A DNA stretch of 64,000 bases from an uncultured Bacteroidota bacterium. GTDB taxonomy: Bacteria > Bacteroidota > Bacteroidia > JABEUT01. Within the stretch, counting starts at the first letter, position 1. Each line of letters starts with the position of its first letter. The translations under genes were made by a program, and so were the position numbers. Below are positions 1 to 64,000 of the stretch, piece after piece. The notes under the pieces are model-generated. The model had not been told where the DNA came from. It made no database searches and saw only the letters and a program-made list of their open reading frames with translations. The DNA lies in the NCBI GenBank assembly GCA_903863935.1, contig CAIPDV010000008.1, forward strand, positions 1-64,000, in the 5' to 3' direction.

Positions 1-46
1 CGCCACTGCTGTTTCCAACAGGCATGTTTTTCTGAAAGGGGGTGGA

Positions 47-69
47 TTAATTGCCGGTCGGGCTCTGAC
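47..69 (-). repeat. Stop-codon hairpin element, reverse-oriented copy
   Basis: Read on the minus strand this matches the GTCGG-AGC-CCGAC hairpin plus TGGCAA tail that follows several stop codons in the ribosomal operon, with two or three changes. It lies upstream of the dioxygenase gene. In this orientation no stop codon abuts it, unlike the other copies. Confidence 0.6.
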
Positions 70-110
70 CTTTCTTAAGATAGGTTAAGGTGGGATAACC
101 GGAATGGGTG

Positions 111-118
111 TAAATTTG
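111..118 (+). promoter_or_regulatory. TAnnTTTG -7 promoter box, likely leaderless start
   Basis: TAAATTTG matches the Bacteroidota -7 consensus and ends five bases before the ATG at 124, so transcription would begin at or within a base or two of the start codon. No TTG was seen at the usual -33 distance. Confidence 0.55.
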
Positions 119-123
119 CAGGT

Positions 124-999
124 ATGACCAACAGGCGCGACTTTATACGAACCTTATCTTTATTGCCCTTAACGGGAGTTGCTATGAAATTGAATACACT
201 TACTAAAATGACGGAGCATTTTGCGGATACACCCCCAATGCCCGTTCTGTTCCTTGGGCATGGAAACCCTATGAATGCTATTGAAGACAATGAGTTTTCG
301 CAGGGATGGGCTGCTATGGGTAAAACCATCACCAAGCCTAAAGCCATACTTTGCATCTCTGCCCATTGGGAAACCTCAGGCACATTTATAACCGCCATGG
401 ATAAACCCCAAACCATACATGATTTCGGTGGCTTTCCGCAAGCTTTGTTTGATGTGCAGTACCCGGCAAAAGGAAATGTAGAGTTAGCAAAGGAAACCCA
501 ATCGGGGATAAAGAAGGCAGCTGTTGGATTGAACTATGACTGGGGCCTCGATCATGGTTGCTGGAGTGTTCTGAACCGAATGTATCCGAATGCCGATGTA
601 CCTGTGTTGCAACTGAGCCTAGACTATAACCAAACAGCTCAATGGCATTATGAGTTGGCCAAAGAACTGGCCTTCCTAAGGAAAAAAGGAGTGCTTATTA
701 TTGGCAGTGGAAACATTGTTCACAACCTTGGGTTGGTGAACTGGAAAGACGACCAGACTTTTGATTGGGCCGTAGAAGCCAATGCTACTGTGAAGAAACT
801 AATTACCGCCAACGACTTTAAAAGCCTTATAGAATATAGCAAACTGGGGAAGTCATTGCAGCTAGCGGTACCTACACCCGAGCATTATTTGCCTTTGCTC
901 TATAGCCTTGCACTTAAAACCGATAGCGAAACCCTTTCCTATTTTAACGATAAACTCGTAATGGGTTCCATTTCGATGACCTCGGTCAAAATAGGCTAA
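124..999 (+). CDS. ygiD: 4,5-DOPA extradiol dioxygenase-like protein (LigB family)
   Basis: Predicted class III ring-cleaving extradiol dioxygenase of the YgiD/DODA family, which opens catechols such as L-DOPA using a single divalent metal. Conserved histidines are visible in the family contexts: FLGHGNP (His46), SAHW (His81), GSGNIVHNL (His200) and PTPEHYLPLL (His254). The E. coli protein is about 260 residues; this one is 291 because of an N-terminal extension containing NRRDFIRTLSLLPLTGVA, which resembles a twin-arginine signal and suggests export as a folded metalloprotein. A later ATG at 184 would remove that signal, but the promoter box directly before 124 favours the long form. Family assignment is confident; the in vivo substrate is unknown. 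Confidence 0.88.
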   Translation: MTNRRDFIRTLSLLPLTGVAMKLNTLTKMTEHFADTPPMPVLFLGHGNPMNAIEDNEFSQGWAAMGKTITKPKAILCISAHWETSGTFITAMDKPQTIHDFGGFPQALFDVQYPAKGNVELAKETQSGIKKAAVGLNYDWGLDHGCWSVLNRMYPNADVPVLQLSLDYNQTAQWHYELAKELAFLRKKGVLIIGSGNIVHNLGLVNWKDDQTFDWAVEANATVKKLITANDFKSLIEYSKLGKSLQLAVPTPEHYLPLLYSLALKTDSETLSYFNDKLVMGSISMTSVKIG

Positions 1000-1127
1000 G
1001 AAGGAGGCCGACCGTCAATAACTTTTGTAGCCATAATATGGAGTGTTTTATATTGATATAGTTTCATTCAAAAAGAGAAACTACTCTATTTTTTTGCAAA
1101 AAAATCGGATTGCTGATTTTGCGAATG

Positions 1128-1160
1128 TGTCAGTAAAATCAAAAAATCACTTTACTGACA
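1128..1160. repeat. Inverted repeat 1 of 3 (TGTCAGTAAA arms)
   Basis: TGTCAGTAAA (1128-1137) is perfectly complementary to TTTACTGACA (1151-1160) across a 13-base AT-rich loop. No T-run follows. Its outer seven bases are the same as those of the next hairpin at 1209. Confidence 0.7.
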
Positions 1161-1208
1161 TATAGCTATATTTAACTGATAGATAATTAATTAACACCCC
1201 TATTTTTA

Positions 1209-1243
1209 TGTCAGTGCCGAAGGGGTACTGACACATTTTTTTT
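1209..1243 (+). terminator. Intrinsic terminator downstream of ygiD-like gene
   Basis: TGTCAGTGCC (1209-1218) pairs with GGTACTGACA (1224-1233), a 10-bp stem with one G-U wobble and a five-base loop, followed by eight T residues at 1236-1243. It lies about 210 bases after the dioxygenase stop codon. Confidence 0.75.
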
Positions 1244-1275
1244 GCCAAATAAATGCCAGGCAAGTATTTGGCAAA
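1241..1275. repeat. Inverted repeat 3 of 3 (TTTGCCAAATA arms)
   Basis: TTTGCCAAATA (1241-1251) and TATTTGGCAAA (1265-1275) form a perfect 11-bp stem with a 13-base loop, starting within the terminator T-run. The remainder of 1000-1366 is AT-rich and shows no gene. Confidence 0.7.
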
Positions 1276-1321
1276 TGTGGGATAAGTGCAAGGCAAATTA
1301 TTTGATAGAATAAGAGTGGTG

Positions 1322-1349
1322 TTCCCGCGAAGTTGAACTTCGTGGGGAA
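1322..1349 (+). repeat. GC-rich hairpin before secreted GloVer protein
   Basis: TTCCCGCGAAG and CTTCGTGGGGAA fold around the loop TTGAA with one wobble and one bulge. It ends about 48 bases before the chosen start of the next gene and is not followed by T residues, so a leader structure or dispersed repeat is more likely than a terminator. Confidence 0.5.
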
Positions 1350-1396
1350 ATAGAGGTAATTCGTATTTGTTTCGTATAAATCAGTATCTTTATGGT

Positions 1397-4300
1397 ATGA
1401 AAATATTTAAAAACTACTTTTTATATTTTTTGTTATTAATTTCAGGCGTTGTCTCTGCTCAATATGAATTTATTGATCTGCATAATTTTAATGGAACTGG
1501 CGGAGCAAACCCTTATGGCTCATTATTGCGAAATGGTAATGCATTATATGGGCTTACGGAAAAAGGAGGCATTCATAACAGAGGGTGTGTCTTTTCGGTA
1601 GATACAAATGGCAACGGATTCAAAGATTTACTTGATTTTAATGGTTCTAATGGGAGTAATCCGTATGGTTCCTTAATATGTTTAGGGAAGAAATTATATG
1701 GAATGACCACCTATGGAGGGATAAGCGGTGATGGTAATATTTTTTCAATTGACACAAATGGAGTTAACTATAGAGACTTGCTTGATTTCAATATGACAAA
1801 CGGTGCATACCCATTTGGATCTCTGCTTTTATCTGATAGTGTTTTATATGGTATGACAAGTACAGGAGGGCCAGGTTATGGTAACATTTTTTGTATTGAT
1901 ACCAATGGAAGTGGTTTCAGGGTTCTACTTAATTTTATCGGAGCTAATGGTTTTTTGCCCTATGGTTCTCTAATTATTTCCGGCAATATTTTATATGGGA
2001 TGGCATCTGAAGGAGGTGCTCATAATTATGGCTGTGTTTTCTCACTAAATAAAAATGGAACGGGCTATAAGGATCTATTGGATTTTAACCAAACAAATGG
2101 ATCATATCCTGAAGGTTCATTGGTTTTAGTTGGTAATAGAGTTTATGGGATGACGACGAATGGAGGTTCAATTAATTATGGTACTATTTTTTGTATTGAT
2201 ACGAATGGAAGTGGGTATAAACATTTGCATGATTTTATGTATAGTACAGGACTTTTCCCAGTTTACAGTAACTTAAATTTTTTAAATGGAAATCTTTATG
2301 GAATGACAAATGCAGGAGGGAAAAATAATACAGGAACGGTCTTCTCGATAGATACAAATGGAAGCGCATATCAGGACATATATGATTTCAGTGTAGCAAA
2401 TGGTGATTACCCCTATGGATCATTAAGTTTTTCCGGTAATTGGATGTATGGAATGACAGAATTGGGGGGATCTGTCAATTATGGCGTTATTTTTAGCTTT
2501 AGAACATGTTCAACAAGTGCCTCCTCATTAATAAATACAAATGTGAGCTGTTTTGGAGATAGTGACGGTAGTGCTACAATAATTCCAACGAGCGGAATTG
2601 CCCCATTCTCGTATATGTGGTCAACAAATCCGGCCCAAACAAGCGCACAAGCCACTGGGTTAAAGGCGGGGAGTTATTCTGTAATAGTTTATGATTCCAC
2701 CGGTTGTACAACCACATTAAAAATAACAATTACACAACCTGCTTCATTAAAAGATTCCATGCTCTCTACTTGCGCGACCTGTTGCAATTGTGCAGGTACA
2801 GCGATAGATTTTACATACGGCGGGACACAACCTTATACATTCCTTTGGTCGAACGGTGCAACCACTGATACTATAAAAAGCCTGTCTGGCGGTAGTTATA
2901 CATGTACTGTTACAGATGCGAACGGGTGTATAAAAACAGATACTGTATGGGTTCATAACGGTAACCATGTTATTACATCACAAACGGATATCACATGTAA
3001 TGGTTTAAATAATGGGACTGCATCAGTTTCCATTTTTGGGAATTATTCTTACAGTTGGAGTCCTGGCGGTGCAACCACATCATCTATCAGCGGACTTTCA
3101 GCAGGAAGTTATACCGTTTCTATTAGTAGTATTGACACAATTGGATGTTCTTCAAGTTATATTTTCACTATAAGTGAACCTCCAGCATTTACGATTTCTG
3201 CATCTTTAATTTCGAATGTAAAATGTTATGGTGTTGGTGATGGAAGTGCCTCTTCAATTGCCAGTGGCGGTAGTTTGCCATATACATATTATTGGAGTGA
3301 TGGAGAATCTACGGCAAATGCTTCAAAACTTCTAACAGGAATCGCCATAATAAATGCGAAAGATAAAAATGGATGCACGGCAACTGCATCTGTGGTGCTT
3401 ACTCAACCCACAATTTTAATTGCAAATCTTAGTATAAGTACTCTTGGACCATGTGATACATATCCTAGTGTTATTGCTAATGTTTCAGGTGGTACCCAAC
3501 CATATTCATATTATTGGACAGATTATGGTGGCACGAATTCTTATGAAGATGTGGATGTTACTTGTCCCAATGGTTATTCAGCAGAAAGTGTTGCAGTTAC
3601 TGATAATAATGGCTGTACTGCAAATAATTTTGTGTTATTAAATCAACCCGTCCAATACATAAATCCATATCCAACATATACGAATATTAGTTGTAATGCA
3701 GGATCTAATGGAAGCATAACCTTGGGTGTTTGTAGTAACATTTCTTCAAATTACACTTACTTCTGGAATTCTTCAAGGTTTAACACGTATATTAATCCAT
3801 ATACTATCAATAACTTAAGTGCAGGTACATACAAGATATATGTTACAGATTTGAATGGTTGTTCAACATCACAAGAATTCATTACAATTACACAACCTCC
3901 GGCAATAAAAATCATAACCGATTCAATAAATGATAATGGGAGTTGCAATGGTTCCACATGGGCTATTATTACTGGAGGTACAAAGCCATATTCTTATATA
4001 TGGACTGGTGGATTAACAACCGACACTATTAAAAATCAATGTGCAGGAAATTATTGTTGCAGAGTGACTGATGCCAATGGCTGTATTGATAGTGTGTGCG
4101 TCACAATATCTTTGTCAACTAGTTTAAGTAAAGCACTATTTAAATTAGGAAACATTGGAGTTTTCCCTAACCCTAACAACGGCACTTTTAATTTTTCAAA
4201 TATCACTGAAAAAAGCACTGTTGAGGTTTATAATATTCTTGGTGAAAAAGTCAAAGTTGCGACGCTGAATCCGCCAGTTGGCGGACATAGTAGCAATCTC

Positions 4301-4399
4301 ATTGATTTAACTAATCAGCCCAACGGCATTTATTTTTACCGCGTTTTAACCGATAGTGGAGCGTTGGCAGGAGAGGGTAAGATAATTATTCAAAAATAA
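1397..4399 (+). CDS. T9SS-secreted GloVer-repeat / SprB-repeat protein
   Basis: Large secreted surface protein. The ATG at 1397 is chosen because it opens directly into a signal peptide (MKIFKNYFLYFLLLISGVVSA); an ATG ten codons earlier adds a non-signal stretch. About seven GloVer repeats of roughly 48 residues follow (YGSL..G..LYGMT..GG...G.IFSIDTNG), probably a beta-propeller. Then come about seven SprB-type Ig-like repeats with the pattern SCxGxxDGS...PYxYxWS...AGxYxVxVxDxxGC...ITQP, and finally a T9SS type A sorting domain (VFPNPNNGTF ... QPNGIYFYRV). A palindrome is translated inside that last domain. The seventh SprB repeat closely resembles the third repeat of the kelch protein at 18862. 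A TATCTTTA box at 1385-1392 sits four bases before the ATG. Binding target unknown. Confidence 0.88.
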   Translation: MKIFKNYFLYFLLLISGVVSAQYEFIDLHNFNGTGGANPYGSLLRNGNALYGLTEKGGIHNRGCVFSVDTNGNGFKDLLDFNGSNGSNPYGSLICLGKKLYGMTTYGGISGDGNIFSIDTNGVNYRDLLDFNMTNGAYPFGSLLLSDSVLYGMTSTGGPGYGNIFCIDTNGSGFRVLLNFIGANGFLPYGSLIISGNILYGMASEGGAHNYGCVFSLNKNGTGYKDLLDFNQTNGSYPEGSLVLVGNRVYGMTTNGGSINYGTIFCIDTNGSGYKHLHDFMYSTGLFPVYSNLNFLNGNLYGMTNAGGKNNTGTVFSIDTNGSAYQDIYDFSVANGDYPYGSLSFSGNWMYGMTELGGSVNYGVIFSFRTCSTSASSLINTNVSCFGDSDGSATIIPTSGIAPFSYMWSTNPAQTSAQATGLKAGSYSVIVYDSTGCTTTLKITITQPASLKDSMLSTCATCCNCAGTAIDFTYGGTQPYTFLWSNGATTDTIKSLSGGSYTCTVTDANGCIKTDTVWVHNGNHVITSQTDITCNGLNNGTASVSIFGNYSYSWSPGGATTSSISGLSAGSYTVSISSIDTIGCSSSYIFTISEPPAFTISASLISNVKCYGVGDGSASSIASGGSLPYTYYWSDGESTANASKLLTGIAIINAKDKNGCTATASVVLTQPTILIANLSISTLGPCDTYPSVIANVSGGTQPYSYYWTDYGGTNSYEDVDVTCPNGYSAESVAVTDNNGCTANNFVLLNQPVQYINPYPTYTNISCNAGSNGSITLGVCSNISSNYTYFWNSSRFNTYINPYTINNLSAGTYKIYVTDLNGCSTSQEFITITQPPAIKIITDSINDNGSCNGSTWAIITGGTKPYSYIWTGGLTTDTIKNQCAGNYCCRVTDANGCIDSVCVTISLSTSLSKALFKLGNIGVFPNPNNGTFNFSNITEKSTVEVYNILGEKVKVATLNPPVGGHSSNLIDLTNQPNGIYFYRVLTDSGALAGEGKIIIQK
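4270..4285. repeat. Palindrome translated within T9SS sorting domain
   Basis: TCCGCCA-GT-TGGCGGA is an almost complete palindrome encoding the core of an extra loop (NPPVGGHSS) between the LGEKV strand and the IDLTNQP strand of the sorting domain. Sorting domains without insertions, such as those of the genes at 11969 and 18862, are plain here. Confidence 0.7.
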
Positions 4400-4459
4400 A
4401 GTACGTCTGCAAAGGAGTTTCAAAAGAGAGATAGAAACGGACTTATTGGGGTAGGAAAA

Positions 4460-4597
4460 GATGCTGGTATGGCTGCGCCGGATTGCAGCAGAAAGCCCTG
4501 ACGCTGACGGTCAGGGTGAAACCCGCACCGGAAGCAAAGGCTTGTAGCGGAAAGCCGGTGTGTTTACGCCCTCGTCAGTCGGCTTGCCCAAAAACAA
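4460..4597. other. GC-rich intergenic segment with hairpins
   Basis: This segment is visibly richer in GC than its surroundings. It contains CCCTGAC (4496-4502) pairing with GTCAGGG (4510-4516), and CACCGG (4526-4531) pairing with CCGGTG (4555-4560). It separates two convergent genes. It could be a dispersed repeat or a structured 3' end; no protein is supported here. Confidence 0.45.
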
Positions 4598-5446
4598 TCA
4601 AACATTCTGCAAACCCCACATATTCATTCCATGAACCAGCACAGAGGGCCAGATACTTTTGGTACGGATAGTCATGTATCCCCATAAAAGCCCGAGCGGT
4701 ATTTTAGAAAGTGCGCCTAAAAAAGCATCGGTAATAGAATGACCTTGATTATAAAAAGTAGGGACATGCATAAGGGCCCATAACACGGTTGCAATAAACC
4801 AACCCAGTCCTTTATTTTTTAAAAATGCTGCAAACCTTGTTTGTGCTATAAACCTCCAGAACTCTTCCAGTAACCCTGCTATAATAAAACCCTCCACCAA
4901 TAACCCAAAAAGTCCACCTTCTTCTTCATAAACGGTGCTAAAAGTAAAATCGTGTGGGGCGAATAGCAACCCTGTTACTGCTATAATTGCAATTACCGGA
5001 ATGGCAATAAGTAATCCGGAAAAACGAATGCCAAGATCTTTTAGTTTGTAGCGTAATACAAACAGGGTAATGGTTAAGCCCAGTGGAAAAACAAACAGAA
5101 ACAATATTGGGACGAGCAAGAGTTTTATTTTAACATTCAGATCTTCCCATTTAATGGGTGCCATATAGCGGAAATACAAAAAAATGAATGCAAGTAAAAA
5201 ATATAGAGCAATTAAAAATGTTTCTTTTCCCGGTTTTTTAACCATAATTTCCTCCCCGGAAGGATTGCGTAAGGCATACCAGTCAATTAAAAGGCTGCAT
5301 ACCCACATGGCAATAACATAAGCAATGCTTTTAACGAGGTTGCCTGATAAATAGCCGCAAAAAATTGTTCCGGATGCTATAAGCGCAACAAGAAAAAAAG
5401 TAACAGGATTCCTTTTTATTTTTTCAAGCTGTAAGGAAAATACCAT
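4598..5446 (-). CDS. CPBP-family intramembrane metalloprotease
   Basis: Polytopic membrane protein with roughly eight hydrophobic segments and the CPBP (Abi/CAAX-protease-like) signature. Motif 1 is EEFWR (Glu194, Glu195, Arg198), motif 2 is the WALMH helix (His227), and the last motif is PSVLVHGMNMWG (His272, Asn275). Family members cleave prenylated or other membrane peptides, and bacterial relatives include bacteriocin-immunity proteins; no substrate can be named here. It begins three bases after the stop of the secreted protein at 5449 and is likely its operon partner, which hints that the pair acts on the envelope. Confidence 0.85.
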   Translation of the reverse strand: MVFSLQLEKIKRNPVTFFLVALIASGTIFCGYLSGNLVKSIAYVIAMWVCSLLIDWYALRNPSGEEIMVKKPGKETFLIALYFLLAFIFLYFRYMAPIKWEDLNVKIKLLLVPILFLFVFPLGLTITLFVLRYKLKDLGIRFSGLLIAIPVIAIIAVTGLLFAPHDFTFSTVYEEEGGLFGLLVEGFIIAGLLEEFWRFIAQTRFAAFLKNKGLGWFIATVLWALMHVPTFYNQGHSITDAFLGALSKIPLGLLWGYMTIRTKSIWPSVLVHGMNMWGLQNV

Positions 5447-5448
5447 CG

Positions 5449-6075
5449 TTATTTAGCCGTCTTCATATACTCCTTAATCCAGCCGGAGATGGTATTCAGG
5501 TTATCAAACCAAACATTGTCCTTGTTCTTTTCTTCAAGGCCTTTGGCTTTCATTTTTGCAACCAGGTCGGTGTTATCGGCCATTAGTTTGCAAAGATTAT
5601 CAAGTGAAGCCGGTATCATTTCTCCTTCGCCACCTTCCGATAGCCAGAATATTTCGGAAAACTTAGTGCTTTTTTCTACGTCGTTTATGTTCACTTCTTT
5701 TACGCTGCCATTATCATAACGCTCAACACTGAGTTCCATTCCGGCATAAAAACAAATTTTTGCATTGGTAATGACTTGCACGGCAATGTTCTTTACTTTA
5801 TTGAAACGGTAAACAACACCTTCGTCATTCTGGCCGCCCCAATAGGATGCATCTTTATAGGAAGAAGCTATTTTTTTGCCTTTAAGTGTGCCTTTGAATT
5901 TACCATGCCCGAATTTGATCTCATCCCATTCGGTAAGCTTTTTGGCTGTGTAATCCTGATAGGTTGCATAGGTTCCTGCAAGGGTTACTGGTCCCGCTTT
6001 TTTTACAAATGACGAGGACAGGGTAAGGAAGAGAGTTAATAGTACAGGAGCGATAAATTTTTTAAGTGTTTTCAT
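5449..6075 (-). CDS. Secreted protein of unknown function
   Basis: 208 residues with an N-terminal signal peptide (MKTLKKFIAPVLLTLFLTL then SSS). There is no lipobox cysteine. The mature part is lysine-rich and soluble, with FGHGKFKGTLKGKK and a WLSEGGEGEMIPASLDNLCKLM stretch near residues 140-165; no family was recognised. It is the first gene of a two-gene minus-strand unit with the CPBP protease. The 260 bases upstream, to 6335, are AT-rich and hold no recognised gene. Confidence 0.7.
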   Translation of the reverse strand: MKTLKKFIAPVLLTLFLTLSSSFVKKAGPVTLAGTYATYQDYTAKKLTEWDEIKFGHGKFKGTLKGKKIASSYKDASYWGGQNDEGVVYRFNKVKNIAVQVITNAKICFYAGMELSVERYDNGSVKEVNINDVEKSTKFSEIFWLSEGGEGEMIPASLDNLCKLMADNTDLVAKMKAKGLEEKNKDNVWFDNLNTISGWIKEYMKTAK

Positions 6076-6335
6076 AGGCTATTTTAATTGAAGTATTAAT
6101 GGCAAATGTAACAATTAATGCGAATTTCAATATGATTCAAAATGCCGGGTTTTGTTGAAAACTAGTTAACATTAATGTGTTTTGATTATCAGTATATTAT
6201 GTAGATTTTTGTGGCAAATTATACATTCAGCATGGTAGAAGTGATAAAGACTATTGGTTCACAACGATTTATTTCCTTAATTTGCCACAATTATTGAAAA
6301 GGTTACCAGCCTTACAACATACCAAACCACCAACC

Positions 6336-8282
6336 ATGAAACAATTATTCCTATTAAGTGCAGGACTTGCATTTACTTTTTCACTCGCAGCTCAAAAAGA
6401 AGCTCCGAAGGAAATTCATTATCCCGATGGATCGCTTTACAAAGAATGTTATTACGTAAGGGCTACAAGACCCTTACGCGATATTATTGCTGAACGCAAA
6501 GCAAAAGGCCTCGACAAAATTGCCCAGGTTAATAAGCCTGCGGCTGATGCAGAAGCGCATGAAAGGTTTGCTAAGAATAGGACCAACCACCCGAGTGGTG
6601 CAGGTTCTGTAAACTCAGGTATTCAAACCGAACAGGGAACATTAGTGAGTTCTACCTTACAGAATTTTGAAGGCCAGCCCGGATATGGCTACTATCCGCT
6701 GGACTGTAATGGAATGATTGGTTCCAACTATTATATGCAAACCATTAACTCTACTTTTGCTGCATGGGATAAAGTGGGTAATGCCTATATTCCGCAAACC
6801 ACGCTGGATGCGCTTTTTGGCAAATATGCCGAAGCTAATATGGGCGATCCTGTTACAGTTTATGATAAGATAGCTGACCGCTGGATCATTTCAGAATTTG
6901 AAGGACTACTTTCAAACAATGTGATAGATACACTTTGCTTTGCTGTATCGCAAACCAACGACCCTGCCGGTGCTTACTGGATTTATGCATTCGATCCGTA
7001 TGTAAATGCGTTTGACGATTATCCGAAATATACCGTTTGGGGTAATGGCTATTACATGACCTGTAATTGCAGTAATCCTGACATGGTGGTGGCGTATCAA
7101 CGCGACAGTATGTTGAAAGGGGCAAAGGCTGCATTTATTGCAATGCCATGGAATAATGGCCCACAGACAAGTGGTTGCATGGGTAACTTTTTCTGTCCTC
7201 AGTTGTTGGATTGCGATGATATTCTTCCTCCTGCAAATGCGCCTGAGTATTTGTTCTACTATTGGGAACAGGACTGGGGTTGCGGAGGCGGAGCCGATTC
7301 CATTTGCATTGAACAGATAAACGTAAACTGGACAACCAAAACCGGAAGTATTAACGCTAAATTTCAGGAACTGATAGTAAGTAATTTTAATTCGAATTTT
7401 CCGTATGCATTTGATGCAAACCTTCCTCAACCGGGCAATAATTCAGCGGACTATTTAGCTTCCAGCGATGGATTTTTTGGCTACCGGATTCCTTATTTAA
7501 GATGGTCGACCTATAACTCTGCCGTAATGGAATTTCCGGTGAATATTGGTACATTAAATTCTCCGGTTTCTGCTATTGAGTGGTTTGAGTTGCACCAGGA
7601 TCCGAATACCCAAAAATGGAGCACCTATCAACAAGCTACGTATGGCCCGAATGATGGAGTAAGCCGTTGGATGGGCTCAATTGCAATGAACTTAAACGGT
7701 GATATTGGTATGGAGTATTCGGTTTCTTCAACTACTAATGTATATCCGGGAATTCGGTATACCGGCCGCCGTTATTGCGATCCAATTAATACCATGACCC
7801 TTGCAGAAGGAACGGCAGCGACAGGAAACGCGCTAGTTTCAACACCACAAAATGGTGGTAACCGCTGGGGCGATTATTCGAATATTTCGGTAGATCCTTC
7901 AGATGGAATTACTTTTTGGGGAACCAATATGTATGCTGAAAGTGGCGTGAATTCACAAAACATAAGCACGCGTATATTTTCGTTCCAGGTGCCCACCTGC
8001 CCAACAGATGCACCCAATATTGTGAATTCTTATAATGCTTCTTTGAAAGTGTATCAGAATGGAAGCACCTTGAATATTAAAGGAACTGACTTCCCGCAAA
8101 ACGAAGGATTGGTAGTTCAAATTTTTGATGCTAGTGGCAAAATGCTGATGCAAAAAGAAATGCAAACAAATACAAGTACACTCGAAACAAGTTTCAATAT
8201 ATCCTCATTTGCTAAAGCAATTTACTTAGTAAGAGTTGGTAACGACCACCTGCAACGTATTGTGAAAGTGGCTATTCAGTAG
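6336..8282 (+). CDS. T9SS-secreted protein of unknown function
   Basis: The start at 6336 gives the signal peptide MKQLFLLSAGLAFTFSLAAQ; an upstream in-frame ATG at 6282 adds 18 residues that do not look like a signal. The body of about 520 residues is rich in aromatic residues, Asn and Gly, and resembles secreted beta-propeller-like proteins (ADRWIISEFEG, CFAVSQTNDPAGAYWIYAF, DYPKYTVWGNGYY). Several cysteines cluster around residues 240-330. The last 80 residues form a T9SS-type sorting domain (IKGTDFPQNEGLVVQIFDASG ... KAIYLVRV) without any repeat insertion. A strong terminator follows directly, so it is probably monocistronic. Substrate unknown. Confidence 0.8.
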   Translation: MKQLFLLSAGLAFTFSLAAQKEAPKEIHYPDGSLYKECYYVRATRPLRDIIAERKAKGLDKIAQVNKPAADAEAHERFAKNRTNHPSGAGSVNSGIQTEQGTLVSSTLQNFEGQPGYGYYPLDCNGMIGSNYYMQTINSTFAAWDKVGNAYIPQTTLDALFGKYAEANMGDPVTVYDKIADRWIISEFEGLLSNNVIDTLCFAVSQTNDPAGAYWIYAFDPYVNAFDDYPKYTVWGNGYYMTCNCSNPDMVVAYQRDSMLKGAKAAFIAMPWNNGPQTSGCMGNFFCPQLLDCDDILPPANAPEYLFYYWEQDWGCGGGADSICIEQINVNWTTKTGSINAKFQELIVSNFNSNFPYAFDANLPQPGNNSADYLASSDGFFGYRIPYLRWSTYNSAVMEFPVNIGTLNSPVSAIEWFELHQDPNTQKWSTYQQATYGPNDGVSRWMGSIAMNLNGDIGMEYSVSSTTNVYPGIRYTGRRYCDPINTMTLAEGTAATGNALVSTPQNGGNRWGDYSNISVDPSDGITFWGTNMYAESGVNSQNISTRIFSFQVPTCPTDAPNIVNSYNASLKVYQNGSTLNIKGTDFPQNEGLVVQIFDASGKMLMQKEMQTNTSTLETSFNISSFAKAIYLVRVGNDHLQRIVKVAIQ

Positions 8283-8302
8283 TAGCTTAATACATTTTTA
8301 TT

Positions 8303-8339
8303 AAAACGCCCGTGATTCATTTCATGGGCGTTTTTTTTT
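8303..8339 (+). terminator. Intrinsic terminator after T9SS protein gene
   Basis: AAAACGCCCGTGA (8303-8315) pairs with TCATGGGCGTTTT (8322-8334) with one wobble and a six-base loop, running into nine T residues. It starts 21 bases after the stop codon. Confidence 0.9.
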
Positions 8340-8403
8340 GAGATGACTTAAATTCATTATTTCAAAAAATGGGTTCTTAGTAACCGGATATTCAAAAACT
8401 TTA

Positions 8404-8411
8404 TACATTTG
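8404..8411 (+). promoter_or_regulatory. TAnnTTTG -7 box before membrane protein gene
   Basis: TACATTTG matches the Bacteroidota -7 consensus, 54 bases before the ATG at 8465. No convincing -33 TTG was seen. Confidence 0.45.
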
Positions 8412-8464
8412 TATTTATAATCAGGTCCCCAAATAGTATTTTAATCTGGTTATATGAGTACAAA

Positions 8465-9022
8465 ATGTCAGTAAAATCAAGGCTTCCAATGTTTGTTCGT
8501 GCAATGGCAATGATATTGCTTATTGCTATGTTTCATTATGTGGCAGGTTACCGGCTGATGTATTCGTTGGGTATTTTGTATGCTAAAGAAGAAGCAAAAG
8601 AATGTTTAGTAGAGAAAAAAGCAAACACCCAAAAACTTACTTTTTCAACAGCTGATTTTAACTCCTTAAGTTGGAGTGATAACAACAAGGAATTCTCATT
8701 AAACAATGAGATGTATGATGTTGCAACAATAGAAAAATCCGGCTCAAAATTTATCGTAACGGTTTATTCCGATGAAAATGAAACTAGCTGGATATCGTCT
8801 TTGCACAATTTCGAAAAGGAATTATTTCATCCTGACCAGTCCACAAAGGGAAATAAATCTGCGGAAGATGTGATGTCTTCGTTCCAGAAGGAATGCACCA
8901 CTACTTCTGAATTTAAAATTACAGTTTTTGCCTCAGACGGGCAAGTACAATCCAATGCTGCTATTATGCAGCAATCTCAACAAGATATTGACAATATCTG
9001 GCATCCGCCGGCTACTTGTTAA
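8465..9022 (+). CDS. Single-pass membrane protein, unknown function
   Basis: 185 residues. One hydrophobic helix at about residues 10-40 (FVRAMAMILLIAMFHYVAGY) is followed by a charged, soluble, probably extracytoplasmic domain with Cys near residue 47, a Cys near 140 and a C-terminal PPATC. A mid-domain stretch (LSWSDNNKEFSLNNEMYDVATIEKSG) suggests a small beta-rich fold. No family was recognised. It is flanked by a terminator upstream and a non-coding structured region downstream. Confidence 0.65.
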   Translation: MSVKSRLPMFVRAMAMILLIAMFHYVAGYRLMYSLGILYAKEEAKECLVEKKANTQKLTFSTADFNSLSWSDNNKEFSLNNEMYDVATIEKSGSKFIVTVYSDENETSWISSLHNFEKELFHPDQSTKGNKSAEDVMSSFQKECTTTSEFKITVFASDGQVQSNAAIMQQSQQDIDNIWHPPATC

Positions 9023-9289
9023 TCTGTTTACTTTACGTAAATAGTTTTTCGTTCCCGGGTTTTAATACCTGCGAACCTGTGTTGTTACCATTGATATTTA
9101 TTCAAGCGTAACAAATTTCCTACACTTATTAATTATAAAAATGTGAATTATACAAAATGTATAATAACGTGTTAAATATTCGATTTAAAGATTTTGTAAA
9201 AAGGGTTGAATCCCTTTTAATGCAAGGTTTATTAAGTCAATCCGGAGTTGCAGCATCGGGTAGGGGAGTGTGTGCTTCGGAACTAGATC

Positions 9290-9436
9290 TTAGAGCGGTA
9301 CATGATGATAGAAGCGAGTTTTGGTATGTTCGGAACCCAGCTGGTAACTGGATTCCACTTTCTTGTTTAAGAGTGATACATGATGACAGAGAGGAATTTG
9401 GTATGTTAGATGGAACCCCGCTGGTAACGGGGTTCC
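9290..9436 (+). repeat. Tandem imperfect 67/69-base repeat with hairpins
   Basis: Two copies (9290-9356 and 9368-9436) are offset by 78 bases. They share TACATGATGA, TTTGGTATGTT and a terminal hairpin with the loop CTGGTAA. In copy 1 the stem GGAACCCAG/CTGGATTCC has one mismatch; in copy 2 it is perfect. An open frame crosses the region, but a two-base length difference between the copies moves the repeat out of register, so it looks like structured RNA or a leader of the protease gene at 9574 rather than protein. No known riboswitch was recognised. Confidence 0.65.
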
Positions 9437-9446
9437 TTTTATTTTT
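9412..9446 (+). terminator. Intrinsic terminator ending the tandem repeat
   Basis: GGAACCCCG (9412-9420) and CGGGGTTCC (9428-9436) form a perfect 9-bp stem followed by TTTTATTTTT. It lies 128 bases before the metalloprotease start and could act as an attenuator or end a small RNA. Confidence 0.75.
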
Positions 9447-9573
9447 AAAAAGTAACCACCGTATTAGAAAAGTAAAATTAAAGAAAATTTCAATATTCAG
9501 CAGTAAAAAGTTTTAACCTGATATCTACAACATAAATAAATCCATCTATTTTAAAAAAATTAAAAATCACACC

Positions 9574-11781
9574 ATGAAATTAAAAAATATTCCCGCATTA
9601 GTTTCAATACCATTATTGGTAACAGGTTTAACGTATAATATGGCTAATGCCCAATTACCATGCGGTACAACAGAGATGTCGCAGAAGCTGATGGAGCAAC
9701 ATCCGGAATTGCTGGCGAATTACGCCAAGTATGAAACCTATACACAGAATTATGTAAAGAATTATCAGGCTGAACAGAAACGAACAAGTAAAAAAGTAAC
9801 GACAACCCCAACAGTTTATATAATACCTATCGTGTTTCACGTACTTCATCAAAATGGAACCGAAAATATTTCAGATGCCCAGATTTTTGATGAAATGCGA
9901 ATCCTGAATCAAGACTGGGGTCACATGAATCCGGATACAATTAATGCATGTACCCCTCATTTTAAAGCAATAGAAGGAAATATACAAGTTCAGTTTCGCC
10001 TTGCCCAGCTGGATCCGAATGGAAACTGCACCAACGGAATTGACAGGATTTATACAAGCCGCACCAATAATGCGGATGATCTTTCAAAATTAAATCAGTG
10101 GGATCCTAAAAAATATATCAATGTGTGGGTGGTTAAAACCATTGGTTCGGCAGGTGTTGCCGGGTATGCCTATTTTCCTTGGGAAGTTGACGGGTTGCTC
10201 GCACCAGTTGACGGTGTACTAATCCTTAGCCAGTATATTGGCAGCATTGGAACATCTTCACCGTTGACATCAAGAGCATTAACACACGAATTAGGCCATG
10301 TGATGAACCTTGAACACCCCTGGGGATTAACCAATAGCCCCGGTGTAGCCTGTGGTGACGATGGTGTAGAAGATACCCCCGATACGAAAGGCTGGAACCA
10401 CTGCCCTGCTGACTCAACGGCTTCCAAGGTTTGCGATACCATTGTAAGAAGCCCATTGTATATGTCCCCTGAAAATTATCAGAACTTTATGGATTATTCG
10501 TATTGCTCCATGATGTTTACCGAAGGACAAAAAGCAAGGATCTATGCTGCCTTTAATAGCACTGCGGCAGGAAGAAATAATTTGTGGGATACTGCCAATT
10601 TAATTGCCACAGGGGTATACAACCATCCTCCTGTTGCCTGTGTTCCCAGTGCAGATTTTTATAGTAATACCTGTTTTGTTTGCCAGGGCTCTTCAGTCAA
10701 TTTTTTTGATGCTTCAAGAAATGCTGAACCTTCAAGCTGGCAATGGACTTTTACCGGAGCAAGTATAAGTTCATCAAATGTGCAGAATCCGGTTGTTACT
10801 TTTAACAGTTTATGGTGGCAAAACGTTTCATTAACCGTAAGCGATAGTGTGGGTAACAATACCGCAATGAAATGGAATGATATTTATGTAAGTCCGCTAT
10901 GGACAAACTATTTCGGAACTTTTTCCGAGGGCTTCGAAAACCTTACAGAAGTGAAGGATAATTGGTTGTTCTTGAATAAATTTAATAACCGTTCTTTCTG
11001 GCAAACAACAAACAGGGCTTCATCATCCGGAGGTAATTCTCTTATGTTAAATGCTTATTTCCCTATTGTTTATTCCACAAATACAAACCCGGTTACGATT
11101 GATGATCCAGGTATTGGTTCGTTTGATGTGGATGATGCTATTACACCATCTGTTGATCTTACCACAGCTACAGGAATGTCGTTGGACTTTGATTACTCTT
11201 GCGCTACAGCGGCAACATCCTTAAAAGGAATTACCGAAACGTTGGAAATTGACTGCTCCTTTAATTGCGGTACTACATGGACGCCTATGAAAACATTATC
11301 TGGGGCAACCTTAACCAACGCCGGGTACTGGAATTCATTTTACACGCCATCTGCACCCGTTGACTGGGCTCATTTTTCAATACCACTCGGGGGAGGGGTA
11401 ATAGGCAAACCCAATGTACGTTTCAGGTTTGAATATACCAGTGGGTTAAATAGTAATAACCTGTACATAGATAATATTAACCTGAATGGAACCGTTGGAA
11501 TTGATCCTGTAACTGCGGAAGATTTTCATCTTAATGTATTTCCGAACCCAATGACCGATAAATCAACCATTAGTTATTATTTGCCATCCGATCAACAGGT
11601 GAGTTTTGGATTGTACGATATTGCAGGCAGAGAGTTAAAGCAACTTTTAAATTCAAACCAAACAGCAGGACAGCATACCCTGGAATTGAATAATTATAAT
11701 TTATCGAATGGTGTTTATTTCATTAAAATGATAACGGGAAATTCTAAATCAATTACCCAAAAAATTGTAGTTATCAAGTAA
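9574..11781 (+). CDS. T9SS-secreted M43-family zinc metalloprotease (cytophagalysin-like)
   Basis: Secreted protease of the pappalysin/cytophagalysin family (MEROPS M43). A signal peptide (to about ANA at residue 26) and a propeptide precede the catalytic domain. The metzincin zinc motif HELGHVMNLEH is at residues 238-248, with a Met-turn region YCSMMFTEGQ about 70 residues later. A PKD-like domain (about 355-445, containing SSWQWTF) and a beta-sandwich ending in an NLYIDNINLNG strand follow, then a T9SS sorting domain (VFPNPMTDKSTISYYLP ... NGVYFIKM) with no repeat insertion. Enzymes of this family degrade extracellular proteins such as gelatin; the target here is unknown. An 11-bp terminator follows. 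Confidence 0.92.
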   Translation: MKLKNIPALVSIPLLVTGLTYNMANAQLPCGTTEMSQKLMEQHPELLANYAKYETYTQNYVKNYQAEQKRTSKKVTTTPTVYIIPIVFHVLHQNGTENISDAQIFDEMRILNQDWGHMNPDTINACTPHFKAIEGNIQVQFRLAQLDPNGNCTNGIDRIYTSRTNNADDLSKLNQWDPKKYINVWVVKTIGSAGVAGYAYFPWEVDGLLAPVDGVLILSQYIGSIGTSSPLTSRALTHELGHVMNLEHPWGLTNSPGVACGDDGVEDTPDTKGWNHCPADSTASKVCDTIVRSPLYMSPENYQNFMDYSYCSMMFTEGQKARIYAAFNSTAAGRNNLWDTANLIATGVYNHPPVACVPSADFYSNTCFVCQGSSVNFFDASRNAEPSSWQWTFTGASISSSNVQNPVVTFNSLWWQNVSLTVSDSVGNNTAMKWNDIYVSPLWTNYFGTFSEGFENLTEVKDNWLFLNKFNNRSFWQTTNRASSSGGNSLMLNAYFPIVYSTNTNPVTIDDPGIGSFDVDDAITPSVDLTTATGMSLDFDYSCATAATSLKGITETLEIDCSFNCGTTWTPMKTLSGATLTNAGYWNSFYTPSAPVDWAHFSIPLGGGVIGKPNVRFRFEYTSGLNSNNLYIDNINLNGTVGIDPVTAEDFHLNVFPNPMTDKSTISYYLPSDQQVSFGLYDIAGRELKQLLNSNQTAGQHTLELNNYNLSNGVYFIKMITGNSKSITQKIVVIK

Positions 11782-11803
11782 TAGTGTTTTGTCAGTGAAT
11801 CGG

Positions 11804-11834
11804 GAGGAGGGGCCTTTTGGCTCCTTCTCTTTTA
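11804..11834 (+). terminator. Intrinsic terminator after M43 protease gene
   Basis: GAGGAGGGGCC (11804-11814) pairs with GGCTCCTTCTC (11819-11829) through two G-U wobbles around a TTTT loop, followed by TTTTA. Confidence 0.8.
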
Positions 11835-11897
11835 TACTAAATAAGTAAACTGAAAGTAGAATTGGTACTGGAAATTAAAATGGATGGCAATAATCTA

Positions 11898-11905
11898 TAT
11901 ATTTG
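11898..11905 (+). promoter_or_regulatory. TAnnTTTG -7 box before kelch gene
   Basis: TATATTTG lies 64 bases upstream of the ATG at 11969 and after the terminator of the preceding gene, so it is well placed to drive the kelch gene and probably the nidogen-like gene behind it. Confidence 0.5.
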
Positions 11906-11968
11906 CTTTGATGTTATTTATTGTACGCCTTAAAATTTTGTTGAATACCCAAAGTTAAAACCTCAAAA

Positions 11969-13711
11969 ATGAAAAAACAATTATCTAAATTATGTACACT
12001 TGTTGCCGTGGGATTATTTGCCCAGAGTTCAATATTTGCCCAGGGAACGTGGACATCCTTAACCAATACAGCACCCGATAATAATGGAGGTGAAATGATA
12101 TTGCTTACCGATGGAACAGTTATGGTGCTAACCCAGACAGGCCGCCGCGGAATTGGTAATACATGGGATTTGCTTACACCGGATATTCATGGAAGCTATA
12201 AGAACGGAACATGGACCAGACTGCCTGCCATGCACGATACGCGTTTATACATCGGTTGCCAGGTGCTGCCTGATGGAAATCTTTATGTTGCTGGTGGTGA
12301 ATATGGCACAGGTGGCCCTACGGGAGAATATTATAATACGGTTTCAAAAACATGGACCTATATTACAGGTGTGCCAAACAACTGGGATATTTATGATGGT
12401 AATTCCGAGATACTATACGATGGAACCGTATTACAGGCCGTTCAAATTTCGAATGCGCCGCACAGTTATGATAATTTGATATATCATCCCTCCACCAATA
12501 CATATGATTCAATTATGCCTTGTTTGGGTAATCACGATGAGGCTTCGTGGGTGAAACTGCGTGACAGTAGTGTAATGAATATTGACAGAGGAACACGCGT
12601 ATCAGAACGCTATATTCCACAGCAAGGTAAGTGGGTTGTAGATGGTAATGTTCCGGTAGATATGTACGACCCGACCTACCTGGAAACAGGTGCCGGGTTT
12701 ATGTTGCCGGACAGGCGTTTGTTTTTCCTTGGCGATGTTGCCTACACAGTATACTATACCCCAAGCGGAAATGCAAGCCCCGGAACTTTTGCAACAGGCC
12801 CTCAGATGCCAATGCAAAGCTCTACCCAGCTTGGATGTACCGATGCGCCTGCAGCCATGATGCCGAATGGAAAAATACTCTGTATATTTTCTCCTGCTGC
12901 AACCAATTTTAACCCGCCTGCTTATTTTTATGAGTTCGATTATACAACCAATACTTTCACCCAGATAAGTGCGCCTCCCGGCGGTTTAACAGTTAATGAT
13001 AACAGCGACTTTTTCAATTATCTGGATCTTCCGGATGGTACTGTTTTATATTCTCACCAAGGGGATAATCAATATTATTATTACACCCCGTCCGGTTCTC
13101 CGCTCGCTGCCGGTAAGCCAACAATCGATAATATTATTGCCACATGTCCAACATTTAAAATTACCGGCAAACTTTTCAACGGAATCTCCGAAGGGGCTGC
13201 CTATGGTGATGATTGGGCTATGTCTTCCAATTATCCTATCGTTCGTATTACCAACGGAACTAATGTATATTATGCCAAAACTACCAACTGGAATCGCATT
13301 GGTGCAGTAATGACAGATAGTCTCGAAGACACAGCCGATTTTTCAATTCCTACAATACCTGCCGGAACATATTCAGTTGTAGTGGTTGCGAATGGAAATC
13401 CTTCTAACCCTGTTTTGTTAACCCTTCCTTGTGTTTCAACAGGAGAACAACAACAGGTTGTTGAAGCGAATTCTGTTTCCGTTTTCCCGAATCCGAATAA
13501 TGGTTCTTTCATTGTAAAGTTTGCAAAAGGCATCGAGAAATCTCAATTACAGGTTTTCAATATGCTTGGTGAACGTGTTATGAATGAACAAATGCTTGGT
13601 TCTATTTCTGAGTATAATTTACCCAGCCAGCCAGCAGGTGTTTATTATTACAGGGCTTTGAATGTTAACGGGGCATTACTTGGAAGTGGGAAGTTTGTAA
13701 TTCGAAAATAA
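11969..13711 (+). CDS. T9SS-secreted galactose-oxidase-like kelch propeller protein (paralogue 1)
   Basis: 580 residues. A signal peptide ending SSIFAQ leads into kelch-type blades (LTDGTVMVL, VLPDGNLYVAGGEYGTG, DGNSEILYDGTVLQ, MMPNGKILC, LPDGTVLYS) that resemble a galactose-oxidase-like propeller. A beta-sandwich follows (GISEGAAYGDDW ... NYPIVRITNGTNVYYAKT ... PAGTYSVVVVANGNPS) like the early-set domain after such propellers. The end is a T9SS sorting domain (VFPNPNNGSFIVKF ... QPAGVYYYRAL). Copper ligands of true galactose oxidase were not identified, so enzyme activity is not claimed. Three paralogues lie in this window at 18862, 25069 and 46108. Gene 13757 follows after 45 bases and may be co-transcribed. 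Confidence 0.85.
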   Translation: MKKQLSKLCTLVAVGLFAQSSIFAQGTWTSLTNTAPDNNGGEMILLTDGTVMVLTQTGRRGIGNTWDLLTPDIHGSYKNGTWTRLPAMHDTRLYIGCQVLPDGNLYVAGGEYGTGGPTGEYYNTVSKTWTYITGVPNNWDIYDGNSEILYDGTVLQAVQISNAPHSYDNLIYHPSTNTYDSIMPCLGNHDEASWVKLRDSSVMNIDRGTRVSERYIPQQGKWVVDGNVPVDMYDPTYLETGAGFMLPDRRLFFLGDVAYTVYYTPSGNASPGTFATGPQMPMQSSTQLGCTDAPAAMMPNGKILCIFSPAATNFNPPAYFYEFDYTTNTFTQISAPPGGLTVNDNSDFFNYLDLPDGTVLYSHQGDNQYYYYTPSGSPLAAGKPTIDNIIATCPTFKITGKLFNGISEGAAYGDDWAMSSNYPIVRITNGTNVYYAKTTNWNRIGAVMTDSLEDTADFSIPTIPAGTYSVVVVANGNPSNPVLLTLPCVSTGEQQQVVEANSVSVFPNPNNGSFIVKFAKGIEKSQLQVFNMLGERVMNEQMLGSISEYNLPSQPAGVYYYRALNVNGALLGSGKFVIRK

Positions 13712-13756
13712 GTAAGAGGATCTTTTTATAGAGATGTTGGTAATTAATAAGTTAAT

Positions 13757-15115
13757 ATGAAAAAGAAGTCTCTTATTCTTATTTGTTTAGTATTTATTTC
13801 TACGATGTTGTTATCACAACCCTGCAATTGTTTTCAGTGGGTTGATAGTACTTACCAGGTGGTTCCGATGACCTTAGGAACTGACACAGGCGGCCCTCCG
13901 AGTTATAATTGTAATAACTGTTCAAGTCAGGCCATAAAACTTCCTTTTAGTTTTTGTTTTTATGGGAAGAGTTATGATACAGTATACATAAACAATAAAG
14001 GAAACATCTCTTTTAAAAAACCTGTATTTAACTTTTCAAGTACAGGTTTTCCGGCAGGTAACGATACCTTAATGCTTGCTGCTTGCTGGTCAGATGTTGA
14101 TAATCGCGGTGTTCCCGGTGCTTTAGTTTATTATAAAATCACACCAACTCATCTTATAGTGCAGTGGTATAATGCCGGGTACGAAACTTTCGACCCCGAC
14201 TTATATAATGACTACCAGATAACACTCACAAATGGAACCGATTCAATTTTACCGCCCGGCAATAATGTTTCGTATTGTTATTATTTGATGCGATGGGAGT
14301 CAGCAGACTCATCGGGCGGTTCCGGCGGATTTGGAGGAGTACCAGGAGTGTTTGGTGTTAATAAGGGCGACCACTTACACTATGCACAGTTTGGCACATT
14401 TCAATACCGGGGTTATAATTATTTCGGGCCTTTTGATACGAACAGCCAGCTTTATTGGTTAGACTATAAATCTTTTGCTTTTAATACATGTGTAAACGGA
14501 AACAATATTCCTCCTGTAATTGTAAATCCCGATTCATGCTATAACGATACAATTTGTGCAGGGGATACATTGCATTTTTCAGCTTCTTTCATTTGTCCGC
14601 AAATTGGTCAAAAAGCAACACTCACAGCTTCTTCACCCGGTTTGTCAGGGCTTACCAGTGACACTTCTAAAGTACATTCCCTTTACAGAATATCCAACAC
14701 ACTGATAGGTGCTCTTAAAGACACCGGTATGCACATAATAAATTTAACAGCAACCGATAATGGAGCGCCTCCTTTAACAAACACGCTTCCCGTTAAAGTA
14801 TTTATTAAAAACTGCGACACTACACATGAACTGGGAGTTGATAAAATGAAAATAAATGGACCGGAATTCAGTATATATCCCAATCCGAATAAAGGCAAGT
14901 TTACTGTAATGAATTATTCCGGTGTGCCGGATGGCGAGCTTTCCAGGTGTTCAATTGAAATTTATAATTTTATGGGTGAAAAAGTATATTCAACAGGTAT
15001 TGCAGGAGCAGAGTTTTCAATTGATTTAAGCAGCCAACCTTGGGGCATATATCTATATAGAGTTATCTCTGAAAATGGAAGTCTGTCAGCCAACGGAAAA
15101 TTTATTATTCAGTAA
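13757..15115 (+). CDS. T9SS-secreted nidogen-like domain protein
   Basis: 452 residues. A signal peptide (MKKKSLILICLVFISTMLLS) precedes a NIDO-like extracellular domain (about 25-245) with the typical LPFSFCFYGKSYDTVYINNKGNISF strand pattern and LAACWSDVDNRG. A short Cys-bearing Ig-like or cadherin-like stretch (about 255-365, NPDSCYNDTICAGDTLHFSA) follows, then a T9SS sorting domain (IYPNPNKGKFTVMNY ... QPWGIYLYRVI). The loop after the first sorting-domain strand contains a small inverted repeat (14918-14931, TCCGG-TGTG-CCGGA). The lipoprotein gene at 15126 starts 10 bases after the stop, indicating an operon and possibly a surface partner. Confidence 0.8.
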   Translation: MKKKSLILICLVFISTMLLSQPCNCFQWVDSTYQVVPMTLGTDTGGPPSYNCNNCSSQAIKLPFSFCFYGKSYDTVYINNKGNISFKKPVFNFSSTGFPAGNDTLMLAACWSDVDNRGVPGALVYYKITPTHLIVQWYNAGYETFDPDLYNDYQITLTNGTDSILPPGNNVSYCYYLMRWESADSSGGSGGFGGVPGVFGVNKGDHLHYAQFGTFQYRGYNYFGPFDTNSQLYWLDYKSFAFNTCVNGNNIPPVIVNPDSCYNDTICAGDTLHFSASFICPQIGQKATLTASSPGLSGLTSDTSKVHSLYRISNTLIGALKDTGMHIINLTATDNGAPPLTNTLPVKVFIKNCDTTHELGVDKMKINGPEFSIYPNPNKGKFTVMNYSGVPDGELSRCSIEIYNFMGEKVYSTGIAGAEFSIDLSSQPWGIYLYRVISENGSLSANGKFIIQ

Positions 15116-15125
15116 ACAAAAAAAC

Positions 15126-16073
15126 ATGCGATTTTTTCAGTCGGTATTCTTTATTCTTGGTTCCACGCTTATTTTTTTTGCAAGCTGTAAGAAAGTAGAG
15201 ACCACCCGCATAAATACTACGGGTAATTCTCAAACACAAACCATTATTTCCAGTGATGAATTGACATTGAACGATGAGTTTGATCAAGGAGTTGATGATG
15301 CTATTGCAGTACTATGTAATCCTAAAATAACCATTGCAGGTGCTGATATAGATACTTCTCAAAATAATATCGGATTGATCACAATTTATTATTCCGGCAA
15401 GAAGCCTGATGGAACCAAAGGTCGCACCGGATCTATTGCAATACAACAACCAATGAAGGGAGGGAAACCTGTTCCATGGGGAACCCCGGGAACTACCGAT
15501 TCAATTATATTCGGAACAGTAAACAGTCCCGGATATGAAATACTCTTCATTACAAACAATACTTCCGTAAGGATGACGGGAACCGCTACCATAACAAACG
15601 TTTCTGGCGGCTTGCTACAGAATATTACGCCTGTGGATTCACTGGTTGAACGAATAAGAGCTTCTATTTCTTTCACCTATAATGATAACGTGAGCATTAT
15701 ACAATTGTATTCATGGTATTTGAATCAAATAAGAACATTCACAAAACCGGATACAATAATGTATGCCCGAACCAATGCGGATACAACTATTAACAATATT
15801 AAAAATGTGGCTACTTGGGGAACCACGCGATTTGGAGAGGTATTCTATTCAAGCTTAACAAGCCCGGTAGTTCAAAATATTTCCAACCTGAGTTTATCAT
15901 ATAACCCATTAAGCGGAGCAAAAGCCATTGAAAATATTTCAGAACCTATACTTTCGACATACGGCGTCAATAAACAGGGCGCAGCCATAAGCAATGGGCT
16001 GCCGTTTGGTTTTTTAATTACATGGATAAACAATGGTGGGCAGGCGCAAGCCATAGTACCCTATTATTACTGA
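15126..16073 (+). CDS. Lipoprotein of unknown function
   Basis: The ATG at 15126 is preferred over one at 15075, which overlaps the preceding gene, because it opens directly into a lipoprotein signal: MRFFQSVFFILGSTLIFFASC with the lipobox Phe-Ala-Ser-Cys. The mature region of about 295 residues is Thr/Asn-rich and beta-rich, with no recognised family; similar architecture occurs in Bacteroidota outer-membrane lipoproteins. It is 10 bases downstream of the nidogen-like T9SS gene, so the two are probably made together. Confidence 0.72.
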   Translation: MRFFQSVFFILGSTLIFFASCKKVETTRINTTGNSQTQTIISSDELTLNDEFDQGVDDAIAVLCNPKITIAGADIDTSQNNIGLITIYYSGKKPDGTKGRTGSIAIQQPMKGGKPVPWGTPGTTDSIIFGTVNSPGYEILFITNNTSVRMTGTATITNVSGGLLQNITPVDSLVERIRASISFTYNDNVSIIQLYSWYLNQIRTFTKPDTIMYARTNADTTINNIKNVATWGTTRFGEVFYSSLTSPVVQNISNLSLSYNPLSGAKAIENISEPILSTYGVNKQGAAISNGLPFGFLITWINNGGQAQAIVPYYY

Positions 16074-16142
16074 CCTTAGGAATACCTGAATTATGGTATG
16101 TAAATACCCTGTTTTAAGTAGACTGAAAATAGTGTATATGGG

Positions 16143-16150
16143 TAGTTTTG
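16143..16150 (+). promoter_or_regulatory. TAnnTTTG -7 box before TonB receptor gene
   Basis: TAGTTTTG lies 23 bases upstream of the ATG at 16174, implying a very short leader. No -33 TTG was evident. Confidence 0.55.
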
Positions 16151-16173
16151 CATCCAAATAAAACTTATTTAAT

Positions 16174-18585
16174 ATGATAAAAAGACCTTTAATTATTGCC
16201 TTGCTCTGTATACTTTGCACATCTCTTTTTGCCCAAACCGGAAGTTTAAAAGGAAAAGTTGTGGATAGTGCCGGAACACCTGTGGAAGGAGCTGTTGTAA
16301 CTATTGAAAACTCAAAGTATCTTGCTGCCACAGACAGCAAAGGAAATTATAAAATAAATAATATTCCGGTTGGAGTATATTCAATTCTTGTTGAAATTGT
16401 AGGATATAATTCGGTAGAAGCAAAAACAACTATAAAAGAGAACCAAACTACAGAACAGAACTTTAACTTGCAGCAAGTTATTAATCAACTTAAAAAAGTG
16501 GATGTGGTTCGTCCCATGATAAGTGGGCAGGGCATGGGCCGAATGCCCGATACATATGATGGCGTGATTTATTCCGGCATGAAAACAGAGGTGCTTGTGC
16601 TAGATAGTGTGGATGCAAATAAAGCTCAGAATAATCCACGTGAAACACTGGGAAGGTTACCCGGCTCCAATTATTCCGAAACTGAAGGCGGAGGTTTTCC
16701 ATCCAATGGAATAGCATTCCGGGGATTAATACCAACCCAGTCTGTCGAAATACAAACCCGGCAAAATGGGTACAACCTATCAGGCGATGTGTATGGATAT
16801 CCTGAAGCATATTATTTACCTCCACTAGTTGCTGTAAGCCGCATTGAAGTAATAAGGGGTGAATCATCGCTTCAGTTTGGCCCTCAGTTTGGGGGTGTTA
16901 TAAATTATGTTGTAAAAGACGGACCTGACAATAAACCCTGGGAATTCAGTACGGAAGAAACGGGGGCAAGTTATGGTTTTGTGAGTTCTGTAATAGCAGG
17001 AGGTGGAAGCTTTAAAAAATGGAGCTATTATTCGTTTATACAATATAAATCTACTGAAGGCTGGAGACCTAATTCTGATATAAGGCAAATTACAGGATTT
17101 GCTAAAATAGAATACCGGGCATCAGAAAAATTCAAGATAGGTTTGGAATATACCCTGCTTCGAAATAAGCTACACATGCCGGGTGGTCTTAATGATGTTG
17201 AGTTTGAGCAAAACCCCGACCAATCTTTCCGTACACGGAATTGGCTTACAAGTCCCTGGAATCTTTTGGCACTTACCGGCGAATATAAAATATCTGAAAA
17301 ATCAATTCTAACACTGAAATCTGTTTTAAACAGCAGTGCCCGTAATCTGGTATGGAAAAATGAGGATGGCGGTCCGCAAAGAGCAGACAGCATTAGCCCT
17401 GTAACAAATAGCTATGTACCGCGGGAAGTGCAACGGGAAAGTTTCGTAAGTGTAACAAACGAACTGCGTTCACTTACAAATTATAATATTGGAAAGATCA
17501 ATTCAACACTGGCAGTTGGGGTTAGATACTTTCAGGGAAACATGGAACGTCAGGGCGGTGGCCCCGGCTCCACCGGAAGTGATTTTGATCTCACCCTGTA
17601 TGGAGGCGATTATCAGTATGCCTTGTTTTTTACAACCGGTAATGTTGCACCTTTCATACAAAACACTTTTCGCATCGGAGGGTTATCCATTACTCCCGGA
17701 TTCCGCTATGAATATATTAACTCTACAGCCAATGGCTATGTAACCGATCCGAATACTTCAGCAGTTGTAAGCACTCTTGTATCACGAACCTGGTATATTC
17801 CGCTGGGCGGTTGTGGTTTGCAGTTTAAAACAAGCGAATTTACCAACATCTATGGTAATTTTTCTCAGGCATACGAACCAACTACTTATGAAAATCTAAC
17901 CCCAATTGGTTCCTCATCATTTATTGATCCTAACATGAAGGACGTGAATGGATATAATGCCGATTTTGGATGGCGGGGAAAGTTCAGGCGATTCCTTAAT
18001 TTTGATGTTGGCGTATTTTATATGGCAAAGAATGATGAGATAGGGTTGGAGTCACTAACCGATCTTCTTGGAAACCCTTATACATATAGAACAAACATTG
18101 GAAATTCAGTTCATAAAGGAATAGAGACTTATATTGAATTGCATCCCTTTCATATATTTTCGGAACATTCCAAAATTGGCGACCTGAGTTTCTTTAACTC
18201 CTATGCATACGATCAGTCCCGTTATGTTTCCGGCCCTTTTACCGGAAACTATGAGGAACAGGCCCCGGTTAATATTGAAAGAATTGGAGTAAGTTATTCC
18301 TATAAAATGCTTTCTACAACGGTGGTGTACAGTTATTCAAGTGAATCGTATGGAGATGCCAATAATACCATATTTAGTGAAGATGCTGCCGTTGGATTAA
18401 TTCCTGCTTACACAGTAGTGGATTGGTCATCTACATGCAAAATTAAAAACTATGCACTTAAGTTTGGCATAAGCAACCTGTTAGATGCGAAGTATTTTAA
18501 TCTGAGAACGGATGAATATCCAGGACCCGGAATAATTCCCGCCCCCGGTCGAAATTTTTATGTTGGATTAAGTGCAACCTTTTAA
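16174..18585 (+). CDS. TonB-dependent outer-membrane receptor
   Basis: 803 residues. A signal peptide (to LFAQ, about residue 21) precedes a carboxypeptidase-regulatory-like domain (about 22-105: GSLKGKVVDSAGTPVEGAVVTIEN), usual in Bacteroidota receptors. The plug (about 130-245) contains NPRETLGRLPGSNYSE, GIAFRGLIPTQSVEIQTRQNG and SRIEVIRGESSLQFGPQFGGVINYV. The rest is a beta-barrel ending in aromatic FYVGLSATF. The plug and barrel pattern resembles FecA-type iron-chelate receptors, so ferric citrate or another siderophore is plausible but unproven. No SusD partner or TonB/ExbBD genes are adjacent. About 276 bases without a recognised gene follow, AT-rich with one short hairpin near 18659-18675. 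Confidence 0.9.
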   Translation: MIKRPLIIALLCILCTSLFAQTGSLKGKVVDSAGTPVEGAVVTIENSKYLAATDSKGNYKINNIPVGVYSILVEIVGYNSVEAKTTIKENQTTEQNFNLQQVINQLKKVDVVRPMISGQGMGRMPDTYDGVIYSGMKTEVLVLDSVDANKAQNNPRETLGRLPGSNYSETEGGGFPSNGIAFRGLIPTQSVEIQTRQNGYNLSGDVYGYPEAYYLPPLVAVSRIEVIRGESSLQFGPQFGGVINYVVKDGPDNKPWEFSTEETGASYGFVSSVIAGGGSFKKWSYYSFIQYKSTEGWRPNSDIRQITGFAKIEYRASEKFKIGLEYTLLRNKLHMPGGLNDVEFEQNPDQSFRTRNWLTSPWNLLALTGEYKISEKSILTLKSVLNSSARNLVWKNEDGGPQRADSISPVTNSYVPREVQRESFVSVTNELRSLTNYNIGKINSTLAVGVRYFQGNMERQGGGPGSTGSDFDLTLYGGDYQYALFFTTGNVAPFIQNTFRIGGLSITPGFRYEYINSTANGYVTDPNTSAVVSTLVSRTWYIPLGGCGLQFKTSEFTNIYGNFSQAYEPTTYENLTPIGSSSFIDPNMKDVNGYNADFGWRGKFRRFLNFDVGVFYMAKNDEIGLESLTDLLGNPYTYRTNIGNSVHKGIETYIELHPFHIFSEHSKIGDLSFFNSYAYDQSRYVSGPFTGNYEEQAPVNIERIGVSYSYKMLSTTVVYSYSSESYGDANNTIFSEDAAVGLIPAYTVVDWSSTCKIKNYALKFGISNLLDAKYFNLRTDEYPGPGIIPAPGRNFYVGLSATF

Positions 18586-18861
18586 TTCATTGATTAAGGT
18601 CATTTTTTGAATTCCAAGGTTATATTTCAAATAAATTATTTTTGAAAAGAATACAAAAAGGTGTCGGCTTCACCTGAAATGTGGATTTTATTTATTTATT
18701 TTGGCATTAAATCATTTATTCCTCCTCTTACCAATGGACAATGTGATACCAACATTACTAAATGATTTTAAAATCAAGTAATTTTAAAGGTTAACAAAAA
18801 AAGCAAATTCTAACTCAAACACCTGTTCTTTGTAAATAAAAGAACACCTTATCAACCCAAC

Positions 18862-21300
18862 ATGAAAAAACAGTTATTCTCTATTTTAACACTTGCAACA
18901 GTTTCATTGCTTAGCTCAAGCAATATGGTTGCCCAGGGAACATGGACCCAGGTAGTCGCAAACGCTCCAAACTATAACATGGGCGTAATGTTATTGATGA
19001 CCGATGGAACCGTAATTTCTAAAGATGATGCCGGAAGCGGCAGTGGAACAGGCTGGAACAAACTTACACCGGACATCCACGGCAGTTATGTAAATGGAAC
19101 ATGGAGTTCTATTGCTTCCATGAACTACGACCGTTTGTTTTTTCCAACCCAAGTATTGCCCGATGGTAAAGTATTTGCCGCAGGAGGTGAATATGGCGCA
19201 GGTGCGACTCATGGTGAAGTATATGATCCGGTTGCTAATAAGTGGACCAATACAAATACCGTAGGTCAGAATATATATGATGGGAATTCTGAGATCCTCG
19301 CCAATGGAAGCGTATTGGTTGGATTGCAATTAGGAAATAACCCTTCTTACGATAACCTGTTTTATACTGAAAGTACTAACAACTGGACAAATGCTCCGGC
19401 TTCTCCATTAAATCACGACGAAGCGCAATGGCTCAAACTTCCTGACGGAAGTATTTTGTTTGTTGGAATCAGTTCAACCAAATCGTGCCGTTACATTCCA
19501 TCTACCAATACATGGGTGAATGATGCAACTGTTCCTGTTAGCTTATACGATAGTTATGGTTCAGAATCGGGTGCTGCTTTAATGCTCCCTAATGGAAAAG
19601 CCATTTTCTTCGGTACTACCGGGCATAACGCTATCTACACCCCATCTGGCACCAGCAGCCCTGGCACATGGACCGCCGCTGCCGACTTCCCAACTATTAG
19701 CGGGACTAAAACCGGACAAGTAGATGCCCCTGCATGTATGGAAACCAGCGGTAAAATTTTATGCGCTGTATCTCCGGTTAATACAAGTAATTCTGACCAG
19801 TTCCGTGCACCTACCTGGTTTGTTACCTATGATTACACTACAAACACATTTGCACAGGAAACAGCAGTTTTGCCTGGTTTGGGAGCTGATTCACTTGCAG
19901 GAATAGATTGTGATTTTGTGAATTTTCTACTGCTTCCTAACGGACAAATTTTACTCGGAATAAATCAACAATCTATTTCGAATCAATATTGGATCTATAC
20001 TCCTCCGGGAACTCCACTTGCAGTAGGTATTCCAACTATTAACAATGTTACTGAAATATCATGTGGTTACTATCGTGTCACGGGTAAATTATTCAATGGT
20101 ATTTCTGAAGGAACTGCTTTTGGCGACGACTGGCAAATGGAAACCAACTATCCTATAGTTCAGCTTACAAATGGCACGAATGTTTATTATGCGAAAACTT
20201 CCAAATGGAACAGGATTGGTGCTGTAAGAACAGACAGCCTTGCTGATACTGCATATTTTACTGTTCCATCAATTCCTGCCGGAACGTATTCATTGGTAGT
20301 AATTGCAAATGCATATCCTTCAAAGCCTACCTTATTTACTCCATTTGCTGCTACTGCACAGGCAACTGCTAATGTAAGTTGCAACGGTGGAACAAATGGG
20401 GCAGCAACCGCAGTTGTTTCGGGAGGTAATACACCGTATACATATAAATGGGCGAATGGTTCATCTACGGTTTCAACTGTAAACCCTACCGGTTCTATAC
20501 TAAGTGCAGGAACCTACACGCTTACAGTTACCGATAAAATCGGATGTACTACAACTACTACTGTCACCATTACTCAACCGGCTCTATTAAGGGTTACAGG
20601 CAGAGCACCAAATGAAATTAGCTGCCATGGTGGAGCAAACGGAAGTGTGGCCGCAAGCCCTGCCGGTGGAACTGCTCCATATACCTATGCATGGTCAGCT
20701 GGAGGAACCAATATATCACAATCAGGTCTTTCTGCAGGAACATATACTGTAACCGTTACCGATTTGAATGGTTGCACTGCGACAGGTACTGCCGTGGTAA
20801 CTCAACCTGCTGCTCTTGCACTAGTAAAAGGTACGTATACGGCATGGCCTGCAACCTGTAATGGTGAAGCGTGGGTTACCCCAAGCGGAGGTACCGCTCC
20901 ATTTGCATATAGCTGGAGTCCCGGCGGACAGACTACAGACACTATTAAAGGTCAGTGTGCTAATAATACCTATTGCTGCACAGTAACCGATAAGAATGGT
21001 TGTATTGATTCAGTTTGTGTAACTATCGTGACAGGAATTCAAAATATCAGCAATTCTTCCTTCATCAATATTTATCCTGATCCGAACAATGGTACTTTCT
21101 TCATTGAAATTTCTACTCCTTACAACAAATCAATTGTTGAGATTGATAATGTTTTAGGCCAACAAGTATTGAGGCAGGAAATTACCGGAACTAAGAATGA
21201 ACTAAACCTGAACACACAACCTTCAGGAGTATATTTCTACAAGGTAATATCTGAAACAGGAAGTGTTTTGGGTAATGGCAAACTGATAATTCAGAAGTAA
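18862..21300 (+). CDS. T9SS-secreted kelch propeller protein with SprB repeats (paralogue 2)
   Basis: 812 residues. It has the same architecture as the gene at 11969: signal peptide ending SNMVAQ, kelch propeller (about 27-395), then the KLFNGISEGTAFGDDW / NYPIVQLTNGTNVYYAKT sandwich (about 400-495). It differs in carrying three SprB-type repeats (about 500-730) before the sorting domain (IYPDPNNGTFFIEI ... QPSGVYFYKVI). The third repeat (GGQTTDTIKGQCANN ... NGCIDSVCVTI) closely matches the last repeat of the protein at 1397, showing module exchange. The sorting domain has PDP in place of PNP and no loop insertion. A hairpin element directly follows the stop codon, then a strong terminator. 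Confidence 0.87.
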   Translation: MKKQLFSILTLATVSLLSSSNMVAQGTWTQVVANAPNYNMGVMLLMTDGTVISKDDAGSGSGTGWNKLTPDIHGSYVNGTWSSIASMNYDRLFFPTQVLPDGKVFAAGGEYGAGATHGEVYDPVANKWTNTNTVGQNIYDGNSEILANGSVLVGLQLGNNPSYDNLFYTESTNNWTNAPASPLNHDEAQWLKLPDGSILFVGISSTKSCRYIPSTNTWVNDATVPVSLYDSYGSESGAALMLPNGKAIFFGTTGHNAIYTPSGTSSPGTWTAAADFPTISGTKTGQVDAPACMETSGKILCAVSPVNTSNSDQFRAPTWFVTYDYTTNTFAQETAVLPGLGADSLAGIDCDFVNFLLLPNGQILLGINQQSISNQYWIYTPPGTPLAVGIPTINNVTEISCGYYRVTGKLFNGISEGTAFGDDWQMETNYPIVQLTNGTNVYYAKTSKWNRIGAVRTDSLADTAYFTVPSIPAGTYSLVVIANAYPSKPTLFTPFAATAQATANVSCNGGTNGAATAVVSGGNTPYTYKWANGSSTVSTVNPTGSILSAGTYTLTVTDKIGCTTTTTVTITQPALLRVTGRAPNEISCHGGANGSVAASPAGGTAPYTYAWSAGGTNISQSGLSAGTYTVTVTDLNGCTATGTAVVTQPAALALVKGTYTAWPATCNGEAWVTPSGGTAPFAYSWSPGGQTTDTIKGQCANNTYCCTVTDKNGCIDSVCVTIVTGIQNISNSSFINIYPDPNNGTFFIEISTPYNKSIVEIDNVLGQQVLRQEITGTKNELNLNTQPSGVYFYKVISETGSVLGNGKLIIQK

Positions 21301-21325
21301 CCGGAAGCCCGACTGGCAAATAATT
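21301..21325 (+). repeat. Stop-codon hairpin element copy
   Basis: The sequence directly after the TAA stop matches the AGCCCGACTGGCAAATAA tail of the element found after ribosomal genes; the left hairpin arm has decayed to CCGGA. Confidence 0.7.
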
Positions 21326-21331
21326 AACAAG

Positions 21332-21367
21332 GTTGCGGCCCCGAGAATCGGGGCCGCAACTGTTTTA
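21332..21367 (+). terminator. Strong intrinsic terminator after kelch/SprB gene
   Basis: GTTGCGGCCCCGA (21332-21344) and TCGGGGCCGCAAC (21348-21360) are perfectly complementary over 13 bp with the loop GAA, followed by TGTTTT. Confidence 0.9.
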
Positions 21368-21385
21368 AATAGTGCCGAGTGCGAT

Positions 21386-21413
21386 TGTCATTCCGAGTGA
21401 AGCGAGGAATCTG
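21386..21413 (+). repeat. TGTCATTCCGAG-type dispersed repeat
   Basis: The stretch starts TGTCATTCCGAGTGAAGCGA and ends GGAATCTG. From memory, this kind of short intergenic word recurs in many Bacteroidota and other genomes. It lies directly upstream of the -33 element of the next promoter. Confidence 0.6.
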
Positions 21414-21415
21414 TT

Positions 21416-21447
21416 TTGTTTTTCTAAAGGAAATAATCCTATCTTTG
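21416..21447 (+). promoter_or_regulatory. -33 TTG / -7 TATCTTTG promoter
   Basis: TTG at 21416-21418 and TATCTTTG at 21440-21447 are separated by 21 bases, fitting the Bacteroidota TTG-N17-23-TAnnTTTG layout. The gene start at 21463 is 15 bases further. The TTG abuts the end of the dispersed repeat. Confidence 0.65.
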
Positions 21448-21462
21448 ATAGGAAGAAAATAC

Positions 21463-22029
21463 ATGCTTAAATCATTTTTGAAAATAGCGCCGTTTTTATT
21501 TATCTGCAAATTTGCTTTTGCACAGAGTACAGGTATAAAGGTTCTTATTGTTGATAGTATAAGTAAACGGGCTGTTCCTTTTGCTAATGTATTAGTTGAA
21601 CAACGTGATAGGCAAATAGGCGGAACAACCACTGATTTGGAGGGAAACGCTGATATAAAACCTCTTGACCCCGGTTTATATAAAGTAAGAATTATTTATG
21701 AAGGTTATAAAGTAAGAATCATTGAAAACTATAAGGTTTTTATAGATTCAATGTCACAATTAACTGTTAGTATGGTTCGTGTTATTGATACTGTTAACCC
21801 TCTTCCAGTTTGGGCGAGTAAAGACACTGCAACATTTGATTTGGCTCCTGAGAGGCAATTTGACGAGGGTGAAAGGGTAATTTATCCATCGGATGAAATC
21901 AATATTGGGCGTTGTTGGATGTCAGGTACATTTTATAAAGGAGATATTGAAAGGTTGCCTTCAGATAACTTAAAATACATCCAGGACTTTTTCCCGTTAA
22001 GTAAATTGAACGGTTCGTATATACGATAA
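21463..22029 (+). CDS. Secreted carboxypeptidase-regulatory-like domain protein
   Basis: The ATG at 21463 gives a clean signal peptide (MLKSFLKIAPFLFICKFAFA) and follows a promoter box; an ATG at 21379 lies within a dispersed repeat and is unlikely to be used. The mature protein (about 168 residues) starts with a CarboxypepD_reg-like fold (KVLIVDSISKRAVPFANVLV ... GGTTTDLEGNADIKPLDPG) of the kind found at the front of TonB receptors, but no plug or barrel follows. The C-terminal third (about 110-188) is unrecognised. Either a stand-alone domain or a truncated relative; no receptor remnants follow, which favours stand-alone. Confidence 0.72.
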   Translation: MLKSFLKIAPFLFICKFAFAQSTGIKVLIVDSISKRAVPFANVLVEQRDRQIGGTTTDLEGNADIKPLDPGLYKVRIIYEGYKVRIIENYKVFIDSMSQLTVSMVRVIDTVNPLPVWASKDTATFDLAPERQFDEGERVIYPSDEINIGRCWMSGTFYKGDIERLPSDNLKYIQDFFPLSKLNGSYIR

Positions 22030-22092
22030 TTTAGATTTAATATTCCCGATAAATTATTTTTCTACTTTTACCCCATCAAAAACAAAAACACA

Positions 22093-22638
22093 ATGAAAAA
22101 AATAGCTGCCATTTCTACCGGAATACTTTTAACAGGATTACTCTTTTCTTTTAGCGGTGACTGGAAAACCAGCATGACCAGCATGCTTTCCGATTTTCAA
22201 AGTTGCAAAAGCGGTAACAAAGGAGCAGAGTGTAAAACCTATGTTGCCAAGGCAATTAAAACCATGTATGGTGTAAATGATTTTGATGCTGCCGGAAAGC
22301 CGGGTGGAATGCTTGATGTTAATGGTGTTGCGAACTATATTAAAAAATCATCGAACTGGAAATTATTAGGTGATGCAAGCAGTCAGGATATTTTAAAACA
22401 AGCTCAGGATGCCGCCAACAACAACAAAGCTGTTGTAGCTATGATGGTAAGTGATAATGGGGCCGACCACATTTCTGTTATTGCTCCCGGAAGCCTTGTA
22501 TCCTGTGGAAAGTTGGGTTTGAAATGCCCAAACAGTGTTAGCTTTTTTGTCAATAATCCTGATAAATCCTACATTGGAAAGCCACTGGCCTATTCCTTCA
22601 AAACCCTTGATGGGGTTAAGATTTACACGAGGAATTAG
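22093..22638 (+). CDS. Secreted protein, possibly papain-like (NlpC/P60-type) fold
   Basis: 181 residues with a signal peptide (MKKIAAISTGILLTGLLFSFS). The arrangement of a Cys at the start of a helix (GAECKTYVAKAIKTMYG, Cys47), an AVVAMMV strand and a His at the start of a strand (GADHISVIAPG, His126) resembles the Cys-His order of papain-like peptidoglycan amidases. The match is weak and by eye; no family is claimed. Two further cysteines (about 138 and 145) could form a disulfide. It is convergent with the NHL gene, with a 10-base gap. Confidence 0.6.
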   Translation: MKKIAAISTGILLTGLLFSFSGDWKTSMTSMLSDFQSCKSGNKGAECKTYVAKAIKTMYGVNDFDAAGKPGGMLDVNGVANYIKKSSNWKLLGDASSQDILKQAQDAANNNKAVVAMMVSDNGADHISVIAPGSLVSCGKLGLKCPNSVSFFVNNPDKSYIGKPLAYSFKTLDGVKIYTRN

Positions 22639-22648
22639 AAAATCCTCT

Positions 22649-23755
22649 TTACTGCCTCGCAACTGGAATTGTAATCTTCCTTACACGGGAATTACCTAAA
22701 TCGGCAATAAATACATTGTTGGTTTTATCAATGGCAATATCGAACGGGTACCTTACCTGTGCATGGGTTGCAAGTCCGCCATCACCATTGAATCCATCGT
22801 TGTTAGTGCCTGTTACTGGAAGAACCTTTTTCGTTCCGGCCAATACTTCACGAACTACTCCATTTCCGGCATCGGCAATAAATAAGTTACCATAACTATC
22901 AACTGCAACTCCCGCAGGATTGAACAAATGCATGGTGTCAGCATTCCCTGTAAACCCATTGAATAGGGTATCTCCTGTTCCAATAAGAGTAGAAATGATT
23001 CCGTTTTCATTTACCATTCTAACCAGGTTGTTTTTAAAATCGGCAATAAATATTTTACCGGAATTATCTACAGCTACACCGGTTGGGTTATTTAACTGAG
23101 CCAACTTTGCAGGGCCGCCATCACCAAAGCGTCCTGCCTTGTGGCTGCCTGCCACAGTGGTAATAATTCCTGAAGCAGCATCAATCTTCCGGATAACATT
23201 ATTGCTTTGATCAGCAATAAAAAGATTCCCATTTTTGTCAATGCAAATACCGACCGGATAATGGAGATACGCATTTGTCGCTTTACCGCTATCACCTCCA
23301 AAACCCTCCTGCCCGGTACCTGCAAGGGTGCTTATTTTTCCGGTGGTTGCATCTATCTTGCGTATGGCTGCATTCCCGGCATCGGAGAAATAAACATTAC
23401 GTGAACCATCTACCCGCACACAGATAGGGTAGGTGAGCTGTGCATCGGTTGCGGGTCCTCCATCGCCACGAAATCCGGCTTCCCCTGTCCCTGCTATGGT
23501 TGCAATCTTTCCGTTCTTCTTATATACTTTCCGTATGCGGTTGTTCTGTGAATCGGCTATATACACATTACCCGAATCATCCACCGCAACGCCGCTGTTC
23601 TCGTTGAGTTGGGCTGTGGTGGCTTTAATGCCATCGCCATTATACCCCGGTTTACCGCCACCTGCAACGGTGCTTATTATTCCAGTGGGATTATTTGGAG
23701 TTAAGAGCGAAGAACTAAGAGTTAAGAGTGAAATAGATAATATTTTATTTATCAT
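22649..23755 (-). CDS. Secreted NHL-repeat six-bladed propeller protein
   Basis: 368 residues with six NHL repeats, each with a GNVYIADSQNNRIRKV-type strand (also DAGNAAIRKI, DQSNNVIRKI, DFKNNLVRMV, DAGNGVVREV, DLGNSRVRKI) alternating with GDGGPAT.AQL turns. That is the number needed to close a six-bladed propeller. There is no sorting domain. The N-terminal hydrophobic segment (residues about 5-19, ILSISLLTLSSSLLT) is encoded largely by a dispersed repeat at 23698-23732 that also occurs in gene 46108. Such secreted propellers bind ligands or proteins; function unknown. Confidence 0.85.
   Translation of the reverse strand: MINKILSISLLTLSSSLLTPNNPTGIISTVAGGGKPGYNGDGIKATTAQLNENSGVAVDDSGNVYIADSQNNRIRKVYKKNGKIATIAGTGEAGFRGDGGPATDAQLTYPICVRVDGSRNVYFSDAGNAAIRKIDATTGKISTLAGTGQEGFGGDSGKATNAYLHYPVGICIDKNGNLFIADQSNNVIRKIDAASGIITTVAGSHKAGRFGDGGPAKLAQLNNPTGVAVDNSGKIFIADFKNNLVRMVNENGIISTLIGTGDTLFNGFTGNADTMHLFNPAGVAVDSYGNLFIADAGNGVVREVLAGTKKVLPVTGTNNDGFNGDGGLATHAQVRYPFDIAIDKTNNVFIADLGNSRVRKITIPVARQ
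23698..23732. repeat. 35-bp dispersed repeat within NHL signal peptide
   Basis: 32 of 35 bases match 47768-47802. On the minus strand it encodes residues 8-19 of the NHL protein signal peptide; the other copy encodes a charged loop of a T9SS sorting domain on the plus strand. Confidence 0.8.
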
Positions 23756-23890
23756 AAAAAGGCTAGTTAAATGGCGTTAATTATTTGTACAAAGTAAAGG
23801 AAATTAAATTAGCTGCTGTCAAGCTACAAGAAGGAACCATTTCGAATTAGTGAACTCTTAATAAAAAATCATTTTTTTCAAAGCGAATTT

Positions 23891-24223
23891 CTACTTTACC
23901 TCATGGGGACCTGAAGGAAGTTCCGATTCAAGCAATTTTAAAACCACATTTGTGAGTCCAGATAATGTATGGAATGAGTTATCTGGTGCATTAAATACAA
24001 TAACCGGAATTTGGTATTTCTTGAAATTTTGTTGGTATCTGAGGTTTTTATCAAACGTAAGGAAAGCATCGAATCTATTTTCAATCATCAATTTTAATAA
24101 TGCTCCATTCGTAATTCCATTCCAACCCATATCCCGAACCGTGAATACAGAGTGAGGGGATAAAATATCCTTTAAGCGCTTTGGCAGATTTTCATCAAGC
24201 AACAGCTTCAATGATTTTTTCAA
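23891..24223 (-). CDS. DUF5615 PIN-like toxin
   Basis: 110 residues. Probable PIN-like nuclease toxin, acting on RNA in the cytoplasm. Acidic residues fit the family: LLLDENLP at 8-14 (Asp10, Glu11), VRDMGW (Asp31) and FLTFDKN (Asp58). It overlaps the end of the DUF433 gene by 29 bases, the translational-coupling layout typical of a toxin following its antitoxin. The C-terminal PHEVK tail is short. Activity untested. Confidence 0.85.
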   Translation of the reverse strand: MKKSLKLLLDENLPKRLKDILSPHSVFTVRDMGWNGITNGALLKLMIENRFDAFLTFDKNLRYQQNFKKYQIPVIVFNAPDNSFHTLSGLTNVVLKLLESELPSGPHEVK

Positions 24224-24437
24224 TATTTACGGATGTGAGAAGCTTTTCTGCAATCTCCAGTAAACTTACAACCTGTTCTTTATTGACGGTAGGAAAATCA
24301 ATCAGGAATTCATTTACAGATATTCCTTTTTCAAGGTGCATGAAAAGGCTTTCTACAGGCACTCTCGTACCTTTAAATACCGGTTGTCCACCAAGAATTT
24401 CTTTATCGACTGTAATTAGGCTTTTCAATGATTTCAT
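24195..24437 (-). CDS. DUF433 antitoxin
   Basis: 80 residues with the DUF433 signature ITVDKEILGGQPVFKGTRVPV and FPTVNKEQV, a small winged-helix-like DNA-binding fold. It precedes and overlaps the DUF5615 gene, as in VapBC-like modules of this type, and is expected both to neutralise the nuclease and to autoregulate the operon. Confidence 0.87.
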   Translation of the reverse strand: MKSLKSLITVDKEILGGQPVFKGTRVPVESLFMHLEKGISVNEFLIDFPTVNKEQVVSLLEIAEKLLTSVNIEKIIEAVA

Positions 24438-24511
24438 AATACAAAGTTACGAAATTTAGGATATTAAGTTGTGGCATAAATAAGTTAAAGTTCCTGATTC
24501 ATCAATTTCAA

Positions 24512-24519
24512 TATCTTTG
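24512..24519 (+). promoter_or_regulatory. TAnnTTTG -7 box before small membrane protein gene
   Basis: TATCTTTG is 20 bases before the ATG at 24540. No -33 TTG at the expected distance. Confidence 0.5.
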
Positions 24520-24539
24520 ACATTTAGACAGATACCCAC

Positions 24540-24995
24540 ATGGATTGCAAAATAGAAGTAAATGAAACCTATAGCTACTATAGCCGATGTGCTTTCAGTG
24601 GGGTTATATGGGTAGCGTTTTTAATAGTAATGATAATTGCGGGGGACAAATATCACTACATGAGCAACGGAGCAAATGCCTTTCTAATTATTTCAATTAC
24701 CGCTGTTTTCTATTATTATTCGGATGATCCGCTCGGAACCCGTTATTTTTTGCTGAGTTTTGAGAAAAAGGGAGAGGATGTTTCTATTACATATAAAGAT
24801 AAAACGGAGACAAAGGAGATTAAAGGAAAAAGAAAAGACTTTACTGCGGCAATAATATACAGAAGGGCATCTTATATAGAAATTAAGCACAGGGGCGAAA
24901 GGCTATTACGTGAATACTATTACCGGGGTTTAAGCAAAAGCGATATGAATAAAATAATCGCCTGTTTATCAAATAAGCCTGAAATTGACAGTTAA
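24540..24995 (+). CDS. Small membrane protein, unknown function
   Basis: 151 residues with two hydrophobic helices (VIWVAFLIVMIIAG at about 22-35; AFLIISITAVFYYYS at about 46-60) followed by a basic, beta-rich cytoplasmic-looking domain (EKKGEDVSITYKDKTETKEI ... IEIKHRGERLLREYYYRGL). The layout resembles YcxB-like small membrane proteins but no family is claimed. Divergent from the toxin-antitoxin pair. Confidence 0.62.
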   Translation: MDCKIEVNETYSYYSRCAFSGVIWVAFLIVMIIAGDKYHYMSNGANAFLIISITAVFYYYSDDPLGTRYFLLSFEKKGEDVSITYKDKTETKEIKGKRKDFTAAIIYRRASYIEIKHRGERLLREYYYRGLSKSDMNKIIACLSNKPEIDS

Positions 24996-25028
24996 GCAAT
25001 AGTATTAATTCTGGTTTAATAAATTTAT

Positions 25029-25036
25029 TAGTTTTG
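25029..25036 (+). promoter_or_regulatory. TAnnTTTG -7 box before kelch paralogue 3
   Basis: TAGTTTTG lies 32 bases upstream of the ATG at 25069, identical to the box before the TonB receptor gene. Confidence 0.55.
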
Positions 25037-25068
25037 TTCGATACAAATGAATAAAACCAGAATAGCTT

Positions 25069-26862
25069 ATGATTAAAAAGTTTACTACCTCGCTTGCAAT
25101 TGCATGTTCTTTACTAATTTCCGGTATAAGCGGTTCTGCGCAAGGAACCTGGCAAACTCTTACCAATATTGCCCCGCATGATAATGGAGGAGTTATGTTG
25201 TTGCTTACCGATGGAACCGTAATGTGTTTAACAGAATTTGACCCTACAAATAGCGGCATTGGAAACACGTGGGATCTGTTGACCCCCGATAACCATGGGA
25301 GTTACTTAAATGGAACATGGAGCGTTCTTACACCTATGATAAGTACCCGCCTCTATATTGGTTCGCAGGTGCTGCCAAATGGCAATGTATATGCAGCGGG
25401 TGGCGAGTATGGCACAGGCGGATCATTAGGAGAAGTGTACAATACAACCACGAAAACATGGACCGCCATTACCGGGATCCCTGCTTTCTGGGATATTTAT
25501 GACGGAAATTCGGAGATACTATATAATGGAGATGTTTTGCAAGGTGTTCAAATATCACCAGACTGGTTAATCAGCGGTATGAGTATTGACAATATGCTCT
25601 ATCACCCGGGAACCAATAGTTGCGATACTGCCATGCGTTGTTTTGGAAGTCACGATGAATCATCATGGGTAAAGCTGCGAGACAGCAGCATTATCAATGT
25701 GGATATGGGGACAAAAAACTCCGAGAGATATATACCTCAAACAGGCAAGTGGGTTAAAGATGCCAACTTACCAATTGACCTGTATGACCATAAGTTATTT
25801 GAAACCGGAGCCGGATTTTTATTGCCAAATGGCAAGCTGTTCTTTTTAGGCGATTCTATCTATACTGCCATCTATACCCCTTCGGGCAATGCTAGTCCGG
25901 GTAGTTGGGTGCAGGGGCCACAGATGCCGGTTGTTAATGGCGTGCAATTGGGTTGCTCCGATGCGGCTGCAGCCATGATGCCCAATGGAAAGATCCTCTG
26001 CGATTTTTCTCCTGCAGGAACTTACAACAACCCGATTTACTTTTTTGAGTTCGATTATACTACGAACACGTTTACCCAAATAAAAGCTTTTAACGGAATT
26101 GATACCGTTAGCAACAACAGCGATTTTGTAAATATGCTGGACCTGCCTGATGGAACAGTACTTGTTTCGGAACAGGGTGACAGTGCATATTACCAATACA
26201 CTCCGTCGGGAAATCCACTTGCATCGGGTAAACCAACTATTGATGACATTACCGGAACCTGCCCCAATTATGTAGTTACCGGAAAGTTGTTCAATGGTAT
26301 TTCGGAAGGTGCAGCTTATGGCGACGACTGGCAGTGCTCCACTAACTATCCTATAGTAAGGCTTACCGATGGAACTAATGTATATTATGCTAAATCGACC
26401 AATTGGAATAGGATAGGAGCGGTGATGACCGATAGTCTACCTGATACCGCCGACTTTGTGATTCCAAATGGAATGCCTGCAGGTACTTACTCAGTGGTTG
26501 TAATAGCAAATGGAATTCAATCAAATCCAACTATGCTTACTACTAACTGTTCGCCAAATGCGGTTCAGGATATTAAAGGTGGAAATGGTAATGTGACAGT
26601 TTATCCGAATCCAGGCAATGGGCAATTTACATTGCAAATCAGGAATTACGAATTAGGAATTAGGAATGTGGAAGTATTCAATGTATTGGGTGAACAAGTG
26701 TATTCTCAATCCAATATTCAAAATCCCCGTCCGAACGGTTCAGCCGGGCGGGCAACATTCAAAATTAATCTGGGAAGCCAGCCTGCAGGGGTTTATTTCT
26801 ACAGGGTTTTGAGTGAAACTGGCGTAGTAATAGGGGATGGGAAGATTGTGATTGAGAAATAA
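25069..26862 (+). CDS. T9SS-secreted kelch propeller protein (paralogue 3)
   Basis: 597 residues with signal peptide (to SGSAQ), kelch propeller and early-set-like sandwich closely matching the protein at 11969 (shared LTDGTVM, NGNVYAAGGEYGTGG, GISEGAAYGDDW, NRIGAVMTDSL). The sorting domain begins VYPNPGNGQFTLQI and ends QPAGVYFYRVL, but two loops hold translated dispersed repeats: RNYELGIRN from an AATTACGAATTAGG-type repeat, and NPRPNGSAGRAT from a 29-bp palindromic element that also occurs, inverted, in gene 46108. A TAGTTTTG promoter box lies upstream. The role is presumably extracellular, as for the other paralogues. Confidence 0.86.
   Translation: MIKKFTTSLAIACSLLISGISGSAQGTWQTLTNIAPHDNGGVMLLLTDGTVMCLTEFDPTNSGIGNTWDLLTPDNHGSYLNGTWSVLTPMISTRLYIGSQVLPNGNVYAAGGEYGTGGSLGEVYNTTTKTWTAITGIPAFWDIYDGNSEILYNGDVLQGVQISPDWLISGMSIDNMLYHPGTNSCDTAMRCFGSHDESSWVKLRDSSIINVDMGTKNSERYIPQTGKWVKDANLPIDLYDHKLFETGAGFLLPNGKLFFLGDSIYTAIYTPSGNASPGSWVQGPQMPVVNGVQLGCSDAAAAMMPNGKILCDFSPAGTYNNPIYFFEFDYTTNTFTQIKAFNGIDTVSNNSDFVNMLDLPDGTVLVSEQGDSAYYQYTPSGNPLASGKPTIDDITGTCPNYVVTGKLFNGISEGAAYGDDWQCSTNYPIVRLTDGTNVYYAKSTNWNRIGAVMTDSLPDTADFVIPNGMPAGTYSVVVIANGIQSNPTMLTTNCSPNAVQDIKGGNGNVTVYPNPGNGQFTLQIRNYELGIRNVEVFNVLGEQVYSQSNIQNPRPNGSAGRATFKINLGSQPAGVYFYRVLSETGVVIGDGKIVIEK
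26643..26667. repeat. GAATTACGAATTAGG-type repeat read in frame
   Basis: This low-complexity word, also seen non-coding at 37819-37853, here encodes an insertion in the first loop of the T9SS sorting domain. Confidence 0.65.
26725..26753. repeat. 29-bp palindromic element in T9SS domain, copy A
   Basis: It matches the reverse complement of 47694-47722 at 28 of 29 positions. Internal arms CCCGTCCG and CGGGCGGG pair with one wobble. It is read in frame in the second loop of the sorting domain. Confidence 0.85.
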
Positions 26863-27031
26863 AATTTCAACTTATGTAAAGAATGGTTTGAAACAGTTCC
26901 TGACGAAATCCTAACATTAAGTTAGTTGGAATTGTCCTGGGTACTAATGACACTTTGAATTGTATTTGCAGGAATAACGACAGAGAGTTTTTTTTCGTTA
27001 TCATAAAAAAAGTAGAAATCATTTGTTTTAC

Positions 27032-27736
27032 CTAGAAACAAAGTATAGCTATTTGTTTTGAATCATTTTTTAATAATTCTATTTTATTTTGACCAACCTC
27101 AGTTTTCCTTATCTCATACCATGTTAGGCAACAGGTAAAGCATAGTAAGGTTGTAAAAGCTGAAATTAGTAAAATGATTTTACCTTCATTTACCTTGAAG
27201 ACCGAAACTAGAAGAATTAAAAGAAATTGAAGGAAGCAGATAAATCCAAAATATAAAAAGGCTAGTTTGACAAAAATAAAAAACAGGCCTAAAAAAATAA
27301 CTACAGGAATAAATAAAGACGCAATTAGGGAAAGTGGCTTTTTATCAAAACCTGCAAAAGCCTCTTCAAGACCTGACATAATCTTTTTTGAAACCCTTAC
27401 CTTTGGTTCGGGGTTAATAATAATTGCGGTATTTTGAACGGTAGAATCTTGACTTTCACTTGGCTGAATAAGGGCTGGTCTTAGGTGCTTCTGAGAGTCT
27501 TTATCTATAAATGCAATTAATGCAATACTTACTGTGGTCTGGAAAACAACTAATAGTAAAAAAAATATAAAAATGTTCAAATCATTGAAAAAAGATAAGG
27601 CGATTTCTGAAAAATTAAGGTATCCAATTATATTGATATTCCAATGACCGTAATAGAGCCATAATCTACCATAACCAAGAAAAATTAAATAAGCACCTAT
27701 TAATGGCGATATTTCAGCAAGTCTTTTTAAGTTCAT
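27032..27736 (-). CDS. Multi-pass membrane protein paired with P-loop protein
   Basis: 234 residues with about five hydrophobic helices (about 10-30, 48-75, 135-160, 163-182, 188-210). A charged loop at about 75-135 contains KDSQKHLRPALIQ and RVSKKIMSGLEEAFAGF. No family was recognised. It starts three bases after the stop of the P-loop gene at 27739, on the same strand, so the two are almost certainly one transcript. The composition is very AT-rich relative to the neighbouring ribosomal genes, which may indicate separate acquisition. The 169 bases between it and the convergent kelch gene hold no recognised feature. Confidence 0.65.
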   Translation of the reverse strand: MNLKRLAEISPLIGAYLIFLGYGRLWLYYGHWNINIIGYLNFSEIALSFFNDLNIFIFFLLLVVFQTTVSIALIAFIDKDSQKHLRPALIQPSESQDSTVQNTAIIINPEPKVRVSKKIMSGLEEAFAGFDKKPLSLIASLFIPVVIFLGLFFIFVKLAFLYFGFICFLQFLLILLVSVFKVNEGKIILLISAFTTLLCFTCCLTWYEIRKTEVGQNKIELLKNDSKQIAILCF

Positions 27737-27738
27737 AA

Positions 27739-28242
27739 TTAAGTTTCAATAGTATGTATTAGATTTCTTGAAGATGCCCAGCCATAAATATAGTCAGCTA
27801 TTTCTTGTACTCTATCCTCAGGTGGATTTTTACCATTTCTAATACTGACGGTTGAATCAAGTGCCAGTAAGAAGTTCATTATGCCTAAATAATCAAAATA
27901 GCCGATATCATTTTGGTCTTTATGCCCAGGATTCAACCATTGTATATATAAGAAGTAGTCGTTATCAGAAAAATAGTCAATTGTCTTCGTTACTTCTTTT
28001 GTATACTGCATTGAACATAGAACAATTCTTGCTTTAACACCATCTAGCCTTTCTCCCACATAAATCCCAGTTTCTTCAGGGCTCCCATTTATTAAGAAAA
28101 CCTCGACATATTCAGTTTTTGTTAAATAAAGCTGCCTAATGTAATAGCCAGTTTTTACCGTATCTTCAAAAAGATAGTACCAAGTTTTTGATTTTCCTGA
28201 GTTTTGATGCCCTAAAACCCCAATTAATAAATTGTTTTTCAT
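27739..28242 (-). CDS. Small P-loop NTPase-like protein
   Basis: 167 residues. The N-terminus LLIGVLGHQNSGKSKTW is a Walker A loop (GxxxxGKS, about residues 10-17). Downstream strands (VEVFLING, RIVLCSM, YFLYIQWLNPG) are compatible with a small nucleotide-binding domain, but no clear Walker B or G-protein NKxD motif was found. It is first gene of a two-gene unit with the membrane protein at 27032, suggesting a nucleotide-dependent switch acting on a membrane partner. That is inference; known families were not matched. Confidence 0.65.
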   Translation of the reverse strand: MKNNLLIGVLGHQNSGKSKTWYYLFEDTVKTGYYIRQLYLTKTEYVEVFLINGSPEETGIYVGERLDGVKARIVLCSMQYTKEVTKTIDYFSDNDYFLYIQWLNPGHKDQNDIGYFDYLGIMNFLLALDSTVSIRNGKNPPEDRVQEIADYIYGWASSRNLIHTIET

Positions 28243-28391
28243 ATTATGTGGATAGATAACAAACGTACAATAAAATACTTTAAGTTTCCTTTTTCCCTCC
28301 TTTTCCCCTCATTCCTCACCTCATATTTTCAACTTGCTAACAAAGTGTTGAAAAAAAATGTCCTAGATATGTGTTGCAAATGAATAATTAC

Positions 28392-28399
28392 TACCTTTG
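28392..28399 (+). promoter_or_regulatory. Promoter of the str-S10-spc ribosomal operon
   Basis: TACCTTTG matches the -7 consensus 66 bases before rpsL. A TTG at 28374-28376 is 15 bases upstream, slightly short for a -33 element. No other comparable box was noticed before the terminator at 44228. Confidence 0.6.
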
Positions 28400-28465
28400 C
28401 AACCCCAAAAAATAGGATTGGGATATATATTATTTAAGCTAACTAACAGAAAACCAAGATAATCA

Positions 28466-28864
28466 ATGCCAACAATACAGCAGTTAATTCGCACAGGCAG
28501 AACGAAGGCAAAATATAAAAGCAAGTCGGGAGCATTGGATAGGTGTCCGCAACGCAGGGGTGTTTGCATCCGTGTGTACACAACCACACCTAAAAAGCCA
28601 AACTCCGCATTGCGTAAGGTAGCCAAGGTGCGTTTGACCAACAAAGAAGAAATTATAGCTTACGTACCCGGAGAAGGTCACAACCTTCAGGAACACAGTA
28701 TCGTATTGGTACGTGGAGGCAGGGTAAAGGATCTTCCTGGTGTTCGTTACCACATTGTACGTGGCACATTGGATACCGGAGGTGTTGATAACCGCAAACA
28801 AAGCCGCAGCAAATACGGAACTAAGAGACCTAAAGCAGGTGCCGCAGCAGCAGCCAAAAAGTAA
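28466..28864 (+). CDS. rpsL: 30S ribosomal protein S12
   Basis: 132 residues, full length. Decoding-site protein with the invariant stretches [16 protein letters not shown] and [13 protein letters not shown]; lysines at the two classical streptomycin-resistance positions are of the sensitive type. First gene of the ribosomal operon, with an Ala-rich C-terminal tail. A repeat-filled 72-base gap follows before rpsG. Confidence 0.98.
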
Positions 28865-28929
28865 TTAGAAATTAATAATTAGTAATTAGAAATTAAAAAC
28901 TGATAACTGTCCACTGACCACTGATAACT
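28864..28929. repeat. Dispersed repeats between rpsL and rpsG
   Basis: AATTAGAAATTA-type words at 28864-28898 are followed at 28899-28929 by ACTGATAACTGTCCACTGACC-like words related to the 71-bp element at 43913 and 50614. Placed wholly between the two genes. Confidence 0.65.
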
Positions 28930-28936
28930 TAAAGAC

Positions 28937-29404
28937 ATGAGAAAAGGTAAGGCAAAAAAAAGAATTCTACTGAACGACCCACGTTTTAATGATAAACTGG
29001 TTACCCGTTTTGTAAACAACCTGATGGAAAGCGGAAAGAAAAATACCGCTTACAACATTTTCTACGGTGCTATTGATAAGATTCAAGATGTTACCAAAGA
29101 AGATGGTTTGGAAGTTTGGAGAAAAGCAATCGCTAACATTTCACCGGCTGTAGAAGTAAAGAGCCGTCGTGTTGGTGGTGCTAACTATCAAATTCCTATG
29201 GAGGTTCGCCCTGACCGTAAAGTTGCTTTGGCAATGAAATGGATGGTGGATTATTCACGCCTTCGTAAAGAAAAGAGTATGGTTGACAAGCTTGCAGGCG
29301 AAATTATGGCTGCAGCTAAGGAAGAAGGTTCAGCATACAAAAAGAAAGAAGATACTCACCGTATGGCAGAAGCGAACAAAGCTTTTGCGCATTTCCGTTT
29401 CTAA
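28937..29404 (+). CDS. rpsG: 30S ribosomal protein S7
   Basis: 155 residues. Head-domain assembly protein binding the 3' major domain of 16S rRNA. Conserved MRKGKAKKR start, LVTRFVNNLMESGKKNTAYNI and GGANYQIPMEVRPDRK are present. Length matches the family. Confidence 0.98.
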   Translation: MRKGKAKKRILLNDPRFNDKLVTRFVNNLMESGKKNTAYNIFYGAIDKIQDVTKEDGLEVWRKAIANISPAVEVKSRRVGGANYQIPMEVRPDRKVALAMKWMVDYSRLRKEKSMVDKLAGEIMAAAKEEGSAYKKKEDTHRMAEANKAFAHFRF

Positions 29405-29412
29405 TTTTAACT

Positions 29413-29441
29413 AACAACTGATAACTGACCACTGACAACTG
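29413..29441. repeat. ACTGACCACTGACAACT-type repeat before fusA
   Basis: It fills most of the 41-base gap between rpsG and fusA and is a partial copy of the right half of the 71-bp element at 43913 and 50614. Confidence 0.65.
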
Positions 29442-29445
29442 AATT

Positions 29446-31554
29446 ATGGCTGATTTACATTATACAAGGAACATAGGCATCATGGCGCACATTGACGCCG
29501 GTAAGACTACCACTACCGAGCGTATCCTGTTTTATGCAGGTGTAAACTACAAGATAGGAGAGGTGCACGATGGTTCCGCTACTATGGATTATATGGTTCA
29601 GGAGCAAGAACGTGGTATTACCATTACTTCTGCTGCTACCCGTGTATTCTGGGATTATAAAGGTGAAAAGTATAAGATCAATATTATTGATACTCCGGGC
29701 CACGTGGATTTTACTGTTGAGGTAGAACGTTCACTGCGTGTATTGGATGGTGCTGTTGGTCTGTTCTGTGCGGTTGGTGGTGTTGAGCCTCAATCAGAAA
29801 CAGTATGGAGACAAGCTAATAAATATGGTGTTCCTCGTATTGCATTTGTAAATAAGATGGATAGGGCAGGAGCTGACTTCTTTAATGCCGTAAAGGAAAT
29901 TAAGGACAAGCTAGGTGCTAACCCGGTTCCAATTCAAATACCTATTGGTTCTGAAGAATTATTCAAAGGGGTTATTGACCTCGTTAAGAATAAAGCTATT
30001 GTATGGCTCGGCGAAGACTTAGGTGCTAGCTGGGAATATTCAGAAATTCCACCTGACCTGAAAGAAGCTGCTGCCGAATGGAGAGCTAAGATGGTTGAGA
30101 GTGTTGCTGAATATGATGATAAAATGATGGAGAAGTTCTTTGAAGATCCAAACTCTATCACTGAAGATGAGATTAACAACGTATTGCGCCAGGGTACCAT
30201 CAATATGACCATTACCCCGGTTCTTTGCGGTTCTTCCTTTAAAAATAAAGGTGTTCAACCTATGTTGAACGCTGTTATGGCTTATTTGCCAAGCCCAATG
30301 GACCTTCCACCTGTAAAAGGTATTAACCCTGATACTGATCTGGAAGAATTAAGGTCACCTGACCCAGCCGGTAAATTTGCAGCATTGGCTTTTAAAATTA
30401 CTACTGACCCATTTGTTGGCCGTTTAGCATATTTCCGTGTTTATTCAGGTACTCTTAAATCCGGTTCTTATGTGTTGAACACACGTACCGGTGATAAGGA
30501 ACGTATTTCCCGTATATTCCAGATGCATGCTAACAAGCAAATCCCTATTGACGAAATTATTGCTGGAGATATTGGTGCTGCCGTTGGATTTAAAAATATC
30601 CGTACAGGAGACACCCTTTGCGAAGAGAAGTTCCCTATAACATTAGAGCAAATGACCTTCCCAGAGCCTGTTATCTCTATTGCTGTTGAGCCTAAAACTC
30701 AGGCTGACCTTGAGAAGATGGGTGTCGCACTCGGTAAACTGTCTGAAGAAGATCCTACGTTCCGTGTTCGCACTGATGATGAATCGGGACAAACCGTGTT
30801 GAGCGGTATGGGTGAGCTTCACCTTGAAATTCTCTTAGACCGTATGAAACGCGAGTTTAAAGTAGAATGTAATCAGGGTGCCCCTCAGGTTGCTTATAAA
30901 GAGGCTATTACAGGTACTGTTGAACACCGTGAATTATATAAGAAACAATCAGGTGGCCGTGGTAAGTATGCTGATATGACAGTGATTATCAGTCCTGTTG
31001 ATGAAGGCAAACTCGGCTTACAATTTGAAAACGAAATTACAGGCGGTAATATCCCACGTGAGTTTATCCCTGCTGTTGAAAAAGGATTTAAAGCTTCTAT
31101 GTCGAATGGCGTATTAGCTGGTTTCCCTGTTGATAGCTTAAAGGTAACACTTATAGATGGTGGTTTCCACGCAGTTGACTCAGATGCATTATCATTTGAA
31201 ATTTGCGCCCGTTCAGCATACCGTGAGGCTATGAGAAAGGCTCGTCCAGTTATTCTGGAGCCTATCATGAATGTGGAAGTAGTTACCCCGGAAGATTATA
31301 TGGGTGACATTGTAGGTGATTTGAACAAACGCCGCGGCCAAATGCAGGGTATGGATCAACGTCACGGAGCAAGGGTTATCAAAGCTCAGGTTCCACTTTC
31401 CGAAATGTTTGGTTACGTAACAACATTACGTACTCTTTCATCGGGTCGTGCAGCTTCAACCATGGAATTCTCTCACTACGCTGAAACTCCAAGAAACATT
31501 TCTGAAGCAGTTATAGCACAAGCACAAGGTAAAAAAGCATTAGCAAACTCATAG
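29446..31554 (+). CDS. fusA: Translation elongation factor G
   Basis: 702 residues, full length. The ribosome translocation GTPase. G-motifs are intact: [15 protein letters not shown] (G1), RGITITSA (G2), DTPGHVDFT (G3) and NKMDRAG (G4). Domains II-V follow, with [19 protein letters not shown] in domain III/IV. Genomic position between rpsG and rpsJ marks it as the housekeeping EF-G. tuf does not follow it, as expected in Bacteroidota. The stop codon is directly abutted by a hairpin repeat. Confidence 0.98.
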
Positions 31555-31576
31555 TCGGAGCCCGACTGGCAATTAA
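31554..31576 (+). repeat. Stop-codon hairpin element after fusA
   Basis: GTCGG-AGC-CCGAC followed by TGGCAA; its first G is the last base of the fusA TAG stop codon. Confidence 0.85.
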
Positions 31577-31604
31577 AATAAAGAAATAGAAATTAAACAA
31601 TAAG

Positions 31605-31907
31605 ATGAACCAAAAAATCAGAATCAAGCTCAAATCATACGACCATAACCTGGTAGACAAGTCTGTTGAGAAAATCATCAAGACTATTCGTGCGACAGGA
31701 GCTGTTGTTAGCGGACCTATTCCACTGCCAACCGATAAGAAAATCTTCACCGTTTTACGTTCACCCCACGTGAATAAGAAAGCTCGTGAGCAGTTCCAGG
31801 TGTGTGCATATAAACGTCTGATGGACATTTATATAAGCTCATCGAAGACAATTGATGCTTTAATGAAATTGGAATTGCCAAGCGGCGTTGAAGTTGATAT
31901 TAAATAA
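31605..31907 (+). CDS. rpsJ: 30S ribosomal protein S10
   Basis: 100 residues. Head protein of the small subunit, also NusE in antitermination complexes. Conserved [20 protein letters not shown] and [28 protein letters not shown]. It starts the S10 block without its own recognisable promoter box, so it probably continues the str transcript. Confidence 0.98.
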
Positions 31908-31927
31908 TTAGATAATTAAACGATATT

Positions 31928-32545
31928 ATGTCAGGATTAATAGGTAGAAAAATTGGAATGACCCGCTTAGCGGATGAAGCAGGCAACTTTGTTGCATGCA
32001 CCGTTATTCAGGCAGGTCCTTGTGTAGTTACTCAAATTAAAACCGAAGAAAAGGATGGCTATGCTGCTATTCAATTAGGGTATGAGGAAGCTACCGATAA
32101 GCATACTCCAAAAGCTGAACAAGGCCATTTTAAGAAAGCCGGAACCACCAACAAGAAAAGGTTGATTGAATTCAAAGGCTTTGAAAAGGAATTGAAAGCA
32201 GGAGAAGTGGTGGATGTTACCATCTTCAATGAAGGAGACTTTGTTGATGTGGCTGGTACTTCCAAAGGAGAAGGTTTCCAGGGTGTGGTAAAAAGATGGG
32301 GCTTTAGCGGTGTTGGTTCACGTACACACGGTCAGCATGACCGTCAGCGTGCTCCCGGTTCTGCCGGTGCATCATCCTTCCCATCACGTGTATGGAGAGG
32401 TAAAAAAATGGCAGGTCGTACCGGTGGCGTAAGAGCTAAGGCACAAAACCTTGCAATCTTTAAGATTCTTCCTGAAAAGAATGTGTTGTTGGTAAAGGGT
32501 TCTATTCCCGGATACAATGGTTCTTATGTTATTGTAGAAAGATAG
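31928..32545 (+). CDS. rplC: 50S ribosomal protein L3
   Basis: 205 residues. Early assembly protein near the peptidyl-transferase centre. Start [13 protein letters not shown] and the internal [27 protein letters not shown] loop are typical; the Gln in HGQ lies in the region methylated in some bacteria. Gap to rpsJ is 20 bases. Confidence 0.98.
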
Positions 32546-32575
32546 TAGGATACTGATAAAAATAAAAGATATAAA

Positions 32576-33199
32576 ATGGAACTGAATATTATAAATACAA
32601 AAGGAGAAGCAACCGGCAAAAAGGCCAAGTTGAACGATGATGTTTTTGCCATCACTCCGAATGACCACGCTATTTACCTTGATGTGAAACAAATCCAGGC
32701 CAATGGAAGACAAGGAACTCACCAGGTGAAGGAACGCGGAGAATTTGCAGGTAGTACCAAAAAGTTGAAAAGACAAAAAGGTACAGGCGGCGCACGTTCC
32801 GGTAGTATTAAGAACCCAACCTATGGTAATGGCCGTGCACACGGACCACGCCCAAGAGATTATAATTTCAAATTGAACATCAAGTTGAAGAGATTGGCCC
32901 GCAGATCAGCTCTGTCACAAAAAGCACTGGAAAACAGAATCACCGTTATTGAGGATTTTACATTCGAGGCTCCAAAAACCAAACAATGTATTGAACTTCT
33001 CAAGAACCTGAATCTTGAAAACAAAAAGATAATTCTTGTATTAGGAACCAATGATAAAAATGTAATTCTTTCTGCCCGCAACATGGAAAGATTTACTGTT
33101 GCTCAGGCACAAGACCTGAACACATTGGATATCCTTAACTGTGCACAACTTATTCTTTCAGAAAACTCAATCCCGGTTATTGAAACCGTTTTAAGCTAA
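32576..33199 (+). CDS. rplD: 50S ribosomal protein L4
   Basis: 207 residues. Exit-tunnel protein. Contains the conserved tunnel-loop residues KLKRQKGTGGARSGSIKNPTYGNGRAHGPRPRDY in the usual place. In other bacteria L4 can repress its own operon; no such leader was identified here. Confidence 0.98.
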   Translation: MELNIINTKGEATGKKAKLNDDVFAITPNDHAIYLDVKQIQANGRQGTHQVKERGEFAGSTKKLKRQKGTGGARSGSIKNPTYGNGRAHGPRPRDYNFKLNIKLKRLARRSALSQKALENRITVIEDFTFEAPKTKQCIELLKNLNLENKKIILVLGTNDKNVILSARNMERFTVAQAQDLNTLDILNCAQLILSENSIPVIETVLS

Positions 33200-33205
33200 T
33201 AAACC

Positions 33206-33496
33206 ATGAGCGTAATAATTAAGCCTGTACTTACAGAAAAAATGAGCAAGCATACCGAGAAGTTTAACCGGTATGGGTTTTACGTTGCTACTAAAGCCAA
33301 CAAGATCCAGATAAAGGAAGCTGTTGAAAAGATGTACAACGTTACGGTTACCAATATCCGCACCATGAATACCCCCGGTAAAGTGAAGAGCCGTATGAAA
33401 CGCAGTGGTGTTCAACAATCGCTGGTAGGTAAATACAAAAAAGCAGTAGTGGCTTTGAAACAAGGAGACGCAATAGATTTTTACAGTAACATTTAA
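33206..33496 (+). CDS. rplW: 50S ribosomal protein L23
   Basis: 96 residues. Binds 23S rRNA at the tunnel exit and docks trigger factor and SRP. VIIKPVLTEKMS start and FYVATKANKIQIKEAVEKMYNV motif are intact. Only six bases separate it from rplD. Confidence 0.97.
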   Translation: MSVIIKPVLTEKMSKHTEKFNRYGFYVATKANKIQIKEAVEKMYNVTVTNIRTMNTPGKVKSRMKRSGVQQSLVGKYKKAVVALKQGDAIDFYSNI

Positions 33497-33508
33497 TATT
33501 AGAGAGTA

Positions 33509-34333
33509 ATGTCATTAAAGAAAACAAGACCCCTTACACCGTCCCAACGTTATCAGTTAACTGATAGCTTTGAAGACGTTACAGCGAGCAAGCCTGAGAA
33601 GAGCCTGCTTCGCCCAATGCGTAACAAAGGCGGACGTAACAATACCGGAAAAATGACCATGCGCTATATTGGCGGTGGACACAAACACAGATACAGGGAA
33701 ATCGATTTTAAGAGAGACAAGCATGGTATTCCTTGTGTTGTAAAAACGATTGAGTACGATCCAATCCGTACCGCGCGTATTGCTTTGTTACACTATGCTG
33801 ACGGAGAAAAACGTTATATCATTGCACCACATGGCTTAAAAGTGGGAAGCAAATTATTATCGGGCAAAGGAGTAGTTCCAAACGTGGGCAATGCGCTTAA
33901 ATTAGGCGAAATGCCATTGGGAACTACCGTTCACGCTATTGAATTACGTCCTGGTCAGGGAGCAAAGTTAGCCCGCGCTGCAGGCACTTATGCCAACCTG
34001 AATGCCCGTGACGGAAACTATGTAATATTAAAGATGCCTTCCGGCGAAACCCGTATGATCCTTGCGGCTTGCATGGCAACTGTAGGTTCAGTATCAAACC
34101 CTGACCATAGCTTAGAAGTTCATGGTAAAGCAGGACGCAGACGCTGGTTAGGACGCAGGCCTCGTAACCGAGGTGTAACCATGAACCCTGTAGATCACCC
34201 AATGGGTGGTGGTGAAGGTAAGGCTTCAGGAGGTCATCCACGCTCCAGAAATGGTATTCCGGCTAAGGGTTATAAGACAAGGAACCCTAAGAATAGCACA
34301 AGTAAATATATCATTGAAAGAAGAAAGAAATAA
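33509..34333 (+). CDS. rplB: 50S ribosomal protein L2
   Basis: 274 residues. Conserved core subunit-association protein. [22 protein letters not shown] and the C-terminal region [21 protein letters not shown] with the invariant histidine are present. Length normal. Confidence 0.98.
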
Positions 34334-34350
34334 AATAAACAGTATACAGC

Positions 34351-34644
34351 ATGGCACGTTCAATTAAAAAAGGACCTTTTATAGACTTCAAACTTGAAGA
34401 GAAAGTTACCGCGATGAATAAAGCAGGTAAAAAAGGTGTTATTAAAACCTGGTCGCGCAGGAGCACTATCTCTCCGGAGTTTGTTGGAAATACATTTTCA
34501 GTTCACAACGGACATAAGTTTATCCCTATTTATGTTAGCGAAAACATGGTAGGCCACAAACTGGGTGAATTTGCACCAACACGTACCTACAGAGGTCACG
34601 CAGGACACCGTAAAGCTGAAGCATCACCTGCAGGCGGAAACTAA
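34351..34644 (+). CDS. rpsS: 30S ribosomal protein S19
   Basis: 97 residues. Forms a complex with S13 in the small-subunit head. [30 protein letters not shown] and [16 protein letters not shown] are typical. Confidence 0.98.
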
Positions 34645-34667
34645 AAGAATTTAACAAAGAATAACCA

Positions 34668-35159
34668 ATGGGCTCAAGAAAACAAAATACAGCTAGTGCA
34701 AGAAAAGAGGCAATGAAAACCACCTATGTGGCCATGCTTAAGAATTGCCCTACCTCACCCCGCAAGATGAACCTTGTGGCTGAATTGATACGTGGAGAAG
34801 ATGTGTACAAAGCATTAAACATCCTTCGTTTCAGTACCAAACATGCTGCTAAGAAAATGGAAAAACTGCTTCGTTCAGCAATTGCCAACTTCGAAGCGAA
34901 GTCAGGCGAACGTGCTGAAGATGCAGGCTTATATGTAAGTGAATGCAGAGTGGATGGCGCGCCGATTTTAAAGCGTTTCCGTCCTGCTCCTCAAGGCCGT
35001 GCTTACCGTATCCGCAAACGTTCCAACCACATCATTCTTCAGGTAAATAAGAGAATGGAAAATGGTGCTAACGCTTCCGTTGCTGCCGGAGAAGATGTTC
35101 TTGAAGAACCACAAGTGGAAGATGCAGAAGTAGTAGAGACAACAACAACCGAAGAATAA
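34668..35159 (+). CDS. rplV: 50S ribosomal protein L22
   Basis: 163 residues, longer than the roughly 110 of E. coli. The core (about 17-130) has NCPTSPRKMNLVAELIRGEDVYKALNIL and the tunnel-lining hairpin ending GRAYRIRKRSNHI. The extra C-terminal 30 residues are acidic (VAAGEDVLEEPQVEDAEVVETTTTEE). An ATG 16 codons in would remove the short N-terminal extension. Confidence 0.96.
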   Translation: MGSRKQNTASARKEAMKTTYVAMLKNCPTSPRKMNLVAELIRGEDVYKALNILRFSTKHAAKKMEKLLRSAIANFEAKSGERAEDAGLYVSECRVDGAPILKRFRPAPQGRAYRIRKRSNHIILQVNKRMENGANASVAAGEDVLEEPQVEDAEVVETTTTEE

Positions 35160-35177
35160 TATTATAACAAAGAAAAC

Positions 35178-35975
35178 ATGGGACAAAAAGTAAACCCTAT
35201 AGGAATTCGCCTCGGAATCATCAAAGGATGGGATTCGAACTGGTACGGCGGACGCCACTATGCTGAAAAGCTGGTAGAAGACGAAATGATTCGTAACTAC
35301 CTTATGGCACGTCTTCCTAAGGGAGCCATTTCACGTATTATTATTGAGCGTACACTTAAGCTCATTACTGTTACTATCAACACCTCACGTCCAGGTATCA
35401 TTATTGGTAAAGGTGGTAAGGAAGTAGATAAACTGCGTGAAGAGTTAAAGAAGATCACCAAGAAAGAAATTCAGATCAACATATTTGAAATAAAGCGTCC
35501 GGAATTAGATGCACGTTTGGTTGGAGAAGGTATTGCCCGCCAGATTGAAGGCCGTATTTTCTACAAAAGAGCTGTAAAAACTGCTGTTTCCACAACAGTT
35601 CGTATGGGAGCAGATGGTATCAAGATCCGTGTATCAGGCCGTATTGAAGGTGCAGATATTGCACGTTCTGAAACATTCAAAGAAGGACGTACCCCATTAC
35701 ATACTTTCCGTGCTGATATTGACTATGCAGTTTGCGAAGCGCATACTACCTATGGTCGTATTGGTATCAAGGTTTGGATTTGCCGTGGCGAGATATATGG
35801 TAAACGAGATCTTTCTCCAAATATCGGAATGATGAAAGAAAAGAAAAACCTGAGCTTCAACAAGGGCGGAGGTAATGACAGAGGCGATAGAAGAGAAAGA
35901 GGTGGTGACAGAGGAGGCGACAGAAGAGATAACAGAGGCGGCGGTGGCGGAAGAGGCCGTGGCGACAGAAAATAA
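35178..35975 (+). CDS. rpsC: 30S ribosomal protein S3 with RG-rich tail
   Basis: 265 residues. KH domain ([17 protein letters not shown]) and mRNA-entry residues are standard up to about residue 215. After LSFNKGGG comes a tail of about 45 residues of repeated Arg-Gly-Asp runs ([12 protein letters not shown], then [12 protein letters not shown]), resembling RGG-type RNA-binding tails. Such extensions occur in some Bacteroidota, but this one is conspicuous. Confidence 0.97.
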
Positions 35976-36037
35976 TTAGTTAAAAGTTTGTCCCGAAGGG
36001 ATTCATAGAATAAAGTTCATAAAGTTTATAAAGTAAT

Positions 36038-36469
36038 ATGTTACAACCAAAGAAAACAAAGTTCCGTAAAATGCACAAGATGCCACCTAAGGGTAATACC
36101 AAAAGGGGCGATCAGTTGGCATTCGGTTCATTCGGATTAAAGGCCCTGCAAGGAGCCTGGGTTACCGACAGGCAAATTGAAGCAGCCCGTGTTGCTTTAA
36201 CCCGCCACATGCAACGTAAAGGACAAGCCTGGATTCGTATATTCCCAGATAAGCCTATTACCCGTAAACCTGCTGAGGTTCGTATGGGAAAAGGAAAGGG
36301 AGCTCCTGAATTCTGGTCAGCCGTTGTGAAACCGGGAAGAATCTTATTCGAAATTGAAGGTATACCAATGGCAGAAGCGCAAGCTGCATTCCGCCTGGCC
36401 GGACATAAGCTTCCTATTACAACCAAGTTTGTAGTTAGACGCGAATACGTTGAAACAGCAGCAGAATAA
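36038..36469 (+). CDS. rplP: 50S ribosomal protein L16
   Basis: 143 residues. Near the A site of the large subunit. Start [14 protein letters not shown] and [23 protein letters not shown] are typical. The 62-base gap before it contains the short hairpin TCCCGAAGGGA and ATAAAGTT-type repeats but no gene. Confidence 0.98.
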
Positions 36470-36487
36470 TATTTAATAAAGCAAATC

Positions 36488-36712
36488 ATGGCAAAAGATA
36501 AAGATCCGGGAATAAAGCCGCTTAACGATAAGGAGCTGGCTGAAAGATTGAAAGAGGAAAGGGCTCTTGAAACCAAGTTGAAAATTCAACATGCTGTTTC
36601 CACTATTGAAAACCCTGCAAGAATTACTGCACAAAGGAAACTGATTGCAAAAATTCTTACCGAACAAAGAGCAAGAAGTATTAAGGCAGCATCTGCTACC
36701 GTTAGCAAATAA
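36488..36712 (+). CDS. rpmC: 50S ribosomal protein L29
   Basis: 74 residues. Tunnel-exit protein. LNDKELAERLKEERALETKLKIQHAV aligns with the family helix pair after a short N-terminal extension. Followed at the stop codon by the hairpin repeat. Confidence 0.94.
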   Translation: MAKDKDPGIKPLNDKELAERLKEERALETKLKIQHAVSTIENPARITAQRKLIAKILTEQRARSIKAASATVSK

Positions 36713-36734
36713 GTCGGAGCCCGACACGCAATAA
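36713..36734 (+). repeat. Stop-codon hairpin element after rpmC
   Basis: GTCGG-AGC-CCGAC starts the base after the TAA stop codon; the tail is ACGCAATAA rather than TGGCAAATAA. Confidence 0.85.
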
Positions 36735-36743
36735 AAAAAGACA

Positions 36744-37031
36744 ATGGCACAAACAGAAGAAACCAAAGCAACAACCGAAACCCGTTCACTCCGCAAGGAA
36801 AAGACCGGTTTAGTAACCAGCGACAAAATGGATAAAACCATTGTTGTGAGCGTTGAAAGAAGAATTAAGCATGCGAAGTATGGCAAGTTCATTAAGAGGA
36901 CTTCCAAATTCTTCGCACACGATGAAAAGAACGAAGCTCACACTGGTGACTTGGTTCTGATTGGCGAAACCCGCCCACTCAGCAAAAACAAATGCTGGAG
37001 ATTGGTTAAGGTAGTTGAAAAAGCTAAGTAA
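36744..37031 (+). CDS. rpsQ: 30S ribosomal protein S17
   Basis: 95 residues. Primary 16S rRNA binder. [29 protein letters not shown] and [21 protein letters not shown] are standard; a short charged N-terminal extension ([14 protein letters not shown]) precedes. Confidence 0.97.
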
Positions 37032-37063
37032 CAATTGAATTTTAGATTTTAATTTAAAGAGAA

Positions 37064-37432
37064 ATGATAACACAAGAGTCCAGATTAGTAGTAGCTGACA
37101 ACAGCGGAGCCAAAGAAGCCCTTTGTATCCGTGTGTTGGGAAACAGCAATATGAGATACGCCCGCGTAGGTGATAAAATTGTTATTTCCGTGAAGGATGC
37201 AATCCCAACCGGAGGTATTAAGAAAGGTGCAGTATCGAAGGCTGTTGTGGTGAGAACCAAACGCGCTATAAAACGTGCCGATGGTTCTTTCATCCGTTTT
37301 GATGACAATGCAGTTGTATTGTTAAATGATGCAGATGAATTGAGAGGTACCCGTATTTTCGGTCCTGTTGCCAGGGAATTACGTGAAAAACAATTTATGA
37401 AGATCATTTCCTTAGCACCGGAAGTACTTTAA
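37064..37432 (+). CDS. rplN: 50S ribosomal protein L14
   Basis: 122 residues, exactly family length. Intersubunit-bridge protein. [26 protein letters not shown] start and [16 protein letters not shown] are diagnostic. Confidence 0.98.
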
Positions 37433-37494
37433 AGATAAACCAAGAGACCAAACGATAAAAAGATTAAATTCGCAACCCCAATTTTCAGGGTATT

Positions 37495-37818
37495 ATGACA
37501 AAAATAAAGTTAAAAAAAGGTGATTTAGTTAAGGTTATAGCCGGAAACTCCCGTGGGAGAGAAGGTAAGATCCTTGATATTGATACCGACAAGTACAGAG
37601 CATTTGTAGAAGGTGTGAACATTGTTCACAAACATACCAAGCCTAATCAGAAGACCCCGAAAGGCGGAATTGTGAAGAAAGAAGCATCTGTGCATATTTC
37701 AAACCTGATGATCATTGACCCGAATGGAGGAGCTCCAACACGAGTGGGCCGTTCAGTAGATGAAAAATCAGGCAGACTGGTTAGAATTTCAAAGAAATCA
37801 GGCGAAGCCATTAAGTAA
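37495..37818 (+). CDS. rplX: 50S ribosomal protein L24
   Basis: 107 residues. Assembly initiator at the tunnel exit. KOW motif KKGDLVKVIAGNSRGREGKIL is intact. The gap after it (37819-37853) is filled with TTACGAATTA-type repeats. Confidence 0.97.
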   Translation: MTKIKLKKGDLVKVIAGNSRGREGKILDIDTDKYRAFVEGVNIVHKHTKPNQKTPKGGIVKKEASVHISNLMIIDPNGGAPTRVGRSVDEKSGRLVRISKKSGEAIK

Positions 37819-37853
37819 TTACGAATTAAAAATTACGAATTACGAATAAAAAA
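37819..37853. repeat. TTACGAATTA-type low-complexity repeat
   Basis: Three iterations between rplX and rplE. The same word family is translated in the sorting domain of gene 25069 (26643-26667). Confidence 0.6.
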
Positions 37854-37867
37854 GATAAAGAAAGAAA

Positions 37868-38446
37868 ATGAGTACAACAAAAACATATAACGCTCGCTTA
37901 AAAGAGCAATATTTAAAACAAGTGGTTCCTGCTATGCAAAAGCAGTTCAATTACCGCAGCAGCATGCAAGTGCCAAAGCTGAAAAAGATCTGTTTGAACC
38001 AGGGTATCGGTATAGCTGTGTCTGACCGTAAGCTGGGTGAAGCAGCAGTAGTTGAAATGACAACCATTGCCGGACAAAAAGCAGTTGCAGCTAAATCACG
38101 CAAGGATATTGCAAACTTTAAACTGCGTAAAGGCGTAGCAGTAGGAGTAAGGGTTACCCTCCGCGGTAACACTATGTATGAGTTTCTCGACAGGCTTATT
38201 TCTGCATCTTTACCACGTATTCGCGACTTTAAAGGAATTGACCGCAAAGGTTTTGACGGGCATGGAAACTATACCCTTGGAATTACTGAGCAGATCATTT
38301 TCCCGGAAATCAATATGGACAAGGTGACTAAGATCATGGGAATGGATATTACGTTTGTAACATCCGCTAACACAAACGAAGAAGCTATGGCATTACTGGA
38401 AAATTTCGGTATGCCTTTTAAGAAAGAAAATACTAACGAAAACTAA
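37868..38446 (+). CDS. rplE: 50S ribosomal protein L5
   Basis: 192 residues. Contacts 5S rRNA and the P-site tRNA. Core motifs are [33 protein letters not shown] and [20 protein letters not shown]. Stop codon abutted by the hairpin repeat. Confidence 0.98.
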
Positions 38447-38469
38447 GTCGGAGCCCGACTGGCAAATAA
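38447..38469 (+). repeat. Stop-codon hairpin element after rplE
   Basis: Best-preserved copy: GTCGG-AGC-CCGAC, then TGGCAAATAA, starting the base after the TAA stop. Confidence 0.88.
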
Positions 38470-38483
38470 AAACAAAATAGAAA

Positions 38484-38753
38484 ATGGCAAAAGAATGTGT
38501 TAAAGCACGTCAGGTAAAAAGAGAAAAACTTGTAGCAAAATATGCTGACAAGCGTGCTGAATTGAAGAAAGCAGGCAACTATGTTGAATTATCAAAGATG
38601 CCCCGCAACACTTCAAAAGTTCGTCTTCGCAACCGTTGCAAGATGACCGGCAGACCGCGCGGATATATCCGCCAGTTTGGTGTATGCAGAAACGTATTCA
38701 GAGAAATGGCTTTGATGGGAAAAATACCCGGAGTAACCAAATCAAGCTGGTAA
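38484..38753 (+). CDS. rpsN: 30S ribosomal protein S14, zinc-independent type
   Basis: 89 residues. [15 protein letters not shown] start and [26 protein letters not shown]. Only one Cys of each CxxC pair remains, so this is the long, zinc-free form. L36 in the same operon is also of the zinc-free type. Confidence 0.97.
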
Positions 38754-38770
38754 TACCATTCAATAAAAAA

Positions 38771-38793
38771 TTAACAATTGACAATTAACAATT
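38771..38793. repeat. AACAATTGACAATTAACAAT repeat before rpsH
   Basis: Another simple dispersed word filling the gap between rpsN and rpsH. Confidence 0.5.
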
Positions 38794-38797
38794 TAAG

Positions 38798-39196
38798 ATG
38801 ACCGACTCAATAGCAGATTATTTAACCAGACTTCGTAACGCGATTAAAGCCAAACACAGGCTGGTAGAAATTCCTTCCTCCAATTTAAAGAAGGAAATTA
38901 CCCGTATCCTCCATGAAAAAGGATATATCCTGAACTATAAAACCGAAGAAGTACCCGGCCATCAAGGCATTATTAAAATTGCATTGAAGTACAACGGTAA
39001 TACTCGTCATTCAGTAATTAAGAAACTTGACCGTGTGAGTTCACCCGGTTTGCGTCGTTATGTTGGAGCTGATAACCTGCCACGCGTTCTTAACGGACTA
39101 GGCATTGCAATCGTTTCAACCTCTAAAGGTGTTATGACAGACAAGGAAGCCCGCACCCAGGGTGTTGGCGGAGAAGTAATCTGTTACGTATACTAA
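38798..39196 (+). CDS. rpsH: 30S ribosomal protein S8
   Basis: 132 residues. Central-domain assembly protein; in E. coli also represses the spc operon. [24 protein letters not shown] start and [31 protein letters not shown] end are diagnostic. Confidence 0.98.
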
Positions 39197-39217
39197 TATT
39201 ATTTAAATCCAGAAGAA

Positions 39218-39778
39218 ATGTCCCGTATAGGAAAATTACCAATAAGCATACCCAAAGGAGTTGAGGTGGCTGTAGCCAAGAACGTGATAAACGTAAAAGG
39301 CCCTAAAGGCCAGCTTTCACGCACTATTGATGCCGATATCACCGTAAAGGTTGATAACGGAGAATTAGTGTTAAGCCGCCCGAGCGAACAAAAAAGACAT
39401 AAAGCCATGCATGGTTTATATCGTGCACTCATTGCCAACATGATCACCGGAGTTAATACCGGTTTCAAAACCGAACAGGAAGTTGTTGGTGTGGGTTTCA
39501 GGGTTGCTGTTACCGGGCAAGTTATAGATATGACATTGGGTTTTTCTCATACCATCATATTTGAACTTCCAAAGGAAATTAAAGCAACTGCAACATCTGA
39601 AAAAGGAAAAGCTCCTTCATTAACCATGGAATGTGCAGATAAGGAATTACTGGGATTGGTATCCTCAAAAATCCGCTCGCTGCGTAAACCTGACGTTTAC
39701 AAAGGAAAAGGTGTTAGATTTAAAGGTGAAGTATTACGAATTAAAGCTGGTAAAGCAGCAGCTGGTGCATCTAAGTAA
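39218..39778 (+). CDS. rplF: 50S ribosomal protein L6
   Basis: 186 residues. Near the factor-binding region. SRIGKLPISIPKGVEV start and KPDVYKGKGVRFKGEVLRIKAGKAA end are typical. A degenerate hairpin element starts directly after its stop. Confidence 0.98.
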   Translation: MSRIGKLPISIPKGVEVAVAKNVINVKGPKGQLSRTIDADITVKVDNGELVLSRPSEQKRHKAMHGLYRALIANMITGVNTGFKTEQEVVGVGFRVAVTGQVIDMTLGFSHTIIFELPKEIKATATSEKGKAPSLTMECADKELLGLVSSKIRSLRKPDVYKGKGVRFKGEVLRIKAGKAAAGASK

Positions 39779-39804
39779 GTAGAAGCCCGACAGACAAAAA
39801 ATAA
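39779..39804 (+). repeat. Stop-codon hairpin element after rplF (degenerate)
   Basis: GTAGAAGCCCGACAGAC keeps the AGCCCGAC half; the left arm is diverged. It begins the base after the TAA stop. Confidence 0.65.
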
Positions 39805-39831
39805 AGGCAACAAAAAAAGTTAAGCAGTAAA

Positions 39832-40179
39832 ATGAAAAACGACAGAAGGCAAAAAATCAGGTATAAGATCCGTAAGAAGATAGAAGGCACCCCGGAAGCT
39901 CCAAGGCTTTCAGTGTTCCGTAGCAACGCGGAAATATATGCACAGGTAATTGATGATATCAATGGTAAAACATTGTTTGCAGCATCATCATTGGAAAAAG
40001 CTTTCACAAAAGAAAAAGCAAATAAAACAACCCTTGCCAAAATTGTTGGAAAGGCAGTTGGAGAAAGAGCTTTGAAAGGCGGTGTTGCAACCGTAAAGTT
40101 TGACAGAAGCGGATATCTTTATCATGGCCGTGTTAAAGCGGTAGCAGAAGGTGCTCGTGAAGCAGGATTAAAATTTTAA
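39832..40179 (+). CDS. rplR: 50S ribosomal protein L18
   Basis: 115 residues. 5S rRNA binding. [37 protein letters not shown] and [25 protein letters not shown] match the family over its whole length. Confidence 0.98.
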
Positions 40180-40199
40180 TTGGATAATAAAACGTATAC

Positions 40200-40727
40200 A
40201 TGGCAAACAAAGGGAATGTTTCGGTAAAAAGAGTACGCTCAACAGATGTTGAACTGAAAGACAGGCTGGTGGCAGTACAACGTGTTACCAAAGTTACAAA
40301 AGGCGGAAGAACTTTCAGTTTTGGCGCAATTGTAGTGGTAGGTAACGAAAAAGGCATTGTAGGCTACGGGCTCGGAAAGGCACGTGAGGTTACCGATGCG
40401 GTTACCAAAGGTATTGAAGATGCTAAGAAGAATCTTATAAAAGTAAGTATTCAGAAAGGCAGTATTCCACACGAACAAAGTGGAAAGTACAGCGGATCAA
40501 GAGTGTTTTTGAAACCGGCTGCTGCGGGTACAGGCGTTATTGCAGGTGGTGCAATGCGTGCCGTACTGGAGAGTGTTGGAATTAAAGACGTGTTAGCAAA
40601 ATCATTGGGTTCATCCAATCCACATAACGTAGTAAAAGCTACTATTGATGCATTGGTTCAACTGCGTGATCCTGCTACCGTGGCTCAACAAAGAGGCATT
40701 GAAATGACAAGAGTATTTAACGGTTAG
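40200..40727 (+). CDS. rpsE: 30S ribosomal protein S5
   Basis: 175 residues. Accuracy and mRNA-entry protein. [50 protein letters not shown] and a [17 protein letters not shown] end are intact. The final G of its TAG stop starts a hairpin element. Confidence 0.98.
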
Positions 40728-40754
40728 TCGGTAGCCCGGTTAACAAAGCAAATA
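40727..40754 (+). repeat. Stop-codon hairpin element after rpsE (degenerate)
   Basis: GTCGGTAGCCCGGTTAAC followed by AAAGCAAATAA. The hairpin is extended by one base and imperfect; its first G is the last base of the stop codon. Confidence 0.65.
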
Positions 40755-40762
40755 AACAGAAC

Positions 40763-40939
40763 ATGGCAAAAGTTAAAATAAAACAGGTACGCAGCGGGAT
40801 AGACCATCCGGCTGATCAGAAGAGAACCCTTCGTGCTCTTGGTTTCACCAAGATGAACCAGGTTATCGAAAAAGAAGGAACCCCACAGGTAATGGGTATG
40901 ATACGTAAAGTGCATCACCTGGTAGATATTGTAAAGTAA
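40763..40939 (+). CDS. rpmD: 50S ribosomal protein L30
   Basis: 58 residues, starting MAKVKIKQVRSGIDHPADQK and ending GMIRKVHHLVDIVK, the normal size for bacterial L30. The position between rpsE and rplO is the canonical one. It is short, so it is easily missed by length-filtered gene calling. Confidence 0.97.
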   Translation: MAKVKIKQVRSGIDHPADQKRTLRALGFTKMNQVIEKEGTPQVMGMIRKVHHLVDIVK

Positions 40940-40957
40940 TTAGAAACTAAAAATTAG

Positions 40958-40977
40958 CCTGACTGGCGGCAGACAGG
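40958..40977. repeat. Hairpin repeat between rpmD and rplO
   Basis: CCTGACTG-GCGG-CAGACAGG folds into an 8-bp stem with one A-A mismatch. It sits inside ATTAG-rich repeat sequence that continues on both sides (40940-40957 and 40979-40990), as though inserted into it. Confidence 0.65.
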
Positions 40978-41001
40978 GAATTAGAATAACAAAAAGATAA
41001 A

Positions 41002-41496
41002 ATGGAATTACATAATTTAAAACCGAAAAGAGGATCAACAAAAAACCGCAAACGTATTGCACGTGGTGAAGGTTCACGAGGTGGTACCTCAACAAGGGGT
41101 AACAAAGGAGCTCAGGCGAGAACCGGTTACCAGGCTAAGCGTGGGTTTGAAGGTGGACAGATGCCTTTGCACAAACGTATTCCTAAGTTTGGTTTCACAA
41201 ACATCAACCGTGTTGAATATTGGGGCATTAATATTGATGCTATTGTTAAAATAGCCGATGACAATAAGGTAACCGAAATCCATAAAGAGTTTTTGGTGAA
41301 CAACGGATTAGCTCAAAAGAAAGACCTCATTAAGATTTTAGGCAGAGGTTCTGATAAGGTTACAAAGGCATATAACATTACTGCCGATGCTTATTCAGAA
41401 ACTGCTAAAAACGCAATTGAAGCGAAAGGCGGAAAAGCAAACATAACAGTTAGACCAGTAGCTGCTGCAAAGGAATCTACCAAGTCAAGTAAGTAA
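41002..41496 (+). CDS. rplO: 50S ribosomal protein L15
   Basis: 164 residues. MELHNLKPKRGSTKNRKRIARGEGSRGGTSTRGNKG and GFEGGQMPLHKRIPKFGF are diagnostic. The C-terminus ends in a Ser/Lys-rich tail (AAAKESTKSSK). Confidence 0.98.
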   Translation: MELHNLKPKRGSTKNRKRIARGEGSRGGTSTRGNKGAQARTGYQAKRGFEGGQMPLHKRIPKFGFTNINRVEYWGINIDAIVKIADDNKVTEIHKEFLVNNGLAQKKDLIKILGRGSDKVTKAYNITADAYSETAKNAIEAKGGKANITVRPVAAAKESTKSSK

Positions 41497-41529
41497 TAAC
41501 TAATAAGCCTTCCCGGGCATAAAGGAATA

Positions 41530-42885
41530 GTGAGAAATTTAATCAATACCATAAAAAATATCTTTGCCATTGAGGACCTCAGGGTAAGGATTCTTAATAC
41601 GCTTGGCTTTTTGCTGGTGTATAGGATTGGCTCTTATATCGTTCTTCCGGGGGTTGACCCGAATGCGCTAGCTGCCGCACATGGCAATGGCGACAGCGGT
41701 ATTTTAGGGTTGATAAACATTTTTGCAGGCGGTGCTTTCAGCCGTGCTGCCATTTTCGGATTGGGAATTATGCCTTACATCTCTGCATCCATTGTAATGC
41801 AGTTGTTGGGTATAGCAGTTCCTTATTTCCAGAAATTACAAAAAGAAGGCACCAGCGGACAAAAGAAAATTGAACGTTATACACGTGTTTTAACTGTGTT
41901 TGTAACAGCATTCCAGGCTCCGGGTTATATAGCATCTCAAATTCCGGCATCCGCAATGACAGGCCCAGTAGGGGTTTTCTTCTACATCCGGTCGACATTG
42001 ATTTTGGTTGCAGGTACTGTATTTGTAATGTGGTTAGGCGAAAAGATCACCGATAAAGGTATCGGAAACGGTATCTCCCTTATCATCATGGTTGGTATCC
42101 TTGCCCGTTTACCATTCGCATTTACTGCTGAATTATTTGGTAACCGTATGAAATCAGACGGTGGTGGATTGATCGTATTCTTAGTGGAAATTGTATTCTT
42201 AGTGTTGGTGGTTATGGCTACCATCCTATTAGTACAGGGCACCCGAAAGATACCGGTACAGTTTGCAAAACGAATTGTGGGTAATAAACAATATGGCGGG
42301 GCACGGCAGTTCATCCCATTAAAGGTGAATGCGGCAGGTGTTATGCCTATCATTTTTGCTCAGGCAATTATGTTCTTACCGTTAACTGTGTTTACTTCGC
42401 TTTCAGGAACTTCAACAGCCATGTCGGGGTTGGTTGCTACCTTCTCAAACATTGGTGGTTTCTGGTATAACTTAACATTCGGTTTAATGATTGTAGCCTT
42501 TACATACTTCTATACCGCAGTTATCATCAACTCCAACCAAATGGCTGAGGAAATGAAACGCAACGGAGGATTTGTACCGGGTATTAAGCCGGGTAAGAAA
42601 ACGGCTGAACATATTGATGCGGTTATGTCGCGCATTACTTTACCGGGTTCTGTATTCCTGGCATGTGTGGCCATTATGCCTGCCATTGCCATGCAGTTCA
42701 AGGTAGATAACCAGTTTGCAAGATTTTACGGAGGTACATCACTGCTCATTTTAGTGGGTGTAATGATGGATACTCTGCAACAGATAGAAAGCTATTTGTT
42801 GATGCGTCACTACGATGGATTGATGAAGACAGGAAGGATCAAAGGCAGAACATCATTAAGCGGGCCGGGCGTAGCCGCTGCTTAA
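41530..42885 (+). CDS. secY: Protein translocase subunit SecY
   Basis: 451 residues with ten membrane helices. Central channel of the Sec translocon, required for export of all the signal-peptide proteins in this window before any T9SS step. GTG start at 41530. Motifs include LGIMPYISASIVMQLL in helix 2, GIGNGISLIIMVGI and GGFVPGIKPGKKTAEHID in the cytoplasmic loop. Placement between rplO and map is canonical. Confidence 0.98.
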   Translation: MRNLINTIKNIFAIEDLRVRILNTLGFLLVYRIGSYIVLPGVDPNALAAAHGNGDSGILGLINIFAGGAFSRAAIFGLGIMPYISASIVMQLLGIAVPYFQKLQKEGTSGQKKIERYTRVLTVFVTAFQAPGYIASQIPASAMTGPVGVFFYIRSTLILVAGTVFVMWLGEKITDKGIGNGISLIIMVGILARLPFAFTAELFGNRMKSDGGGLIVFLVEIVFLVLVVMATILLVQGTRKIPVQFAKRIVGNKQYGGARQFIPLKVNAAGVMPIIFAQAIMFLPLTVFTSLSGTSTAMSGLVATFSNIGGFWYNLTFGLMIVAFTYFYTAVIINSNQMAEEMKRNGGFVPGIKPGKKTAEHIDAVMSRITLPGSVFLACVAIMPAIAMQFKVDNQFARFYGGTSLLILVGVMMDTLQQIESYLLMRHYDGLMKTGRIKGRTSLSGPGVAAA

Positions 42886-42903
42886 CGATTTATTTGTCAA
42901 GCT

Positions 42904-43689
42904 TTGGGAAAGATATATTATAAAACCGAGAGCGAGATTCAGAAGATTCGTCAGAGTTCTTTGATTGTTTCAAATACGTTGGCCGAAGTGGGTAAATCCA
43001 TTGAGCCGGGTATAAGTACTGCAGAACTGGATAAGATAGCCGAAAGCTTTATTATCAGTTGCGGTGCGAAGCCTGCCTTTAAAGGCTACAGGGGTTTCCC
43101 CGGAACATTATGCGTTTCGGTAAATGCCCAGGTAGTGCACGGAATGCCCGGAATATATAAGCTTAAAGAGGGCGATATTATTTCGGTGGATTGTGGAGCT
43201 ATAAAGGACGACTGGTACGGAGATTCAGCTTACACATTTGCAGTAGGTAAAATTTCCGAAGAGCTAAAACAACTGTTACGGGTAACGAAAGAAGCCTTGC
43301 AATTGGGTGTGGATGCGGCAATAGAGGGTGGAAGACTGGGGGATATTTGTTCGGCAGTGCAAACCCACGCCGAGAAGCATAAGTACGGAGTGGTGAGAGA
43401 ACTGGTAGGACACGGAATTGGACGAAGCCTTCACGAAGGACCAGACGTTCCGAACTACGGAAAGAGAGGAAACGGAATGAAGTTGGCCAGAGGATTGGTA
43501 ATAGCGATAGAACCAATGGTGAATTTGGGAAAGAAAGAAGTGAGACAAGAAGATGACGGGTGGACAATAACTACAACTGATGGAAAGCCATCAGCGCATT
43601 TTGAACATACTGTAGCTATAGCAAAAGGAAAACCGGAAGTATTGACAACATTTGAAGAAATAGAAAAAGTAAAAGCGGCGCAACTATAA
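42904..43689 (+). CDS. map: Methionine aminopeptidase, type I
   Basis: 261 residues. Removes initiator Met from nascent proteins. Metal ligands are all present: Asp96 (ISVDCGA), Asp107 (YGDSAYTF), His170 (LVGHGIG), Glu203 (AIEPM) and Glu234 (HFEHTVA), with substrate His79 (VVHGMPG). A TTG start at 42904 is used; no ATG lies near the conserved N-terminus. It stops three bases before infA. Confidence 0.97.
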   Translation: MGKIYYKTESEIQKIRQSSLIVSNTLAEVGKSIEPGISTAELDKIAESFIISCGAKPAFKGYRGFPGTLCVSVNAQVVHGMPGIYKLKEGDIISVDCGAIKDDWYGDSAYTFAVGKISEELKQLLRVTKEALQLGVDAAIEGGRLGDICSAVQTHAEKHKYGVVRELVGHGIGRSLHEGPDVPNYGKRGNGMKLARGLVIAIEPMVNLGKKEVRQEDDGWTITTTDGKPSAHFEHTVAIAKGKPEVLTTFEEIEKVKAAQL

Positions 43690-43692
43690 AAT

Positions 43693-43908
43693 ATGACCAA
43701 ACAACAATCCATACAGCAAGACGGTACCATTACCGAAGCATTGTCGAACGCAATGTTCAGGGTGGAACTCGAAAACGGCCATATGGTTACGGCTCATATT
43801 TCGGGTAAGATGCGTATGAACTACATTAAGCTTTTGCCAGGCGACAAAGTGAAACTGGAACTCTCGCCATACGATTTGAGTAAGGGAAGAATTATTATGA
43901 GATATTAA
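43693..43908 (+). CDS. infA: Translation initiation factor IF-1
   Basis: 71 residues, OB fold. [50 protein letters not shown] matches the family throughout. Its place between map and rpmJ is canonical. Confidence 0.98.
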
Positions 43909-43912
43909 AGAA

Positions 43913-43983
43913 AGTAGTCAGTGGTCAGTTGACAGTAGTCAGAAGCTACTTAACTGACCACTGATAACTGACCACTGACAACT
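43913..43983 (+). repeat. 71-bp palindromic repeat, copy 1 (infA-rpmJ gap)
   Basis: Arms AGTGGTCAGTT (43920-43930) and AACTGACCACT (43952-43962) enclose a 21-base loop; a further ACTGACCACTGACAACT iteration follows at 43991-44006. About 90 percent identical to 50614-50684 in the same orientation. Confidence 0.85.
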
Positions 43984-44017
43984 AAGAAAAACTGACCACT
44001 GACAACTAAAAGAAACC

Positions 44018-44140
44018 ATGAAAGTAAGAACATCCATCAAAAAACGTAGCGTAGACTGCAAGATTGTACGTCGCAAGGGCAGGCTGTACGTGATCAACAA
44101 GAAGAATCCTAAATTTAAACAACGCCAGAAAGGAGGCTGA
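44018..44140 (+). CDS. rpmJ: 50S ribosomal protein L36, zinc-free type
   Basis: 40 residues: starts [20 protein letters not shown] and ends [14 protein letters not shown]. Only one of the zinc ligands (Cys14) is present, so this is the C-minus form. Last gene of the S10-spc block, before a strong terminator. Short enough to be missed by length-filtered gene calling. Confidence 0.96.
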
Positions 44141-44147
44141 GTCGCAT

Positions 44148-44221
44148 AACTATGAACGATGAAGTATGAACTATGTGCAAATTGCTCTCCGTTCATAATT
44201 CATAGTTTATAGTTCATAGTT
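44148..44221. repeat. AACTATGAAC-type imperfect inverted repeat
   Basis: AACTATGAACGATGAAGTAT (44148-44167, continuing to 44171) is approximately complementary to 44191-44221 (GTTCATAATTCATAG, then TTTATAGTTCATAGTT). It lies between the rpmJ stop and its terminator. Confidence 0.6.
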
Positions 44222-44227
44222 CTAATA

Positions 44228-44266
44228 AAAAAATACCTTGTACCCAATGGGAACAAGGTATTTTTT
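44228..44266 (+). terminator. Terminator of the S10-spc ribosomal operon
   Basis: AAAAAATACCTTGT (44228-44241) and ACAAGGTATTTTTT (44253-44266) form a perfect 14-bp outer stem, with an inner CCC/GGG stem over the loop AAT. The A/T-flanked form can work in both directions. Confidence 0.92.
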
Positions 44267-44324
44267 ATTGTGTTTTTTCTAGTTGTTAATTAATTTTTTG
44301 GTTGTAAAATGAAATTTGCAGGGT

Positions 44325-44462
44325 AACAGGAGGCAGAACAGGCAGCTAACAGACCGGCAACAGGAAATATAACAGGAAAACAGGTGAACTGGATATTTTT
44401 TAAAGTATTGATAATGATTAACTTGTAAAATTGGACTCCTGTTATTAACAGGGCGGAACAGG
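44325..44462. repeat. AACAGG word array with one perfect palindrome
   Basis: AACAGG (once AACAGA) occurs at 44325, 44337, 44348, 44359, 44371 and 44379; the first five are spaced 11-12 bases. CCTGTTA-T-TAACAGG at 44438-44452 is a perfect inverted pair, and another AACAGG lies at 44457. The surrounding gap (44267-44693) holds no gene; a CTACTTTGTATTTTCTAC-type repeat lies near 44560-44590. Confidence 0.6.
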
Positions 44463-44693
44463 AAAAACATGGGTTGTTTATAGCAAATATGAATATTTAA
44501 AATTGGCTGCATTGTAAGTTTTATTTGCATCATTTTTATTCTGTTTTGTTCAAACTTTCTACTTTGTATTTTCTACTTTCTACTTTCCACTCTTTCCTGC
44601 AAAGATACTGCCCGAAATGCGGTTTTAGTAAAAGTCAATGACCTGCCGATTAGCCCAAAAATTTCCTTATCTTTACTTTCTGAAAATCAGTTC

Positions 44694-45992
44694 ATGAAAG
44701 GGAAAATTATTTTACTTGTTTCTGTTTTGTCGTTTGCTGTTAATCTTTATTCACAAACTTGGAAAAGAATAAACTCTCCAACAAGTACGGCTCTTGGTTC
44801 ATGCTCATTTGTAAATAAAGATACCGGTTGGGTTACTTCAAATGACTCTGTATTCAAAACTATGGATGGAGGAATTACCTGGATAAATCAAGCTACTCCG
44901 TCTGTTCCATCTTATGTTACTTTTAGTTTTTATAACGTGTATTTCATCAATTACAAGGTTGGAATTATTGACTGTTTATTTACTTTAGACTCTGCTACCA
45001 GTAAGCTTGTTGGAACAATATTATGGACAAATGACGCTGGTAATCATTGGGAATTTAAAGACATAGGAAACCCTTGTTGTAATATGAATGCAACTTTAGT
45101 TGATCCATATGTGGCTTTTGGAATTGGGCAATATGGAGTCGGTAAGAAAACTACTGATTCTGGTGCAACTTGGTCTAGTTTTAATTATTATCCACTTTAC
45201 AGTGGAGAAAAACTATTTGCTTTTAATCCTGATACAGTTTATTTTGCAGGCCTAGATAACTTCCACTTACTTGGTGCATTTGGAAAAACGCTGGATGGAG
45301 GTTCCAATTGGAATATTAATACAATTTCCACTAACAAAGGATTTACTGCCATTTATTTTTGTAATTATAATAAAGGCTGGGTTGGAGGCGATATGGGCGT
45401 AATAAAATACACAGTAAACGGAGGTAATTCGTGGATCGGAACCGGTTCGCAACTTGTTACCTTAAGTAATATTCAGGATATTGCATTTACCGATACTCTC
45501 AATGGATGGGCGATAACCTCAGATGGAAAAATTATTCATTCTACTGATGGTGGTATTGCCTGGTCAATTAATTACAAAGGAACCGATGCACTGTTTGCCA
45601 TGTGTTTTACCAAGCCAGATGGGATTGGTTATGCTGTTGGAGACAGTGGCAGAGTATTGAAATATGAGCAATTAAGTGCTACCCAAAAAATCAACTATGA
45701 GATTGTTTATTCGTTGTACCCCAACCCCAACAATGGCAAATTTACTTTGGAAGTGAATACCGATAGCTATCGGGATGATAATGTAAAAGTGAAAAATATA
45801 GAGGTGTTTAATGTGCTTGGGGAATCGGTGCTAAAACAGACCCTTCGCTCCGCTCAGCCTGCCCGAACTGGTACAGGCGGGGGTGACAATCTCATTGACC
45901 TTACAAATCAACCCAACGGGGTTTATTTCTACCGGGTTCTTTCTGAGATTGGGTCTTTAATAGGTGAGGGGAAGGTGGTTGTTCAGAGATAG
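44694..45992 (+). CDS. T9SS-secreted Ycf48/BNR-like propeller protein
   Basis: 432 residues. Signal peptide (MKGKIILLVSVLSFAVNLYS) followed by Ycf48-like or sialidase-type blades: KDTGWVTSNDSVFKTMDGGITW, GTILWTNDAGNHWEF, KKTTDSGATWSSF, FGKTLDGGSNWNI, VIKYTVNGGNSW and IIHSTDGGIAWSI. The sorting domain (LYPNPNNGKFTLEV ... QPNGVYFYRVL) carries two insertions: TDSYRDDN from the palindrome CCGATAGCTATCGG (45760-45773), and RSAQPARTGTGGGD from adjacent repeats including a hairpin at 45858-45881. A TATCTTTA box lies at 44668-44675. This gene lies in the gap that splits the spc and alpha blocks. Confidence 0.86.
   Translation: MKGKIILLVSVLSFAVNLYSQTWKRINSPTSTALGSCSFVNKDTGWVTSNDSVFKTMDGGITWINQATPSVPSYVTFSFYNVYFINYKVGIIDCLFTLDSATSKLVGTILWTNDAGNHWEFKDIGNPCCNMNATLVDPYVAFGIGQYGVGKKTTDSGATWSSFNYYPLYSGEKLFAFNPDTVYFAGLDNFHLLGAFGKTLDGGSNWNINTISTNKGFTAIYFCNYNKGWVGGDMGVIKYTVNGGNSWIGTGSQLVTLSNIQDIAFTDTLNGWAITSDGKIIHSTDGGIAWSINYKGTDALFAMCFTKPDGIGYAVGDSGRVLKYEQLSATQKINYEIVYSLYPNPNNGKFTLEVNTDSYRDDNVKVKNIEVFNVLGESVLKQTLRSAQPARTGTGGGDNLIDLTNQPNGVYFYRVLSEIGSLIGEGKVVVQR
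45760..45773. repeat. Palindrome in first loop of T9SS domain
   Basis: CCGATAGCTATCGG is a perfect 14-bp palindrome, in frame, between the KFTLEV strand and the IEVFNVLGE strand. Confidence 0.75.
45858..45881. repeat. Hairpin element in second loop of T9SS domain
   Basis: CCTGCC and GGCGGG arms (one wobble) enclose CGAACTGGTACA. The shape and the CCGAACNGGT core resemble the 29-bp element at 26725 and 47694. The preceding CTTCGCTCCGCTCAG is a second repeat-like word. Confidence 0.65.
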
Positions 45993-46004
45993 GAAAAAGA
46001 CGCG

Positions 46005-46024
46005 CTCTCCCTTAAAGGGGAGAG
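46005..46024 (+). repeat. CTCTCCC/GGGAGAG hairpin after Ycf48-like gene
   Basis: CTCTCCC (46005-46011) pairs with GGGAGAG (46018-46024) across TTAAAG, 13 bases after the stop codon. There is no T-run, so a dispersed repeat is more likely than a terminator. Confidence 0.5.
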
Positions 46025-46095
46025 TAAGGAGTGGGGCAGGTGAGGGGAAGGTAATAATTTAGAAATTGCATTTTTTTTTGCTATTATTTTTCTTT

Positions 46096-46103
46096 TATCT
46101 TTG
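46096..46103 (+). promoter_or_regulatory. TAnnTTTG box four bases before start codon
   Basis: TATCTTTG ends four bases before the ATG at 46108, so the transcript would be leaderless or nearly so. Confidence 0.55.
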
Positions 46104-46107
46104 ATGG

Positions 46108-47904
46108 ATGAAAAAAACACTACTCCATGTTAAATCCTTTTCCGGCTTCTTTAAAATAGGAATGCTGTGTATTTCCTTATTTATATTCAGGCAAAGCCCT
46201 GCCCAAGGCACATGGACTGCCATTAACAATTTAGCTCCTGCACCCGAAGGCGGTGGCATGGTTTTGCTGACGGATGGAACTGTAATGTGCAAAACGTATT
46301 CGCCGGGAGGATGGCCAACCCCTGATAGTGGCTGGGTTCTGCTTACTCCCGATAGTCATGGTAGTTATGTGAATGGCACCTGGAGCACATTGCCCAATAT
46401 GCACTATGGCCGCTTTGCGTTTTCTTCTCAGGTTATGCCCGATGGCAACGTATACATTGCCGGAGGCGAGCATGGCAACGGAACCAACACTGCAGAGTTA
46501 TATAATACGGTCACTAAAAAATGGAAGGATATTCCCAATTCCCCGGGTTTTGATATTGAAGATGCTAATTCGGAATTACTATACGATGGCACAGTGCTCG
46601 AAGGTTGTGGGAATCCCTATAATCCGCCGATAGATACAATAAATCTTATGTACATGCCAGGCACCGGTTCGTTTATTGCCGGACCATCCAGTTTTGGAAC
46701 CCATGAGGAAAGCTCCTGGTTAAAACTGCCTGACAGCAGCGTATTATCGGTAGATGCTATTACAAGAAATTCGGAACGGTACATTCCGCAGCAACATAAA
46801 TGGGTGCACGATGGCACTCTTCCGGTTGACCTGTTTGACCCGGGATCGTATGAAACGGGTGCCTGTGTACTACTGCCTAATGGCAAAGGTTTTTTTATTG
46901 GCGATATACAATACACCGCAATATATACTCCGAGCGGCAATGCTAGTCCCGGAACCTGGTCTACAGGGTCTGCCATGCCAACACGGGCAGGTATTGGTCA
47001 GTTAGCTTCGTGGGACGGCCCGGCTGCTATGATGGTGAACGGGAATGTACTATGTACTTTTAGTGCTCCGGCGAGTGAAAGCGAACCAACCTTTTTCTAT
47101 GAATATAATTACCTCACCAATGCATTTACAGCAGTGTCAGCCCCCGGCAATGTTGATTCGGCACTTACCTGGTCTAATTTCATGACCCTGCTCCAATTGC
47201 CCGATGGAAGCGTAATGTTGGGATATACCGATTCTACCCGGTTCTATATTTATAAACCAAGCGGTTCCGCTATTCCTCAGGGTATACCAACCATCAACGA
47301 AGTGGCTTCCAATAACTGTGATACATTTAGAATTACCGGCAAATTATTCAACGGAATATCTGAAGGGGCGGGCTTTGGCGATGATTGGCAGATGTCTACC
47401 AATTATCCGATTGTAAGGGTTACCGATGGTACCAATGTTTATTATGCTAAAACATTTAACTGGAACCGGCTTGGTGCACTAAGGACAGATAGTTTGGAAG
47501 ATACAGCCTATTTTACTTTCCCGAATGCAATACCCGCAGGTACCTATTCACTGGTGGTAGTTGCAAATGGTTTCCCGTCCAAGCCTGTTCTATTTGGTCC
47601 TTGCATTACTGCTATTGCAGATATAAAAGACCAAAAGAATATCAGCATTTTTCCTAACCCTTCAAAAGGCAAATTCACAATACAGTCATCAGTGCCCGCC
47701 CGGATGAACCGTTCGGACGGGGTCAGTGCTCTGTGGTCAGTGGATGTTTATAATTTAATGGGGCAGCGAGTTAAGAGTGAAGAACTAAGAGCGAAGAGTG
47801 AAGAAATTGACCTTACAGGTCAACCTAATGGGGTATATTTCTATCGGGTTCTTTCGGAGAATGGCGGTTTAATAGGCGAGGGGAAGGTGGTGATTCAGAA
47901 ATAG
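46108..47904 (+). CDS. T9SS-secreted kelch propeller protein (paralogue 4)
   Basis: 598 residues. N-terminal signal (hydrophobic GMLCISLFIFRQSPAQ), kelch propeller and the shared KLFNGISEGAGFGDDW / NYPIVRVTDGTNVYYAKT sandwich as in the genes at 11969, 18862 and 25069. The sorting domain (IFPNPSKGKFTIQ ... QPNGVYFYRVL) is the most invaded in the window: VPARMNRSDG from the 29-bp palindromic element, SALWSV from GTCAGTG-type repeat sequence, and KSEELRAKSEE from the 35-bp repeat. It lies within the interruption between rpmJ and rpsM. The leaderless-type promoter supports this ATG. Confidence 0.86.
   Translation: MKKTLLHVKSFSGFFKIGMLCISLFIFRQSPAQGTWTAINNLAPAPEGGGMVLLTDGTVMCKTYSPGGWPTPDSGWVLLTPDSHGSYVNGTWSTLPNMHYGRFAFSSQVMPDGNVYIAGGEHGNGTNTAELYNTVTKKWKDIPNSPGFDIEDANSELLYDGTVLEGCGNPYNPPIDTINLMYMPGTGSFIAGPSSFGTHEESSWLKLPDSSVLSVDAITRNSERYIPQQHKWVHDGTLPVDLFDPGSYETGACVLLPNGKGFFIGDIQYTAIYTPSGNASPGTWSTGSAMPTRAGIGQLASWDGPAAMMVNGNVLCTFSAPASESEPTFFYEYNYLTNAFTAVSAPGNVDSALTWSNFMTLLQLPDGSVMLGYTDSTRFYIYKPSGSAIPQGIPTINEVASNNCDTFRITGKLFNGISEGAGFGDDWQMSTNYPIVRVTDGTNVYYAKTFNWNRLGALRTDSLEDTAYFTFPNAIPAGTYSLVVVANGFPSKPVLFGPCITAIADIKDQKNISIFPNPSKGKFTIQSSVPARMNRSDGVSALWSVDVYNLMGQRVKSEELRAKSEEIDLTGQPNGVYFYRVLSENGGLIGEGKVVIQK
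47694..47722. repeat. 29-bp palindromic element in T9SS domain, copy B
   Basis: Reverse complement of 26725-26753 with one difference in 29. Read in frame in the opposite orientation to copy A, in the first loop of the sorting domain. Confidence 0.85.
47768..47802. repeat. 35-bp dispersed repeat in T9SS domain
   Basis: 32 of 35 bases match 23698-23732. Here it encodes the charged second-loop insertion of the sorting domain. Confidence 0.82.
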
Positions 47905-47905
47905 G

Positions 47906-48071
47906 GTTCATTCATTAGCCCCATCCTTTAGGTCAGGGTATAAAATGCGCTAATTATTAATTCAGAGGGCTTTAGCCCTTACATGTTAAAATTTGTAAGG
48001 GCTAAAGCCCTAAAATAATGGTCTTGTATTTCCCCTAACCCCAACCTAAAGGATGGGGCTAATGAATGAAC
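47906..48071. repeat. 166-bp nested palindromic (MITE-like) element
   Basis: Outer arms 47906-47933 and 48044-48071 are perfect 28-bp inverted repeats, starting GTTCATTCATTAGCCCCATC. An inner pair, AGGGCTTTAGCCCTTACA (47966-47983) and its complement (47994-48011), is a perfect 18-bp stem with a 10-base loop. It starts two bases after the stop of gene 46108 and ends 47 bases before the rpsM promoter box. No target-site duplication was seen. Confidence 0.88.
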
Positions 48072-48118
48072 AGTCTAAAATTGTTCATAAATACATAATA
48101 TCGTATTAAATTTATTCT

Positions 48119-48126
48119 TACATTTG
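48119..48126 (+). promoter_or_regulatory. Promoter of the alpha ribosomal segment
   Basis: TACATTTG, 28 bases before rpsM. The S10-spc transcript stops at 44228-44266, so rpsM-rplQ need their own promoter; this box is the best candidate. Confidence 0.65.
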
Positions 48127-48154
48127 CAGCCCTTTTAAAAAAAGACATAAAACA

Positions 48155-48532
48155 ATGGCACGTATTTCAGGTGTAGATTTACCAAATAATAAGCAAGGCG
48201 AAATAGGCCTTACGCATATTTACGGCATAGGCAGAGCCAATGCTAAAAAAATATTACAGGAAGCGGGTGTAGACTCGACTGTAAAAGTATCGGAATGGAA
48301 TGATACGCAGTTGAATGCGATTCGTAAAATCATTACCGAAAACTATAAGGTTGAAGGAGCTTTGCGCTCTGAAGTTCAACTTCATATCAAGCGGTTGGTT
48401 GATATCGGTTCTTACCGCGGAATGCGTCACCGTTTGGGCTTGCCTGTTCGCGGACAAAACACCCAAACCAACGCACGTACCCGTAAAGGACGCAGGAAGA
48501 CTATTGCTAACAAGAAAATGGCTACTAAATAA
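48155..48532 (+). CDS. rpsM: 30S ribosomal protein S13
   Basis: 125 residues. Head protein contacting the P-site tRNA and L5. [29 protein letters not shown] and [28 protein letters not shown] are diagnostic. Confidence 0.98.
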
Positions 48533-48541
48533 TAAGTAAGA

Positions 48542-48958
48542 ATGGCAAAAGCACAAACAAAAGATACGCCGGAAAAAGCGGCGAAATCAACCAAGAAAAG
48601 GACTGTTAAGGCTGATATGATCGGACAAGCGCACATTAACGCTACCTTCAACAATATCATTATTACATTTACCAACTTGAAAGGGCAGACCGTATCATGG
48701 TCGAGCGCCGGAAAGATGGGTTTCCGCGGAGCGAAGAAAAATACTCCGTTTGCTGCCCAGTTAGCGTCGGAAGATGCTACCAAAAAGGCATTTGAAGCGG
48801 GTATCCGTAAGGTGAAAGTATATATTAAAGGCCCTGGTTCAGGCCGCGATTCAGCTATGCGTTCAATCGGTAACAACGGATTGGAAGTAACTGAAATTAT
48901 GGATATCACTCCAATGCCACACAATGGCTGCCGCCCTCCTAAGAAAAGAAAAGTATAA
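48542..48958 (+). CDS. rpsK: 30S ribosomal protein S11
   Basis: 138 residues. Platform protein. [46 protein letters not shown] and [17 protein letters not shown] are typical. Nine bases after rpsM. An N-terminal Lys/Thr-rich extension (about 20 residues) precedes the core. Confidence 0.98.
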
Positions 48959-48979
48959 CACGATAATAATTAACAAGTA

Positions 48980-49591
48980 ATGGCAAGATACACAGGCCCC
49001 CGTTCCAGAATTGCACGTAAGTTTAAAGAGCCAATCTTTGGCCCTGATAAAGTTCTCGAAAAGAAGGCATACCCACCGGGAATGCACGGTTTTGGGAAGA
49101 AACGTGGCGGAAGAAAGTCAGAGTATGCTGATCAGTTAGCTGAAAAGCAAAAAGCCAAGTACACCTATGGTGTTTTGGAAAGACAATTCCGTAAGACTTT
49201 TGCAAAAGCAGCAAGTACTAAGGGTAAAACCGGTGAGTTGTTGTTGCAATTGGTTGAATCGAGACTGGACAACGTGGTTTACCGTATGGGTATCTCTCCA
49301 ACCCGTGCAGGAGCACGCCAGTTGGTAGGCCATAATCATATTCTGGTTAACGGTAAAGTGGTAAACATTCCGTCTTATACCGTTAAGGCAGGTACTAAAA
49401 TTGCAGTAAGAGAGCGTTCCAAGTCATTGGAAGCTATTACTACCGCTATTTCCCGTTCAAATACTGCGGCTTATCCGTGGATTGAATTTAACGGAAACTC
49501 AATGGAAGGTACATACCTTTCAGTTCCAATACGTGAGCAAATTCCTGAGAACATTAAGGAACAGCTTATCGTGGAATTGTACTCTAAATAA
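48980..49591 (+). CDS. rpsD: 30S ribosomal protein S4
   Basis: 203 residues. Primary 16S assembly protein with an S4 RNA-binding domain ([39 protein letters not shown]). No Cys cluster at the N-terminus, i.e. the zinc-free form. Confidence 0.98.
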
Positions 49592-49615
49592 TAAATAACA
49601 AAACACAAAGTAAAA

Positions 49616-50608
49616 ATGGCAATACTTGCATTTCAAAAACCCGACAAAGTTGTAATGACTTCTTCTAACGAGGTAGAAGGCGAATTTGAATTCAAACCAT
49701 TAGAACCCGGATATGGCATCACCATTGGTAATGCACTCCGCCGTATTTTGCTCTCTTCATTAGAAGGGTTTGCAATTTCTTCTGTAAAAATTCAAGGTGT
49801 TGACCATGAATTTTCAACCATTAAAGGTGTTACCGAAGATACAACCGAAATCGTTTTGAATTTGAAACAAGTTCGTTTCAAAAAGCAAATTGAAGGTACC
49901 ACAAACGAAAAAGTAACTATTTCTGTTAGCGATAAAGACGTATTTACCGCTGGCGATATTGGCAAATTCACATCAGCATTCCAGGTATTGAACCCTGATC
50001 TGGTTATCTGCCGTATGGAGCCTAACGTAAAACTTCGCTTGGAAATTACAATTGCTAAAGGCCGTGGATATGTTCCTGCTGAAGAAAACAAGCCACTTAC
50101 ACCTGAAATTGGTTTGATTCCGATTGACTCTATCTTTACTCCTATAAAGAACGTAAGATATCAAGTTGAAAACTTCCGTGTAGAACAAAAGACAGACTTT
50201 GAAAAGCTTGTTTTGACTGTTGTTACCGATGGTTCTATTCATCCTAAAGAAGCTTTGAAAGAAGCAGCTAAGATTTTGATTTACCACTTTGCATTGTTCT
50301 CCGATGAAAAAATCACTATTGATTTGGACAGCAAGAACCAAAGCGAAGAACTGGATGAACAAGACCTGCGTATTCGCCAGTTGCTTAAAACCAAATTGGT
50401 TGATATGGACTTGTCAGTACGTGCGCTTAACTGCTTAAAGGCGGCTGAAGTTGCTACCCTCGGACATTTGGTTCAATTCAACAAGAACGATCTTTTGAAG
50501 TTCCGTAACTTTGGTAAAAAATCACTTACTGAAATTGAAGACATGATCAAGACCAAAAGTCTGAACTTCGGTATGAACGTTGACAAATACAGACTCGAAA
50601 ACGAATAA
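49616..50608 (+). CDS. rpoA: RNA polymerase subunit alpha
   Basis: 330 residues. N-terminal dimerisation domain ([17 protein letters not shown]) and C-terminal helix-hairpin-helix domain ([44 protein letters not shown]). Length is normal. Bacteroidota RNA polymerase containing this subunit recognises the TAnnTTTG boxes noted here. Confidence 0.98.
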
Positions 50609-50613
50609 ATAAA

Positions 50614-50684
50614 AGTAGTCAGTGGTCAGTTATCAGTAGTCAGGGACTACTCAACTGACCACTGATAACTGACTACTGACAACT
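50614..50684 (+). repeat. 71-bp palindromic repeat, copy 2 (rpoA-rplQ gap)
   Basis: Arms AGTGGTCAGTT (50621-50631) and AACTGACCACT (50653-50663). Differs from 43913-43983 at about seven positions and is exactly the same length. It occupies almost the whole rpoA-rplQ gap. Confidence 0.85.
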
Positions 50685-50695
50685 ATTAAAAAGAA

Positions 50696-51217
50696 ATGAG
50701 ACACCAGAAAAAACATAACGCATTAGGCCGCACAAGTTCACACCGTAAGGCTATGCTTGCTAACATGTCTAACTCTCTTATCTTGCATAAGAGGATCAAC
50801 ACCACTGTTGCCAAGGCAAAAGAACTCCGCACCTTTGTTGAGCCGGTTCTTACCATTGCTAAGGACGACACTACCCACTCACGCAGAACTGCATTTGCTA
50901 TTCTGAGCGATAAGGAAGCAGTAAAAGAACTTTTCCGTGTAGTTGCTCCGAAGATTGCAACCCGTCCCGGTGGATACACCCGTATCCTGAAGACTGGCAG
51001 CCGTCCCGGTGATAATTCAAACATGTGTTTCATCGAATTGGTTGACTTCAACGAACTGATGCTTGGCACAGGCGAAGCTAAAGCTGCTGAAGAAAAAGCT
51101 AAACCAACAACACGTCGTAGCCGTAAGAAAAAGACTGACGGAGATGCTGAAGGTGCTGCTACTACAGAGAAAGCTCCAAAGGCTAAGAAGAAGAAAGAAG
51201 ATAAGGCAGGCGAGTAA
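50696..51217 (+). CDS. rplQ: 50S ribosomal protein L17 with extended tail
   Basis: 173 residues, against about 127 in E. coli. Core [38 protein letters not shown] and [24 protein letters not shown] is standard. The last 50 residues are a Lys/Ala-rich tail ([17 protein letters not shown] ... [10 protein letters not shown]). Last gene of the alpha block. Confidence 0.97.
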
Positions 51218-51240
51218 TAACGCCCAATACATACAAAAGA

Positions 51241-51271
51241 AAAAAGAGTGGTCAAAAGCCACTCTTTTTTT
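51241..51271 (+). terminator. Terminator of the alpha ribosomal segment
   Basis: AAAAAGAGTGG and CCACTCTTTTT flank the loop TCAAAAG and run into a T-tract, 23 bases after the rplQ stop. Confidence 0.92.
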
Positions 51272-51298
51272 GTTTGTAAATTCAGATAAGAACATAAA

Positions 51299-51320
51299 AA
51301 AAGCCCCATTAAGGGCTTTT
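51299..51320 (-). terminator. Hairpin terminator shared with minus-strand lipoprotein gene
   Basis: AAAAGCCC (51299-51306) pairs with GGGCTTTT (51313-51320). The A-run on its left reads as a T-run on the minus strand, so it terminates the gene ending at 51338 and may back up the rplQ terminator. Confidence 0.75.
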
Positions 51321-51337
51321 AAAATAGTAGTATAAAA

Positions 51338-51592
51338 TTACTTGCTCTTTGATGATGTATCAACCTTGGCGGCAGGCTGGGTAGCCTGACCTGCAGGTGC
51401 AGCCGCAGCAGAATGAGTCATGGTATGAATAGATGTGTCTTTGCCAGTACCATTACCGGTGGTAGTTGGGGTGTTTGTAGTGGTAGTGTTGGTATTTCCC
51501 GGACATCCATAAAAACTGATTGTAAAAACAATAAGCAAGATGGACGCAGGTATAAAACCCAATGCAGCTTTAATAGTTTTGGTTGAGGTCAT
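51338..51592 (-). CDS. Small Thr/Ala-rich lipoprotein
   Basis: 84 residues. Lipoprotein signal with lipobox FYGC at about residues 27-30, then a low-complexity mature part (NTNTTTTNTPTTTGNGTG and AAAAPAGQATQPAAK). Probably an outer-membrane-anchored, unstructured peptide; no function assigned. Convergent with the ribosomal operon. Confidence 0.75.
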   Translation of the reverse strand: MTSTKTIKAALGFIPASILLIVFTISFYGCPGNTNTTTTNTPTTTGNGTGKDTSIHTMTHSAAAAPAGQATQPAAKVDTSSKSK

Positions 51593-51632
51593 TTTTTTAT
51601 TTATTGATTAGACTGTAAATGTAATGATATTA

Positions 51633-51664
51633 TTGACTTAAACAGTCTTATTTTTATATTTTTG
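51633..51664 (+). promoter_or_regulatory. -33 TTG / -7 TATTTTTG promoter of cyclase 1
   Basis: TTG at 51633-51635 and TATTTTTG at 51657-51664, 21 bases apart, 23 bases before the GTG start at 51688. GACTGT (51611-51616) and ACAGTC (51642-51647) form an inverted pair overlapping the spacer, a possible operator. Confidence 0.6.
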
Positions 51665-51687
51665 ACGAACAGTATAATTCAAGTTTA

Positions 51688-53652
51688 GTGAAAAGAATTC
51701 AGGCGAGAGTAAGTTGGGGAAAAATCAAAAGTAATTTGATAACAATTGCATTTCTAATTCTGAATATAGGCTTAGGATACTCACAGCAGGGAAAAATTGA
51801 TTCACTGAAATCCTTGGTGAGGATTCACAACGATGATACGGTTGCCATTTATGCAAGAGGGTTGCTTAGCAAGGAATATTATAAGTTAGCAAATGCAGAT
51901 TCAGCTATACTGTTTGCAAATGATGCTATAAGGACAAGTGAACAAAGAAATTATCTGAAAGGGAAGGTGATTCCGTATTTGGTTTTGGGAAACATTGCGT
52001 CTGATAAAGCTGATTATGTAAATGGACTAATAAATTATAATAAAGCCCGAGAGATAGCGGAAGAATTAAAAGATTATCCGGATATGTCTGGGGCCTATAA
52101 TAATATTGGAATAGTATTTTATAATCAGGGTAATTACTCGCGGGCTATTGATTTTTACTTTGAGGCTTTGCAGATTGCCGAGAAATTCAATATCACCGAA
52201 AAAATGTTTTTTGCGTATATAAACATAGGTATTATTTATGAGGATACCCGAAGTTATAATGATGCTTTAAAGTATTATGAGAATGCCTTGAAGTTAGGGC
52301 GGATATTGGGTAATCTGCATCACATTGCGCTGGCGTATGAAAACCTTGGGAATTTAAATACCAAAATGAGTAAGTACAACGTCGCGATTTTGGATGAAGA
52401 CAGTGCTTTGTATTTTGCCAATCTCGGCAAACGAAATCAGGTGATTAGTGAATGCTACAGCGACCTTGGGGAGTTATACCAAAGCCTTAGAAAATATGAC
52501 AGCGCAGTTTTGTATTATAAAAAATCACTTACAATAGATAAACAGATAAGCAGTTGGAAAGAAGTAGGACAGCAGTATGGAAACCTAGGTAAGGTGGAAC
52601 TTGATTTGAAGAACCCACAAACGGCTAAAAAGTATATTGATACGGCTTTTCAGGTTTCAAAGCGAATAAATGACAAGCAAAATCTGAAAAATTTATATAG
52701 TTATTATATCACGCTGGATAGTGCTTTGGGTAATTATAACGATGTTTTACCGCATTATAAATTGTACAATACTTACCGCGACAGTTTGTCCAATGAGGAT
52801 AACATACGAAAAATAGAAAGTGAAAAGTTGCATTATGATTTTGAGAAGCAGGTACAGGCAGATAAGGAAAGGCAGGATATTGAGAAGATTGAGCAAACCC
52901 GGAAAGCAGCAAGGCAAAGGTTTGTAAGGAATTTATTTATCGGTGGGTTTGGAGTTGCATTTGTGTTTTTATGGGTGTTTTTTTTCCAGCGGCGCAGAAT
53001 TTCGATAGAACGGGATAAGAGCGACAAACTGCTCCTTAATATCCTTCCAGCCGAAACAGCAGAAGAGCTTAAAAATACAGGCGAATCGAAAGCACGGAAC
53101 TATGAACTGGTAACTGTTATGTTTACCGATTTTAAAAACTTCACAGGTCATGCGGAAAATATGACACCGGAAGAACTCGTATCAGAAATTAATTATTGTT
53201 ACAAAGAGTTTGACCGGATAATTGCACGCCATAATGTAGAGAAGATAAAAACAATGGGAGACGGATATATGGCTGCTGGTGGGGTTCCAAGAGGGAGTAT
53301 AACCAATCCACAAGATACGGTTGCATCGGCTATGGAAATTCAGAATTTCATGGAGAACATGAAAACGGATAGGGAGAAACAAAACAAACCTTACTTTGAA
53401 GTAAGGATAGGAATCCACTCAGGGCCGGTAGTTGCGGGCATTGTAGGGATTAATAAGTTTGCCTACGACATTTGGGGCGACACAGTGAATGTTGCATCGC
53501 GTATGGAATCGAGCGGTGAAGCAGGAAAGGTAAATATTTCCGGTTCTACCTATGAATTAGTGAAAGATAAATTTAATTGCACATACAGGGGAAAGGTCCT
53601 TGCAAAAAACAAAGGTGAAATTGATATGTATTTTGTGGAAAGTGAAATTTAA
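51688..53652 (+). CDS. TPR-containing class III adenylate cyclase 1
   Basis: 654 residues, GTG start. An N-terminal signal or anchor (SNLITIAFLILNIGLGYSQ) is followed by about seven TPR units (about 55-370; e.g. GAYNNIGIVFYNQGNYSRAIDFYFEALQIAEK) predicted periplasmic, a coiled stretch, a membrane helix (about 405-428, LFIGGFGVAFVFLWVFFF) and a cytoplasmic cyclase domain (about 455-650). Catalytic residues look complete: VMFTDFKNFT (metal Asp), KIKTMGDGYMAAGG (second metal Asp and adenine-selecting Lys), YDIWGDTVNVASRMESSG (Asp, transition-state Asn and Arg). Lys/Asp selectors indicate ATP, hence cAMP. First of four cyclases in 9 kb. Confidence 0.9.
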   Translation: MKRIQARVSWGKIKSNLITIAFLILNIGLGYSQQGKIDSLKSLVRIHNDDTVAIYARGLLSKEYYKLANADSAILFANDAIRTSEQRNYLKGKVIPYLVLGNIASDKADYVNGLINYNKAREIAEELKDYPDMSGAYNNIGIVFYNQGNYSRAIDFYFEALQIAEKFNITEKMFFAYINIGIIYEDTRSYNDALKYYENALKLGRILGNLHHIALAYENLGNLNTKMSKYNVAILDEDSALYFANLGKRNQVISECYSDLGELYQSLRKYDSAVLYYKKSLTIDKQISSWKEVGQQYGNLGKVELDLKNPQTAKKYIDTAFQVSKRINDKQNLKNLYSYYITLDSALGNYNDVLPHYKLYNTYRDSLSNEDNIRKIESEKLHYDFEKQVQADKERQDIEKIEQTRKAARQRFVRNLFIGGFGVAFVFLWVFFFQRRRISIERDKSDKLLLNILPAETAEELKNTGESKARNYELVTVMFTDFKNFTGHAENMTPEELVSEINYCYKEFDRIIARHNVEKIKTMGDGYMAAGGVPRGSITNPQDTVASAMEIQNFMENMKTDREKQNKPYFEVRIGIHSGPVVAGIVGINKFAYDIWGDTVNVASRMESSGEAGKVNISGSTYELVKDKFNCTYRGKVLAKNKGEIDMYFVESEI

Positions 53653-53711
53653 TACCTATCCTCAACTTATCGGTTGGTAATATTGCTCATCTCCATTTTA
53701 AGTTAAAACAT

Positions 53712-53719
53712 TACCTTTA
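53712..53719 (+). promoter_or_regulatory. TAnnTTTA variant -7 box before cyclase 2
   Basis: TACCTTTA, 42 bases before the ATG at 53762. The same eight bases occur at 55201-55208 before the flavoprotein gene. A departs from the consensus G, so support is moderate. Confidence 0.35.
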
Positions 53720-53761
53720 TTGCCTTGTGAAAACAACCCCCTGTTTTAAAAAGGAACATAA

Positions 53762-55105
53762 ATGGCATTTGGTAAGCCTATAATTGATTTCGTAAAAAGG
53801 TTATATAAACATTTCGATACTCCGCCGGCGGTTATTGAAGTGGTTAATTACCGTTTTTATATAGTATCAAATATTGGCCAAACTGTAGCATGGGCAGCCC
53901 ATTTGGAATGGATGTTCATATTCTATTTTCTGGGGGTATTTAAACTTGCCTTCATACAAATTCCAAGTATTTTAGTCTATGTAATTGCCATTAACATCAA
54001 CCGGAGGGGGCATCACATGCTGGCAATGGTTATTTCGCTTACCGAAATAGTGGCGCATCAGATGTTAGCTGTCTATTTTATTGGCTGGGATGCAGCCTTT
54101 CAGTATTTTATTCCTGTAGTAGCCATTTTTCCGTTTTTGATCCCGAAAGGCAACTGGTTTTGGAAATGGTTTATGTTATTGATGTGTTTGGGCAGCTATG
54201 TATTCATAGATTTTTACATGAATAATATTGTCCCGGTTTATTCTTTAAGCAGAACTACTTTAACTGTTTTCCACGTTACCAATATTATGCTGTCATTTGC
54301 CTTGTTTGCAACTTGGGCCATATATCTTTCATTTGCGGTTAACCGGGCACAAGTAATCATTGAAGAAAAAACCAAGGAACTTACCAAAGCCGAGGAGGCA
54401 GTTAAGCAAGCCGAAATTCAATTAAAATTGGAACTAAAGGAACAGGAAAATAACATCATTACCAAGGAAAAGCAACGCTACGAAGAATTGTTGCTGAATA
54501 TTCTTCCATACGAAGTGGCACAGGAGCTAAAAGAAAATGGTAAAAGCGAGGCAAAAATGTTCGACCATGTTACTGTAATGTTTACTGATTTTAAAGATTT
54601 CACCAAGATAGGGGAACAGATGAGTCCGGGGCAATTGGTTAAGGAGATCGATTATTGCTTTAGTTCGTTCGATAAAATAATTCAGAAGTACGGAATAGAA
54701 AAGATAAAAACAATTGGTGATTCTTATATGTGTGCCGGTGGTTTGCCGGCGGTGAACAAAACACATGCTACTGATGTAATTCATGCGGCTATTGATATTA
54801 TGACCTTTATGCTCGAGCATAAAAAAGAGAAAGAAGCTAAAGGTGAAACGCCTTTTGAAATACGTATTGGTATCAATACCGGGCCTGTGGTTGCCGGTAT
54901 TGTAGGTATCCGGAAATTCGCCTACGATATTTGGGGCGATACGGTTAACATTGCATCCCGCATGGAATCAAGCGGCGAGCCCGGCAAGATCAATATTTCC
55001 GGTTCAACCCATGAGCAGGTAAAAGAGAAATTCCGTTGTACCTATCGTGGTAAAGTAGAAGCGAAAAACAAAGGCGAAATTGACATGTATTTTGTAGAAG
55101 GTTGA
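53762..55105 (+). CDS. Membrane-integral class III adenylate cyclase 2
   Basis: 447 residues. No TPRs: the N-terminal half (about 35-205) has about six hydrophobic helices, followed by a basic coiled coil (about 210-250, KELTKAEEAVKQAEIQLKLELKEQ) and the cyclase domain (about 255-447) with VMFTDFKDFT, KIKTIGDSYMCAGG and YDIWGDTVNIASRMESSG. All catalytic residues and the ATP-type Lys/Asp pair are retained. The hydrophobic half may sense a membrane or small-molecule signal. Confidence 0.88.
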   Translation: MAFGKPIIDFVKRLYKHFDTPPAVIEVVNYRFYIVSNIGQTVAWAAHLEWMFIFYFLGVFKLAFIQIPSILVYVIAININRRGHHMLAMVISLTEIVAHQMLAVYFIGWDAAFQYFIPVVAIFPFLIPKGNWFWKWFMLLMCLGSYVFIDFYMNNIVPVYSLSRTTLTVFHVTNIMLSFALFATWAIYLSFAVNRAQVIIEEKTKELTKAEEAVKQAEIQLKLELKEQENNIITKEKQRYEELLLNILPYEVAQELKENGKSEAKMFDHVTVMFTDFKDFTKIGEQMSPGQLVKEIDYCFSSFDKIIQKYGIEKIKTIGDSYMCAGGLPAVNKTHATDVIHAAIDIMTFMLEHKKEKEAKGETPFEIRIGINTGPVVAGIVGIRKFAYDIWGDTVNIASRMESSGEPGKINISGSTHEQVKEKFRCTYRGKVEAKNKGEIDMYFVEG

Positions 55106-55200
55106 TTTCGATTCATTTTGTAGTAGTATTGTGAAAAGTTTATTTTTTTCTATAATTTGTTATATTTGACGAATTATACTAGTAAAATATTTAAATAAAT

Positions 55201-55208
55201 TACCTTTA
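55201..55208 (+). promoter_or_regulatory. TAnnTTTA variant -7 box before flavoprotein gene
   Basis: TACCTTTA, 57 bases before the ATG at 55266, identical to 53712-53719. Confidence 0.35.
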
Positions 55209-55265
55209 TTTAGCCCCTGCACTCAACTCAAAGCCTCCAAATAATAACTTAAAAATCTATTCACT

Positions 55266-56927
55266 ATGGACACACTTGCTTACAATGGAACCCTTTACTA
55301 TTTGCCCGAAACAAATGCTGATGTTTCAAGTCTGATAACCCAGGCCAGGCAGAATAATGTTAAAATTCGTGTTCGGGGCTCCGGGCACTCATTCCCTCCG
55401 GGTATAATTTTAGAACCTTCAACCAATCCGAATTCCGGGCCACAACCTATTAATGTTATTATGTCTAAAATGAGGACAGTAACCATTGGCGGGTCTGCTC
55501 CGGCGCCTTATTCCGGAACCTTGGTAACAGTTCAGGGTGGATGTAACCTTGGAATTGATCCATTTGATATTACCGAAATTTCTACCCAACAGAATAGCGT
55601 ATTATACCAAATGCAGCAAGCAGGGCTTTCATTGCCTGATCTGGGAGGAATAACTCACCAAACAATTTCAGGCTTTTCATGCATGGGTTGTTCCGGTGGC
55701 AGCACAACGTATTCTTTCGATGATGCTATTTATTCCATTACACTTATTCCGGCTGATGTAGATAATCCACAGCCAGTAACCTATACGGCAGGCTCTGATA
55801 ATTTTAATGCAGCGGCCGTTTCTATGGGCTTGCTTGGTATTATTGTGGAGGTTGTATTAATTGGTCAGCCTACATTTAATATTCAGGGTTCGGAAATGAT
55901 CAATACCATTGGTGCATCTACTCAGGTAGATTTATTTAACAGCATTACCACACCTAATCCTCCACCCGGCTTGCAGGACTGGCTTCAAACTCAGGAATAC
56001 ACCCGTATTATTTGGTGGCCACAACCATTATATGGTGCAACCACATCAACTTTTACAACCCAATTAAATAATACCCGTTCTGTTGTTTGGCAAGCCTCAA
56101 GGGTTGCTCCGGCACCCGGGTTTCAACCAAATCCTTACCAGGAAGTACAGCCAATGCTAGGTGGAGAATTTGTTCCTGAGGTATTAGCAGGAGGTATTTA
56201 TTCACTGATCGGGAAATGGCCATCCTGGATACAGGAACTTTCAGGAATTATTGGAAACCCTGTATTTACTGCCATTGCAGACGGGCTTACCAAACTAGTT
56301 ACACCTGATTTCTTTTATAAAGAAATATTTCCGGTTGTGTTAAACCAGTTTGTTGTACTAGGACAGATTCCGGGAAATAACAATTATAACCCACAAAACT
56401 TCCAGGATTACTGGTGGCATGGGTTACCAATGGACAACCAGATGAACGATAAACTTTTCCCTGTTTGGTTTACTGAATTGTGGATTGATATCAATCAAAC
56501 GGAAAATGTAATGAATACACTTTCCCAGATCTATAATGATTATTATAACAATGGCAAGTACAACGAGAATAACATGAGTCCGTTGATACCAAATGGAGCT
56601 TTCTCAGTTGAAATATATGCAGCAAAAAGCAGCAATTTCTGGCTGTCTCCCGCTTATGGAACTAATGTTGTCCGTATTGATGTAATGTGGATTGCAAACA
56701 ATGCAAGCAACCCTGCTATATTCTACGAAATGTTCTGGGATCAAATGCGCCAGTATGATTTCCGTGCGCATTGGGCTAAATACAACCCGGATTATTCAAG
56801 TACAGAATGGAGTGGCTACTTGCAAACTGTTTATCCTAAGTTGCCGGATTTCCTTGCGTTGCGTTCAACCAACGATCCTAAAAATGTATTTGTAAACGAT
56901 TATTGGGCACAGCAGTTTGGACTATAA
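55266..56927 (+). CDS. FAD-linked oxidase, aldonolactone-oxidase-like
   Basis: 553 residues. VAO/PCMH-type FAD-binding domain (about 15-220) with VRGSGHSFPPG, whose His is in the position of the covalent FAD linkage in sugar-lactone oxidases, and GGITHQTISGFSCMGCSGG. The C-terminus (FRAHWAKYNPDYSS ... YPKLPDFLALRSTNDPKNVFVNDYW) matches the D-arabinono-1,4-lactone oxidase C-terminal pattern. It would oxidise a sugar lactone or alcohol with O2 or another acceptor; substrate unknown. No signal peptide. Its presence between cyclases 2 and 3 has no obvious functional link. Confidence 0.82.
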   Translation: MDTLAYNGTLYYLPETNADVSSLITQARQNNVKIRVRGSGHSFPPGIILEPSTNPNSGPQPINVIMSKMRTVTIGGSAPAPYSGTLVTVQGGCNLGIDPFDITEISTQQNSVLYQMQQAGLSLPDLGGITHQTISGFSCMGCSGGSTTYSFDDAIYSITLIPADVDNPQPVTYTAGSDNFNAAAVSMGLLGIIVEVVLIGQPTFNIQGSEMINTIGASTQVDLFNSITTPNPPPGLQDWLQTQEYTRIIWWPQPLYGATTSTFTTQLNNTRSVVWQASRVAPAPGFQPNPYQEVQPMLGGEFVPEVLAGGIYSLIGKWPSWIQELSGIIGNPVFTAIADGLTKLVTPDFFYKEIFPVVLNQFVVLGQIPGNNNYNPQNFQDYWWHGLPMDNQMNDKLFPVWFTELWIDINQTENVMNTLSQIYNDYYNNGKYNENNMSPLIPNGAFSVEIYAAKSSNFWLSPAYGTNVVRIDVMWIANNASNPAIFYEMFWDQMRQYDFRAHWAKYNPDYSSTEWSGYLQTVYPKLPDFLALRSTNDPKNVFVNDYWAQQFGL

Positions 56928-56964
56928 TCTTTAATCAAACCCCATTTGTAGGTATATTAGCTGA

Positions 56965-58263
56965 ATGGAATCAACCGAACGGGCAACAACATACACTGAA
57001 AAATTAAAAAATAAAGGTATTGTTGCCCGTAATTGGATCAAGGCCATTAATGTTGGCGTAGATGAAAACACCTCTCTTCTGGACAGGAAAAGAGCAAGGC
57101 TGCTGAATGGCATTTGTGTTATTTCATTTATGGCTTACGTAGGTAACACGTTTAGTTTATTAAAACACGAGTTTTCCCTGATAGAATGTTTTGTTGCCAT
57201 GACAATGATTCTATTTACTATCTATCTGAACAGCCTTAAGCGGTACTCATTAGCCTGCCATGTTTACAATATATGGAACCTGGCCTTCTATAGCTTTATG
57301 GGAATAGTACAGGGAGCCAATGATGCTACTGAGCTTTATCTGGTTCCATCCAGTTTGCTGGGTATGCTTTTCTTCCGTAAGACCAGCATATTTTTTCTCT
57401 ATTTCTTTTTGAATCTGGGGTGTTTCGGAATTGTAAAATATTGCCACCAGATCTGGCCGCCATTAAATGTATTTCCTGAACAAAGCGGATTGTATGTTTC
57501 AAATTATATTTTGCTGTTTGTAATTCTATTTGCCATTATCCTCCACTTCCGCTCGGAAAATATAAAACAGGAAACCCTTTTGGAAGAACGCAATGAAAAG
57601 TTGGGGGAAGAAAAGGAACGTTCGGATGAATTGCTTTTGAATATTTTGCCGGCCGAAACAGCAGAAGAGTTGAAGGCAAAAGGAAGTGCCGATGCAAGAG
57701 AGTATGAATTGGTGACGGTACTATTTACCGATTTTAAAAATTTCACGAAAGCCAGCGAGTCTATGACGGCTCAGGAATTGGTGAATGAAATAAATTACTG
57801 CTACAGTGCTTTCGACAGGATTCTGGCAATACATGGAGTGGAAAAAATTAAAACCATTGGTGACGGATATATGGCTGCAGGTGGGTTGCCCGCAAAAAAT
57901 ACTACCAATCCTGTGGATGCAGTAAATGCAGCATTGGCAATCCGGGATTTTATGGAGAGTGAAAAGCAAAACCGGCTGAAAGAAGGAAAATCATTCTTCG
58001 AAATAAGAGTAGGCTTGCATTCAGGGCCAGTGGTGGCCGGAATTGTGGGTATTAAAAAATTCGCGTATGATATCTGGGGTGATACGGTAAATACCGCATC
58101 CCGTATGGAAAGCAGCGGCGAAGTTGGCAAGGTGAATATTTCAGGATCAACCTATGGATTAGTGAAAGATAAATTCAAATGTGCCTATCGCGGTAAAGTA
58201 GAAGCCAAGAACAAAGGCGAAATAGATATGTATTTTGTAGAATCATTAACTGGTCAGGCTTAA
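56965..58263 (+). CDS. Membrane-integral class III adenylate cyclase 3
   Basis: 432 residues. N-terminal cytoplasmic stretch, about five or six membrane helices (about 45-200), coiled linker (EERNEKLGEEKERSDELLLNILPAET) and cyclase domain (about 235-430) with VLFTDFKNFTKASESMT, KIKTIGDGYMAAGG and YDIWGDTVNTASRMESSG. The catalytic residues are complete and of ATP type. The cyclase domain is closer to those of cyclases 1 and 4 than to cyclase 2, while the membrane part is of a different type from cyclase 1. 37 bases after the flavoprotein gene. Confidence 0.88.
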   Translation: MESTERATTYTEKLKNKGIVARNWIKAINVGVDENTSLLDRKRARLLNGICVISFMAYVGNTFSLLKHEFSLIECFVAMTMILFTIYLNSLKRYSLACHVYNIWNLAFYSFMGIVQGANDATELYLVPSSLLGMLFFRKTSIFFLYFFLNLGCFGIVKYCHQIWPPLNVFPEQSGLYVSNYILLFVILFAIILHFRSENIKQETLLEERNEKLGEEKERSDELLLNILPAETAEELKAKGSADAREYELVTVLFTDFKNFTKASESMTAQELVNEINYCYSAFDRILAIHGVEKIKTIGDGYMAAGGLPAKNTTNPVDAVNAALAIRDFMESEKQNRLKEGKSFFEIRVGLHSGPVVAGIVGIKKFAYDIWGDTVNTASRMESSGEVGKVNISGSTYGLVKDKFKCAYRGKVEAKNKGEIDMYFVESLTGQA

Positions 58264-58302
58264 TGGTTAACGGATAGAAAAATCGGGCTGCATTTTTATT
58301 TT

Positions 58303-58310
58303 TATATTTG
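58303..58310 (+). promoter_or_regulatory. TAnnTTTG box three bases before start codon
   Basis: TATATTTG ends three bases before the ATG at 58314, again implying a leaderless transcript. Confidence 0.55.
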
Positions 58311-58313
58311 TCT

Positions 58314-60203
58314 ATGGTCTCGAAGCATTATAGGATAGCAATTTCGTTATTGGTAAGTTTTCTTTTTTTGTGTGGTATTGCATTTGCGCAGGAAGCAAAT
58401 AACACGCATTCCGAAAAAAAAGATGAACTTTTTGCCAAGTATCTTAGTGATACTTTAAATGCACCTCAAAAGATAAAAGAAATTTTAGGGCTTCTTCAAA
58501 GCAATAAATCTTCGGATAAAACAGAATCTCTGGAGGAATATGAAGTGGCTTTTTCACTGGCACCTTATGTAGGCGATTCGGCCTATATTCTTACCCCGCT
58601 TTATGCACAGTTTTCGGGCTTGCTCGATAATGTTGGTGCACGGGAAATGGCTATTGAATATGCCAAAAAAGCACTTGCCTACCGGCAGAAAGGCAGTTTA
58701 AAACAACCCGGTTTCGAATATAATTTAATAGGACGGATAGCCGGTTTTTATGTCCGTTCAAAACAATATGATACCGCCATGTATTATTATAAAATGGCGG
58801 AAAATGCTGCTATTACTGCAAAAGATATTTTGTATACCTCCTCATCACAAAATAATATAGGCCTTCTTTATATGAAAGAAGGTATGTTTGACTCTGCTTT
58901 CAATTCATTTCAGCGGGCACTCGTATTATTGAACCCGATGGTAAAACGAGCCGATTCGGTATTTAAAGGAGCCATTTTGGATAACCTTGCCGAGAATTAT
59001 TTTGCTGACAGGGAATATCAGAAATCAATAAATGCATACAATACCAAGATTGACTGGTCGAAAATAATTCACAGTTCTACAGGAGTTATTGTGTCTCAAA
59101 TCGGGATTTCAAAATGCCTTGTCGAGTTGCATAATTACCAACTGGCCTTGAATTATTTAACGCAGGCCGAAACAGGTTTAACGAAAGAACCTATTCAAGG
59201 CACCAGAGGAATTAGCCTTAATTTGCTTGAGGCAAAAGGGTTTTATGATTCGGCTGCCGGAGATTGGAAAGGCGCACTACAGGTAAAGAATGCATTAGCA
59301 AGAATAAAAGATTCGATTGTGAATGAACAGAAAAAATCGACCGACGGATTAATACGAACCTTAACTGAAATGCAGATTTTAAAAGCCCGCAGAGATATAC
59401 AATATTTTCAATTGCAGCAAATGCAAAAAGAAACAGTACTTAAAGAACAGCAACGAAGAAAGGAACAACGCTTCAGTATCATCCGAAATGTTTTAATTTT
59501 AGGATTGATACTATGCCTGGCATTTGCTGTCATCTTTTTTATGCAGCGTATCCGTATTTCAAAAGAAAAGAAGCGTAGCGAAGAACTTCTGCTGAACATT
59601 TTACCCGCCGAAACAGCGAATGAATTAAAGTCAAATGGAAGCATCCGAGCCAAAGATTATTTAATGGTTACCGTATTATTTACCGATTTTATAAACTTCA
59701 CCAAGTCCAGTGAAACCATGAGTGCACAAGACCTGGTAAATGAAATTCATTATTGTTATAGTGAGTTTGACCGTATAATTGCTTTGCATGGCATCGAAAA
59801 AATAAAGACCATTGGTGATGGGTATATGGCGGCCGGAGGCCTGCCAATAGAAAATAATACAAATCCTTTTGATGCGGTTAATGCAGCTTTAGAGATCCGG
59901 AACTTTATGGAACTTGAACAACGTAAACGGAGTATAGATGGAAAGCCTTTCTTTGAAATGCGTATTGGTTTACATACTGGACCGGTAGTGGCCGGAATAG
60001 TAGGCATTAAGAAGTTTGCTTATGATATTTGGGGAGATACAGTAAACATTGCAGCCCGTATGGAGGCGGGTGGGGAAGCGGGTAAGGTTAATATTTCCGG
60101 GGCTACATACGAATTGATTAAGGATAAATTCAACTGCACATACAGGGGCAAAGTTCAAGCCAAAAACAAGGGAGAGATAGATATGTACTTTGTAGAAGGG
60201 TAG
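58314..60203 (+). CDS. TPR-containing class III adenylate cyclase 4
   Basis: 630 residues from the ATG at 58314; a TTG two codons earlier overlaps the promoter box. Signal peptide (HYRIAISLLVSFLFLCGIAFA), TPR-like helical repeats (about 60-340), membrane helix (about 390-412, NVLILGLILCLAFAVIFFM) and cyclase domain (about 440-629) with VLFTDFINFTKSSETMS, KIKTIGDGYMAAGG and YDIWGDTVNIAARMEAGG. Architecture equals cyclase 1 but the sensor part is clearly diverged. Active-site residues are intact. Confidence 0.9.
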   Translation: MVSKHYRIAISLLVSFLFLCGIAFAQEANNTHSEKKDELFAKYLSDTLNAPQKIKEILGLLQSNKSSDKTESLEEYEVAFSLAPYVGDSAYILTPLYAQFSGLLDNVGAREMAIEYAKKALAYRQKGSLKQPGFEYNLIGRIAGFYVRSKQYDTAMYYYKMAENAAITAKDILYTSSSQNNIGLLYMKEGMFDSAFNSFQRALVLLNPMVKRADSVFKGAILDNLAENYFADREYQKSINAYNTKIDWSKIIHSSTGVIVSQIGISKCLVELHNYQLALNYLTQAETGLTKEPIQGTRGISLNLLEAKGFYDSAAGDWKGALQVKNALARIKDSIVNEQKKSTDGLIRTLTEMQILKARRDIQYFQLQQMQKETVLKEQQRRKEQRFSIIRNVLILGLILCLAFAVIFFMQRIRISKEKKRSEELLLNILPAETANELKSNGSIRAKDYLMVTVLFTDFINFTKSSETMSAQDLVNEIHYCYSEFDRIIALHGIEKIKTIGDGYMAAGGLPIENNTNPFDAVNAALEIRNFMELEQRKRSIDGKPFFEMRIGLHTGPVVAGIVGIKKFAYDIWGDTVNIAARMEAGGEAGKVNISGATYELIKDKFNCTYRGKVQAKNKGEIDMYFVEG

Positions 60204-60240
60204 AATATTTAAATTTTATTTTATTTGTAATTTATTTTGC

Positions 60241-60248
60241 TAATTTTG
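60241..60248 (+). promoter_or_regulatory. TAnnTTTG -7 box before outer-membrane protein gene
   Basis: TAATTTTG, 23 bases before the ATG at 60272. Confidence 0.5.
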
Positions 60249-60271
60249 TTCTACAATACAAACGTAGCACA

Positions 60272-60937
60272 ATGAAACGGTTTGGCAGAATTTTATTTGT
60301 TTTGTTGTTTATTATTAAGTTACAGACTACAGCTTCTGGCCAGTTGAATGCCAATCGTTTGTTTTACATTAACCCCGTTGGCGGAGGGATATTCTTCAAT
60401 ACCGGGTATTCATTTTTCAATAACCAGATTGGTAATTATTTAACAGGCCGTGTTTGTTTTAACGGTGGTTTTGAAGTCACCAATAAAAAATGGTATTATG
60501 ATTTCAGGGTCTTTAATTTGGAAGGGAAAGTTGCAACAGGCTTGAAAGATAAATTCTGGCAGAATGGCGACCTTATCAATGCTGTTATGGTGGGAGTTGA
60601 TTTTGGATATACGTTTGTCCGTCTGCCGAAACTGTTTATTACACCATTAATAGGAATTGCTCACGGGCACACCACGCATTATACTTCCCATGATACTACT
60701 GGTGGGCCACCGTTCTTTCTGCCTAATGCGTCCTTAAAAATAGATTATAATCTTCTGGGGAGTAAAAGAAGAAGAAGGGGCGATAGGATGTATTTCTCCT
60801 ATGACCGGGAATATGAACATTACATGCAAATAACCTTAACAGAATCCTATTACCCTTTCGGAATGAAGCCTTCCGTTGGATTACCCGGCTCCATTGTAAT
60901 GATATCAGTTGGTGTGAGCTACTATTTTCGGGGATAA
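60272..60937 (+). CDS. Putative small outer-membrane beta-barrel protein
   Basis: 221 residues. Signal peptide (MKRFGRILFVLLFIIKL to about ASG) and alternating aromatic/hydrophobic beta strands (GGGIFFNTGYSFF, WYYDFRVFNLEG, AVMVGVDFGYTFVRL), ending GSIVMISVGVSYYFRG with an aromatic near the C-terminus as in outer-membrane barrels. A basic loop LLGSKRRRRGDR (about residues 160-172) is unusual. No family recognised. Confidence 0.65.
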   Translation: MKRFGRILFVLLFIIKLQTTASGQLNANRLFYINPVGGGIFFNTGYSFFNNQIGNYLTGRVCFNGGFEVTNKKWYYDFRVFNLEGKVATGLKDKFWQNGDLINAVMVGVDFGYTFVRLPKLFITPLIGIAHGHTTHYTSHDTTGGPPFFLPNASLKIDYNLLGSKRRRRGDRMYFSYDREYEHYMQITLTESYYPFGMKPSVGLPGSIVMISVGVSYYFRG

Positions 60938-61085
60938 AGTTGGTAGTGCCGACTATTTCTAGACGCAGCTTATAAGTTCCTGTATTATCAATGTTAAATT
61001 GTTAGTTAAATAGCTTATAATTTAAGTGCAATATTCCAAAGCAATAATTTTCTTAACAAGTGTGTTACCGATATCGTAATTTCAA

Positions 61086-61093
61086 TATATTTG
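61086..61093 (+). promoter_or_regulatory. TAnnTTTG -7 box before SBBP-repeat gene
   Basis: TATATTTG lies 113 bases before the ATG at 61207; a longer leader than elsewhere. The 269-base gap 60938-61206 otherwise holds only AT-rich sequence, including a duplicated AGCTTATAA word (60967 and 61011). Confidence 0.45.
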
Positions 61094-61206
61094 TGCTGAT
61101 ATTCAGTTTTTAATAAATGGAAATATTTTTCGGATCACCAAACGTTATTGCAGTTGGGGCCGTATCAGTGGGTAAAATCTAAAGTTGTAATCATTATTTC
61201 ATCGAA

Positions 61207-64000
61207 ATGAAAAGTGAAAAAATAGTAAATAAAATTACTGCTGCATTATTTGTTGTTTCATTACTCGTTTCCGGAGTTGCCCATTCGCAAGGCAGTAACT
61301 GGATACAGAGCGGAGGTGGTCAGAAGCCTGATGAAGCCTATGAAATTTCGACAGATGACAGCAGCAACACATACACCACGGGGTATTTTACGGGCATTGC
61401 AACATTCGGAACAATATCGGTAAGTACGGTAGGTGTTTCCGATATTTTTATTGCTAAGACGGATGCCAACGGTAAATATAAATGGGTTCAAAAAGCAGGT
61501 GGTTATGGCTCGGACAGAGGGCTGGCCATTAAAACAGATTCAAAAGGCAATAGCTATATTACAGGGTGGTATTACGGTTCGGCAACTTTCGGAACCTATA
61601 CGGTTACCAGTGTTGGTATGCAAGATGTGTTTGTTGCCAAGTACGACAGGAATGGCAACTGCAAATGGGTTGTTAGTGCCGGTGGAAGGGAAGGCGACAT
61701 AGGGAATGATATTACTATTGACAACAGCGGGAATGTATTAGTTACCGGAGAGTTTATGGATACCGTTCATTTCGGGGCGTATACACTCAGTGCCACGGCT
61801 GGACATATAAATGTATTTTCAGCCAAGTTAGATTCGGCAAATGGTAATTTTCTTTGGGCTAAAGCGGGCACAGGCCCGCACACCGATAGGGGGTTGGGGG
61901 TAGCCTGCGATCCGGCAGGAAATGTATACGTAGCGGGTTCTTATTCCGACACGATAACTTTTGATACGGTAAGGTTGGGTAACATATATAATGCCATTTT
62001 CCTCATAAAATATAACAGTGCCGGTAAGGAACAATGGTTTACCAAAGCGGCAGGTTCAATTTATGGAATATCCAATGCAATTGCAGTTGATAAAAATTCG
62101 AATGTTTATTTAACCGGAGATTTTCAAGGGGTTCTGACGTTCTTCTGGAAGAGCCATACAACAACGCTATCGAACCCTTATGCTAATGATATTTTTATTG
62201 TGAAATATGATAACAATGCAAATCTTGTATGGGATGTAGCCGATGGTTCCAGCAATGCAGTCACTTCCCGTAATATCGCCCTTGATACGGCCGGAAATGC
62301 ATATATAATTGGTAATTTTGATTGTAAAATGAACGGATATGCCGACCAATATGGTCAAGGGACATTCAATACAGTTGGGTTTTGGGATATATTTATTTCA
62401 GAATACAGCACCGTAAACAGCAGTTGGAAATGGAGCCGGCAAATTGGAGGCGATAAAAACAACTATGGCAACGGAATAGCCCTGAACAAGGCCGGAAACA
62501 TATATACGGCCGGAAGTTTTGATACCAATGTTACAATGACCGCAGGACTAAATTATATTGGTTATGCATATTATACTTATGCATGCAATCCAGCCTATTG
62601 TTCTGACCCTTACTACGGTGAATTTGCAACCCTTAATACAGCAGGAAACCTTGATGTATTTATTGCAGAGCCAATTGACTTAAACCGTCAAACTTACGAT
62701 TACTACACCCGGACAGGATTGGGCTGCGCTAAGCCGTATGAAGGTGTTTGCATTGCCGGAAACCTTGGTAGGTGTCAGGATACTGCCCAATTTTGCGTTG
62801 CCGGAAGTTTGAATGCTATTTCTAATACATGCCCCGGATATTATGGAGCCGGACCCATATTTGATTACAAGTGGTCTACAGGTTCAACTTCCAGCTATAC
62901 CAGTGTTTTTACTCAAGGCTGGTATTCTGTTACACAGACATCCAGAGATGGTTGCTTTAAAAGTTCCGATAGCATATACGTTATCCTTCATCCCTTGCCG
63001 GCCAAGCCAACCATATCAGATAATGTCGTAATTAATACAAATGCAATTGACCCCAAGCCAATTGAATTATGCCGCGATTCAATTATTCTTACTGCAGGTA
63101 ATTTTGGCTCGAATACTTATTACTGGACTGATACATTGCGGACATTTTATACACATTCCACAACACTTACAATACATGCTCCGGATAGTAACTATTTTGT
63201 TTTTGTAGTAATTGATTCGTTTGGATGTGAAATGACAAATAAGGTGAAAGTTGTTCTGGATAGTGTTATTCCTCCTATTATTCCAAAACTATATTGTGCG
63301 GAAGATCCCTTAGACCATGATACTGTTACGCTCTGCCAGGGGAAATATTTTCAGATGTTAGCGTACGATAGTATTACTAACCCTAACCATATATATTATT
63401 TATGTATTCCTCCTTATGATAAAACGACTATTAACTGGAAAGTTACGCCATCAACAATATTGTATGGAACACCAATCGATTGTCATCACTCTTCCTCCGA
63501 TGACAATTATTTTTATCCGGCAGATTCGGGTTGGTATAATATAACCGCAACCATCATCAGGGTAAATAAATGCGATACAGACATTAAAATTGTGAGCGAT
63601 TCCATTTATGTGAGACTTCATCCTAACCCTATTATTAATTTAACCATTTCAGGGAATAGATTTGTTTGCCCCGGGGGATTAGATTCTACCTTATTGGTCG
63701 CAACCTGTAATTACCCTTTTAAATGGTCAACCGGAAGCACAAAAGATAGTATTTGGGGTAAGGTTGGTTCATATTTTGTTCATTGCTCAGTAACTAATTC
63801 CTTTGGATGTACAAGTTCTAAAGAAGTTTCCCTTGTAATTGAAGATACTCCTCAGCCAAACGTCACCATGTTTCCATGGACAGGCTTGATATGTCCGAAT
63901 GATTCGGTTCATTTGTTTTGTTCCGGTGCAGGTACGTTCCAGTGGATGGGGCCTTACGGGCCGATTCCCGGCAACATAAATAATATTTATGTGAATATTC
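61207..64000 (+). CDS. Large secreted SBBP-repeat protein (partial, runs off window)
   Basis: The frame is open for over 930 codons with no stop to the window edge. Signal peptide MKSEKIVNKITAALFVVSLL to AHSQ. Residues about 30-490 hold some seven SBBP-type propeller repeats (AYEISTDDSSNTYTTGYF, GLAIKTDSKGNSYITGWY, DITIDNSGNVLVTGEF, GVACDPAGNVYVAGSY, AIAVDKNSNVYLTGDF, NIALDTAGNAYIIGNF, GIALNKAGNIYTAGSF). Cys-bearing Ig-like modules with DYKWSTGSTSS and FKWSTGSTKD cores follow. A T9SS sorting domain is expected beyond the window, as in similar proteins, but is not seen. Likely cell-surface or adhesin-like. Confidence 0.88.
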   Translation, partial: MKSEKIVNKITAALFVVSLLVSGVAHSQGSNWIQSGGGQKPDEAYEISTDDSSNTYTTGYFTGIATFGTISVSTVGVSDIFIAKTDANGKYKWVQKAGGYGSDRGLAIKTDSKGNSYITGWYYGSATFGTYTVTSVGMQDVFVAKYDRNGNCKWVVSAGGREGDIGNDITIDNSGNVLVTGEFMDTVHFGAYTLSATAGHINVFSAKLDSANGNFLWAKAGTGPHTDRGLGVACDPAGNVYVAGSYSDTITFDTVRLGNIYNAIFLIKYNSAGKEQWFTKAAGSIYGISNAIAVDKNSNVYLTGDFQGVLTFFWKSHTTTLSNPYANDIFIVKYDNNANLVWDVADGSSNAVTSRNIALDTAGNAYIIGNFDCKMNGYADQYGQGTFNTVGFWDIFISEYSTVNSSWKWSRQIGGDKNNYGNGIALNKAGNIYTAGSFDTNVTMTAGLNYIGYAYYTYACNPAYCSDPYYGEFATLNTAGNLDVFIAEPIDLNRQTYDYYTRTGLGCAKPYEGVCIAGNLGRCQDTAQFCVAGSLNAISNTCPGYYGAGPIFDYKWSTGSTSSYTSVFTQGWYSVTQTSRDGCFKSSDSIYVILHPLPAKPTISDNVVINTNAIDPKPIELCRDSIILTAGNFGSNTYYWTDTLRTFYTHSTTLTIHAPDSNYFVFVVIDSFGCEMTNKVKVVLDSVIPPIIPKLYCAEDPLDHDTVTLCQGKYFQMLAYDSITNPNHIYYLCIPPYDKTTINWKVTPSTILYGTPIDCHHSSSDDNYFYPADSGWYNITATIIRVNKCDTDIKIVSDSIYVRLHPNPIINLTISGNRFVCPGGLDSTLLVATCNYPFKWSTGSTKDSIWGKVGSYFVHCSVTNSFGCTSSKEVSLVIEDTPQPNVTMFPWTGLICPNDSVHLFCSGAGTFQWMGPYGPIPGNINNIYVNI

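Follow-up and report, generated by a model that had tools for sequence, protein, structure and literature searches.

The two matching 35-base sequences in the 64,000-nucleotide stretch of DNA analysed here (the window) are likely to be domesticated solo copies of a terminal repeat found at the ends of a small selfish element with a gene for a 23S-rRNA intervening-sequence protein (IVP), reused as the core of a leader peptide in one gene and as a sorting-domain loop in another. The original prediction had claimed a 35-base match between GAGTTAAGAGCGAAGAACTAAGAGTTAAGAGTGAA (23698-23732) and GAGTTAAGAGTGAAGAACTAAGAGCGAAGAGTGAA (47768-47802), and this match was confirmed, with 32/35 bases identical and 3 mismatches. 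A BLAST search of the own genome with the 35-mer gave 91% identity over 35 bases (E 1.3e-7) and 13 matches in total, and the 20-mer core with ≤3 mismatches occurred twice in the 64-kb window against 0.01 occurrences expected from dinucleotide shuffles. The two translations were likewise as predicted: the minus-strand reading of 23698-23732 is MINKILSISLLTLSSSLLTPNNPTG..., with the array spanning about residues 8-19 of the leader of an NHL protein, and the plus-strand reading of 47768-47802 is GQRVKSEELRAKSEEIDLTGQPNG, a charged KSEELRAKSEE loop within a T9SS sorting domain. At both sites the 35-bp repeat is a degenerate period-7 array (23698-23729 and 47768-47804 by Tandem Repeats Finder). This period had been overlooked earlier, and at a loose threshold the window holds 16 such arrays.

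Period-7 arrays recur throughout the genome (G000). In 404 kb, made up of the window and 340 kb of further stretches, 19 strict lag-7 arrays were counted and none in the shuffled control, with 0-3 arrays at each of the other lags from 2 to 24 except lag 14, the doubled period, which gave 13; over 804 kb, 39 lag-7 arrays stood against 0-7 at lags 5, 6, 8-11 and 13. The unit families are AATTAGG/AATTACG, AACTGAC, GTTATGA, ACTATGA, ACTTTCT, TTTTCAT and TTMRYTC, and the pattern for the family of the 35-mers themselves had 77 overlapping matches in the genome versus 18 for the reversed pattern. The density of strict arrays per 100 kb was 4.85 in G000 and 6.92 in G005 versus 0.59 in G006, a 99% complete congener that has no IVP and about a tenth of the arrays. 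The highest density, taken from an 80-kb sample only, was that of G009, whose assembly is 57% complete and has two IVP matches. In relatives from other families IVP genes were present, yet only one lag-7 array was found in 333 kb. An IVP by itself is therefore not enough for solo arrays to abound, and it is in this lineage that solo ends have proliferated.

The link between arrays and IVP genes was seen at the IVP loci themselves. The family PF05635 (IVP or S23p, a four-helix bundle) had nine matches in G000, with seven uninterrupted genes and one broken in two; the copy on contig C121 matched TIGR02436 (E 8e-32), and that on C14 matched PDB 2gsc and 2rld. Each of the seven uninterrupted genes has a 7-base array on either side, the two being inverted relative to each other. 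These arrays belong to six unit families, one of them shared by the copies on C54 and C113, and all seven genes adjoin protein genes rather than lying inside 23S rRNA. These elements work like a relative of the intervening sequence (IVS) and are not rRNA IVS proper. PF05635 was present in 48 of 60 relatives, and 49 distinct IVP genes from the genus and its class were assembled from 56 loci with flanks anchored on the gene, after short, interrupted or duplicate proteins and short flanks had been dropped. At least one array was found at 39 of the 49, arrays on both sides at 27, and an inverted arrangement at 25 of these 27; L242 and L245 carry same-orientation arrays on both sides, against the inverted rule. 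The remaining 10 of the 49 had no period-7 array at the threshold, some of them having period 8 or another: L264, L266, L222 and L240 are bracketed by period-8 arrays, and at L243 and L244 the periods are 8 and 6, which means that the IVPs do not all share one period. Among similar-sized genes of G000 and G005, arrays on both sides were found at 6 of 199, three of which are two IVPs and an IVP neighbour, and in other families, for which slightly different windows were used, at 0 of 64. Furthermore, IVP protein identity tracks array similarity (Mantel r 0.481, 0/2000 permutations), with arrays matching at ≥18/21 in 5/5 protein pairs of >80% identity versus 0/392 pairs of <30% identity. By this measure, the array sequence co-diverges with the IVP protein.

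The order of the units places the two 35-mers among the ends of such elements. The ends of the C121 element read GCTAAGA GCTAAGA ACTAAGA GCTAAGA G and GCTAAGA GGTAAGA ATTAAGA GCTAAGA G, the NHL array reads GTTAAGA GCGAAGA ACTAAGA GTTAAGA G, and the kelch array at 47768-47802 reads GTTAAGA GTGAAGA ACTAAGA GCGAAGA G. Of 11 non-IVP arrays of the family (leaders, sorting-domain loops and spacers, aligned manually), 10 have an A-initial variant unit in third place, like ACTAAGA or ATTAAGA in the C121 ends, the leader on C81 being the one without it, and four-unit runs of the AATTANR type keep the order g-A-g-g in 4 of 5 cases. Copies would share their unit order in this way, whereas independent slippage would not be expected to produce it. 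The array at 23698-23732 (minus strand), of the TTMRYTC unit family and the C121-element type, matches the C121 IVP end (L215) at 19/20 and codes for the h-region of the NHL leader; that at 47768-47802 (plus strand) belongs to the same family of IVP ends in the opposite coding orientation. The 64-kb window, on contig C8, has no IVP match, and both 35-mers, standing without an IVP gene, are solo ends and not complete elements. Arrays matched the IVP ends better than the reversed ends in 11/11 leaders, in 42 versus 6 intergenic cases (8 ties, n=56) and in 10 versus 2 other coding cases. The units that would otherwise carry an in-frame TAG or TAA are altered in both instances in the NHL array (2/2) and in both in the kelch sorting domain (2/2), as would be expected under selection to stay open, openness being also a precondition for calling a gene. 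The original prediction had suggested that a repeat, mobile or expanding, was recruited as a signal for secretion. The genome-wide dispersal, the match to IVP ends including unit order, and the recurrence of array-coded leaders point in that direction, and the expanding part has to be given up: the arrays are imperfect copies of element ends, not an expanding microsatellite, and the NHL array has no identical adjacent units.

The gene with the array-coded leader MINKILSISLLTLSSSLLTP is an open reading frame for an NHL beta-propeller protein of 368 aa (22649-23755, minus strand; PF01436 NHL and PF25021). Under a home-made signal-peptide rule its leader MINKILSISLLTLSSSLLT has a basic n-region and a hydrophobic core; in the region LLTPNNPTG of this strain no clear cleavage site of the small-x-small or A-x-A/AQ kind was seen by eye, and the orthologue has LFAQ. 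The array forms the hydrophobic core of a putative export signal, and the protein is predicted to be exported. Immediately after the NHL start there is no further Met in frame, and in G005 the orthologue (66% protein identity) likewise begins with a leader that carries a period-7 array at the DNA level; neither of the two refuting observations named in the original prediction was made. An alpha/beta hydrolase orthologue in G005 (84% identity) has a period-7 leader there too. The arrays of both G005 leaders are of a TTTTCA-like type, resembling the ends of one G005 IVP element whose protein is 72% identical to the C121 IVP. Between G000 and G005, the leader DNA has diverged about as far as the DNA of the mature part (identity 43/59 versus 79%, and 37/60 versus 67%). 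The acquisition is accordingly placed before the two species separated, the event itself not having been witnessed, and there is no sign of recent replacement. The leader arrays were probably already present in the common ancestor of G000 and G005 and then drifted, and the domestication of array-coded leaders is old on this comparison, congener orthologues having kept them. A swap of leaders between the G000 and G005 orthologues, considered for the TTMRYTC and TTTTCAT types, was rejected, the divergence of the leaders being close to that of the mature part. A contig search with the NHL protein gave eight distant relatives, and G000 has about 60 NHL matches, the family being multi-copy.

Leaders of this kind are not confined to the NHL gene. 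In G000, 11 of 26 in-gene lag-7 arrays lay in the first 30 codons of genes with signal-peptide-like starts, zones that make up 3.6% of the coding DNA (binomial p 6e-10), and in G005 10 of 24 did so (p 7e-9); genes were taken from a home-made gene finder, and signal peptides were called by a crude home-made rule, not by SignalP. Array-coded cores account for 11 of 254 signal-peptide-like genes in 804 kb of G000 and 10 of 145 in 419 kb of G005, examples being MKKLLVAFSLFTLSSSLLAQ (the alpha/beta hydrolase), MKKPLLYFSFFIFHFSFAQ and MKKLRVFILFTLSSSLFTLCSAQ. All 11 leader arrays of G000 are pyrimidine-rich on the coding strand; 3 of the 10 in G005 are not T-rich. Arrays at the pooled control lags 5, 8, 10, 11 and 13 fell in the same zones in 2 of 34 cases in G000 and 3 of 16 in G005, and the excess of lag 7 over these lags was significant in G000 (Fisher p 0.0009) and not in G005 (p 0.12). 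At 19204-19300 of L060, one arm of a gene-less hairpin codes for the leader MSKKNLTSVYLISYISYLLSFTFAG; here an element may have been inserted at a gene start more recently.

The second 35-mer lies in a gene for a kelch protein of 598 aa (46108-47904, plus strand), whose T9SS type A sorting domain at residues 514-596 scores above the cut-offs of TIGR04183 and PF18962 (35.3 versus 23 bits and 43.9 versus 27 bits). Another variable loop of the same domain holds a second, shorter heptamer remnant of the AACTGAC type in direct reading, GGTCAGT GCTCTGT GGTCAGT (47721-47743, plus strand), and longer AACTGAC-type arrays occur at this loop in other genes. An AATTAGG-type array at 26634-26677 (plus strand) codes for FTLQIRNYELGIRNVEVFNVLGEQ in a further T9SS sorting-domain loop. 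Sorting-domain arrays occupy two variable loops of the domain, at which several unit families were found, and LRAKSEE-type loops are common to several sorting domains. Lag 7 reached ≥14/21 in 4 of 24 sorting domains in a G000 sample, in 6 of 24 in a G005 sample and in 6 of 28 among the top-scoring loci (both strands read, 28 of 30 loci parsed), with 0-1 each at the control lags 5, 8, 10, 11 and 13. Collectively, coding arrays concentrate in signal-peptide cores and sorting-domain loops. The T9SS sorting domains of G000 number at least 150 (out of 360 candidates, 150 were scored), and by the counts of sorting domains and NHL matches its secretome is very large.

Outside coding sequence, arrays and hairpins of the window lie largely in the spacers of genes that we take, from their recognised N-termini, to be rpsL, rpsG, fusA, rplX, rplE, rpsN, rpsH, infA, rpmJ, rpoA and rplQ. 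Gene-less inverted pairs were found in the infA-rpmJ spacer (43908-43989, AACTGAC type; fold -39.5 kcal/mol, z -8.4), downstream of rpmJ (44146-44227, ACTATGA type; z -5.9) and in the rpoA-rplQ spacer (50613-50689, AACTGAC type; z -9.1). Arrays of the TTACTAA and AACTGAC types occupy the rpsL-rpsG spacer (28856-28934), and solo arrays lie between rpsG and fusA (29407-29445, AACTGAC type), between rplX and rplE (37814-37860, AATTACG type, with a 20/20 match to the congener IVP end L270), between rpsN and rpsH (38758-38801, CAATTAA type) and at 44552-44599 (ACTTTCT type, matching the G005 IVP end L254). Altogether 14 of the 16 window arrays match an IVP end of the genus at ≥18/20; the remaining two (38464 and 49581) reach 14-15 matches only and may be chance. 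Within these ribosomal-protein operon spacers (28856-50689), array ends and hairpins often stand within a few bases of start codons. The 804 kb contain 15 gene-less inverted pairs, plus one pair that encloses the C121 IVP, and in a few of the 15 one arm overlaps a gene start, as in the L060 leader. Occupied and empty sites were compared at loci that we presumed from recognised sequences to be accB-accC and nuoE-nuoF. An IVP lies between accB and accC in G000 and G005 and is absent there in G008, G003, G001, G006 and G004 (L285 being left out at accC); between nuoE and nuoF, compared at plus-strand loci only (G000, G005 and G004), an IVP is present in G000 and absent in G005, whose NuoF is 95% identical. 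No insertion in progress was seen, and no target-site duplication was definable at the compared sites. Where G000 has the IVP, the nuoE-nuoF spacer of G005 (L272) has an imperfect repeat, AACTTTATGAACTTTAAAA, with a period of about 18 bases.

These observations can be brought together in the following route. The intact element, of ~450 bp, carries four to five 7-base units as an array at one end, followed by a gene for an IVP of ~120 aa and by the array again in inverted form, with one heptamer per IVP lineage, and it may be moved by the IVP itself or by a Y1 transposase. Reverse transcriptase (PF00078) had no match in G000 and one in each of 2 of the 11 genus genomes, and its absence from G000 counts against a retroelement of its own. 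Hairpins that had lost the gene, and single ends, would have spread through spacers, including those of the ribosomal operons. Since 7 is not a multiple of 3, one set of seven residues, rotated, is read in all three frames of an array, and the peptide is therefore determined mainly by orientation. In the family of the 35-mers, the pyrimidine-rich strand encodes an L/F/S-rich hydrophobic peptide and the purine-rich strand a charged K/E/R peptide; stops apart, an end with the hydrophobic strand could serve as a leader core in any frame. With the peptide set by orientation in this way, a single end that came to lie close to a gene start or within a tolerant loop could be retained as a Sec core or as a hypervariable T9SS loop, and retention, once the units with in-frame stops had changed, would have made the one copy the Sec leader core of the NHL gene and the other a loop of the C-terminal T9SS sorting domain of the kelch gene. 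The array structure, the bracketing of IVP genes, the homology in unit order, the co-divergence, the empty sites, the enrichment in leaders and loops and the array-coded leaders of orthologues were all observed; that the elements transpose, that the IVP recognises the arrays, that the proteins are exported and in which order the steps occurred we infer.

Four other explanations were weighed. Arrays could arise locally and independently by heptanucleotide slippage and survive where proteins tolerate them, and among repeats of 5-11 nt, period 7 has been reported as the most frequent in many genomes, with slippage proposed as the cause (Mrazek 2007, as described in PMC4679880); the arrays do lie at tolerant places. 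Slippage does not predict the inverted pairing at IVP genes and hairpins, however, and we hold it to be very unlikely, given also imperfect arrays that share their unit order with IVP ends and with one another (the g-A-g-g order of 4/5 AATTANR runs included) and an array density that drops where the IVP is absent. A REP-like spread by Y1 (HUH) transposases, in which hairpins and solo arrays would be palindromic REP-type elements and IVP genes passengers, is decidedly unlikely in our judgement: Y1_Tnp is present in 10 of the 11 genus genomes, with seven matches each in G000 and G005 and two damaged or partial ones in the array-poor G006, and gene-less hairpins are common, but the one Y1 gene examined (at L205) is not bracketed by arrays, and IVP protein and array co-diverge.

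The remaining two concern the coding copies. Leader and sorting-domain cassettes may have been duplicated by ordinary recombination among genes for secreted proteins, the arrays being old parts of these cassettes. NHL proteins and sorting domains are multi-copy, the LRAKSEE-type loops are shared among sorting domains and orthologues keep the leader array; against this, the 35-mer family also occurs in spacers and at IVP ends, leaders and loops use opposite coding orientations, and different unit families sit in the same two loops. Cassette duplication is unlikely though credible, and some of the spread among genes of the secretome could well be due to it. That the gain or loss of one unit in the leader array switches NHL export, in the manner of the Neisseria opa pentamers, is extremely unlikely. 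A seven-base change would indeed shift the frame, the unit number of the Coxiella IVS varies (as described in PMC4990558) and the opa repeats are located in the leader (as described in PMC3960869), but adjacent units of the NHL array are never identical, so that slippage should be rare, and the stop-avoiding changes are tuned to a single frame. The perfect tandem units that mark a phase-variable locus were not found in the NHL array.

The proposed IVP elements resemble several known systems in part. REP/RAYT systems and MITEs are short dispersed inverted-repeat elements without genes that derive from a coding parent, much like the arrays, but the latter go with a four-helix-bundle protein and not with a transposase of the Y1 or DDE kind. 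To Avd of diversity-generating retroelements the IVP has a weak likeness only (DivGenRetAVD, E 2e-4, below the cut-off), and G000 lacks a reverse transcriptase. The IVS of 23S rRNA in Coxiella and Leptospira (PF05635, TIGR02436) share the protein family and have the gene between complementary inverted ends. As described in PMC4990558, the Coxiella IVS comprises an S23p open reading frame and a 28-bp terminal stem and is excised by RNase III; tandem heptamers, two or three depending on the strain, adjoin the reading frame just upstream, a case of heptamers at such a gene that was reported independently, and the IVS is there termed selfish and its mobility hypothesised. Unlike the 23S IVS, the elements described here lie between protein genes, their heptamers differ by IVP lineage, and their hairpins and solo ends are found genome-wide and reach coding sequence. 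TAACTGA heptamers have been reported from Beggiatoaceae, cyanobacteria and five Bacteroidetes (MacGregor 2015, PMC4679880); as set out there, the same heptamer (TAACTGA, the AACTGAC type here) occurs just upstream of start codons and in ribosomal operons, and reverse arrays occur at protein ends. A single heptamer is considered in that paper, as a site at which translation might be controlled and with no carrier, and its main text does not contain the terms '23S', 'intervening' or 'S23', whereas several heptamers were found here, each of an IVP lineage. The CTCTT repeat of Neisseria opa is likewise a short leader-coding repeat with a length not divisible by three; in opa the number of repeats changes and thereby switches expression (as described in PMC3960869), whereas the arrays here are imperfect copies of element ends in many unrelated genes. 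Searches of the open-licence PMC literature brought up no paper that connects IVP genes with dispersed heptamer arrays or with signal peptides.

It is an evenly balanced question whether IVPs (S23p) generally are dedicated factors of widespread tiny transposable elements, with heptamer-array ends recognised by the cognate IVP, such that the reported heptamers (TAACTGA, those of the Coxiella IVS and those of Bacteroidota) would be their ends, hairpins or relics, and such that these ends repeatedly became signal-peptide cores and secretion-tag loops in the present lineage. On this reading, bacterial heptamer repeats that were previously reported without a carrier would have both a carrier and an origin, and the S23p/IVP family, a family of unknown function, would have a testable role in recognising its own terminal array. 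It would also provide a concrete route by which selfish DNA supplies export signals and sorting-tag loops, since an end on the suitable strand would yield a hydrophobic core at any landing site close to a start codon, the heptapeptide being the same, in rotation, in any frame.

Two further features of the neighbourhood of the kelch gene were noted. Together with one other gene, it splits the usual order of the ribosomal operon between rpmJ and rpsM (44694-47904 of the window). At 47921-48062, on its 3' side, lie the nested inverted repeats ggctttagccctta / taagggctaaagccc and gccccatcctttagg / cctaaaggatggggc, which are not of period 7 and apparently represent another dispersed palindrome.

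Follow-up and report, generated by a model that had tools for sequence, protein, structure and literature searches.

A probably mobile 27-bp DNA hairpin lying in frame in protein genes of Bacteroidota and sporadically in other phyla

Two kelch-type genes of an uncultured Bacteroidota bacterium each carry, within the part that encodes the C-terminal T9SS sorting domain, nearly the same 29 bp in opposite orientation, which raises the question of what this sequence is and how it came to lie twice in coding DNA. The two stretches, inverted repeat I3 among the inverted repeats of the window (the whole 64,000 nucleotides of contig CAIPDV010000008.1 analysed here), are reverse complements at 28 of 29 positions, and no such pair arose in 100 dinucleotide shuffles. 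The first-pass annotation had described this match, its location in the sorting domains of kelch paralogues and the difference in loops and peptides, and all of these descriptions were correct. The Pfam domain Por_Secre_tail was found in both ORFs (Table 1), and the two copies occupy different sorting-domain loops and are read in different directions, giving the peptides PRPNGSAGRA (copy 1, with flanking bases) and PARMNRSDG (copy 2). Neither insert was present in the paralogue at 11969-13711 or in the homologues of two related species.

Table 1. Positions of the hairpin element, its host genes and neighbouring repeats in the window.
Feature	Position	Strand	Remark
29-bp pair, first member, CCCCGTCCGAACGGTTCAGCCGGGCGGGC	26725..26753	+	
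29-bp pair, second member	47694..47722	-	
27-bp hairpin element copy 1, CCCGTCCGAACGGTTCAGCCGGGCGGG	26726..26752	+	insertion relative to paralogues
27-bp hairpin element copy 2, opposite orientation	47695..47721	-	in host ORF 46108-47904
Host gene 1 (kelch gene 3): kelch-type secreted protein, C-terminal T9SS sorting domain	25069..26862	+	Por_Secre_tail, residues 511-594
Sorting domain of kelch gene 3	~26599..26850		
Host gene 2 (kelch gene 4): kelch-type paralogue, C-terminal T9SS sorting domain	46108..47904	+	Por_Secre_tail, residues 514-589
Sorting domain of kelch gene 4	~47647..47874		
Paralogous empty site AAAACAGACCCTTCGCTCCGCTCAG, third sorting domain (ORF 44694-45992)	45833..45857	+	compare occupied loop in L004
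24-bp sister hairpin of 8 codons, CCTGCCCGAACTGGTACAGGCGGG; in frame, same loop as the empty site	45858..45881	+	identical at L004 1544-1567
AATTACGAATTAGGAATT repeats	26634..26681; 28853..28900; 37807..37854; 40933..40957		first in kelch gene 3, otherwise between genes
AGTCGGAGCCCGACTGGCAA palindromic repeats	21295; 31553; 36712; 38446; 39778		
AGTCGGAGCCCGACTGGCAA palindromic repeat	51..70	-	
GTTCATTCATTAGCCCC.. inverted repeat	47906..48071		directly 3' of kelch gene 4
CTGACCACTGATAACTGACCACTGACAACT repeats	29407..29440; 43904..44007; 50605..50692		long inverted repeats between genes

The host genome (3.76 Mb, 126 contigs) contained 16 copies of the 29-mer at up to 3 mismatches and 17 copies of its 25-bp core, so that the pair in the window is not an isolated one; a reversed control pattern gave 0 matches. 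These and all further copy numbers are lower bounds, since they rest on pattern matching that allowed 3 mismatches at most. The two window copies are independent insertions, as had been proposed, because they lie in different loops and orientations, the paralogues are without them and the genome holds 17 copies.

Alignment of the genome copies yielded a conserved unit of 27 bp, CCCGTCCGAACGGTTCATCCGGGCGGG, preceded by a variable base and usually followed by C. Comparison with empty sites gave the same length: the annotated 29-bp repeat is real, and the mobile unit within it is 27 bp. In cysteine desulfurase the arrangement GAAAAC-27 bp-GGGCAT stands against the empty sequence GAAAACGGGCAC of a sister species, and in an Fe-S oxidoreductase the element is present in species G005; the window's own host lacks it there, as do seven further species. 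A ribulose-phosphate epimerase gene carries it in one Patescibacteria genome; eight relatives from the same family are without it, so this is an insertion in a genuine Patescibacteria gene. A paralogous empty site lies in a third sorting domain in the window (Table 1), and its occupied counterpart in L004 reads AAAACAGATC, the 27-bp element and CTTCGCTCCTCTCAG. No target duplication beyond one ambiguous C was found in the empty-site comparisons, which show clean insertion of exactly 27 bp at both orthologous and paralogous sites.

The earlier description of the sequence as palindromic holds for an imperfect hairpin, with an outer stem CCCGTCC/GGGCGGG that contains one G-T pair, an inner stem GAA/TTC and the loop CGG. 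Its predicted DNA fold is unexceptional for such GC-rich sequence (z about -0.4 to -1.0). Structure was analysed on 187 distinct sites, picked by pattern similarity and largely from draft and metagenome-assembled genomes. Across these sites the outer arms are nearly invariant, while positions 10 and 14 covary from A-T to C-G, being paired in 51 of 88 distinct sequences (35.9 expected; 0 of 2000 shuffles reached the observed value). The main central versions are GAACGGTTC and GACCGGGTC. Covariation was significant in only one of the ten pairs, the other nine being nearly invariant and therefore uninformative; it is evidence for a hairpin whose inner stem has three pairs. A search of Rfam found no family in the window.

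Related copies were found in about 30-40 other genomes, mostly of Chitinophagaceae and other Bacteroidota, with 1-27 copies per genome in 29 of them. An exact 23-base pattern matched 54 stretches in GTDB genomes, whose carriers include Chitinophagaceae, Niastella, Niabella, Agriterribacter, Segetibacter, Daejeonella, Taibaiella and further Bacteroidota, and, outside this phylum, five Patescibacteria and one Brocadiia MAG. Presence is patchy: of ten other species in the host's genus, three have the element, as do 3 of 247 Bacteroidota (host included) and 2 of 380 Patescibacteria, one of these with a different loop that may be a chance match. IMG/VR and phage records gave no match, and plasmids only weak partial ones. 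We infer that the element reached the rare lineages horizontally. The near identity of the window copies had been taken as a sign of recent spread, which is partly supported; copies from distant genera and from Patescibacteria are equally similar, so near identity also reflects constraint on sequence or structure. Literature searches by sequence strings returned no relevant paper on the element, and those on coding palindromes in Bacteroidota nothing on point.

T9SS sorting domains, about 0.65% of the host genome by an approximate estimate from 108 tblastn matches, hold four of its 17 copies (p ~4e-6). Loops of these domains appear to be permissive landing places, and other repeat families occur there too. 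A AATTACGAATTAGGAATT repeat occupies the other loop of the kelch gene 3 sorting domain, so that both of its loops contain repeat-derived sequence. The 24-bp sister hairpin CCTGCCCGAACTGGTACAGGCGGG has in turn been inserted into a longer repeat, CTTCGCTC..CTCAG^GATGACA.

Further repeats lie elsewhere in the window. The palindromic repeat AGTCGGAGCCCGACTGGCAA starts in several cases at or beside a stop codon (ORFs ending at 21300, 31554, 38446 and 39778), a position like that of REPs that supply a stop codon. The inverted repeat GTTCATTCATTAGCCCC behind kelch gene 4 is, by its likeness to the hairpins flanking the RAYT-type gene in L017, probably the REPIN of that transposase. A remnant of the CTGACCACTGATAACTGACCACTGACAACT repeats, GTCAGTGCTCTGTGGTCAGTGG, adjoins element copy 2 in the coding loop.

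Target sequences were examined by removing the 27 bp and checking the joined flanks for a perfect stem of at least 7 bp across the junction. Such stems were present at 27 of 129 non-genic sites, compared with 22 of 514 control points, and at 9 of 58 genic sites, compared with 11 of 231. Recognisable targets are CGTC-type repeats (GCGAAG^CAATCT), CACG^CAGAG repeats and other hairpins of similar design (L069); at L131, a relative sits in the middle of another one (AACG^GTTC). The repeated junctions GCGAAG^CAATCT and CACG^CAGAG may be copies of a duplicated composite repeat and not independent events, for which reason the count of hairpin targets is an upper estimate of independent events. Read in this way, the flanking sequences suggest that the element favours hairpin-forming targets.

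Which enzyme moves the element is the point on which the strongest rival explanation turns, namely that it is the REP of a resident RAYT and thus part of a classical REP/REPIN system of the host genome. Its size, hairpin form and clean insertion are consistent with such a system, and Y1 transposases were present in 30 of 32 genomes tested. The RAYT search that the first-pass annotation had suggested did find seven Y1 (PF01797) RAYT-type genes in the host genome, but these are flanked by other hairpins, such as ATCCACGACCTAAAGGTCGTGGCAA and CATCCCTTCGGGAT. When PF01797 was searched in 33 genomes and the gene flanks were inspected, the element lay beside 0 of 37 Y1 loci, and linkage to a RAYT was rejected. 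On contig 64 a RAYT-type gene is about 0.9 kb from a copy, but that copy sits inside a glycosyltransferase gene. The GTAG consensus is absent from the element and its left flank, and the 187 sites, mostly singletons, include 5 pairs within 400 bp, of which 1 is inverted; with no GTAG tag and few dimers, the element is not a standard RAYT substrate. The idea of a dedicated RAYT is thus not supported, and we consider the resident-RAYT explanation unlikely.

All-against-all clustering of the ORFs within 2.5 kb of the element at 76 loci revealed no linked mobility gene, the only large cluster being T9SS proteins, which are themselves targets. No Y1 gene was detected in two element-bearing Patescibacteria, whose genomes are small and possibly incomplete. 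Because insertion is clean, the element is a hairpin and its targets are hairpin-prone, mobilisation in trans by an HUH/Y1 enzyme of the RAYT/IS200 type seems the most plausible route, to which we give slightly less than even credence.

About one third of the 187 sites lie inside ORFs, in frame. As 27 bp are a whole number of codons and only one of the six frames has a stop, an insertion adds nine hydrophilic, Pro/Gly-rich residues. Frame use was counted at 48 clearly intragenic sites that had open reading on both sides, with no condition placed on the element itself. The main frame (ARPDDPVGR type) was used at 32 sites and a second (RPNGSSGR type) at 9, followed by 4, 2 and 1, and the stop-bearing frame at 0; the chance probability is 1.6e-4 for the empty stop-bearing frame and 3e-12 for the main frame. 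Most intragenic copies encode ARPD(D/E)P(V/F)GR, directly before glycine. Of 34 inserts in the main frame, 29 are followed by Gly and 27 preceded by Asn, Lys, Glu or Asp, a pattern that makes turn positions likely.

Genes with an insert encode PheS, FumC, UvrA, TrpE, urocanate hydratase, lipoamide dehydrogenase, acetate-CoA ligase, acetylglutamate kinase, PntA, RecN, superoxide dismutase, kynurenine monooxygenase, MoeA, Tgt, an IS66 transposase and cysteine desulfurase. Compared with solved structures, superoxide dismutase, PheS and FumC show a nine-residue insertion at one point and are otherwise normal enzymes; in kynurenine monooxygenase the alignment gap covers a slightly longer stretch. 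An AlphaFold model of the cysteine desulfurase with its insert adds little: with a mean pLDDT of 70.6 it is of moderate quality, and it puts the insert, residues 124-131, in an unstructured loop at pLDDT below 50. In PheS (L316/L322) and TrpE (L304/L319) two related genomes or species have the insert at one and the same codon. Insertions may therefore outlast speciation, or the element may have entered that point more than once.

The two trpE copies match at 26 of 27 positions, against 76% identity between the genes themselves, a hint of gene conversion, of constraint or of recurrent insertion at a single site. This lower divergence, together with the conservation of the element across phyla, is what could be expected if it were kept for a useful peptide or hairpin acting in RNA stability, regulation or as a binding tag. 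But insertions differ between close relatives and occur in unrelated genes, in both orientations and in several frames; about two thirds of copies are outside candidate genes, and carriers are as scattered as 3 in 247 Bacteroidota and 2 in 380 Patescibacteria. We regard retention for such a function as improbable.

Yeast mitochondrial byp elements and GC clusters are likewise tiny, enzyme-less mobile hairpins, found in AT-rich genomes, and byps also lie in genes. Because the byp elements of Magnusiomyces mitochondria are of comparable size, also form hairpins and also lie in coding genes, the inserts could by analogy be skipped by the ribosome. Against this stand a length that always keeps the frame, avoidance of the stop-bearing frame (0 of 48), concentration in one frame (32 of 48) and X-Gly turn sites, which bypass would not require, and we judge it very improbable; unlike byp, the element is bacterial and apparently translated. 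Descent of the two window copies from an ancestral gene, or a large inverted duplication, has in its favour that both host genes are paralogues, but it is refuted by the different loops and opposite orientation, the non-homologous flanks (which also dispose of a longer inverted block), the paralogues without insert and 15 further copies elsewhere in the genome.

We are therefore fairly confident that the element is a non-autonomous mobile 27-bp DNA hairpin, REP-like and selfish, which behaves like a miniature Rickettsia palindromic element. The hairpin would insert cleanly, mostly before C and often into hairpin-capable sequence such as REP-like repeats and related hairpins, presumably through a single-stranded intermediate (lagging-strand or cruciform) and with an enzyme supplied in trans. 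Within a gene it would add its nine hydrophilic, Pro/Gly-rich residues, and selection would retain the insertions that fall into a turn at the protein surface, mostly X-Gly, and into one of the two mildest frames. Its persistence would then be neutral-selfish and not owed to a useful peptide. A bolder reading, possible but doubtful, is that the element has been shaped for protein: nine codons, five of six frames open and mild turn-forming peptides, moved by an unrecognised enzyme, able to settle in essential enzymes and present across distant bacterial phyla; the sister hairpins of 24 and 27 bp would then point to an entire superfamily of codon-length insertions. The many natural nine-residue insertions with empty-site orthologues open the insertion tolerance of proteins, the effect of the peptide and the identity of the enzyme that mobilises 'orphan' REPs to direct tests, also in culturable hosts (Niastella, Agriterribacter, Segetibacter).

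Among known systems, RAYT-associated REPs and REPINs differ from the element in that it flanks none of the 37 Y1 loci inspected, GTAG is missing and inverted pairs are few. With IS200/IS605 and RAYT (Y1 HUH) systems it shares a hairpin substrate and insertion without target duplication, and their preference for single-strand-prone DNA would fit its targets, but no gene is linked to it and the guide tetranucleotide was not found. From MITEs of DDE transposons it is set apart by short, imperfect inverted ends and no duplication beyond the ambiguous single C. CGTC/GTAG REPs are 20-40 bp hairpins from several phyla, some of them in genes; CGTC REPs have an unpaired terminal CGTC, a stem starting with AT and a CCA tail, no linked transposase is known for them, and other palindromes serve as insertion sites for some REPs (Di Nocera et al, 2013, PMC3733652). 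The CGTC of the element (positions 3-6) lies instead within the stem, its ends are CCC...GGG, there is no CCA tail, dimers are few, the stem is different, and it inserts itself into CGTC-type repeats. Because the tested features of GTAG/RAYT REPs, CGTC REPs and DDE-type MITEs fail, we assign it to no named family and call it a short palindromic repeat with in-gene insertions. The closest parallel is the RPE (Ogata et al, 2000, 2002). According to PMC2229807, PMC3767692 and PMC10969869, RPEs are palindromes reported in Rickettsia and Wolbachia, about 84-150 bp long, in frame in conserved unrelated genes and also intergenic, tolerated and without known mobilising enzyme. Like these RPEs, the element is palindromic, in frame in conserved protein genes and also intergenic; unlike them, it is 27 bp, three to five times shorter and unrelated in sequence, and occurs not in Rickettsiales but in Bacteroidota, Patescibacteria and a Brocadiia MAG. 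Most of what is known of in-frame selfish palindromes comes from Rickettsia and Wolbachia, other cases being scattered intragenic REPs; the one described here is far smaller, at nine codons, and lies in core enzymes of free-living Bacteroidota and sporadically in unrelated phyla.
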